Source: Alphaproteobacteria bacterium
GTDB lineage: Bacteria; Pseudomonadota; Alphaproteobacteria; SMXS01
Direction: 5' to 3'
NCBI GenBank assembly: GCA_004356955.1
Contig: SMXS01000044.1
Span: 1 to 36,086, forward strand
Length of the DNA: 36,086 nucleotides
The notes under the pieces are model-generated. The model was not told where the DNA came from. It saw only the letters and a list, made by a program, of their open reading frames with translations, and did not search any database. Positions 1 through 36,086 of the stretch are shown in pieces. A program made the position numbers and the translations under genes. Position 1 is the first letter of the stretch, and every line of letters starts with the position of its first letter.

Positions 1-65
1 AGTCCATCAAACACCACAGTGCCATCATAGGCGTGGGCCAGGTTCTCTATTTTAAGGCCGCTCAT
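1..65 (-). CDS. ABC transporter ATP-binding protein, N-terminal fragment (FbpC-like)
   Basis: Only the first 21 codons lie in the window; the gene runs off the left edge. The peptide begins MSGLKIENLAHAYDGTVVFD, the typical first beta strand and A-loop (aromatic Tyr) of an ABC ATPase, before the Walker A motif. Its ATG overlaps the TGA of the upstream permease gene (ATGA), so translation is probably coupled and it should power that permease. Assignment to the ferric-iron (FbpC/AfuC) type is inferred from the partner permease; the fragment alone shows only that it is an ABC ATPase. Confidence 0.75.
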   Translation of the reverse strand, partial: MSGLKIENLAHAYDGTVVFDG

Positions 66-1774
66 GCTGGCACTCCATTTGAAATTGGGCCATTCGAAAT
101 TGGGCCATCTGGGATTGATTGCTGGCCGGGGCGCGATGCTGTGATGGCGCGGCTCATCAGAATGATGGGGATTAATCCCACGAGGACAATCGTCAGAGCG
201 GGCACAGAGGCAGCCGCCAATTGTTCGTCAGACGCCAGCTCAAACGTCCGCACGGCTAGCGTGTTGAAGTTGAACGGGCGCAATACATAAGTCGCCGGTA
301 GCTCTTTCAGCACATCAACAAACACCAGCAAACCCGCCGTTAACATGCTGCCTGACAACAGAGGCACGTGGATTTGACGCAATGTGTCGAACACGCCTGC
401 CCCCAATGTCCGGGCTGCGGCGTCATAGCTGGGGGTCACCTTCCCCAAGCTGGCCTCGATGGTGTTGAACGACACCGCCAGAAACCGCACCACATAGGCA
501 AATATCAGCGCCACCAATGATCCGCTGAGGAACAATCCGGTAGAAATACCCCAATTGGCCCGGAACCAGGCATCGATAGAATTTTCCATCCAGGTAAACG
601 GCACGACAATACCAATGGCCAGTATCAGCCCTGGCACGGCATAACCCAGCACCGACAGCCGGGTGGCAGCATTCACCAGCGGGCTTTTGTTCATGCGCAA
701 TCCATACGCCAGCAGGGTCGCCACAACCACCGCGATGACCGAGGCAATCAGAGCCACCATGATCGTGTCCACCACCAGGGTGCCAAACCCATGCAGGTCT
801 GAGGTCTGGGTCAAAGCCCACCAGGCCAGCTGAGCACCTGGCAGGACAAAGCCAATAACGACCGGCGTTGCGCAAATGGCGACCACAGCCCAGCGCCGCC
901 AACCATGCATTGCGTAGTTGGGCAGCGGGCGATAGCGTGCCGACGTGTGATGATACTTTGCCGACCTGCGCGACAACCGTTCCAGATAAAGTGCCAGGAT
1001 CACCAGGATGGCCAGGATCGATGCCAGCTTCATCGCCGCCTGAATATCCCCCAAATCGCGCCAAGCGTGGAAGATCCCTGTCGTGAAAGTCTTGACCGAA
1101 AAATACGAGACCGCGCCAAAGTCTCCCAATGTTTCCATCAACACCAGCGCCAGCCCGCCAATGATGGCGGGGCGCGCCAATGGCACAGCCACTTTCCAGA
1201 ACACCCGCATGGCTGAACAGCCCAGCGACCGCGATATCTCGATGACGCACATGGATTGTTCATTAAACGTCGCCCGCGCCAGCATGTAGACGTAGGGGTA
1301 GAGCGCAAAGGTCAGGACAAAAATCGCCCCGCCAAGGGACCGTATTTCTGGGAAATAGTAATCCCCCCTACCCCAGTCCATTGCGTCGCGCAGGCTGCTT
1401 TGAACAGGCCCGGCATATTGCAGCAGGTCCGTATAGGTATAGGCCAGCACATAGGCAGGGACGGCCAGCGGCAAAAACAATGCCCATTGAAAAATCCGTC
1501 GACCGGGGAACTCGCACATGGTCACCAGCCAGGCACAACAGGTGCCGATGATCGTCGTCCCCAGCCCGACACCGACAGCCAGGATGACAGTATTGGAAAT
1601 ATAGGTGCCCAGCAGGGTGCTTTGCAGATGCAGCCACCCTTCGGTGTCAGGCGCAAAAACGGCCAGAAGCACATAGAACAGCGGAAAAGCCATCACCACG
1701 GCAATGGTCAGGGACAGAAACGTCTGCCATCGACTTCCTAATCTATTTCTCTTAGGTAACAGAGATACTTGCAT
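62..1774 (-). CDS. Ferric iron ABC transporter permease, FbpB/AfuB type
   Basis: A 570-residue inner-membrane permease built as two fused halves, each with about six membrane segments, the architecture of the FbpB/SfuB family that imports Fe(III) from a periplasmic binding protein. Both halves carry the cytoplasmic EAA-type coupling loop: around EISRSLGCSAMRVFWKVAVP in the first half and DAAARTLGAGVFDTLRQIHV in the second. The second is followed by the LKELPATYVLRPFNF stretch typical of iron permeases. The ATG at 1774 is chosen over a TTG one codon upstream because GGAAG lies at a suitable distance. The ATPase gene overlaps its stop codon. No periplasmic binding-protein gene is seen on this side. 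Thiamine (ThiP) transport is an alternative, but the length and motifs favour iron. Confidence 0.85.
   Translation of the reverse strand: MQVSLLPKRNRLGSRWQTFLSLTIAVVMAFPLFYVLLAVFAPDTEGWLHLQSTLLGTYISNTVILAVGVGLGTTIIGTCCAWLVTMCEFPGRRIFQWALFLPLAVPAYVLAYTYTDLLQYAGPVQSSLRDAMDWGRGDYYFPEIRSLGGAIFVLTFALYPYVYMLARATFNEQSMCVIEISRSLGCSAMRVFWKVAVPLARPAIIGGLALVLMETLGDFGAVSYFSVKTFTTGIFHAWRDLGDIQAAMKLASILAILVILALYLERLSRRSAKYHHTSARYRPLPNYAMHGWRRWAVVAICATPVVIGFVLPGAQLAWWALTQTSDLHGFGTLVVDTIMVALIASVIAVVVATLLAYGLRMNKSPLVNAATRLSVLGYAVPGLILAIGIVVPFTWMENSIDAWFRANWGISTGLFLSGSLVALIFAYVVRFLAVSFNTIEASLGKVTPSYDAAARTLGAGVFDTLRQIHVPLLSGSMLTAGLLVFVDVLKELPATYVLRPFNFNTLAVRTFELASDEQLAAASVPALTIVLVGLIPIILMSRAITASRPGQQSIPDGPISNGPISNGVPA
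75..119 (+). repeat. 15-bp tandem repeat at the 3' end of the permease gene
   Basis: Two nearly identical 15-bp units (75-89 and 90-104, one mismatch) are followed by a decayed third unit (105-119). On the coding (minus) strand they encode a repeated PISNG pentapeptide just before the C-terminus of the iron permease. The repeat keeps the frame, so unit gain or loss would only change tail length. Confidence 0.8.
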
Positions 1775-1790
1775 CAAACTTCCGAGATAC

Positions 1791-1877
1791 TAGATTAATC
1801 TAATAATTGTACGGCGCGGGCCCGCTTTTGATCTTGAGATCGCACCATAGAGCTAGTTGATAACGATTTGCAACTAG
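1791..1877. promoter_or_regulatory. Palindrome-rich intergenic region between the FetB-like and FbpB-like genes
   Basis: Four separate dyads sit in under 90 bases: TAGATTAATCTA (1791-1802, perfect, 17 bp upstream of the permease ATG), GCGGGCCCGC (1816-1825, perfect), GATCTTGAGATC (1830-1841, 5-bp arms) and CTAGTTG/CAACTAG (1853-1859 and 1871-1877). The AT-rich dyad nearest the permease start is the best candidate operator for an iron-responsive regulator. The others could form a weak terminator behind the FetB-like gene. No convincing -35/-10 pair was identified. The regulatory role is inference. Confidence 0.4.
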
Positions 1878-1883
1878 AGAATC

Positions 1884-2606
1884 CTACAGGCTATCTTCGG
1901 GCATCAATTGCTTGCGTACCAAAGTCAGATACATTGCTGCTGACAGCCCCGCTGCGCCAAACAGCATGCACATGACCATAATCTGGTAACGCGCGGCAAT
2001 CAGCGGGTCCACGCCCGACAGGATCTGCCCTGTCATTGTGCCTGGTAACGTCACCAACCCTACCGCAAACAACCCGTTGACCACTGGGATCATGGCCGCT
2101 TTTAACGCCAGACTGCGGGCATCAATCCAGGCCACGTCATTTTTCAACTCGGCGATCAGCCGTTCTGCGGCAATGCTGACACTATTCATGGAACTGGCGA
2201 AGATCATCCCTGCAAGCGGGATCAGCATGCGCGGCTGGTACCAGGGATCCAGACCCAGCACGCCTTCGGTCACGATGACCAGGTTTACGGCACCGCCCAA
2301 TGCCACGGCAATCAACGCGAATAGAAATTGTTGTTTTCGGTGGGCCCGGACCGTCCGCAAGGCAATCCAACTGGACGCCACAACCATGACAATCAACACC
2401 ACACCAATGATCAGGGGATTATCAGAGGCAAACAGCCATGTCAGGAAATAGCCGATGATCAGCAACTGGCCCAGCATGCGCGACATGCCATAGGCAGCCT
2501 CGCGTCCCTCGCGCGACCACAGGTGCATCAACACGACGACGCCGACCACCGGCACGAAGGCCAAAGCCAGATTGATCAGTGGTATCGTCTGAAGTGTCTG
2601 ATTAAT
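1884..2606 (-). CDS. FetB/UPF0014-family iron export permease, probable ATT start
   Basis: A 240-residue membrane protein of the UPF0014 (YbbM/FetB) family, whose E. coli member exports iron with the ATPase FetA. The family signature is clear near the C-terminus: ALKAAMIPVVNGLFAVGLVT, then LPGTMTGQILSGVDP and ARYQIMVMCML. Several hydrophobic segments fill the rest. The frame stays open upstream to 2726, but that 40-residue extension is polar, unlike the family, and would overlap the divergent gene at 2702. No ATG, GTG or TTG lies at the family's usual start. An ATT at 2606 is preceded by a near-perfect Shine-Dalgarno sequence at the ideal distance, giving a protein of family length. No fetA-like ATPase gene is adjacent. 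Confidence 0.8.
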   Translation of the reverse strand: MNQTLQTIPLINLALAFVPVVGVVVLMHLWSREGREAAYGMSRMLGQLLIIGYFLTWLFASDNPLIIGVVLIVMVVASSWIALRTVRAHRKQQFLFALIAVALGGAVNLVIVTEGVLGLDPWYQPRMLIPLAGMIFASSMNSVSIAAERLIAELKNDVAWIDARSLALKAAMIPVVNGLFAVGLVTLPGTMTGQILSGVDPLIAARYQIMVMCMLFGAAGLSAAMYLTLVRKQLMPEDSL

Positions 2607-2618
2607 AACGCCCTCCTC
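2607..2618 (-). promoter_or_regulatory. Strong ribosome binding site supporting the ATT start
   Basis: Read on the minus strand the bases are GAGGAGGGCGTT, immediately followed by ATT. The AGGAGG core (2617-2612) is five bases from the ATT. No canonical start codon in frame lies within range, so this site decides the start of the FetB-like gene. Confidence 0.6.
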
Positions 2619-2701
2619 ACTGTACTTTCTTGGTGGACTTTCTTGTATCCACGGCCATCTTGCTGATAGGCTCTCTATGGATTTATCAGGGAGCTCACTG
2701 A

Positions 2702-3811
2702 ATGACCACCATACTAACTGAATCAAGCCAAGCTGATGTCAGCCTGGCAAGCGGGGATGGCCTCTGGCTGGCCCGCGACGACGTGGCAGGCGCCACTGGC
2801 TGGACGCTAAAGCCAGAAGGCTTTTGCAAGGACGATATCTGCGTCCCCATCCCCGCCGGTCGCGAAAGCGAATTTGTTTCTGACGATGCTGTTAACGTTG
2901 GTGCCTTTTGGGCATTAATGGAAAAGCCAGCTGTCAGCAACGCATCAGGCGATGCCTGGTTCCTGGGCGAAGGGGCGGCTGATCGCAATGCCTCGCTGGA
3001 AAGCCTGCAGGCCCCCAACTTCACCCTCAAAGACCTTGATGGTAATGAGCACTCGCTTGTTGATTTCAGGGGAAAGAAGGTGCTGCTAGCCACCTGGGCC
3101 AGTTGGTGAGGATGTCGTGCTGATCCGCCAGTTTGGCAGGACCTATACAACGACCTTAAAGACGAAAACTTTACCATCATCACAGTGGCGCTGGATTCAG
3201 ATATTGAAGCCGCGCGCCCCTGGATTGAAGCAGCCAGCCCAACCCATCCATCGCTCATAGACCAAAATCATGAGGTGTCGAGCCTCTATAACATGGTCAA
3301 TGTGCCCCAGACGGTCTGGATCGACGAAGACGGCATGATGGTACGCCCACCCGAAACAGGTGGGTCTATCGATATGCTGAAATTCTTCGACCCTGAAACC
3401 GGCACTTTTGCTGAGGACAAACTGGTTCTTGCCGAAGATGCCAAGAAAACCTATCTGGATGCCATTCGCGACTGGGTTATCAATGGTGCCGATAGCAAGT
3501 TTGCGTTCGATACCAAGACAGCCAAAGAGCATGTCCCTGAAATGACAGGGGATGTGGCCACGGCGCATGCAACGTTCCAACTGGGCCGCCACATGCAAGA
3601 ACAAGGCGACCAGGCCGAGGCTGACCGGCTTTTTGCCGTTTGCCGCGATCTGCATCCGGCGTCGTGGAACATGTTCCGCCAGACCACGGAAAAAGAAGAA
3701 ACCGGCATCGCCATCGGGCCTGAATTCTTTGCCAAAGTCGGGGCCCTGGGCGATGAGCCATACTATGCGGGTGTCGATATGGAGGGCATGCCGCAGCCAC
3801 AAGACCTCTAA
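2702..3811 (+). CDS. Thioredoxin-fold (redoxin) protein, probable selenoprotein with Sec at codon 136
   Basis: The reading frame from ATG 2702 to TAA 3811 (369 residues) is open except for one TGA at 3107-3109 (codon 136). On both sides of it the same frame gives an uninterrupted redoxin: SLQAPNFTLKDLDGNEHSLV and VLLATWASW, then the TGA, then GCRADPPVWQDLYNDLK and later VNVPQTVWID with the cis-proline near residue 202. The TGA falls where TlpA/ResA-like proteins have the first Cys of the active site, so the motif reads W-Sec-Gly-Cys-Arg (U136, C138). A SECIS-like hairpin follows. The N-terminal ~95 residues are an uncharacterised domain and the C-terminal ~100 are helical and TPR-like. No signal peptide is visible, so it is probably cytosolic. 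It sits 22 bp before a cupin gene. The alternatives are a nonsense mutation or a sequencing error. Confidence 0.85.
3110..3148 (+). promoter_or_regulatory. Candidate bacterial SECIS element
   Basis: Directly after the in-frame TGA the RNA can form a hairpin: UCCGCC (3124-3129) pairs with GGC-A-GGA (3135-3141, one bulged A) around the loop AGUUU (3130-3134). A short outer stem (GUG 3117-3119 with UAC 3146-3148) is possible across an internal loop. The loop carries a G-U at its 5' side, and that G is 21 bases after the TGA. Both fit the known geometry of bacterial SECIS elements, which SelB binds. The fold was done by eye. Confidence 0.65.
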
Positions 3812-3833
3812 CACCAAGACATAGGAGTGAGAC

Positions 3834-4292
3834 ATGAAAGCACATATTCCTGAAGAATACGTCCAGATGGATGACATGCCCTGGGCAGACTTCCCCGAGG
3901 GCCTGGCCAGCGGCGGCATCAGATGGAAGCTCTTACATGTCTCACCCGAATCTGGTGCCTGGACGGCCCTTTATGACTGCCCCAAGGGGTCGTCATTCGC
4001 CGCCCATATCCACATGGGTCCTGGTGAATATTTCCTGACAAAGGGACGCATGGATGTAAGAGGTGGTGCCGCTGCTGGTGGTGCCACGGCGATTGCGCCT
4101 GGCTATGGCTACGAATCCGCCAATGCCCGCCATGACGAAACATCGTTTCCCGAAGATTCAGAGTTCTACATGACCTTCCTGGGCCCCCTGCACTTCATCG
4201 AACCCGACGGCACAACAGTGGCCCTTGTTGGTTGGGAAGAAGCATCCGCTGCCTGGGACGAAGCCATGGCGGAGTTAAAAGCGGCCGAATAA
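3834..4292 (+). CDS. Cupin-domain protein
   Basis: A 152-residue single-domain cupin. The metal-binding motif 1 is visible as H58-x-H60 and E65 within GSSFAAHIHMGPGEYFLTKG, and a later His near residue 100 may complete a 3-His/1-Glu type site. The closest general match is the acetylacetone-cleaving enzyme/ChrR-like cupin group, often Fe(II) or Zn(II) binding, but the substrate cannot be deduced. A good ribosome site (AGGAG) precedes ATG 3834. It follows the probable selenoprotein by 22 bases on the same strand, so the two are probably co-transcribed. This suggests, but does not prove, a link to oxidative or thiol chemistry. Confidence 0.75.
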   Translation: MKAHIPEEYVQMDDMPWADFPEGLASGGIRWKLLHVSPESGAWTALYDCPKGSSFAAHIHMGPGEYFLTKGRMDVRGGAAAGGATAIAPGYGYESANARHDETSFPEDSEFYMTFLGPLHFIEPDGTTVALVGWEEASAAWDEAMAELKAAE

Positions 4293-4301
4293 TCCAGATA
4301 A

Positions 4302-4709
4302 TTAGAGGAAGGCGTAGAGTAGCCACCCACCCATAATCAAAAACACGACATGGCCCGTCATCATTCCGATGCTACGCAGGACTGGCGTGTCCTGGGTCAG
4401 TGTCCCCTATACGTGAATCAGGCGCGCCGCCAAAAATGTACCGCCCAGTGACCAGACCATCGTCGATGACGCACCGCTTAGTTCCACCAATCCCAGAGCA
4501 ATCAATGCCAAGGGCACATATTCAATAAAATTGCCATGGGCCCGTGTTTTTCGGCGCAGCACTTCGTCCGACATGACATATGGGTCTGCCTGGGTTTTGC
4601 CTGTTCTGGCGTAGTACACCGATATCTGAAGACTGAGTGGTACCATCATGATGGCAAAGCAACCGGTAATGATGGCGGTAACGGGTAGACTCATTACCGT
4701 AATGGTCAT
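4302..4709 (-). pseudogene. MAPEG-family membrane protein interrupted by an in-frame amber codon
   Basis: From ATG 4709 (preceded by GGGGGA) the frame encodes a MAPEG-type protein (membrane-associated eicosanoid/glutathione metabolism family). The conserved block RRKTRAHGNFIEYVPLALIA is followed by ARLIHV, where a TAG (4407-4409) stops translation. The same frame then continues with GTLTQDTPVLRSIGMMTGHV and a final membrane helix to TAA 4302. That is what the family's C-terminal end normally looks like, and the family usually has an aromatic residue (HxYG) at the TAG position. Read through, the protein would have about 135 residues, the normal length. It may be a recent single-base pseudogene or a sequencing error. 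The truncated form would be about 100 residues and lack the last helix. Confidence 0.75.
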
Positions 4710-4948
4710 GGAAATCCCCCATAAATGTAATTCTAAACCGTGCATTCCCAAGTAAGACGAACGGCACCACGTGAAATCGACACGCCCCACGAATATTATC
4801 GATCCAAAAAGCTCTGGATAGTCGCTCCCCCCTAAAAGGATGAAAGAGCGTAACTCATGGAATAGTATTTGGGAATTCAGCCCATTTACTCGTAGCCCTG
4901 CTCCGCCTACAAATGTGGCCACAGAAATTCATATGATTAGGAAGCATC

Positions 4949-6082
4949 ATGTCAGATACAGGAAAACAACTGACCTCGACGGTCAAAGCAGACGGCACGC
5001 TCGAACTTTCGCTTGTCGACGTTCCCATCCCCACGCCAGCTGACGACGAAGTCATTATCCGCGTTGAAGCTGCCCCCATCAATCCGTCCGATTTAGGCCT
5101 GGTGTTGGGCATGGCAGATGTTGCCAGCATTGCCCAGGGCGGCACGGCGGATGCCCCGACTGTCACAGCCAATATACCGCCGATGTTCATGCCCATGCAC
5201 GCCCTGCGCCTCGATACGCCTGTCCCTTGTGGCAATGAAGGCGCCGGTGTGGTTTGCGGCGCTGGTTCGTCGGACGCGGCGCAAGCCCTGATGGGCAAGA
5301 CAGTGGCTATCCTTGGTGGTCAGACCTACCAGCAATATCGCGCCATCAAAGCCACCGAATGCCTGGTCCTCAACGAAGGTACCACTCCTGCTGAAGGCGC
5401 AGCATGCTTCGTGAACCCGCTGACTGCCATTGGCATGGTCGAAACCATGCGCATGGAAGACCATACAGCACTAGTACACACCGCAGCGGCCTCGAACCTT
5501 GGTCAGATGTTGGTCAAGATCTGCGTCGAGGAAGACGTGCCGCTGGTCAACATCGTGCGCAAACAGGAACAGATTGATCTGCTGAAAAGCATTGGTGCGA
5601 CCCATGTCGTGAATATGAGCGCTGATAGCTTCAAAGACGATCTGGTTGCAGCCTTGGCTGACACTGGGGCGACCGTTGCCTTTGACGCCACCGGCGGCGG
5701 CACACTGGCCAGTGACATTTTGGCTGGTATGGAAGCGGCGGCAAACCTCAAGGGTGGCGACGGGTCCATCTATGGTTCGATGACCCACAAGCAGTGCTAC
5801 ATCTACGGCGGGCTGGAGCGCTCGACAACCACATTGTCGCGTAACTTTGGCATGGCGTGGGGCTTGGGTGGCTGGCTGCTGACTTATTTTTTGATCAAGA
5901 TTGGGCCGGAAGAAACCCAAAAGCTGAAACAACGGGTTGCAGACAACGTCCATACGACCTTCAAAAGTACCTACACCAAGGAAATATCGCTGGCAGAGGT
6001 GATGATGGCAGACAACGTCAAAGCCTTTGGCAAAATGGCGACGGGTGAGAAGTTCCTGATCAACCCGAACAAGGACCTCTGA
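4949..6082 (+). CDS. MDR-superfamily alcohol dehydrogenase/quinone oxidoreductase-like protein
   Basis: A 377-residue medium-chain dehydrogenase/reductase. The N-terminal GroES-like domain is recognisable by EVIIRVEAAPINPSDLG and the later NEGAGVV segment. The C-terminal half is the NAD(P)-binding Rossmann domain (ALVHTAAASNLGQMLVKIC, then IDLLKSIGATHVVN). The glycine motif is AAASNLG instead of the common GAxGGVG. The structural-zinc cysteine cluster of classical alcohol dehydrogenases is absent, so a zinc-independent quinone-oxidoreductase-type reaction is more likely. The substrate is unknown. ATG 4949 has AGGAAG upstream. It opens a plus-strand run that includes a P450 and is followed by a palindromic repeat. 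Confidence 0.85.
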   Translation: MSDTGKQLTSTVKADGTLELSLVDVPIPTPADDEVIIRVEAAPINPSDLGLVLGMADVASIAQGGTADAPTVTANIPPMFMPMHALRLDTPVPCGNEGAGVVCGAGSSDAAQALMGKTVAILGGQTYQQYRAIKATECLVLNEGTTPAEGAACFVNPLTAIGMVETMRMEDHTALVHTAAASNLGQMLVKICVEEDVPLVNIVRKQEQIDLLKSIGATHVVNMSADSFKDDLVAALADTGATVAFDATGGGTLASDILAGMEAAANLKGGDGSIYGSMTHKQCYIYGGLERSTTTLSRNFGMAWGLGGWLLTYFLIKIGPEETQKLKQRVADNVHTTFKSTYTKEISLAEVMMADNVKAFGKMATGEKFLINPNKDL

Positions 6083-6117
6083 TTACCCTAGCTAAAGATT
6101 CATCCGACCGGAAAATT

Positions 6118-6265
6118 CCGTTCGTACCGAGTGATCCTGACCGCAGGGAGGGATTGTATCGAGGTAAGGACACATCAACGTTGTCCTCGCGCTATATTTC
6201 TGTGCTCGTACCTCGATACAATTTGCCCCCCACTGACGTGAGGTCAAATCACTCGGCACGAACGG
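6118..6265. repeat. Dispersed long palindromic repeat, copy A
   Basis: Nested inverted arms: the outer arm CCGTTCGTACCGAGTGAT (6118-6135) pairs with 6248-6265 with one mismatch. The inner arm ATTGTATCGAGGTA (6153-6166) pairs perfectly with 6209-6222. A small central hairpin, AGGACA/TGTCCT, lies at 6167-6187. A second copy lies at 17883-18037. It fills most of the 275-bp gap between the MDR and P450 genes and lies behind the stop of a plus-strand gene. It contains no gene. It is probably a non-coding palindromic repeat family of the genome. Its function is unknown. Confidence 0.85.
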
Positions 6266-6357
6266 CTGCTAATTGAGTTTCCCACCCTTCAATTGAAATT
6301 GACCGCCTGACCAGATAGTCTTCCCAACAATGGGTAAGACATCTGGGAGGGTGTTTG

Positions 6358-7635
6358 ATGGACAAAGAAGCGGGCGGCTGTCCGTACACCAAGGCCTCGG
6401 AAATCGATTTCATGGACCCGTTGGTCCAGGAAAACTGGTTTGATGCCTATAATATTATCCGCGAGGAATCCCCGGCCTATTTCATGCCCCAGCTCGGCAT
6501 GCATGTGATCACGCATTATGACGATATCGAATATATCCTGCGCCGGCCCTTGCAATTCACTGCCGGGCCAGACGTGGGCGCGACGGAGCCCCTGATTAAG
6601 TTTCCCGAAGCGCTGGCGCTTTACGAATCGAGCGGCTGGCGTCGCTATACGCCCCTGGGTGAAGACCTGCCCAAACATCCCATCTATCGCGGCACAGTCG
6701 ATCCTTATTTGACAGCAAGCGCCGTGCGCGCCAAAGAAGGCTTTATACGCGCCACAGTCAATGAGCTGATCGACAATTGGATTGATGATGGCGAAGTCAA
6801 CTTCATGGATGACTTTGCCGAGCCACTGCCCATGTTGGTCATCGCCGAATTGCTGGGCTTTCCACGCATGGACCTGCCGCAGCTAAAGGAATGGTCCGCA
6901 GCCTGGGTGCTGCCATTTTCCCGTGGCCTGACGCTGGAACAGGAAAAAGAGGCTGTCTCACTACATATCGAATTGCAGCACTACATTTTTGAGACCATGA
7001 AGGAAAAGCGCAAAAATCCCAAAGACGACATCATCACGCGGTTGTTGACCACCGAGATTGACGATTTGGATACGGGCAAAAAACGCAATCTCACCGATAC
7101 TGAAATCATCGGCATCACCGACCATCTGCTGATTGGCGGCAATGAAACCACAACTTTTGCTATCTCGAACGGCCTGTGGCTGTTGTTCCGCCACCCCGAC
7201 ATGTACGCCACCCTTGATGCCGACCATTCCAGGGTCAAAACCTTTGTCGAAGAAGTATTGCGGATCGAAAGCCCAACCCAGGGCCTGTATCGCTTTGTCA
7301 AAGAAGATTCAGTGATTGGCGGGGTTGATGTGCCTGCAGGCGCTACGTTGTCGATCCGTTATGGGGCAGGCAATCATGACGCGGGTCAATTCCCAGACCC
7401 CACGACGCCCGATCTACATCGCCGCAATGCTGGCCGCCACCTGGCCTTTGGCCTGGGTGAACATCATTGTCCCGGCGCATCCCTCAGCCGGTTTGAACAG
7501 AATTGTGCCTGGGACATCTTGTTAAAGCGCGTCAAAAACATGCGCCCAATACCCGACAAGGACGACTTCAGCCATATTGGTGGCATGTGGATGCGAGCGC
7601 TAACCGGCATCCACATGCAGTTTGATAAGGCCTAA
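6358..7635 (+). CDS. Cytochrome P450
   Basis: A 425-residue soluble bacterial P450. The heme-binding segment AFGLGEHHCPGASLSRFE carries the axial Cys (C371). The K-helix ExxR is E299-V-L-R302. The I-helix oxygen-activation stretch is GGNETT (260-265), with Glu in the usual acid position and Thr next to it. No membrane anchor is present, so redox partners (ferredoxin and its reductase) must come from elsewhere, since none is encoded nearby. ATG 6358 is chosen because GGGAGGG lies seven bases upstream; a TTG one codon earlier is also open. The substrate is unknown. The neighbours (MDR, SDR, VOC, SnoaL-like, nitroreductase) suggest catabolism of a hydrophobic or cyclic compound. The stop overlaps the convergent nitroreductase stop by four bases. 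Confidence 0.93.
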   Translation: MDKEAGGCPYTKASEIDFMDPLVQENWFDAYNIIREESPAYFMPQLGMHVITHYDDIEYILRRPLQFTAGPDVGATEPLIKFPEALALYESSGWRRYTPLGEDLPKHPIYRGTVDPYLTASAVRAKEGFIRATVNELIDNWIDDGEVNFMDDFAEPLPMLVIAELLGFPRMDLPQLKEWSAAWVLPFSRGLTLEQEKEAVSLHIELQHYIFETMKEKRKNPKDDIITRLLTTEIDDLDTGKKRNLTDTEIIGITDHLLIGGNETTTFAISNGLWLLFRHPDMYATLDADHSRVKTFVEEVLRIESPTQGLYRFVKEDSVIGGVDVPAGATLSIRYGAGNHDAGQFPDPTTPDLHRRNAGRHLAFGLGEHHCPGASLSRFEQNCAWDILLKRVKNMRPIPDKDDFSHIGGMWMRALTGIHMQFDKA

Positions 7636-8273
7636 GACCAGCTGTCCCAATGGATCGTTTCTTCTGCAGGCAGTCGCGTGACCGGCCCGAACGTGCCCAT
7701 TGGGTATCCAACCGGGATAATCGCATAGGCTTCAACTGATTCTGGCAAACCCAGGATTTCGCGTATCGCATCGCGATCGGTCAGGCCCAGTGTCGTCAAC
7801 GTGCCGCCCAATCCATGCGCACGGGCGGCCAACAACAAGTTTTGCACACCCGGCAAAACAGACATCATGCCCATACCGCGCATCGCCTCTGGCACCGGGG
7901 CACCAAAGTCATAGCATGCGAAGATGATCGCCGGGATGTGCTGCAGATTGTCGCCCTGCCATTTGACCGCGTCAAACATGCGCTTGCGTTTCTCGCGATT
8001 TTGATGGGGTAGTTCTGGCAAATTCTTTAACTGGTCTTCGTAATAGGCATCAACCGGCACTTTATTCACGGCTGCAATTTTCGACCGCTGTTCGGCGTCC
8101 CGCACGATCACCCACCGCGCGCCCTGGGCATTGGAACCACTGGCAGCACGATTAGCCGCATCGATAAGCTTTACCAATACGTCCTCCGGCACTTCATCTG
8201 GTTTCAACTTGCGCATAGCGCGGGTTGTGTACATTACTTCGAATAGTTTTTCTTCGCTTGGATTCGTCGACAT
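7632..8273 (-). CDS. Nitroreductase-family FMN oxidoreductase
   Basis: A 213-residue protein of the NAD(P)H-dependent nitroreductase family. The N-terminal phosphate/FMN-binding region reads TTRAMRKLKPDEVPEDVLVK, followed by ANRAASGSNAQGARWVIV. The C-terminal family segment LLLAARAHGLGGTLTT and the end YAIIPVGYPMG are also typical. Members form homodimers with FMN at the interface and reduce nitro compounds, quinones or enones; the true substrate here is unknown. The gene is transcribed towards the P450 gene, overlapping its stop by four bases, and divergently from the VOC gene at 8382. Confidence 0.88.
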   Translation of the reverse strand: MSTNPSEEKLFEVMYTTRAMRKLKPDEVPEDVLVKLIDAANRAASGSNAQGARWVIVRDAEQRSKIAAVNKVPVDAYYEDQLKNLPELPHQNREKRKRMFDAVKWQGDNLQHIPAIIFACYDFGAPVPEAMRGMGMMSVLPGVQNLLLAARAHGLGGTLTTLGLTDRDAIREILGLPESVEAYAIIPVGYPMGTFGPVTRLPAEETIHWDSWS

Positions 8274-8381
8274 CTTATTTCCCCTAAAGTCAGTAATTCG
8301 TTACACCGCTGATACCAATCACACAGGAAATTGCCAAGACCGCAAAGCCTGTTAATCTGTATTTCTCAGAAAGGCGAAGGC

Positions 8382-8900
8382 ATGAGCCATTCATTCGGCC
8401 CGATTGTTCAACAAGGATACGTGGTCCCAGACCTTGATGTCGCCCTGTCGCATTGGGTTGCACGGGGGATCGGGCCTTTCTTCGTTTTACCCGACCACCA
8501 TCTTGAAACGGAATATTACGGCACCCCGGCCAAAATCCGGATCAAAGCAGCCTTTGCAGCGTCCGGCACCCAACAGATAGAGCTGATTGAGCCCTACGCC
8601 GACAGCGGCCCCACGGTTTACCAGGATTATCTCGATAGCCATCCCGAGGGCGGCCTGCAACATGTCGCCGTATGGTGCGAGGACGTCCCCGCACAGATAG
8701 AGCGCATGGACGATGCAGATTGGGTGCTGGCCCAGCGATACAAAGGCACCCATGCCTATTACGATCATATTCGATCACCCGGCGTGATGATTCAGTTCAT
8801 GCCAACGCTGGACAGGTATCTCTCCTTGTTCAAAACCGCAGAAAGAGAAGCAGACAATTGGGACGGTGCCACCGACCCTGTTCGCAATCTCGACTGGTAA
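8382..8900 (+). CDS. VOC-family protein (glyoxalase/methylmalonyl-CoA epimerase-like)
   Basis: A 172-residue member of the vicinal oxygen chelate superfamily. Two beta-alpha-beta-beta-beta modules are visible: the first begins GPIVQQGYVVPDLDVALSHW, and the second holds PEGGLQHVAVWCEDV, with a His (LQHVAVW) and the IELIEP strand in positions typical of metal ligands. The ATG at 8382, preceded by a GAAGG-type ribosome site, matches the family start; an upstream ATG at 8331 would add a non-homologous tail. The reaction is not determinable: isomerases, lyases and dioxygenases all share this fold. The SnoaL-like gene follows after 14 bases on the same strand, suggesting an operon. Confidence 0.82.
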   Translation: MSHSFGPIVQQGYVVPDLDVALSHWVARGIGPFFVLPDHHLETEYYGTPAKIRIKAAFAASGTQQIELIEPYADSGPTVYQDYLDSHPEGGLQHVAVWCEDVPAQIERMDDADWVLAQRYKGTHAYYDHIRSPGVMIQFMPTLDRYLSLFKTAEREADNWDGATDPVRNLDW

Positions 8901-8914
8901 ATGAAAAGAAACTA

Positions 8915-9619
8915 ATGAAGAACCTTGAAAGTCATATTTCCCGCCGTAAAGTCTTGGCAAGCGCTGGAGTTGCCGCAGGCACAGGACTAGCCGCAGGCGC
9001 TCTGGCAACAATCAACAGCGCAGCACAAGCAGGAGAAACAGGCATGAACCCTGACCTAGAACAACAATTGCAAATAATGCTGGAAAAACAGGCTATTGCC
9101 GAATTACTGATGACCTATTGCCGGGCAGTTGACCATCTGGATGTGCCAACGCTTCGAACACTGTTTCATCCCGGGTCTCAGCACAAGCATGGCTTTGAGG
9201 GGCCGTCTTCCAGCACCGATGGGTCTGATGATTTTATTGGCTATGCGACTGGGTTTTTGAATACCTTCAGCCGCACCCATCATCAGCTGGGGAATATGTT
9301 CATCGAAATTGACGGCGATGTCGCCCATAGCGAAAGCTATTTTACCGCATTCCACCGCAGGCGCGCGTTGGAAGACCCCATGGCCGGCGAAGACGCCACT
9401 GAGACAGAAATGGACTATTACGTCGCGGGACGATATCTCGACCGTTGGGAAAAAAGAGACGGCGCCTGGAAGATTACTCATCGCACCGGCATGACAGACT
9501 GGACGCGACTGGAAGAGCCCACGACACCGGCGCTTGACCTCGCACCAAAAGATGTGGCCGGGCAACACGGACCCGATGACTATGTCTATCACTACAAATC
9601 AGCCTACGCAGGAAACTAG
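8915..9619 (+). CDS. SnoaL-like (NTF2-fold) protein with Tat signal peptide
   Basis: A 234-residue protein. Residues 1-39 form a twin-arginine signal (SRRKVLASAG, then an Ala/Gly-rich hydrophobic stretch ending SAAQA) with likely cleavage after AQA. The rest is a SnoaL_4/NTF2-like alpha+beta barrel: EKQAIAELLMTYCRAVDHLD, then a central YFTAFHRRR strand and the family-typical YLDRWEKRDGAWKITHRTG near the end. Relatives include polyketide cyclases, steroid isomerase-like enzymes and ring-hydroxylating dioxygenase small subunits, so the activity is open. ATG 8915 has only a weak ribosome site. An in-frame ATG at 9044, just after the signal peptide, has a strong one, so a cytosolic form may also be made. 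It probably lies in an operon with the VOC gene. Confidence 0.82.
   Translation: MKNLESHISRRKVLASAGVAAGTGLAAGALATINSAAQAGETGMNPDLEQQLQIMLEKQAIAELLMTYCRAVDHLDVPTLRTLFHPGSQHKHGFEGPSSSTDGSDDFIGYATGFLNTFSRTHHQLGNMFIEIDGDVAHSESYFTAFHRRRALEDPMAGEDATETEMDYYVAGRYLDRWEKRDGAWKITHRTGMTDWTRLEEPTTPALDLAPKDVAGQHGPDDYVYHYKSAYAGN
9031..9046 (+). promoter_or_regulatory. Internal ribosome binding site and start codon in the SnoaL-like gene
   Basis: AGGAG (9031-9035) lies eight bases before an in-frame ATG (9044-9046). The ATG corresponds to the residue just after the predicted Tat cleavage site. The upstream start at 8915 has no comparable site. This would allow translation of a second form without the signal peptide. 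Confidence 0.45.
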
Positions 9620-9727
9620 GGGAAATTTCCGACCTTGTTTTCATTCCCGGTCTTGTTTTCACTCAATGAGATCGCTAGCGTTCTGCAACACAAACAATAA
9701 CCAAAAACGAATGACGAGGAATTTTCA

Positions 9728-10489
9728 ATGGGTCGCGTAGACGGAAAAGTTGCCCTGGTCACAGGCGGGGGCTCGGGCCTCGGTCGTGCTGATGTCATTG
9801 CACTGGCACGCGAAGGCGCAAAAGTCGTCGTCACAGATATTGATGTTGAAGGTGGCGAAGAAACCGTCCGGCTGGCGGGTGGCGATTGCACCTTTATGAA
9901 GCTGGATGTTGCCAGCGAAGAAGAATGGAAAAGCGTGATCGCCAAAACGCTGAAAACCTTTGGCAAACTGAACGTGTTGGTGAACAATGCCGGCATGTTG
10001 ATCCCTGGCACCATCGAAACAATCGATACGCCACAGTGGCGCAAACACCAGACGATCCATATGGACGGCTGCTTTTACGGCTTGAAATACGGCATCGAGG
10101 CCATGAGCCAGAATGACGAGCCTTGTTCGATCATCAACGTCTCGTCCACGACAGCATTGTTGGGTTATTCAGGCGTTTTTGCCTATGCGGCGTGTAAAGG
10201 CGCCATCCGTACGATGAGCAAGACGGCTGCCATCACATGCCAGGATCAGGGCTACAATATCCGCGTAAATTCAATCCACCCCGGCGTCATCACGACTCCG
10301 CTGGTTACGAATATGCAGGCCGGTCTACCAGACCTACCCGAAGGCGTTGAGCCACCTGCCCCACCCATATGGGGCGTTGGTGAACCGTCTGATGTTGGTT
10401 ACATGGTGCTGTATCTGGCATCCGACGAATCCAAATTCGTCAATGGCACCGAAATGGTCATCGACAACGCTAGTATTATCCGACCTTAA
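9728..10489 (+). CDS. Short-chain dehydrogenase/reductase (SDR)
   Basis: A 253-residue classical SDR. The cofactor motif TGGGSGLGR lies near the N-terminus, an NNAG motif follows around residue 90, and the catalytic triad includes S140 and Y153-x3-K157 (YAACK). The C-terminal block ASDESKFVNGTEMVIDN is typical. VVVTDIDVEG places an Asp after the second beta strand, which suggests NAD(H) preference. The substrate is unknown. The start has GAGGAA at a good distance. It is the last gene of the plus-strand oxidative cluster. It ends 12 bp from the convergent scpB stop. Confidence 0.92.
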   Translation: MGRVDGKVALVTGGGSGLGRADVIALAREGAKVVVTDIDVEGGEETVRLAGGDCTFMKLDVASEEEWKSVIAKTLKTFGKLNVLVNNAGMLIPGTIETIDTPQWRKHQTIHMDGCFYGLKYGIEAMSQNDEPCSIINVSSTTALLGYSGVFAYAACKGAIRTMSKTAAITCQDQGYNIRVNSIHPGVITTPLVTNMQAGLPDLPEGVEPPAPPIWGVGEPSDVGYMVLYLASDESKFVNGTEMVIDNASIIRP

Positions 10490-10501
10490 GATTTTGAAGC
10501 A

Positions 10502-11176
10502 CTAGTCTTCATCTTTCACCGAGTCTTCATCTTCCAATGGGGCGGCGTGCAGCGACAATTGCACGTCGTCTACTTCTTCTTCGACATCGCCGTCTTCGGA
10601 CAGGCCGCCATCGACCAGTGAGAATTCGGGTGGCAGGTTAGAATCCAGCAACCCGGCGGCTTTCAACTCTTCGATGCCTGGCAGATCCTTGACGCTTTCC
10701 AGCCCAAAGTGGATCAAGAAGTCATCTGACACCCCATAGGTCACTGGCCGACCAGGTGTTTGACGACGACCGATCGGCCGCACCCAACCAATTTCCATCA
10801 ACACATCCAGCGTGCCCTTCGACACGGTGACGCCCCGAATTTCTTCAATTTCGGCGCGGGTTACGGGCTGATGATAGGCAATGATCGACAGGGTCTCTTG
10901 CCCTGCACGAGACAGCCGGCGTTCTTGCTCGACTTCGCGCTGCAGCAGAAACGCCAGATCTGGTGCGGTCTGGAACATCCAGCGATTGGCTCTTTTGACC
11001 AGATGCACTCCCCGGTTGGAATAGCTTTCCTGCAATTCCAGCACCAAGGCTTCTACATCGACATCGGCGGGCAGGCGTTCGGCCATGGTCGCCTCGTCCA
11101 GCGGTTCAATGGCTGCAAACAGCAAGGCCTCGATCATGCGCAGATATTCTGCCTGTTCTTGTGGATTGTCGCTCAT
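10502..11176 (-). CDS. scpB: Segregation and condensation protein B
   Basis: A 224-residue ScpB, the kleisin-associated winged-helix subunit of the bacterial SMC-ScpAB condensin that compacts and segregates chromosomes. Diagnostic stretches are MIEALLFAAIEPLDEATMAE, LSRAGQETLSIIAYHQPVTR and AEIEEIRGVTVSKGTLDVLM, which cover the two winged-helix domains. The acidic tail after residue ~185 (EDGDVEEEVDDVQ and following) is poorly conserved in the family. Its ATG overlaps the scpA TGA (ATGA), so the two subunits are translationally coupled. In many alphaproteobacteria tatA follows scpB; here it is not found, and an SDR gene on the other strand follows. Confidence 0.95.
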   Translation of the reverse strand: MSDNPQEQAEYLRMIEALLFAAIEPLDEATMAERLPADVDVEALVLELQESYSNRGVHLVKRANRWMFQTAPDLAFLLQREVEQERRLSRAGQETLSIIAYHQPVTRAEIEEIRGVTVSKGTLDVLMEIGWVRPIGRRQTPGRPVTYGVSDDFLIHFGLESVKDLPGIEELKAAGLLDSNLPPEFSLVDGGLSEDGDVEEEVDDVQLSLHAAPLEDEDSVKDED

Positions 11177-12015
11177 TGATCACCCTGCTCTTTTGGCTGC
11201 TCTTTTGGCTGTTCTTTTGGCTGGTCGGCTGTTGTTTTGTCTTGTTTTTTTGTGCGGACGCGCAAAGGCCCAAAATGCCGGGATTGTTGCAACTCGATCT
11301 TCCCTTGGCGGGCTATCTCTAGGCTAGCCACAAAAGTACTGGCCAGTGCAGACCGCCTTAGTTGCGGATCGGTAATGTCATCGGGCAGAAAACTAAGTAG
11401 ATCAGTCCATTCAGGCACATTCCCGACAAGGCGCCGCAGGCGCGCCATGGCATTTTCGATCGTGAATACGGGCGCTCGCACGATGCGCAGAGACGTGATC
11501 GAAACGCGGGCGTTTTGTTCTGCATAGGCACGCAGCAATTCGTAAAGCGTGGCCTTATATCTGGCCTTGCGATTAACCCTGATGCCCTCTGGCGCACCGC
11601 GTGCAAAGACATCACGCCCCAGGCGATAACGTGACATCAGCTCGACCGCCCTCTCGCGCATGGCTTCCAGCCTCTGCAGGCGAAAGGCCAGCATAGCGGC
11701 CAGCTCGTCGCCCGTGGGCTCGTCTTCGTCGGCCTCGTCAGGCAGTAACAAGCGCGACTTCAGATAGGCCAGCCAGGCCGCCATCACCAGATAGTCCGCG
11801 GCCAGTTCCAGCCGCACACGTCGAACAACAGCGACAAATTCCAGATACTGCTCGACAAGTTGAAGGATCGATATTTGCGCCAGATCAACCTTTTGATTGC
11901 GAGCCAGACTAAGCAACACATCGAGCGGCCCTTCATAGCCGTCGATATCCAGTACCAGCTGTTCGACGGGAACGGCCTGGTTTATGCCTGCTTCAAAATC
12001 GTCTATCTCGTCCAA
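11173..12015 (-). CDS. scpA: Segregation and condensation protein A
   Basis: A 280-residue kleisin, the ScpA subunit that bridges SMC heads. The N-terminal signature VLDIDGYEGPLDVLLSLARN, followed by QKVDLAQISILQLVEQYLEF, is unmistakable; YLVMAAWLAYLKSRLLLP is the next conserved block. The C-terminal winged-helix part includes ALASTFVASLEIARQGKIEL. The start is TTG at 12015, since no ATG or GTG lies before the conserved N-terminus. The C-terminus ends in a PKEQ triple repeat. The M50 protease gene ends seven bases upstream. Confidence 0.94.
   Translation of the reverse strand: MDEIDDFEAGINQAVPVEQLVLDIDGYEGPLDVLLSLARNQKVDLAQISILQLVEQYLEFVAVVRRVRLELAADYLVMAAWLAYLKSRLLLPDEADEDEPTGDELAAMLAFRLQRLEAMRERAVELMSRYRLGRDVFARGAPEGIRVNRKARYKATLYELLRAYAEQNARVSITSLRIVRAPVFTIENAMARLRRLVGNVPEWTDLLSFLPDDITDPQLRRSALASTFVASLEIARQGKIELQQSRHFGPLRVRTKKQDKTTADQPKEQPKEQPKEQGDQ
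11188..11223 (+). repeat. 12-bp tandem repeat (x3) at the 3' end of scpA
   Basis: Three consecutive 12-bp units (CTCTTTTGGCTG, the third with one change) on the plus strand encode (PKEQ)x3 at the C-terminus of ScpA. The period is a multiple of three, so copy-number change would keep the frame. It is a likely slippage-prone site. Confidence 0.85.
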
Positions 12016-12022
12016 CCCGCTG

Positions 12023-12700
12023 CTACCCTACAAAGATGAAAAGTGAGATCACGTGATCGTATAGGAATTGCGCCACCGGAAGAATGGTCATCCCAATAAT
12101 ATTTATATCGATACCGATCAGGTTGCGCAGCAGATAAGGCAACAAGATCAGCCCAAAAATTATCAGAAAACCAAAGCGCTCCAACTGCGCGAATTTTGTT
12201 GCCAGCGGCATCGGCAATAGACCTGTGGCAACCCGACCACCATCCAACGGTGGCAGTGGTATCATATTGAAAACGGCCAAAATCAAATTAATGCCAATCA
12301 TATTTCCCAGCATTATCGACATCCACTCGCCAATTGCTCCCTGCGAATAGGCAAACAGGTTCAGCATCAGCGCCGCGCCCACAGCCATGATGATATTGGC
12401 CCCGGGACCGGCAGCCGCGACCCAGACCATGTCACGCTTTGGGTCGACCAGGCGATCAAAACGCACAGGCACAGGCTTGGCATAACCAAAGGGCGGCAAG
12501 CCAGACATAATCAACAATGCAGGCATCGCCACGGTACCCACCGGGTCGATATGTTTGAACGGGTTAAGTGTTATTCGTCCCAATCGCTGGGCTGTATCAT
12601 CACCCAATCGATAGGCCATCCAGGCGTGAGCAGCTTCGTGCAGCGTGATCGCCAGCAAAATGGGGACAACCCAGGTTGATACTTCATAGACTGCGTCCAC
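12023..12700 (-). CDS. Site-2 protease family (M50) membrane metalloprotease
   Basis: A 225-residue integral membrane protein of peptidase family M50 (YwhC-like, short form without PDZ). The zinc motif H21-E22-A-A-H25 lies in the first membrane segment and the third ligand is probably the Asp of PLPPLDGGRV in a later helix. The intervening RLGDDTAQRLGRITLNPFKH is characteristic of this subgroup. The substrate is unknown; the family cuts membrane-spanning substrates, often anti-sigma factors. The start is GTG at 12700, overlapping the nagZ TAG by one base (TAGTG), so it is probably translated by coupling. Its position between nagZ and scpA is a lineage feature, as many relatives have these two genes adjacent. 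Confidence 0.9.
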   Translation of the reverse strand: MDAVYEVSTWVVPILLAITLHEAAHAWMAYRLGDDTAQRLGRITLNPFKHIDPVGTVAMPALLIMSGLPPFGYAKPVPVRFDRLVDPKRDMVWVAAAGPGANIIMAVGAALMLNLFAYSQGAIGEWMSIMLGNMIGINLILAVFNMIPLPPLDGGRVATGLLPMPLATKFAQLERFGFLIIFGLILLPYLLRNLIGIDINIIGMTILPVAQFLYDHVISLFIFVG

Positions 12701-13722
12701 TATCCGTTTACCTCGCTTAATAGGGCGTCACGTTCTGCCAGAATCATATTGCGATCCATCGGCTTGGGGGTCGAAAGACAATCCAAGGCAGCCAAAAGCC
12801 GATCCTGCGTCTGATCACTGGCCGCCACCAAGGCATCCGCCACTTCTAGCATTTCGTCAAACACACCGCTGCAATGCAACGCCAGATCACACCCTGCCTG
12901 CTGGGCACTATGGGTGCGTTCTGTCAACGTTCCCTTAAGGGCCTGCATGTTCAGATCATCCGACATCAAGGCGCCGGTAAAACCAATTTCATCGCGGATG
13001 ATGTTATGGATCATCCGGCTGGACGTTGTGGCAGGGTGTTGATCATCAAAGTCGGAATAGACAATATGGGCCGTCATCGCAAAAGGCATGTGCGCCAGCG
13101 CCTTAAAGGGCGAAAAATCACGGTGACGCAATAATTGCGCCTCGGTCGACACGATGGGCAGCGATTCATGACTGTCAGCCATGGCACGACCATGACCGGG
13201 AATGTGCTTGAGGACCGGCAACACGCCGCCGTCCATCAGGCCTTCACAGACCGCCAGCCCCAACGACGACACAATATACGGATCTGGGTCAAAAGCACGA
13301 TCACCGATAATATCGTGCGACCCCCGCGCCGGCAGGTCGAGCACTGGCAGGCAGTTAGCCCGGATGCCCAGGTCATAAAGATCATCCGCAATCAATCGAG
13401 CATTCAACCATGCAGCGCGTGCGCCCATGTTGCGATCAATACAGGCAAGTTCTCCAAATATCGCCGCAGGTGGATATTCTGGCCAATGCGGCGGGCGCAG
13501 GCGGGCAACCCGGCCGCCTTCCTGGTCAATAAACACCAGGGCGTTCAAACACCCACAGCCCTCGCGCAGATCGGTCACCAAAGCCCTGACCTGGTCTTTA
13601 GTTTCGACATTTCGTGCGAACAGAATAAAGCCGAAGGGTTTCATGCCATCAAAAAGGTCGCGCTCGCGATCGGTGACGGCCAGACCTTCCAATCCAAAGA
13701 TCGCTGGCATGGGCATATACAT
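12700..13722 (-). CDS. nagZ: Beta-N-acetylhexosaminidase (peptidoglycan recycling)
   Basis: A 340-residue GH3-family NagZ, a cytosolic enzyme that removes GlcNAc from anhydro-muropeptides during cell-wall recycling. Visible signatures are FILFARNVET, FIDQEGGRVARLRPP (substrate pocket), LKHIPGHGRAMADSHESLP, whose DSH carries the catalytic His loop, and ALMSDDLNMQAL, with the Asp nucleophile. The length matches the family. The exact start is uncertain: Met codons 1, 3 and 5 are all possible and no strong ribosome site precedes any. It follows the SPOR gene by seven bases on the same strand. Confidence 0.95.
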   Translation of the reverse strand: MYMPMPAIFGLEGLAVTDRERDLFDGMKPFGFILFARNVETKDQVRALVTDLREGCGCLNALVFIDQEGGRVARLRPPHWPEYPPAAIFGELACIDRNMGARAAWLNARLIADDLYDLGIRANCLPVLDLPARGSHDIIGDRAFDPDPYIVSSLGLAVCEGLMDGGVLPVLKHIPGHGRAMADSHESLPIVSTEAQLLRHRDFSPFKALAHMPFAMTAHIVYSDFDDQHPATTSSRMIHNIIRDEIGFTGALMSDDLNMQALKGTLTERTHSAQQAGCDLALHCSGVFDEMLEVADALVAASDQTQDRLLAALDCLSTPKPMDRNMILAERDALLSEVNG

Positions 13723-13729
13723 GTCGTGC

Positions 13730-14437
13730 CTAGTAAGGCCAAACAGGCATGCAGCCCTGTTTGGCCTTTTTTAGTGTGTCGCAGGCGGCCCGTGCGGCAT
13801 CTTCGTCGACAAATCGGCCCGCCCACAAGCGATGCAAAGTGTCGTTGCCGCCCGTGACTGGCGACTGCACGCGACTTTCTTTGCCACCCAGCACAGATTT
13901 ATGTTCCTTGCGCAGAATGTTCCATGCACGCTCGGCACCATCTGCGGTACCAAAAGCCCCCAATTGCACGCCCCAGCTGGTAATGGCGGTTTCAGACTTC
14001 ACTGGCTCTGGCTCTGGTTCTGGCGCCACAATCTTGGGTACTTGGGTTTTGATAATGGGCACTTCTATTTTGTCGGGCTTGGGCACCTCGACAACCACTT
14101 CGGGTGCCGGTTCTGGTTCTGGTGCCTGTGGTGGTGGCGGTGTTTTCAGCGCCGCTGCGTCGACTGGTTTTTCTTTGCCTTTGGCCAGGTTTTCCTCGGG
14201 CTTATCCGGGCGACCAACGGCCTCGCCAAAAATGCGTTTGTCTTGATGTGGTACCTGCATGCCCCCAGGGTCGGCTGGTTTGGCTTTATAGGGTGTAGCA
14301 TCGGCATGAACGGTGATCAGCTCTCGCTGATTACGCTCTTGCAAGGCATACCAAAACAAGCCTGCGGAGATAATGACGGACAGAACCGCAGCGCCCCATT
14401 TGAGGGCCTGGTAATTGTTCGTCTCATTCGCTGCCAT
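13730..14437 (-). CDS. SPOR-domain membrane protein
   Basis: A 235-residue bitopic protein: a short cytosolic N-terminus, one membrane helix (about WGAAVLSVIISAGLFWYAL), a long proline/glutamate-rich periplasmic linker and a C-terminal SPOR domain beginning near ITSWGVQLGAFGTADGAERA. SPOR domains bind denuded peptidoglycan glycans at the division septum. Genes of this kind stand between argS and nagZ in many alphaproteobacteria. ATG 14437 has AGGCGGGG upstream; an earlier ATG at 14476 would lie within argS. It starts ten bases after the argS stop. The 3' end of the gene forms a strong inverted repeat (see separate entry). Confidence 0.88.
   Translation of the reverse strand: MAANETNNYQALKWGAAVLSVIISAGLFWYALQERNQRELITVHADATPYKAKPADPGGMQVPHQDKRIFGEAVGRPDKPEENLAKGKEKPVDAAALKTPPPPQAPEPEPAPEVVVEVPKPDKIEVPIIKTQVPKIVAPEPEPEPVKSETAITSWGVQLGAFGTADGAERAWNILRKEHKSVLGGKESRVQSPVTGGNDTLHRLWAGRFVDEDAARAACDTLKKAKQGCMPVWPY
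13737..13772 (+). terminator. Terminator-like hairpin, antisense within the SPOR gene end
   Basis: GGCCAAACAGG (13737-13747) and CCTGTTTGGCC (13756-13766) are perfect 11-bp arms around an 8-base loop, followed on the plus strand by six Ts (13767-13772). This is a textbook intrinsic terminator in the plus direction, yet all neighbouring genes run on the minus strand and these bases encode the last residues of the SPOR protein. On the minus strand the U-tract is missing. It may stop antisense transcription. Confidence 0.5.
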
Positions 14438-14447
14438 AGTGCCCCGC

Positions 14448-16214
14448 CTAATGCATCTCTTCCACGGGTGTGACACCCAAGATCTGTAGCCCCGACGCTA
14501 TCACAAGAGCAACCGACCGGATAAGCGCTAATCTCGCACGCGTGATCGAAAGATCGGTGGGCTGAATAAAGCGCAGAGACTTATCATCATTTCCCTTGTT
14601 CCAATAGGCGTGGAACATGGCCGCCAGTTCGTTCAGATAGAACGCAATACGGTGCGGTTCATGAGCCTGTGCGGCGGCATCGATCGTCCGTGGCCAATCG
14701 GCCATCTTTTTCATCAAATTGATCTCGGCACCGTCGGTCAGGCCGGAAAGTTCTGCCCCGGCCAGCGACGCGTCTGTTGTATCGACAGAGGCAACCTCGT
14801 CCCCTGCCCGGCGCAACACAGAACACACCCGCGCATGCGCGTATTGCACATAGAAAACAGGATTATCGCGCGATTGTTCGACGACTTTGGCAAAGTCAAA
14901 GTCCAGTGGCGCGTCATTTTTGCGGGTCAGCATGATAAAGCGAACGACGTCTTTACCAACTTCGTCGACCACGTCACGCAGAGTCACGAAGGTCCCAGAC
15001 CGTTTTGACATGATGAAGGGTTCGCCGTTTTTCAACAGCTTGACCATCTGGCACAATTTTACATCGAGTTCGGCCTCTTGGTCACCCACAGCGAGGCTAA
15101 TGGCCGACACGGCCGACTTCATCCGTTTGACATAGCCGCCATGGTCAGCGCCCCACACGTCCACTTGTTGGTAAAAGCCACGTTCCAGCTTGTTTTGATG
15201 ATAGGCAATGTCGGCGGCAAAATAGGTCCAGCTACCATCGGATTTCTTCAACGCCCGATCGACGTCATCACCAAACTTTGTGGCCCTGAACAGCGTCTGG
15301 GGACGCGCTTCCCAATCATCCGGCAATTTACCTTTTGGAGGGTCGAGTACGCCTTCGTAAATCAGGCCTTTTTCTTCCAGGGCCTGCAGCGCCCGGTCGA
15401 TTTTACCGTCGGCATGCAAGCTGCGCTCAGAGACAAATACATCCATGGAAATGCCCAGCACCGCCAGGTCTTCGCGGATCAAATCCATCATCGCACCCGA
15501 TGCGGTAACCCGGAAATGTTCCAGCCAATCGGCTTCATCCAAGCCGCGCCATTTGTCACCGTCTTCCTGCGCGATCTTTTGCCCGACAGGGACCAGATAG
15601 TCGCCGGGATACAGCCCTTCGGGAATTTTACCAATGTCTTCGCCCAATGCTTCCAGATAGCGCAGATAAGTTGACTGCGCTAAAATATCGATCTGCGAGC
15701 CAGCGTCATTGATATAATATTCTCGTGTGACGTCGTAGCCGCCTTTTTCCAATAGGGCGCACAGGGCATCACCAAATACGGCACCACGGCAGTGGCCCAC
15801 ATGCAGGGGCCCGGTGGGGTTCGCCGATACATATTCCACATTGACCTTTTGGCCTGCGCCCACAGGTGACTGACCATAGTCATCGGGCCGGGTCAGCACG
15901 CGCTCGACTACGGCATGCAACAGGACCGGCGCAACAGAGATATTGATAAAGCCAGGCCCGGCAATCTCGGCATGGGTGACGTCGTCGTCGCTCTGCAAGC
16001 CTGCCACAATCAGCTCTGCCAGATCGCGCGGTTTCATGCCTGCAGGTTTGGACAACACCATGGCTGCATTGGTCGCGATGTCACCGTGACTGCTATCCCG
16101 TGGGGGTTCCAGCGTGATGCGGCTGGTATCAAGACCCTCTGGCAACGTGCCAGCGCTTGTCAGGGCAACAATTTGTGCGTCGATCTTTTTTCTGAATTGG
16201 GCGAATATATTCAT
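14448..16214 (-). CDS. argS: Arginyl-tRNA synthetase
   Basis: A 588-residue class I aminoacyl-tRNA synthetase that charges tRNA-Arg. The HIGH signature is HVGH (138-141) in [18 protein letters not shown], and a degenerate KMSKS loop is seen as [15 protein letters not shown]. The N-terminal ~110 residues form the Arg-specific additional domain. The C-terminal DALR anticodon-binding domain ends with [20 protein letters not shown]. The length is normal. It lies three bases after dgt and ten bases before the SPOR gene, in a minus-strand operon. Confidence 0.97.
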
Positions 16215-16217
16215 AAG

Positions 16218-17405
16218 TTACAAAGCCTCGCCATACAGGCGATTGTGCTCCTTGAAAGCGAACCGGTCGGTCATACCGGCAATAAAGTCTGCGATAGTTC
16301 GGGCGGCCTCGTCACCGGTGCCATCTGCCACTTTTGCCTGCCATTCGTCAGGCAAACAATCGGGTTCCGCCATATAGCGGGAGAACAGGTCTGCGACAAC
16401 CCGCTTTGCAACTTTGGACATATCGGTAACACGATCATGGCGATACATGTTGGTCATCAGGAAGGCCTTGATGGCCTGTTCGTCTTCCTGCATCTGCGGG
16501 GAAAACGCCACCACCGACCGCTGAAGATCCCGAATGTCCTGGGCTGATTGCGGTGCGGCCTCTTGCAGTCGCCTGATGGTTTCTGTCAGCAGATCACGGA
16601 CCATGGAATCGATAACATGTCGGACCAGCTCAAACCGGGTACGCTCAACGCTCAGGCTTGGATGGTCACGTCGCACCTCGGCCAGCGTATTGCCCACCAG
16701 CGGCAGGTCTACCAAATCTTCGAGAGTAAACAGACCGGCACGCAACCCGTCATCAATATCGTGATTGTTATAGGCAATATCATCACATGCTGCGGCGACC
16801 TGGGCCTCGGGCGATGCAAATGTATGGATCTCCAGATCATGCCGCGCCAGATAGGTCGTCAGCAAAGGATCCAACAGGTCTTCCATGCCCTTGGCCCCCA
16901 GCGGCCCATTATGCTTGGCGATGCCCTCAAGGGTTTCCCACGTCAGGTTAAGGCCGTCAAAATCGGCATAACGCTGTTCCAGCTCGGTCAAAATCCGCAA
17001 GGAATGCAGATTATGGTCAAACCCACCATAGGGCTGCATACACGCCGACAGCGCGTCTTCACCGGCATGGCCAAAGGGCGGATGGCCAAAGTCATGGGCC
17101 AACGCCAGCGCCTCGCCCAGATCTTCATTCAGCCCCAAATATCGACAGACAGTCCGCGATATTTGCGCCACTTCCAGCGAATGGGTCAGTCGCGTGCGAT
17201 AATAATCGCCCTCATGGGACACAAAGACCTGGGTTTTATGTTTCAGTCGCCGGAACGCGCCCGCATGGATAATCCGGTCCCGATCACGCTGAAATGCATC
17301 GCGCACCGAACTTTCTTCTTCCGGGTATAGACGTCCCCGCGATTGCGCCGGATCACTGGCAAAAATGGCTTTATCGCCAAAGGGTTTGCTGGGTTTTCCT
17401 GACAT
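16218..17405 (-). CDS. dgt: dGTPase-like HD-domain triphosphohydrolase
   Basis: A 395-residue deoxyguanosinetriphosphate triphosphohydrolase-like protein that hydrolyses dNTPs to nucleoside and triphosphate. Key blocks are SRGRLYPEEES and FQRDRDRIIHAGAFRRLKHK near the N-terminus, then YRTRLTHSLEVAQISR and ALAHDFGHPPFGHAGEDAL, which carry the HD metal ligands, and later DDIAYNNHDIDDG. ATG 17405, preceded by AGG, matches the family start; a longer open frame to 17459 lacks homology. It is the first gene of the minus-strand argS operon and is divergent from erpA across 123 bases. Confidence 0.93.
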   Translation of the reverse strand: MSGKPSKPFGDKAIFASDPAQSRGRLYPEEESSVRDAFQRDRDRIIHAGAFRRLKHKTQVFVSHEGDYYRTRLTHSLEVAQISRTVCRYLGLNEDLGEALALAHDFGHPPFGHAGEDALSACMQPYGGFDHNLHSLRILTELEQRYADFDGLNLTWETLEGIAKHNGPLGAKGMEDLLDPLLTTYLARHDLEIHTFASPEAQVAAACDDIAYNNHDIDDGLRAGLFTLEDLVDLPLVGNTLAEVRRDHPSLSVERTRFELVRHVIDSMVRDLLTETIRRLQEAAPQSAQDIRDLQRSVVAFSPQMQEDEQAIKAFLMTNMYRHDRVTDMSKVAKRVVADLFSRYMAEPDCLPDEWQAKVADGTGDEAARTIADFIAGMTDRFAFKEHNRLYGEAL

Positions 17406-17528
17406 CCTGTCAATGTACAGCCATGGCGGGTAAAAGGCCAAGGTGTAACACCCCAACATACCACCAATATTGACATTGACAGCTAAATCACCACATATGG
17501 TGGCCAGAGAATACGTCAGGAACCAAAT

Positions 17529-17861
17529 ATGTCAGAACTCGTCATTGTCACAGACAGCGCAGCAAAGCGTGTTGCATTCTTGGTCAAACAGGAAGGCCTC
17601 GCCAATGGTGCCCTTCGTGTCGCCGTCAATGGCGGTGGCTGTTCGGGCTTTCAATATGGTTTTTCGCTGGATGACACCCGCAATGATGACGACCTTGTCA
17701 TCGAAAAAGAAGGTGCCGTGGTACTGGTCGACACGATGTCCCAGCTATACCTGGCGGGCTCTGAAATCGACTTTGTTGAAGATGTTATCGGTTCCAGCTT
17801 CCAGATCCGCAACCCCAACGCCAAAAGCGAATGCGGTTGCGGGACATCTTTCTCGGTCTAG
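17529..17861 (+). CDS. erpA: Iron-sulfur cluster insertion protein ErpA-like
   Basis: A 110-residue A-type carrier protein (HesB/IscA family) that delivers Fe-S clusters to apoproteins. The three conserved ligand cysteines are present: C38 in NGGGCSGFQYGF, and C102 and C104 in ECGCGTSFSV. Divergence from dgt is typical in alphaproteobacteria and supports the ErpA assignment over IscA. AGGA precedes ATG 17529. No suf or isc operon is in the window. Confidence 0.92.
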   Translation: MSELVIVTDSAAKRVAFLVKQEGLANGALRVAVNGGGCSGFQYGFSLDDTRNDDDLVIEKEGAVVLVDTMSQLYLAGSEIDFVEDVIGSSFQIRNPNAKSECGCGTSFSV

Positions 17862-17882
17862 AAAACCACCGTTCATTCCAAA

Positions 17883-18037
17883 ACCGTTCGTGCCGAGTGA
17901 TTTGGCCACGCATAAGCGGGGACAAATTGTATCGAGGTGCGGGCATCTAACCGATTGTCCGTGATCGACATTGACGCGTTCATACCTCGATACAATCGCC
18001 CCCACCGACGTGGGCTCGATCACTCGGCACGAACGGT
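17883..18037. repeat. Dispersed long palindromic repeat, copy B
   Basis: The same architecture as copy A at 6118-6265: the outer arm ACCGTTCGTGCCGAGTGAT pairs perfectly with ATCACTCGGCACGAACGGT (ending 18037), the inner arm ATTGTATCGAGGT (17926-17938) pairs perfectly with 17984-17996, and the central hairpin is CGGGCA/TGTCCG (17940-17961). The arms are conserved between copies while spacers differ. It occupies most of the 261-base gap between erpA and xthA, with no gene inside. Confidence 0.87.
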
Positions 18038-18123
18038 GGTGTGTTTTCCCCCAACAAACCGGTTCCATCCGTTTCACCAACATTGCATGATGTCGCCTGA
18101 CCGTCACCTATTGGAAAGACAGC

Positions 18124-18891
18124 ATGCGCATTGCGACGTGGAATATTAATGGGATCAAGGCGCGGATGCCTCGATTGCTGGAATGGCTGACGGACTTTTC
18201 GCCCGACGTCGCACTATTGCAGGAAGTCAAATCGGTTGATGAGAACTTCCCGGCGCTAGAGATTGAAAGCCTGGGCTACAATCTCGTGACCCATGGCCAA
18301 AAGTCATACAATGGCGTCGCGATCCTGTCTAAATTTCCCATCGAAGACGTAATGAAGGGCCTGCCTGGCGACGAAAGCGACGCCCAGGCCCGCTATATCG
18401 AGGCCTTCACTGGCGGGGTTCGTGTGGCGACGATTTATCTGCCCAATGGCAACCCCTGCCCCGGCGAAAAATTCGACTATAAACTTGGCTGGATGGACCG
18501 TCTGATCGACCGCGCCAAGCAATTGCTGGAATGGGAAGAGGCCTTTGTGCTGGCGGGTGACTATAACGTCATCCCCACTGATATCGATTGCTACGACCCG
18601 TCGGCCTATGTCGATGATGCCCTGACCCAGCCAGAAAGCCGCGCCCGATTGCGGACACTGATCAATCTGGGCCTGACCGACGCGATCCGTGTGCACCACA
18701 AGGAAACGATTTATTCCTACTGGGACTATCAGCGCGGTGCCTGGCAAAAAGACAACGGTTTGCGTATTGACCATCTGCTGTGTTCACCCCAGGCGACAGA
18801 CCGCTTGTCAGGCTCAGGGGTCGATCGTGCACCCCGCGGCAAAGAAAAGCCGTCAGACCATACGCCGGTGTGGATTGATATCGCGGATTAA
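18124..18891 (+). CDS. xthA: Exodeoxyribonuclease III (AP endonuclease)
   Basis: A 255-residue Mg-dependent AP endonuclease of the exonuclease III family, which cuts abasic DNA in base-excision repair. Visible catalytic motifs are WNINGIKARM (Asn), ALLQEVKS (metal-binding Glu), FVLAGDYNVIPTD (Asp/Asn), LRIDHLLCS and KPSDHTPVWID (catalytic His). The length is normal. Its TAA overlaps the convergent transporter stop by four bases. Confidence 0.95.
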   Translation: MRIATWNINGIKARMPRLLEWLTDFSPDVALLQEVKSVDENFPALEIESLGYNLVTHGQKSYNGVAILSKFPIEDVMKGLPGDESDAQARYIEAFTGGVRVATIYLPNGNPCPGEKFDYKLGWMDRLIDRAKQLLEWEEAFVLAGDYNVIPTDIDCYDPSAYVDDALTQPESRARLRTLINLGLTDAIRVHHKETIYSYWDYQRGAWQKDNGLRIDHLLCSPQATDRLSGSGVDRAPRGKEKPSDHTPVWIDIAD

Positions 18892-19625
18892 CCCTTCAGC
18901 GTAAACGGCGTGAAGTTGGTGTCTTTGTCGAAGATATCGACGTTCTCTGCCTTTTTAAGGGCGGCAACGACTTTGTAGGTCACGGGCGTCAGGAAGGCTT
19001 CCCACAACACCTTGAAAGCAAAATTCGTGCCCATGATTGTCAGGACCGTACTGGTTTCCCACACGCCCAGGAACGCCACGGGATAGAAGATCAGGCTGTC
19101 GAAGGATTGCCCCACAATGGTCGATCCGATGGTCCGGCTCCACAAATGCTTGCCTTGGGTCCAGACTTTCATTTTGGCCATGACATAGGCATTGGCGAAT
19201 TCGCCAACCCAGAAAGCTATGAGTGAAGCAAAGACGATGCGCGGCACCTGACCAAACACTGTCTCGTAGGCCGCCTGACTGGTCCAACCTGCCTCGGGCG
19301 GCATGGCGACAATGACGAAACTCATGAAAGCAGCAAAACCGCCAGCGGCAAACCCCGCCCAAACAACCCGTCGGGCACGGGCATATCCATAAACTTCCGT
19401 CAGCACGTCCCCCAATACATAAGAAAGTGGGAAAAAGAGGATGCCAGCACCAAAGGTAACACCCAGAATTGTCGTTTGCTTGGCCGCGCCGATAACGTTG
19501 GCGCAGATTAGTAAAGTGACAAACGCTGCCATGCACAGATCATAATACTTGAAATGCTGGCCCTGCGTACCCGCGTCGGTCTGCGCGACTGGCGGCACTG
19601 GCTTGGTGCCTGTCTGGGTGCTCAT
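18888..19625 (-). CDS. Queuosine precursor transporter, VUT/YhhQ family
   Basis: A 245-residue inner-membrane protein of the vitamin-uptake-like VUT (YhhQ) family, which imports preQ0/preQ1. About six hydrophobic segments are present. Family motifs include FFPLSYVLGDVLTEVYGYAR, FWVGEFANAYVMAKMK, STIVGQSFDSLIFYPVAF and the C-terminal DTNFTPF. ATG 19625 is supported by GGGAGGG; the longer frame to 19781 lacks homology. The N-terminal ~30 residues are a polar extension. The window also encodes QueC, QueE and QueF, which supports a queuosine role. No preQ1 riboswitch was recognised upstream. Confidence 0.88.
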   Translation of the reverse strand: MSTQTGTKPVPPVAQTDAGTQGQHFKYYDLCMAAFVTLLICANVIGAAKQTTILGVTFGAGILFFPLSYVLGDVLTEVYGYARARRVVWAGFAAGGFAAFMSFVIVAMPPEAGWTSQAAYETVFGQVPRIVFASLIAFWVGEFANAYVMAKMKVWTQGKHLWSRTIGSTIVGQSFDSLIFYPVAFLGVWETSTVLTIMGTNFAFKVLWEAFLTPVTYKVVAALKKAENVDIFDKDTNFTPFTLKG

Positions 19626-19796
19626 ATTCCCTCCCCAGGAAACTGATGGAATGATCGAGCCCTTATACCGACCGCATGTCATAGGGTCCAACAGAGAAAG
19701 AAGCGAGGCGGTTAGAAATTGACTGGTTAGTGGATTGTTGACAGTCGACAGGTTCTGACCAATAAGGGCGACCACTTTCAAGCACCCTTAGAAAAA

Positions 19797-21144
19797 TTGT
19801 ATAAGACGCTCAAACTATATTACCTAACGGCATTGTGTGTCGTCGCCCTGACTAGTACTTCCCATGCACAACAACCTGCGGCGGGTGTTTCAGTACCCTT
19901 GTCTGAACTCTCCAGCGTGATGTCGCCCACCGATGTGATTGCCGTGGCCAAGCGCCTCATACTCGCCGGACAGACAGACCCTGCCCGTCGCCTGTTGTTG
20001 GATATCGCCGACGAAGCCGAAGACCCGGTCGAAGTGACTTTTCTGCTGGCGTCTATTGCAGTGGCAGAAAAACGGTTTGACGATGCCATCGACCTGTACC
20101 GCGATATTCTGACCGACCAGCCTGGGTTGACCCGCGTGCGGCTGGAGTTGCCCCGCACGTTGTTTCTCAACGAGGAATACGAGGCTTCTGAACATCATTT
20201 TCGCCTCGTGCTGGCAACAGAACCCAAGGGGCCGGTCGCAACGAATATCCGCAAGTTCCTGGATGCCATCTGGGACCGTCGGACCTTCCGCTATACGTTT
20301 GCCTTTGCGGTCGCACCGGACAGTAATATCAATGTTGCGCCCGAAGACGAACGCGTGGACCTGTTCGGCCTGCCGTTTACCCTGGATGGCGATGCGCAAA
20401 AGACATCTGGTGTCGGCATTGTTGCCTCGGGCGGCATCGAATATCTGCCGCGATTAAGCGACCGCGCAAAACTGCAGACCAATCTGTATGTGCGCCATAG
20501 CCAATATAGTGGTGACACGTTCGACGACACTTTTGTTTCGCTGAATTCAGGCCCAGCGTTTCATTGGTCACGAACCACGCTGATCATACAGGCGACGGGC
20601 TATTACCGCTGGTTCGGGCACAGTGCCTATAATCGCAGTATCGGCGGTCGGGCCACCCTGCAACACGACCTGTCGCGCAAATGGCGGCTGAACACCACGT
20701 TGGCGTATGAACACGTCAATTATTTTGACAACAACAGCCTCGATGGCCCCGTTTACTCGCTATATGCCTCGGCCACCTATGGCCTGACGAGCCGGTCATT
20801 CCTGCGCATGTTCTCGGCCTTTCGCTATGAGCGAGCCAAAGCACTAAGCCTACGCAATTGGGAAACACGGCTGGGCGTCGGGTACTATCAGGAGCTGCCC
20901 TGGGGCATCATTGCCTATCTGCAGCCCGAGGTAACCTACAACCCATAAGGGCGTCCAGCAGGCCTTTGGCGCCGCCAGAACAGACTGGCAGTACCGCGTC
21001 GGTGTCTCCATCATCAAACGCGACCTGGAATGGATGGGTTTTGCACCCGAGATTCGGTACACCTATATCAAGAATGACTCGACCATCGACTTCTATTCCT
21101 ATGATCGCCATCGGGTTGAGATTGGCGTGACGCGACGGTTTTAG
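19797..21144 (+). pseudogene. Slam-like outer-membrane protein (surface lipoprotein assembly modifier family), frameshifted
   Basis: The first frame (TTG 19797 to TAA 20948) encodes a signal peptide ending TSTSHA, a TPR-like helical domain (LSSVMSPTDVIAVAKRLILA, DDAIDLYRDILTDQPGLTRV) and most of a DUF560/Slam beta-barrel (FAFAVAPDSNINVAP, later LRMFSAFRYERAKALS). At the CCC run near 20941-20943 the frame breaks. Removing one base restores EVTYNHKGVQQAFGAARTD and a proper barrel end (FYSYDRHRVEIGVTRRF, stop 21144). The repaired protein would have about 448 residues, near the family length. Slam proteins move lipoproteins to the cell surface; no partner lipoprotein gene is adjacent. This is either a true frameshift mutation or a homopolymer sequencing error. 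The final stop overlaps the valS stop. Confidence 0.8.
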
Positions 21145-23798
21145 GCCATTGCCTCTAGGCGTTCAATCGCTGCATTGAGCGTGATGATCAGGGCTTCGTA
21201 CTCGCCCTTGCGGCGGCGTTGTTCTTCGACCACTTCGGCAGGGGCTTTGGCGACGAATTTTTCGTTGGATAGGCGGCCATCAAGAGATTTGACTTCCTTA
21301 GTCGCTTTATCGATTTCCTTGTTCAGGCGTGCGCGCTCGGCGTCGAAGTCGATGGCGTCGGCCAATAACAGGCCAAGCGTTGCCTCGCCAAAGGCCATCT
21401 GTGCCGTGCCGGCTGGGAAGGCATCCCCTGCACTCTCGACAGTTTCGATACGGGCCAGGCGCTTGATCACCGGGTTCAGAACTGATGCCTCATCGACCAG
21501 GGGCCCAAAGGCGGCTTCTTCGCCCTTGCGGACGGCCACACCGATTTTGGCACCGGCTGGGACGTTCATTTCCGCCCGGATGGTGCGCACATCGGTGATC
21601 AGATTAATCGCCAGCTCAACCTCGGCATTGGCGGCTTCGTCCACCAGATCCAACGACAATTCGGGCCATGGGCTGGTGATCAACAGCGTGTCATGGGTCT
21701 GAGACCACAGATGCTCGGTGATGAAAGGCATGACCGGGTGCAACAGGGTCAGGATCTGTTCCATGACCCAAGCCGCTGTTTGGCGGGTCTCGGCAATCAG
21801 GGCTTCATCGTCACCATTCAGCAGCGGCTTGATGAATTCGACATACCAGTCGCAAAAGTTATTCCAGGTAAACCGGTACAGCGCTGTGGCGGCCTCGTTA
21901 AAGCGATAGGCATCCAGTTCTGCCGAGACTTTTTGTGCCGTACGAGCCACTTCGCCGATAATCCATTTATTGACCGGCTGGGTCGCGCTCGCGGGGTCAA
22001 AACCCGTGGCATCCAGCGCCTCATTCATTTCACAAAAGCGATAGGAATTCCAAAGCTTAGTGCCGAAATTACGATACCCTTCAACACGTTGCGTCGACAA
22101 TTTAATGTCGCGACCTTGTGCTGCCATGGCCGTCAGCGTAAAGCGCAATGCGTCGGCGCCATATGCATCAATCAAATCCAGCGGGTCGACGATATTGCCC
22201 TTTGATTTGGACATTTTCGCGCCGTGTTCATCGCGCACCAAGGCGTGGATATAGACCGTGTGAAACGGTACTTCACCCATGAAATGCAGGCCCGCCATCA
22301 TCATCCGGGCGACCCAGAAAAAGATGATGTCAAAGCCTGTAATCAGCACATCAGTTTTATAGTGGCGCTGCAATTCAGGCGTTTCGTCTGGCCAACCAAG
22401 GGTCGAAAATGGCCAAAGCTGGCTTGAGAACCAAGTGTCGAGGACGTCTTCATCCTGGGTTATCTCGGTCGGGGCACCATAGTGTGCGTCGGCAGCCGCT
22501 TGGGCCTCGTCGGCAGTTTCGGCAACGAATATCTCGCCATCGGGGCCGTACCAGGCCGGGATTTGATGCCCCCACCACAATTGGCGGGAAATGCACCAAG
22601 GCTGGATGTTACGCATCCACTCGTAATAGGTATTTTCCCAGTGTTTTGGCACGAATTTCATTGTGCCATTTTCAACAGCTTCCAACGCTGGCTTGGCCAG
22701 TGTCGCGGCGTCGACATACCATTGATCTGTCAACCAGGGCTCGATGATCACCCCGCCCCTGTCGCCATAGGGGACCTGCAATTCGTGGTCTTCAATTTTG
22801 ACCAACAGACCCAGCGCATCGAGGTCAGCCACAACTTTATCTCGGGCGGCAAAGCGTTCCATGCCCTGATAGGCCTTGGGCACGTTCTCGTTCAGGTCGG
22901 CGTTTTCATCCATGATGTTGATCATCTCAAGATCATGGCGGCGGCCGACCTCGAAATCGTTAAAATCGTGGGCCGGTGTAATCTTCACCGCACCAGAGCC
23001 CTGTTCCGGGTCGGCATGGTCATCACCAACAATCGGGATCAGGCGACCAACCAATGGCAGAACAACATTCTTGCCAATGAGGTCTGTGTAACGAGGGTCG
23101 TCGGGGTGCACGGCAACGCCGGTGTCACCCAACATGGTTTCGGGCCGCGTGGTCGCAACCGTAATAAAGCGACCTTCTTCGCCTTCAATCGGATATTTGA
23201 AGTGCCACATAAAGCCCTGGGTTTCGCGCTGTTCGACTTCCAGGTCGGAAATTGCGGTCTTCAGTTTGGGGTCCCAGTTGACCAGACGGTTGTCTTTGTA
23301 GATCAGGCCCTGTTTGTGCAATTCAACAAAGACCTTCATGGTCGCCTTGGTCAGGCCATCATCCATGGTAAAGCGTTCGCGCGACCAGTCGCAGGTTGCG
23401 CCCAGACGCCGTAGCTGGCCGATGATGGTCCCGCCACTTTCACCGCGCCATTGCCACACGCGCTCCAGAAACTTCTCGCGACCCAATTCGCGCCGGCTCG
23501 TGCCCTCCGCCTCCAGTTGCCGCTCGACCACCATTTGCGTGGCGATGCCCGCATGGTCTGTGCCCGGCTGCCACAAGACATCTTCACCACGCATCCGGTG
23601 CAGACGCACCAAAACGTCCTGCAAGGTGTTGTTGAGCGCGTGGCCCATATGCAGGCTGCCGGTTATATTGGGCGGCGGGATAACAATGGTATAGGGCTTG
23701 GCATCCGGGTCTGCCGAGGGCGCGAACGCCCTCGCATTTTCCCAACGGGCATAAATTTCTGGTTCAGCGGTCTGTGGCTGGAACGATTTGTCGAGCAT
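21141..23798 (-). CDS. valS: Valyl-tRNA synthetase
   Basis: An 885-residue class I synthetase. The HIGH motif is HMGH (50-53) in PPPNITGSLHMGHALNNT. The KMSKS loop is KMSKSKGN (528-532 onward). The CP1 editing domain includes TTRPETMLGDTGVAVHPDD. The C-terminal anticodon-binding domain (KWIIGEVARTAQKVSAELDA) is followed by a coiled coil (ARLNKEIDKATKEVKSLDGR) characteristic of ValS. The length is normal. It lies 92 bases after the PopZ-like gene on the same strand; no clear terminator separates them. Confidence 0.97.
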   Translation of the reverse strand: MLDKSFQPQTAEPEIYARWENARAFAPSADPDAKPYTIVIPPPNITGSLHMGHALNNTLQDVLVRLHRMRGEDVLWQPGTDHAGIATQMVVERQLEAEGTSRRELGREKFLERVWQWRGESGGTIIGQLRRLGATCDWSRERFTMDDGLTKATMKVFVELHKQGLIYKDNRLVNWDPKLKTAISDLEVEQRETQGFMWHFKYPIEGEEGRFITVATTRPETMLGDTGVAVHPDDPRYTDLIGKNVVLPLVGRLIPIVGDDHADPEQGSGAVKITPAHDFNDFEVGRRHDLEMINIMDENADLNENVPKAYQGMERFAARDKVVADLDALGLLVKIEDHELQVPYGDRGGVIIEPWLTDQWYVDAATLAKPALEAVENGTMKFVPKHWENTYYEWMRNIQPWCISRQLWWGHQIPAWYGPDGEIFVAETADEAQAAADAHYGAPTEITQDEDVLDTWFSSQLWPFSTLGWPDETPELQRHYKTDVLITGFDIIFFWVARMMMAGLHFMGEVPFHTVYIHALVRDEHGAKMSKSKGNIVDPLDLIDAYGADALRFTLTAMAAQGRDIKLSTQRVEGYRNFGTKLWNSYRFCEMNEALDATGFDPASATQPVNKWIIGEVARTAQKVSAELDAYRFNEAATALYRFTWNNFCDWYVEFIKPLLNGDDEALIAETRQTAAWVMEQILTLLHPVMPFITEHLWSQTHDTLLITSPWPELSLDLVDEAANAEVELAINLITDVRTIRAEMNVPAGAKIGVAVRKGEEAAFGPLVDEASVLNPVIKRLARIETVESAGDAFPAGTAQMAFGEATLGLLLADAIDFDAERARLNKEIDKATKEVKSLDGRLSNEKFVAKAPAEVVEEQRRRKGEYEALIITLNAAIERLEAMA

Positions 23799-23890
23799 CG
23801 ACTGGTCTCGTCTAATTGTCAGTTTAAGGGCTGCCTTTTAATGGAATTCAGACCGGGAAACCACCCTTTATGCAGGGTGTACCAATCGGC

Positions 23891-24568
23891 CTATTGATCT
23901 GTCTTTTTCGCAAGTTCTCTTGCGATGACGTCTTCCACAATTGTTGGCATGTTTTTATCGAGCCAGTCTCGCACAAGGTCAGCAACGAAGGCTTCGATCG
24001 GGGATACGTCATTGGCCCCAATATCGGGATCTTTTGGCGTATGGGTGCTGGCGATGCCGCGGGCCAGCTGTTCGATGGCTGAGCTGCCCGCACAGGCCCC
24101 TTCGACCGTCAACCGCCTTGCCCCGCTCTCTGCCTTGGTTGATGCTTCTGCTGATGCTTCGGCTGCCTCTAACAGGGCATCAATATCACCTTCAGGGTCT
24201 TCCATCTCCATCGCGATCATATCATCGCCAATGGCCACGGCATCAGCCTGCATGGAAGCAACGGGAGCTTTGTCTTGTGGTACGGTCGCGTCGGCCCTAG
24301 GCCTGTCATCGGGACCAACCTCTACCGTCAGGTCCAGAATGTCATTATCACCTTTGGACGCAGCCGTTTTGGTCGCCGCCTTGTTGGACGTCGCCTCCTT
24401 GGACGCCACCTGTTTGGACGCCGGGGGCGTGGCTATCTTGGAAACATCCTTGTTTTCATCAGCAATCGACTCACGGATAGCCGCAAGGATTTCCGACATG
24501 GGCATGTTTTCATCAAAGGCGTCTTCAGGCACGTTGTCGTCCTGCTTGTTCAATCTTCTAGACACCAT
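23891..24568 (-). CDS. PopZ-like polar organising protein (DUF2497)
   Basis: A 225-residue acidic protein with the PopZ architecture: a conserved N-terminal helix (PMSEILAAIRESIADE), a long low-complexity Ala/Asp/Glu/Lys-rich middle and a conserved C-terminal helical bundle (SPIEAFVADLVRDWLDKNMP then TIVEDVIARELAKK). PopZ forms polar condensates that anchor chromosome origins in alphaproteobacteria. ATG 24568 has GAGGAAAG upstream. The tolC-like gene ends 84 bases upstream and valS follows, an order common in the class. The middle contains an imperfect repeat of SK/TK-Ala motifs (ASKQVASKEATSNKAATK). Confidence 0.85.
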   Translation of the reverse strand: MVSRRLNKQDDNVPEDAFDENMPMSEILAAIRESIADENKDVSKIATPPASKQVASKEATSNKAATKTAASKGDNDILDLTVEVGPDDRPRADATVPQDKAPVASMQADAVAIGDDMIAMEMEDPEGDIDALLEAAEASAEASTKAESGARRLTVEGACAGSSAIEQLARGIASTHTPKDPDIGANDVSPIEAFVADLVRDWLDKNMPTIVEDVIARELAKKTDQ

Positions 24569-24652
24569 CTTTCCTCGGCTAAGGGTTTCCTTGGCTAAAT
24601 GATTACGCTGCCTACCCAGATGGTAGGCCAAGAGCCAGTTGCTGACTAGCGA

Positions 24653-26056
24653 CTATTCGACGACACCCCAACCAAACCACGAACGACTGGCCTTCTTATA
24701 CGATTCTTCGACGTCATAGCGCTCGCCCGGCAATTGCAGCAGGTCTGGCGTGACCCGCCCCATTGATGCCATCAGTCGGAATCCAGCGACGTAGTAACCG
24801 CGCTTGGCTCGAACCAATTCCACCTGGGTATCCAGTAATTCCTGTTCAGCATCCAGCACATCAAGAACGGTACGAGAGCCAACATCGGCCTCCTGGCGCA
24901 CGCCTTCCAACGCAATGGTGTTGGCATCGACTGCTGCCTGACTGGACACGATAATGGCAGCAGTTGCTCTTACAATTTCCCAGGAGTTACGGACTTCCTC
25001 CAACACTTCACGCTCAATCTGAGTGACCTGAATGCGACGGGCTGCGTGAATATATTTGGATTGGCGCACACGAGAGCTGGCCGCACCCCCTTGGTACAAT
25101 GGCAAAGTCGCCTGCAGTGACAGTGAATTGGCACCGCTGGAGAACCCCTTGATGAAGGTGTCTGCTGATTCCGAATACTCAGCGACGAAATCAATTGTGG
25201 GGCCAATGGCGCCCTTGGCCCTGCCAATAGCATGCTTGGCAGCTTCTTCAATGAATTTAGCTTCGGCCAGATTCGGATTTTCAGACAACGCAATGTAGAC
25301 AGCGTCATCTTCATTGGCGGGCATCTCTGGCAATTCTGGTGGTTGTTCCAGCGAACCGGGCATCTCACCGACGATACGGCGGTACGCCGCGCGGCTGCCG
25401 GACAGGATGGCTTCGGTTTCGATACGGCGAGAAACAGCCTGTGACAAGCGTGCCTCGGACTGGGAAACGTCGGTACGGGTAATTTCACCCACTTCAAAGC
25501 GATCACGAGCAGCCTCGAGCTGGCGGTTCAGCACTTGTACATTATTGCGGCGCAAATCCAGTACTGCAATATCCCGCAACACATCCATATATGTACTGAC
25601 CACGGACAAAAACACCGTCTGTTCAGTCGCTGCTAGTCGGCTGCGACCGGCCATGACTTCGGCCTTGGCTTCGCGCCGCTGGTTTGTCGTTGTAAAACTG
25701 CTGAACAAGGGCTGCGTCAGCGACACCGAACCCTGCTTTGGCTTCAACACACTTTTTGAAGCGCCGTCCGGATTTCCAGATAATTGGTCAAAAAAGTTAT
25801 CGCTCTCGGTTCGTGCGATACTACCCCTCGCCACAATAGATGGCCGCCATCCCGCATTGGCCTGACCGACATTTTCATCGATAGCCCGCAGATTGGCGCG
25901 TTCAGCCTCGAGAATTGGATTGCTGTTATAGGCGGCGATAAAAGCGTCCAACATTGTTTCAGCGTGTGAGGGTGTCGCCATTGCGCCACCGATGACGATG
26001 CCGGTGGCGATAACAGCTGGCAGGCTGGCTTTTCGCAGGAACACATTCAATGGCAT
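24653..26056 (-). CDS. TolC-family outer-membrane efflux protein
   Basis: A 467-residue protein with a signal peptide cleaved after residue 32 (ATPSHA). The two internally repeated OEP domains, each with long helices, are recognisable. The first has YNSNPILEAERANLRAIDEN and the second YIALSENPNLAEAKFIEEAA. The C-terminal GSRTVLDVLDAEQELLDTQVELVRA block is diagnostic of the TolC/type I secretion group. It forms a trimeric channel spanning the outer membrane and periplasm, used by efflux pumps or type I exporters. No inner-membrane pump genes are nearby, which is normal for a shared TolC. The PCMT-like gene lies 69 bases upstream on the same strand. Confidence 0.93.
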   Translation of the reverse strand: MPLNVFLRKASLPAVIATGIVIGGAMATPSHAETMLDAFIAAYNSNPILEAERANLRAIDENVGQANAGWRPSIVARGSIARTESDNFFDQLSGNPDGASKSVLKPKQGSVSLTQPLFSSFTTTNQRREAKAEVMAGRSRLAATEQTVFLSVVSTYMDVLRDIAVLDLRRNNVQVLNRQLEAARDRFEVGEITRTDVSQSEARLSQAVSRRIETEAILSGSRAAYRRIVGEMPGSLEQPPELPEMPANEDDAVYIALSENPNLAEAKFIEEAAKHAIGRAKGAIGPTIDFVAEYSESADTFIKGFSSGANSLSLQATLPLYQGGAASSRVRQSKYIHAARRIQVTQIEREVLEEVRNSWEIVRATAAIIVSSQAAVDANTIALEGVRQEADVGSRTVLDVLDAEQELLDTQVELVRAKRGYYVAGFRLMASMGRVTPDLLQLPGERYDVEESYKKASRSWFGWGVVE

Positions 26057-26125
26057 GTTAGCTTTCTTTCTGAGAAATTCTTATAGGCTCACTATTTCAT
26101 GCATTTGGCAGAAATCATACCCTGA

Positions 26126-26779
26126 CTAAAACTGAAATTCAGTAACGGGTTCAAAGCCTGGCAGCAAAGGCGAAGATGCATCAAACAAACGTTGCACACC
26201 GATGTCTCCATGATAACACGTGTACATTGACGCGACCCCTACACCGTCTACCAATTCAACCGTCAACAAACGGCCACCTTCGGCAAGTTGGTCAATGATG
26301 AATTGCGGCACAGCGCCAACGCAGCCTTCGATGATGATAACATCATAGGGACCCTGCGCTGCGTAGCCTTCAGCCAGACTACCCGTCACAACAACCGCAT
26401 TGTCAGCGCTTTTCTCAACCAATATTTTGTTGGCACGTTCTGCCATGGCTTCGTCTTCTTCCAAGCACATCACCACGTTGGCCATGCGCGACAGAACCGC
26501 GCTGGAATAACCTGTAAGGCAGCCAATATCCAACACGGCGTCTTCTGGCTGAATTTTTGCTTCCTGCACCATGCGGGCAAAGACCATGGGTTCCATCAGG
26601 TAACGACCCTCTGCGACCTTCAGGTCTTCATCGACATAGGCAACGCTACGCAGCGCCTTGGGCAAAAATTCTTCGCGGGGGATGTCAGACATGGCGTCAA
26701 TGACCTGTCTGTCGAGCACCTTATTTGGCAATAATTGGCCATCAACCATATGCGTACGTGCTGCTGCGTAATCGCTCAT
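26126..26779 (-). CDS. Protein-L-isoaspartate O-methyltransferase-like protein
   Basis: A 217-residue SAM-dependent methyltransferase of the PCMT family. The N-terminal block ARTHMVDGQLLPNKVLDRQV is typical of the variant found upstream of tolC in alphaproteobacteria. The SAM motif I reads VLDIGCLTGYSSAVLSRMA, compared with the usual EIGTGSGY in E. coli Pcm, so true isoaspartyl repair activity is uncertain. The later YDVIIIEGCVGAVPQFIIDQ and EGGRLLTVEL match the family. ATG 26779 is preferred to a TTG at 26794; neither has a strong ribosome site. Confidence 0.85.
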   Translation of the reverse strand: MSDYAAARTHMVDGQLLPNKVLDRQVIDAMSDIPREEFLPKALRSVAYVDEDLKVAEGRYLMEPMVFARMVQEAKIQPEDAVLDIGCLTGYSSAVLSRMANVVMCLEEDEAMAERANKILVEKSADNAVVVTGSLAEGYAAQGPYDVIIIEGCVGAVPQFIIDQLAEGGRLLTVELVDGVGVASMYTCYHGDIGVQRLFDASSPLLPGFEPVTEFQF

Positions 26780-27024
26780 TCTATTAACCGTCAAAACTTG
26801 TTCCAGGGACCGCCAGTCAGCAATGGCTGGGGCTTTTCGCGATTTATATAAGGCAGCGCCTACAAATACAACGACAGGATGGGTATAAAAGCAGATTTCC
26901 GGCTATCGAAGGCAATCCTTCATTGTCTTCACCATAGGCCTTTGCTATATCGGCTCACGATTTTCAGCCAATGGGCGGATCATCTGGTCACGGCAAGCCA
27001 GCTTGTCATGACACACCACAGCGA

Positions 27025-27098
27025 GGCGACGTGGCGGAGTGGTGACGCAGCGGATTGCAAATCCGTGTACGCCGGTTCGATTCCGGCCGTCGCCTCCA
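27025..27098 (+). tRNA. tRNA-Cys (GCA)
   Basis: A complete cloverleaf. The acceptor arm GGCGACG (27025-27031) pairs with CGTCGCC (27088-27094). The anticodon loop is TTGCAAA with anticodon GCA, closed by a five-pair stem with one G-U. The T-loop is GGTTCGATTCC. The discriminator T is followed by an encoded CCA (27096-27098). No intron is present. Confidence 0.97.
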
Positions 27099-27294
27099 AT
27101 TACTCCCCTTCAAGATCAAATCGGGTTCCCTAGTCGAAATTCGCCCGGTTTCGGTAAAAAAACTGATTCTGTTCACAGTTTCGTGATTCGGTCTTGAATA
27201 AAATAGACAAATGGCTGAATTCTGGGGTTGGCAAAGAGAGTGCTTGTTGGTAATACACGGGCCGCGCTAAATTAACTGTTTAGCGGGCCACTGA

Positions 27295-27370
27295 TCCCCG
27301 ATAGCTCAGTTGGTAGAGCAGGTGACTGTTAATCACCTTGTCGTTGGTTCGAGTCCGACTCGGGGAGCCA
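27295..27370 (+). tRNA. tRNA-Asn (GTT)
   Basis: The acceptor TCCCCGA (27295-27301) pairs with TCGGGGA (27360-27366). The D-arm is TAGCTCAGTTGGTAGAGC. The anticodon loop CTGTTAA gives anticodon GTT (Asn), which in bacteria that modify it carries queuosine. The T-loop is GGTTCGAGTCC. The discriminator is G and CCA is encoded (27368-27370). A strong terminator follows nine bases later. Confidence 0.97.
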
Positions 27371-27378
27371 TTAAAAAC

Positions 27379-27413
27379 AAAGGGTTAGCTGGTTTTTCCA
27401 GCTAGCCCTTTTT
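27379..27413 (+). terminator. Intrinsic terminator after tRNA-Asn
   Basis: GGGTTAGCTGG (27382-27392) pairs with CCAGCTAGCCC (27398-27408; one G-U) around a TTTTT loop, followed by TTTTT (27409-27413). Flanking A-rich sequence lengthens the stem. It ends the tRNA-Asn transcript. Confidence 0.9.
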
Positions 27414-27515
27414 GTTTGGTGGCCGTTTCAAATTTACCTCAATTACTTTCATTAGGTTGATCAGAAATTGTTTGGCATAATCACTTTGTCGTGACATCTC
27501 CGATACAGAGAGAAA

Positions 27516-27557
27516 CGGTCCCGCAGAGCTTAGGCATTGCGGGGCCGTTTTGCTTTT
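27516..27557. terminator. Probable bidirectional terminator behind prfC
   Basis: CGGTCCCGCA (27516-27525) pairs with TGCGGGGCCG (27538-27547; one wobble pair) around a 12-base loop. On the plus strand TTTTGCTTTT follows; on the minus strand TTTCTCTCT follows. It lies 54 bases beyond the prfC stop and can end that minus-strand transcript, and any plus-strand transcript from the interval after tRNA-Asn. Confidence 0.7.
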
Positions 27558-27611
27558 GAAGGCAATGAGATAGTTTGTTCACGAACCCGTGAACAGATGT
27601 TGAGGATAGTT

Positions 27612-29186
27612 CTACTCGAGTTCTCGCGTCTTCAGGAATTCGATGTTTTCGTTATTCCGAGCCGCATAGTCTAAATCCCATTCACTCTTGGCCAAAAACA
27701 CGGGGCGCCCTTCGCTGTCTTCGACAATATTAAAAGTGTTTTCCCTGACGAAAGTATCCAATGCCTTGGGGTCTTCGGCCTTGAGCCACCGCGCGGCGGT
27801 ATAGGACATATCTTCAATCCGGACGACAATCTTGTATTCTTGGAGAGCCCGAGACACGAGCACGTCTAACTGCAGAACACCGATCACACCGACAATCCAG
27901 TTACCACCGCTTTGAGGGCGGAACACCTGAACCAAGCCCTCTTCGGCCAGATCTTCAAGAGCACTGCGCAATTGTTTGACCTTCGAGGTGTCTTCCAACA
28001 TCACCCGCCGTAGAATTTCGGGGGCAAACGCTGGCAGTCCGGTAAAGCGGATTTTTTCGCCCTCAGTAAAGGTATCGCCTACGCGCACGGTGCCATGATT
28101 GGGGATGCCAATGATATCGCCGGGGCTGGCGGTCTCGGCAATCTCGCGGTCCTGGGCCATGAAGAATATCGGGCTGTGCACCATCAGGTCTTTGCCTGTA
28201 CGCACCTGGCGCAACTTCATGCCCCTTTTAAATTCGCCCGAACAAATGCGCATGAAGGCGATTCGATCCCGATGCTTGGAATCCATATTGGCCTGCACCT
28301 TGAAGATAAAACCCGAGACTGGTTTTTCCGACGGGTCAACATCACGTTGGTCTGTCGGGCTGGGCTGTGGTTCTGGCGCGTGATCGGCAATCAGATCCAA
28401 CAATGGCAACACACCAAAGTCCTTGAGGGCGCTACCAAAGATCACGGGGGTCAAATGGCCTTCCCGATAGGACTCCTGGTCGAATTCCGGGAAACCGGCT
28501 TCGGACAATTCTATTTCGTCGCGGGCCTGCGCCAAGGTACTGGCCAACACCAATTCATCAAGCTGCGCATCGCCCGCTCCGCTGCAGTCCAGCGCAGACT
28601 CGTAATTGCCACCTTTGCTACCAGCCTTGAGAAAGCGGTTGTTAACCATGTCGTAGCAGCCTTCGAACAAACCACCCATACCGATGGGCCAAACTATGGG
28701 GCAGACATCCAGTGCTAGCGCATCTTGCACTTCGTACAGGATTTCGAATGGGTCTCGGCCTTCACGGTCCACTTTGTTGATCAGGGTAATGATCGGGATA
28801 TCGCGCAGACGGCACACTTCAAACAGCTTTAGGGTCTGGGCTTCGATGCCCTTGGCTGCGTCGATGACCATGATCGCAGAATCAACTGCTGTCAGCGTGC
28901 GATAGGTGTCTTCAGAAAAGTCTTCATGGCCTGGTGTATCGAGCAAATTGAATGTCAGGTCGCGATATTCGAAGGTCATAACCGATGACGTGACCGAGAT
29001 GCCGCGGTCCTGTTCGATCTTCATCCAATCAGACCGCGCGCGCCGCGCTTGGCCACGCGCCTTCACCGCCCCTGCACGATGGATGGCACCACCCGCAAAG
29101 AGCAGTTTCTCCGTCAGGGTCGTTTTACCGGCATCGGGATGCGAAATAATCGCGAATGTACGTCGGGACTTGTAATCCGAAGACAT
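27612..29186 (-). CDS. prfC: Peptide chain release factor 3
   Basis: A 524-residue translational GTPase that recycles RF1/RF2 from the ribosome. The G-domain motifs are [10 protein letters not shown] (P-loop, K21), [20 protein letters not shown] (G3) and [17 protein letters not shown] (G4). RF3-specific stretches include [20 protein letters not shown] and [20 protein letters not shown]. The length matches E. coli RF3. ATG 29186 is preferred; a TTG at 29204 in frame is also possible. It is divergent from queC. Confidence 0.96.
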
Positions 29187-29333
29187 GATCTGGCCTATGG
29201 TCAAAAGGGTTATGCGTCAATAATGCGCCGCTTGGTATCAACCCTAGGGGACAGAGACAAGAAAAACATGGTTCGGTCAGAATGTTTGCGAGGTTTTGTT
29301 GCCCCCTGCCTGCCCGGCTGGTACATCCAATAC

Positions 29334-30029
29334 ATGAAGAAGAACGCGATCATTTTGCTGAGCGGCGGCCTCGATTCCGCCACCTGCATTGCTGAGGCCC
29401 AAGAGGCTGGCTTTGCCGTGCATGCCCTGTCGTTTCAATATGGCCAGCGCCACGCAGTCGAGTTGGACGCCGCCGAAAAAATTGCCCTGCAGATGCAAGT
29501 AACAGATCATCGCATTATCAGTATCGATTTGCGGCAGTTCGGCGGATCGGCCCTGACCGCCGATATCGATGTGCCCAAGGCCCGCGACCCTAACGACATG
29601 GCTGATGGCATTCCCATCACCTATGTACCAGCACGCAATACAATCTTTTTGTCCTATGCCCTGGCGTGGGGCGAAGTGTTGCCCGCGACAGATATTTTCA
29701 TTGGCGTGAATGCGTTGGACTATAGCGGGTATCCAGATTGCCGCCCGGCCTTCATCAAGGCCTTCCAGACCATGGCCAATCTGGGCACGCAAGCGGGGGT
29801 CGAGGGGGATACGCCCATCACCATTCACACGCCATTGGCGGACCTTTCCAAGGCAGGCATCATTGCCCGCGGCACTGCGCTGGGTGTGGACTTTGGCCTG
29901 ACCATATCGTGCTATGACCCTGACGACACCGGGGCTGCCTGTGGCAGTTGCGATTCATGCCTGTTGCGCAAAAAAGGCTTTGCCGAGGCAGGCGTGGCCG
30001 ACCCCACCAGATACGCAGGCACGCCATGA
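29334..30029 (+). CDS. queC: 7-cyano-7-deazaguanine synthase
   Basis: A 231-residue ATP-dependent enzyme that converts 7-carboxy-7-deazaguanine to preQ0 in queuosine biosynthesis. The PP-loop [20 protein letters not shown] lies at the N-terminus; [18 protein letters not shown] and [17 protein letters not shown] are family blocks. The zinc-binding Cys cluster is seen in [20 protein letters not shown] near the C-terminus. ATG 29334 matches the usual start; an ATG at 29268 would add a non-homologous stretch. No strong ribosome site is visible. It overlaps queE by four bases (ATGA). Confidence 0.96.
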
Positions 30030-30664
30030 CCTATAGCGTCAAAGAACTGTTCTATACGTTACAGGGCGAAGGCGTGAACGCCGGTCGTGCTGCCATATTT
30101 TGTCGCTTTTCGGGCTGCAATCTGTGGTCCGGTCGCGAGGAAGATCGTACTGAGGCCGTCTGTAGTTTTTGCGATACAGATTTTGTCGGCGTCGATGGTG
30201 ATGGCGGGGGCAAATTCGCAACGGTGACCGAGCTGGTAGAGGCCGCCAAGGCCCAGTTGCCGGCTGGGGTGAAACCCAGCCTACTGGTCATGACGGGTGG
30301 CGAGCCGCTGCTGCAAGTCGATCATCCCCTGATTGATGGCTTTCACGCCGCAGGATTTGAGGTGGCAGTCGAAACCAACGGCACAATCGCGGCTATCGAG
30401 GGGTTGGACTGGATTTGCGTCAGCCCCAAGGCCCATGCGCCGTTAAAACAGATCAGCGGGCACGAGCTAAAGCTGGTCTATCCTCAGGTAGAACCCGAGG
30501 CTCAACCAGAACGATTTGAGCACCTGGCCTTCACCCATTTCATGCTGCAGCCCATGGATGGCCCAGACATCGAGGCCAACACAAAAAAAGTGATCCAGTA
30601 TTGTCAGGACCATCCACAATGGCGCATGAGCCTGCAGACACATAAATTTCTTGGCATTCGCTGA
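30026..30664 (+). CDS. queE: 7-carboxy-7-deazaguanine synthase
   Basis: A 212-residue radical SAM enzyme that forms 7-carboxy-7-deazaguanine. The N-terminus [20 protein letters not shown] is diagnostic. The cluster-binding motif is C-x14-C-x2-C ([12 protein letters not shown], then [10 protein letters not shown]), the expanded form known from Burkholderia multivorans QueE, instead of the standard CxxxCxx[21 protein letters not shown] and [11 protein letters not shown] follow. It starts within the queC stop (ATGA), which indicates translational coupling. QueD is not in the window. Confidence 0.96.
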
Positions 30665-30711
30665 TTTACCCCTAAATTCAGTCCCTCCACCTAATGATCG
30701 ACAGACCCTTT

Positions 30712-31314
30712 ATGCGCCTATTTACCACCATTGCTGTTCTTCTGACCTGCACCACATCCGCGGCTAACGCGGCTTGGGTCCATGATGCAGCACGTGACGC
30801 CGTTGTTTCTCAGGCAACATCCTACAAAGGCCCGGGCCGACCCGAGTTGGTGGTCGTTTGCAACAATATGGTGACGCTGACCTATGTGCGCTGGCCATCG
30901 GATTTTGGCGTCGACAAAAAACAATTGCCGTCGCATGTGGCGGTTGATTACACGCTGGTTGGTAATGATGCCGACGCCGTGTCACTCAAGGCCCAGGTCT
31001 GGACTGTCGCCCGACCAGACCCCGAGATGACGCAAATGATCACCCATGATCTCACATTACCCATACGCATGGCCGAGGGTGCTTCAATGACCGTGATGTC
31101 TGGGGCCAAGGAACCCTTGCCAGGCCTGGACGCAAGCTTTGATCTGACGGGGCTGAAGCAGGCCTTGATCGACACCTACCTGCCCTGTTCCAAAGAAGCC
31201 AAATTCATGTTGAAGTCGGTGGAAGAAAAAGCAGCAGAAAAAGAAACCATCAGAAACGCTGCCAAGAAAAAGAACAAGATTGCCCCGCCACCCCTGCCCA
31301 ATTTTAATCCCTGA
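30712..31314 (+). CDS. Secreted protein of unknown function
   Basis: Not recognised. It encodes 200 residues with a clear Sec signal peptide (MRLFTTIAVLLTCTTSAANA, cleavage likely after ANA). The mature part begins AWVHDAARDAVVSQATSYKG and has beta-strand-like segments (LVVVCNNMVTLTYVRWPSDF) and two cysteines (CNNM and LPCSKEA). It ends in a Lys/Glu-rich stretch (VEEKAAEKETIRNAAKKKNK) and a proline-rich tail. A periplasmic location is expected. It lies 47 bases after queE on the same strand, possibly in the same transcript. An earlier in-frame ATG at 30694 would add six residues. Confidence 0.75.
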   Translation: MRLFTTIAVLLTCTTSAANAAWVHDAARDAVVSQATSYKGPGRPELVVVCNNMVTLTYVRWPSDFGVDKKQLPSHVAVDYTLVGNDADAVSLKAQVWTVARPDPEMTQMITHDLTLPIRMAEGASMTVMSGAKEPLPGLDASFDLTGLKQALIDTYLPCSKEAKFMLKSVEEKAAEKETIRNAAKKKNKIAPPPLPNFNP

Positions 31315-31378
31315 TCCCTGGTCCCTGGTCATTGGCTTTGCTCTGCCCCCGCCCCTTACGCCATCAAAGGACCTTTGG

Positions 31379-31831
31379 ATGATCCAACTAAACACATTAT
31401 TTGTTGCAGCCGTCATCACTTTTGCATCAATCTCCCTTGCCCAGGCAGAGACGTCTTATGACCGCGCGCTGGACAACTTCAAATTCCCTGCTGATCTATG
31501 CGGGCAGCCTGAATTCGTCACATCCAACATGACCAACGAAGATGTTAAGCGAGTCAACGCACATAATACAATTTGGCAAGACTGCCAGGCATCCATGCAA
31601 GAGGCCGACACCAGCGCACTGCGTCGTTTGATTACCGGGTCACTGGATGGTCAGTGGAAGCCTGTCGGCGAAAATTTTGCCTGGGGTGTGACTGCGGAAT
31701 GTAGTTGCAAAGAGCAAGCCCGCGCCCTTTGGCAGGAACGCGCCGTCCGGAGTTCTCGCCGCTTGCGCGCCAATGATGCGCTGATGGCAGACATCGCCAT
31801 GGCCCAACAAAAATTGGGCACCGCTAACTAG
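31379..31831 (+). CDS. Small secreted cysteine-containing protein of unknown function
   Basis: Not recognised. It encodes 150 residues with a signal peptide (hydrophobic TLFVAAVITFASISLAQA) and an expected mature start at ETSYDRALDN. The mature protein has four cysteines (LCGQPE, QDCQAS, ECSCKE), which suggests disulfides, and helix-rich sequence after residue 60 (WQDCQASMQEADTSALRRLI). AAAGGA precedes ATG 31379. It follows the other secreted unknown by 64 bases. Its last eight bases overlap the convergent LLM gene end. Confidence 0.72.
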   Translation: MIQLNTLFVAAVITFASISLAQAETSYDRALDNFKFPADLCGQPEFVTSNMTNEDVKRVNAHNTIWQDCQASMQEADTSALRRLITGSLDGQWKPVGENFAWGVTAECSCKEQARALWQERAVRSSRRLRANDALMADIAMAQQKLGTAN

Positions 31832-32864
31832 GGTCAGGACCCTCGGAAAAGATAGGCATGACTTCTTCAGCAAATTGGGTGATCGCCCGTTCCAGCCGCG
31901 CCAGGTCAGATGATCCACCAAAGATCAACGAGATTTCGTCAAACTGAATAGCATCATGCCAATTGTGAATTTCGCGCGCGCACATGTCTGGCGTACCAGC
32001 AATCGCACGGCCCTTGATGTAGTCTTCAAAGCTGACCTCGGCACCCGCCAACAGCCGCGCCAGCACAGTGTCGCCACTTTCACCCACCGCCCGGGCGTCT
32101 GAAAAAATGTTGTGAAAGTCGACCATGCGGCCCATCCATTCGTCTTTCACCGTTTCAACATCATCGGCGATCCAGGCGTTACGCATCAGGCAGACATAGG
32201 GTTGTGTCCCCGCCGTCGTACAGGCCGCGCGGTAGGTGGCAACCTGCTTTTGCATCTGCGGTAGAGCTTCTTGCGGCAAGGCGAACCAGCCATCACCCAA
32301 CCGCGCGGCCCGATCCAACGCAGGGGCGGCAGAGGCCCCAATCAGAATAGGCATATGTGGTTTTTGCACACAGGCGGGATGCACGGGCGCTTCGCGCATA
32401 GAGAAATGGTGACCGACATGGCCATGATGACCCCGCTCCCAGGCCGTCCGCATCAGGGTAAGGCTTTCCTCTAACCGCGAGGCGCGACTGCGGTAGTCGA
32501 TACCAAACCCTTCATATTCCTCGGCACGCCAGCCCAGGCCAATGCCCAACACAGCGCGCCCACCAGATAGCTGGTCCAGCGTTGCCGCCTGTTCCATCAG
32601 GGTCACGGGGTGATGCAGCGCCGCCAGATACACCCCCGTACCCAGGCGCAGTCTATCGGTCTGGGCCGCAATTGCCCCCAGCACGACAAAGGGCGCCGAG
32701 GGGTCACCAATTTCTGGTGCGAAGGAGTGATGGCCGAACGTGCCCATATGATATCCATATCGATCTGCCAGCCGGGCCAGACGAAATGTTACATGATAAG
32801 GATTCTTGGCAGCTTCATCGACGAAGTGCGGCAACATCAGACTGAAACGAATGGGGTCCTTCAT
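31824..32864 (-). CDS. LLM-class flavin-dependent oxidoreductase
   Basis: A 346-residue luciferase-like monooxygenase-family TIM barrel that uses FMN or F420. Family blocks are YHVTFRLARLADRYGYHMGT, RLRLGTGVYLAALHHPVTL, LDQLSGGRAVLGIGLGWRAE and PILIGASAAPALDRAARLGD. The substrate cannot be inferred. It follows queF by 14 bases on the same strand and is probably co-transcribed, although no pathway link is known. It is similar in style to the many oxidoreductases of the accessory region. Confidence 0.9.
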   Translation of the reverse strand: MKDPIRFSLMLPHFVDEAAKNPYHVTFRLARLADRYGYHMGTFGHHSFAPEIGDPSAPFVVLGAIAAQTDRLRLGTGVYLAALHHPVTLMEQAATLDQLSGGRAVLGIGLGWRAEEYEGFGIDYRSRASRLEESLTLMRTAWERGHHGHVGHHFSMREAPVHPACVQKPHMPILIGASAAPALDRAARLGDGWFALPQEALPQMQKQVATYRAACTTAGTQPYVCLMRNAWIADDVETVKDEWMGRMVDFHNIFSDARAVGESGDTVLARLLAGAEVSFEDYIKGRAIAGTPDMCAREIHNWHDAIQFDEISLIFGGSSDLARLERAITQFAEEVMPIFSEGPDPS

Positions 32865-32878
32865 GACGATGTGGTGCC

Positions 32879-33343
32879 CTATCCCCTGCCGCGATACCCA
32901 TCAACAGTTTGGTCGGGAATCCATACATTTTCGGGTGCGGGCCCGGTTTGATAAAACACATCGATCGGGATGCCGCCGCGCGGATACCAATAGCCTCCAA
33001 TGCGCAACCATTGTGGGTCCATGGCCGCGACCAACCGCTTGGCAATCGCAACTGTGCAGTCTTCGTGGAAGGCACCATGGTTGCGAAAACTCCCCAGATA
33101 CAGTTTCAACGACTTGCTTTCAACCAGTGTGTCACCGGGGATGTAATCGATCAGCAGATGGGCAAAGTCTGGCTGGCCCGTCACAGGACACAGCGAGGTA
33201 AATTCTGGGCAGGCAAAGCGTACCAGATAGTCAGTGCCGGCATGAGGATTGGGCACCGTCTCTAGCACAGCCTCATCGGGCGAGGCTGGCAGATCAGAGC
33301 TTTGTCCTAATTGATCCAGATTGTGATAGACTTCATCAGACAT
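32879..33343 (-). CDS. queF: NADPH-dependent 7-cyano-7-deazaguanine reductase
   Basis: A 154-residue unimodular (YkvM-type) QueF that reduces preQ0 to preQ1. Conserved blocks include [20 protein letters not shown], with the catalytic Cys, [20 protein letters not shown] (substrate binding), FHEDC and [12 protein letters not shown]. The start at 33343 ([13 protein letters not shown]) is preferred over the ATG two codons upstream, because GCGGA lies at proper spacing only for it. The gene is divergent from the VOC gene at 33373. Confidence 0.95.
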
Positions 33344-33372
33344 AGTCATTCCGCGTTAACAGGTTATGTATC

Positions 33373-33777
33373 ATGTCCGTATCCTTAACCCACATTGCCC
33401 TTCATTGCGAAGATATTGAAGCGTCTGTTGCGTTCTACAAGGACTGGTGTGGCATGAACATTACCCATGAGCGTGTCGACAATGGCGTTCGCGTTACCTG
33501 GGTGGCCGAGCCGGGCAAAGAGAACGACTTCATCATCGTTCTCATTGGCGGTGGCCATCCCTATCACAAACATCCTGAAGACTTCTCTCATTTGGGCTTT
33601 GATATGCCCGCCCGATCAGATGTCGATGATATTGCCGCCCGAGCGGCAGCAGATAGTATCCTTGCCTGGCCAACCCAGGAATTGCCCCCGCCTGTTGGGT
33701 ATTTTTGTGGTGTGGCCGACCCTGATGGCCGAATAGTCGAATTTAGTCATGGCCAACCGATTGGCTATGACAGCTAG
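33373..33777 (+). CDS. VOC/glyoxalase-family protein
   Basis: A 134-residue single-domain pair of VOC modules. It opens SLTHIALHCEDIEASVAFYK (His metal ligand), then DFSHLGFDMPARSDVDDIAA and the end GYFCGVADPDGRIVEFSHG (Glu ligand), the classical order of glyoxalase I-type proteins. Metal-dependent lactoylglutathione lyase activity is possible, but the family is broad. Its stop overlaps the convergent purN stop by four bases. Confidence 0.87.
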   Translation: MSVSLTHIALHCEDIEASVAFYKDWCGMNITHERVDNGVRVTWVAEPGKENDFIIVLIGGGHPYHKHPEDFSHLGFDMPARSDVDDIAARAAADSILAWPTQELPPPVGYFCGVADPDGRIVEFSHGQPIGYDS

Positions 33778-34370
33778 TCGGGAAGCTTGATGTCACCCTG
33801 AACAATGCGTTGCAGCGTTTCCGAGAAAAACCGGTGCTCGATTTTCAGGACTTTGGCCGCCACATCTTCTGGTGTATCGCCCAAAGCCAAAGACACTGAT
33901 GCCTGCGCCAGGATGGGACCGGTGTCATAGTCCGCGTCAACCAGATGAATGGTAACGCCGCTTTCTGTTTCACCGGCCTCAACTACTGCCCGGTGTACTT
34001 TCATGCCATACATACCCTGGCCGCCGAATTTGGGCAGCAATGCAGGGTGGATATTAAGAATGCGACCTTTGAAATGGCCCAATACTTTGGGGCCGATTTT
34101 GCGCATGTAGCCGGCCAATACCACGACGTCAGTATTGTGATCCAACAGAGCATCCAGAATCATCTGGTCCAGATCCGCCCCATCCGGAATGACTTTGGCA
34201 CTGAGATGACAATTCGGGATGCCTTCAGTCTGCGCCCGCGCCAAAGCCTGGGAATCGCCATTATTGCTGATCACGACAGCTGGCACAGCATCTAGTGTAC
34301 CCGCAGAGCATGCATCTATGATGGCCTGCATGTTCGACCCGCCATGCGATGCCAAAAAACCGATCTTCAT
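33774..34370 (-). CDS. purN: Phosphoribosylglycinamide formyltransferase
   Basis: A 198-residue GAR transformylase (N10-formyl-THF dependent) of purine synthesis. N-terminal GFLASHGGSNMQAIIDACSA matches the GARFT phosphate loop. NIHPALLPKFGGQGMYGMKV carries the catalytic Asn/His. SGVTIHLVDADYDTGPILAQ contains the catalytic Asp. The usual partner purM is not adjacent; instead an SDR gene lies 13 bases upstream on the same strand. Confidence 0.95.
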   Translation of the reverse strand: MKIGFLASHGGSNMQAIIDACSAGTLDAVPAVVISNNGDSQALARAQTEGIPNCHLSAKVIPDGADLDQMILDALLDHNTDVVVLAGYMRKIGPKVLGHFKGRILNIHPALLPKFGGQGMYGMKVHRAVVEAGETESGVTIHLVDADYDTGPILAQASVSLALGDTPEDVAAKVLKIEHRFFSETLQRIVQGDIKLPD

Positions 34371-34383
34371 AAAATAGTGGTCC

Positions 34384-35133
34384 TCAATACGCGCTCCAGC
34401 CGCCGTCGATGACCAGTTCTATTCCCGTAACATAGCGCGCATCGTCAGAACACAGATAAAGTGACCCGTGTGCAACATCTATCGGCTGGCCCATTTCGCC
34501 CATGGGTATGGCGGCCTTGATGGCCGCATCGCTCTCGGGCGTCAGATCGCCGATAATGGGTGTCTCGATCTGTCCTGGGTGGATAGAGTTCACCCGCACA
34601 CCATCATTTACATATTCCAGCGCGGCTGATTTGGACATGATCCGCACGGCCCCTTTGGTGGCGTGATAGCTGATCGACCCTGGGCTGCCGATGATCCCAA
34701 ACAGCGACGAGATATTCACGATGGCGGCATTGCCGCTTTTCTTTAATTCTGGCAAGGCGGCCTTCATGCCCAGCCACACTGCAGTCTGGTTGACGGCGAC
34801 CATCTTGTCCCATCCCTCACGGGTTTCTTCTTCGATGCCACCCGGGTGATAGATGCCGGCATTGTTCACCAGCGTCGTCAGGCCACCATAAATGGTGACG
34901 GCCATATTAATCGCATTCTGCCACGACGCCTCGCCGGTGACATCCAGCGGCACAAACACAGCATCGCCGCCATTGGCTTTGGCTTGGTCAACAACGGCTT
35001 GCCCCAGTTCGTGCTGCACGTCGCCACAAATTACTTTGGCGCCCTCTGCCGCAAACAAGGCAACATGGGCGGCCCCAATACCGCTGGCACCGCCGGTTAT
35101 CAGTGCAATTTTTCCGTCCAGTCTGCCTGTCAT
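34384..35133 (-). CDS. Short-chain dehydrogenase/reductase (SDR)
   Basis: A 249-residue classical SDR. ITGGASGIGAAH is the cofactor motif, VICGDVQHE places an Asp after strand 2 (NAD preference), and NNAGIY, NISSLFG and YHATKGAV give the Asn, Ser and Tyr-x3-Lys catalytic residues. The C-terminal ARYVTGIELVIDGGWSAY is standard. ATG 35133 is supported by AAGGGGGA; upstream in-frame Met codons lack this. The substrate is unknown. It is followed by purN and is divergent from the SYLF gene. Confidence 0.92.
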   Translation of the reverse strand: MTGRLDGKIALITGGASGIGAAHVALFAAEGAKVICGDVQHELGQAVVDQAKANGGDAVFVPLDVTGEASWQNAINMAVTIYGGLTTLVNNAGIYHPGGIEEETREGWDKMVAVNQTAVWLGMKAALPELKKSGNAAIVNISSLFGIIGSPGSISYHATKGAVRIMSKSAALEYVNDGVRVNSIHPGQIETPIIGDLTPESDAAIKAAIPMGEMGQPIDVAHGSLYLCSDDARYVTGIELVIDGGWSAY

Positions 35134-35181
35134 CGCGTCCCCCTTCTTCCCCATTGGGGCGCAGTTTAGCATGAGAATCCT

Positions 35182-35218
35182 TTGACAACAGCGACAAGTA
35201 ATGCGCTCGAATTACTTG
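35182..35218. promoter_or_regulatory. Candidate promoter/operator between divergent SDR and SYLF genes
   Basis: A perfect -35-like TTGACA (35182-35187, plus strand) is followed by an inverted repeat CAAGTAAT (35195-35202) and ATTACTTG (35211-35218) around an 8-base spacer. The dyad has the size of a TetR- or MarR-type operator and would overlap the promoter spacer. No strong -10 was found at 17 bases. Which of the two genes it controls is unknown. Confidence 0.4.
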
Positions 35219-35286
35219 CAAATCCGCCCACGCTGGGATTAGGGTTTCTTTGGTTACTAAGTCCGAAATGAACGGGGAGTTGTGTC

Positions 35287-35841
35287 ATGTTCAAGAGAAT
35301 ATTGTTTCTGGCCCTAGTAATCAGCATACCGACTGCTGCCCTGGCCAAATCCGACGACAAAAAGCGCGCCGACATTCAGGAAATGCGTCAAGAAGTCCTG
35401 ACCAAATTATATGCCGAAAAACCAGATGCACAGTCTGAGATTGCGGATTCAAAGGGGTATGCGGTCTTTATGAATCGCGGGATCAACCTGTTTTTGGCCT
35501 CTACAGGGTCCGGTAAAGGCGTCACACGTCTCAGTGCAACGGGTCAAGACATCTATATGTCGATGTTTTCTGCCGGTGTGGGTATCGGGCTGGGGGTTAA
35601 AAAGTTCTCTGCAGTCTTTATTTTCACCAGTCAAACTGCGCTGGACCAGTTCGTTGAAAAAGGCTGGGACTTTTCTGCTCAGGCCGATACTGCCGCTGAT
35701 ACGGGTAAAGATGGTGGCTCTGCCGGGGCGGCTGCAGATATTGGTAATGGTGTGATTGTCTATCAGATGACAGACAAAGGGCTGGCCTTACAGGCGACCT
35801 TGCAGGGCACAAAATACTGGCTAAACGACGACCTGAACTAG
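35287..35841 (+). CDS. SYLF/YSC84-domain lipid-binding protein
   Basis: A 184-residue protein with a signal peptide (FKRILFLALVISIPTAALAK, cleavage after ALA). The mature part is a SYLF (YSC84-like) domain: SEIADSKGYAVFMNRGINLF, then GVGIGLGVKKFSAVFIFTSQ and LDQFVEKGWDFSAQADTAAD, ending with YQMTDKGLALQATLQGTKYW. Members bind phosphoinositides or other lipids in eukaryotes; the bacterial role is unclear. The location is probably periplasmic or envelope. GGGGAG precedes the ATG. Confidence 0.88.
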   Translation: MFKRILFLALVISIPTAALAKSDDKKRADIQEMRQEVLTKLYAEKPDAQSEIADSKGYAVFMNRGINLFLASTGSGKGVTRLSATGQDIYMSMFSAGVGIGLGVKKFSAVFIFTSQTALDQFVEKGWDFSAQADTAADTGKDGGSAGAAADIGNGVIVYQMTDKGLALQATLQGTKYWLNDDLN

Positions 35842-35872
35842 CCCACGCAACACAGCAATTGGGAGAGACGGC

Positions 35873-36067
35873 ATGGGAAAAATCATCGGCACCCTATTTG
35901 AATATGGGCCATTGCTTTTCGGCATTGGCTTCATTGCGCCCGTTTTCGCGGCCTTGGTAGAGGCAAGCGGATACACCCTGCCTTATGACATCGCGCCATT
36001 GTATGCGGGCCTGGGTTTAGGCATTGTTGTGGGTGCCATCGCCACCAAAAGGGGCAGCTGGATATGA
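35873..36067 (+). CDS. Small membrane protein of unknown function
   Basis: A 64-residue protein with two hydrophobic segments (about LLFGIGFIAPVFAALVEA and IAPLYAGLGLGIVVGAIA) separated by a short polar loop, ending TKRGSWI. Not recognised. GGGAG lies before ATG 35873. It is 31 bases after the SYLF gene, and its TGA overlaps the ATG of the next gene, so the three probably form an operon. Confidence 0.75.
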   Translation: MGKIIGTLFEYGPLLFGIGFIAPVFAALVEASGYTLPYDIAPLYAGLGLGIVVGAIATKRGSWI

Positions 36068-36086
36068 CCATCGTTGAAGCCGTCCC
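36064..36086 (+). CDS. Start of an unidentified gene, cut by the window end
   Basis: Only seven codons and two bases are visible (MTIVEAV then GC-rich sequence). The ATG overlaps the TGA of the small membrane protein (ATGA), which supports a real start by translational coupling. The product cannot be identified from so few residues. Confidence 0.5.

Follow-up and report, generated by a model that had tools for sequence, protein, structure and literature searches.

The stretch of DNA analysed here (the window, 36,086 nucleotides) is contig C140 of G000, an alphaproteobacterial MAG of 2.19 Mb that is 91% complete in 171 contigs. It contains two nested palindromes, designated copies A and B. Copy A is flanked by a zinc-dehydrogenase-like gene and a cytochrome P450 gene and copy B by an IscA/ErpA-type gene and an exonuclease III-type gene, and each follows the stop of a plus-strand gene, at position 6082 for copy A and at 17861 for copy B. 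As an earlier sequence-only reading had pointed out, the two have common outer arms (CCGTTCGTRCCGAGTGAT / ATCACTCGGCACGAACGG) and common inner arms (ATTGTATCGAGGT / ACCTCGATACAAT) and differ in their spacers; the limits that it gave for copy B (17883-18037) are those used here plus one complementary A/T pair. The features are as follows.

4949-6082, plus strand: zinc-dependent alcohol dehydrogenase-like gene upstream of copy A (Pfam matches slightly below the curated cut-off)
6118-6265, no strand: copy A, a complete REPIN-like element in which two inverted units enclose a variable centre, with an orthologue in the sister species G001
6118-6168, plus strand: left unit of copy A, with outer stem CGTACC (6123-6128), GAG (6129-6131), distal hairpin, CGA (6160-6162) and inner stem GGTAAG (6163-6168); five of six stem positions paired, six of six in the G001 orthologue
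6167-6186, plus strand: central hairpin AGGACA/TGTCCT of copy A, named in the sequence-only reading and unconserved elsewhere
6207-6265, minus strand: right unit of copy A (reverse complement), with outer stem CGTGCC (6255-6260) and inner stem GGTACG (6207-6212), six of six paired
17529-17861, plus strand: Fe-S cluster assembly gene (IscA/ErpA-type, PF01521) upstream of copy B
17884-18036, no strand: copy B, a full REPIN-like element, with an orthologue in G001
17884-17941, plus strand: left unit of copy B, with CGTGCC (17889-17894), GAG (17895-17897), CGA (17933-17935) and GGTGCG (17936-17941), six of six paired
17981-18036, minus strand: right unit of copy B, with outer stem CGTGCC (18026-18031) and inner stem GGTATG (17981-17986), six of six paired, wobbles included

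The elements form very stable long hairpins (-75 and -84 kcal/mol) and have T-rich outward flanks. An Rfam search of the window matched tRNAs alone, and two plus-strand tRNA genes lie at 27025-27095 and 27295-27367.

Copy A matches about 40 places in G000 (blastn, 92 two-strand matches, best non-self E 1e-22), and not just the two in the window, which bears out the suspicion of a structured, dispersed palindrome family. Of the copies retrieved from this genome 31 are full elements, about 103-163 bp long with the ends CCGTTCG..CGAACGG, and about ten are partial or rearranged; some of the latter consist of two units back to back (reverse-complement unit, spacer, unit). Convergent genes flank 22 of the 31 full copies, a count that overlooked a short gene before copy B, whose position is tandem, and most others follow a gene. 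About 20 copies are present in G001 and a few in G002, a MAG of another genus (IP29b_bin.24, JANQQJ01), and the window's repeat was found in none of 57 other genomes searched. Since the G001 sites orthologous to copies A and B are both occupied by the element, these two are old insertions, from which nothing can be learned about mobility; site B of G002 carries another gene. No clean empty site was found, the orthologous intergenic DNA in genus g3 being too diverged to define a junction, and at one further site in this genus the element is absent in G005 but the spacers are unalignable. The 31 full copies likewise show no excess of the flanking direct repeats that a target site duplication would leave, and hence neither kind of trace has caught an insertion event.

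Each half of an element is a hairpin of the form 5'-a-GAG-(variable hairpin)-CGA-a'-3', in which the stem a/a' covaries and a GA/GA mismatch is conserved, and two such halves in inverted orientation make up the REPIN-like element. Across units CGTGCC pairs with GGTGCG, GGTACG or GGTATG, and other stem pairs are CGTCTC/GAGGCG, CGTATC/GATGCG, CGTATT/GATGCG, CGTGCT/AGTATG, CGTCCC/GGGATG and CGCTTC/GAAGCC. For 84 distinct units from G000, G001 and G002, mean stem pairing is 5.62 of 6, compared with 4.94 +/- 0.05 when partners are shuffled, a value that none of 2000 shuffles reached. In five elements whose halves are unlike (L038, L048, L059, L062 and L063) the pairing within each half is kept while outer-to-outer pairing falls, and therefore selection keeps the unit and not the nested palindrome. 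The hairpin between GAG and CGA is free in sequence and kept in pairing, its longest perfect stem being 5.0 versus 3.1 for shuffled sequences in the window's family (55 inserts) and 5.2 versus 3.4 in another flavour (48 inserts). GA opposite GA forms a tandem G.A mismatch, a motif that is stable in hairpins, and the left unit of copy B alone folds exactly into this arrangement of stem, GA/GA and distal hairpin.

Compensatory changes had previously been proposed at a different place, the small central hairpin that reads AGGACA/TGTCCT in copy A and CGGGCA/TGTCCG in copy B. The letters are present, but the hairpin is not conserved: the best central stem of 23 scorable copies averages 2.7, compared with 3.5 for shuffled centres, its differences among copies are not compensatory, and it is missing from the G001 orthologue of copy A. 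Covariation of the central hairpin is peculiar to copies A and B and was rejected as a coincidence of these two. The proposal was right in kind, in that compensatory changes do indicate selection on a folded single strand, and wrong in place, since the true sites of covariation are the six nucleotides before GAG and the six after CGA in each half, together with the distal mini-hairpin.

A RAYT-type transposase, which the sequence-only reading had suggested looking for, is absent from G000 (no PF01797, the one transposase family searched for), and the enzyme associated with the repeats is a GIY-YIG nuclease. Three small GIY-YIG genes, in addition to uvrC, are found in G000, and one of them, a gene of 95 aa of the YhbQ/UPF0213 type (L076:1435-1722), is abutted by a full element (L076:1300-1433), which lies adjacent to the gene and does not enclose it. 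A unit also lies at the matching place beside the G002 homologue (L061:1557-1847), and palindromes are present at the ends of all seven of the closest homologues in the family, each with its own sequence flavour, including CGTTCGCCCTGAG..TCGAAGGG and CACCGTGTCCCTGAGC..GTCGAAGGGCC. The protein matches Pfam GIY-YIG (PF01541, 64 bits, over the cut-off), and the catalytic residues Y6, Y16, G18, R26, H30 and E63 are invariant in an alignment of eight members. Its fold is already fixed by the solved UPF0213 homologues 1zg2 and 1ywl (profile match E 6e-22 and 3e-20). To our knowledge there is no biochemistry on the clade to which this nuclease belongs, designated clade a.

Named genomes were then scanned by protein alone, and the 80 loci so chosen come from Sphingomonas, Microvirga, Burkholderiales, Gallionella, Methylobacter, Nitrospira, Chloroflexi, Planctomycetota, Candidatus Binatia and others. 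At 74 of them a GAG..TCGA unit lies no more than 250 bp from the nuclease gene. Over that distance units have a density of 4.8/kb, which drops to 0.6-0.8/kb beyond 500 bp, and the proportion of bases in inverted repeats falls from 12.5% near the gene to about 1-2%. In a scan free of any motif, for 6-bp hairpins with a 2x2 mismatch, the most frequent class close to the gene was GAG..CGA, seen 35 times in 53 kb compared with 11 times in 442 kb further out, on 16 different stems. In the full set of protein-chosen clade-a loci, 99 of 112 have units within about 400 bp, which usually enclose the gene, and by the nearest unit on either side, 53 loci have the gene between a forward and a reverse unit, as in the element itself, and six have the opposite arrangement. 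One locus of G002 (L088) consists of a unit CGGGTC/GACCC, the nuclease gene and a reverse unit CGCTTC/GAAGC, and another (L063) is a 106-bp element with both of these unlike ends from which the nuclease gene is missing, which is how an autonomous element and a derivative of it by internal deletion would look. Four nuclease paralogues in G002 (L080, L088, L095 and L100) each have a different repeat stem flavour, as though the genome housed several autonomous lineages side by side. At three loci from Microvirga, Sphingomonas and Sphingobium (L109, L110 and L114) the nuclease frame continues for hundreds of codons beyond the GIY-YIG domain, perhaps as a fusion or by read-through into the next frame.

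The repeats and the nuclease also occur together across genomes. In genus g3, G005, G006 and G007 encode the nuclease (E 1e-29 or better) and have 30, 24 and 68 two-strand matches, respectively, to the nuclease-flanking repeat, and G003, G004 and G008 have neither; G009, which is 78% complete, has repeats and no clade-a nuclease was found in it. A true exception is G001, 96% complete, which has about 20 copies and no detected clade-a nuclease; its repeats may be relics, or the gene may have been lost from the assembly. A class-wide survey of 289 alphaproteobacterial genomes at least 90% complete found the nuclease in 26 (cut-off E <= 3e-27). At least five copies of the flavour CTGAGCNNGTCGAAGG are present in 14 of these 26 and in six of the 263 nuclease-negative genomes, and when ATCCTGAGG..TCGAAGGAT is added the two flavours are present in 19 of 26 versus eight of 263, an odds ratio of about 87 for which Fisher p-values are optimistic, as the genomes are related by descent. 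Only these two common flavours were counted, and in 11 nuclease-positive genomes with the first flavour scarce or absent, inspection revealed palindromes of another flavour at the gene. The association of the repeats with the GIY-YIG nuclease is itself a very firm result.

A second GIY-YIG clade has a similar relationship to a different class of repeat. It is represented in G000 by a gene on contig C18 (L077:1451-1840), which with 22 relatives makes up the 23 loci tested (other loci of this clade lie in the range L084-L108), and the flanking repeats are of the GTCATTCCTGCGAAGGCAGGAATCCA type. By a hairpin test, CGTC/TGTC-tagged palindromes are present at 18 of the 23 second-clade loci versus six of 112 first-clade loci, and they enclose the gene in 16 cases versus one reversed, while the GAG..CGA unit is present at 99 of 112 first-clade and six of 23 second-clade loci. 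CGTC REPs were reported in 2013 as lacking any dedicated transposase (Di Nocera 2013, PMC3733652).

These patterns suggest, with a probability of roughly 0.7, that copies A and B are mobile repeats of a non-autonomous kind, moved by a GIY-YIG nuclease that recognises the hairpin. They have the covarying a-GAG-distal hairpin-CGA-a' unit, and in G000 such a unit is adjacent to a clade-a gene, the two properties by which the proposed GIY-YIG-associated REPIN-like superfamily is defined; they probably belong to this widespread superfamily, whose partner would be the small single-domain nuclease of the YhbQ/YazA/UPF0213 type. The autonomous form would be the nuclease gene between two units. In single-stranded DNA each unit would fold, and the nuclease would recognise the paired stem, tandem G.A mismatch included, and nick the hairpin at its foot. 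Once released or copied, the element would enter new intergenic sites, mostly at convergent gene ends, without target duplication. We infer that the nuclease both binds and cuts the unit and thereby causes copying. Terminator activity of the elements is a likely reason that copies are tolerated at convergent gene ends. In a wider sense, and with somewhat less confidence, small GIY-YIG nucleases may well mobilise REP/REPIN-type elements too, as a second class of enzyme that had gone unrecognised, the GAG..CGA clade and its sister clade of the CGTC REPs each acting through a structured single strand.

It is conceivable that the elements are kept simply as bidirectional transcription terminators or as mRNA 3'-end structures, such that copy number reflects this selection and the nuclease association is incidental. 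The convergent or downstream positions of most copies, the stability of the hairpins and the T-rich flanks all fit this explanation, but it accounts neither for the enclosure of a single nuclease clade in fixed orientation nor for stem flavours that are specific to genomes and the unlike ends common to L088 and L063. We therefore regard it as unlikely as a full account, and a terminator role is compatible with mobility, as a reason for both retention and insertion bias. That the nuclease is instead a host enzyme which recognises these hairpins and removes or processes them, and is tolerated beside the repeats since it controls them, would agree with the grouping of YhbQ/YazA with the structure-selective nuclease Slx1 (PMC7017083). 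This is improbable, as repeats are more numerous, not fewer, in nuclease-positive genomes and the gene is located inside the element, as a cargo or a mobiliser would be.

Two more familiar kinds of element must also be considered. Terminal inverted repeats and short length would be expected of MITEs of an insertion sequence with a DDE transposase, on whose ends the GIY-YIG gene hitchhikes. This is about as improbable as the host-enzyme reading, if marginally more so, given the lack of target duplication in the 31 copies and the enclosure of a GIY-YIG gene alone in very diverse phyla, and stems that covary around a conserved GA/GA mismatch are unexpected for ends acted on by a double-strand transposase. 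The inverted hairpin doublet with a variable centre is the layout of REPINs (PMC3116915), which could have lost their RAYT mobiliser, an HUH transposase, or have it in an unassembled part of the genome. The absence of PF01797 from G000 and of the GTAG tag from the units, together with a GIY-YIG gene being the enclosed gene in 112 loci, makes this very improbable.

Mobilisation by the GIY-YIG nuclease would nevertheless give a system much like that of REPINs and RAYTs (TnpA-REP, REPtrons), with dispersed intergenic inverted hairpin doublets, a variable centre and an enzyme gene flanked by its own hairpins. The differences are that the enzyme here is a GIY-YIG nuclease and not an HUH tyrosine transposase, that the distal hairpin of the units is long and their stem contains a tandem G.A mismatch, and that there is no GTAG (or GGAG) at the hairpin foot, the conserved motif being GAG..CGA inside the stem. 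It works like a REPIN/RAYT system and is not one, as both the tag and the enzyme differ. The CGTC-tagged REPs, which include dRS3 of Neisseria and RPE-6/RPE-4 of Rickettsia, are palindromes that are abundant in Alphaproteobacteria and usually arranged as head-to-head pairs (PMC3733652), and those found here flank the sister GIY-YIG clade in a like orientation. The window's elements do not have their hallmark (an unpaired CGTC/TGTC tag, a stem of 8-9 bp and a CCA-like tail) and are built from a different hairpin associated with a different GIY-YIG clade. The nuclease resembles UPF0213/YhbQ/YazA proteins in its single GIY-YIG domain and invariant catalytic residues, and the solved members of that family, 1zg2 and 1ywl, are annotated merely as hypothetical. 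It also resembles free-standing GIY-YIG homing endonucleases as a selfish nuclease gene that favours its own spread, but because the copies are at unrelated sites this is not homing into a cognate allele, and small non-autonomous derivatives dominate.

Palindromic repeats are among the commonest repeats of bacterial genomes, and a mobiliser (RAYT) is known for the GTAG class only; for two large classes of repeat the results now name a specific candidate enzyme. The divergence of stems between genomes would be explained if pairing and the GA/GA motif alone are kept. YhbQ/UPF0213-type proteins would also gain a role, the searched literature offering just the kinship with Slx1; in that literature (bioRxiv and most subscription journals lay outside it) we found no report linking GIY-YIG/UPF0213/YhbQ nucleases to either repeat class. 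There is a real chance that this is a new kind of mobile element; if so, it would be a minimal one (hairpin, nuclease gene, hairpin), and the palindromic repeats most abundant in many phyla would be its passengers. A nuclease as the probable spreader could settle by what means a large class of repeats moves in bacteria.

Several observations concern the CGTC-type palindromes in genus g3. A 147-bp CGTC-type doublet (CGTCATTCCCGCGCACGCGGGAACC.. and its reverse) is found in G007 on contig C1 (L219:6458-6604), and dispersed matches to it are present in all six relatives of this genus that were searched (G003-G006, G008 and G009). The genomes with matches also encode the second GIY-YIG clade. At about position 1586 of L219 (G007 C1:112585), a GAG..CGA element is nested inside the centre of a CGTC-type palindrome, and the palindrome is present in G009 without the element.
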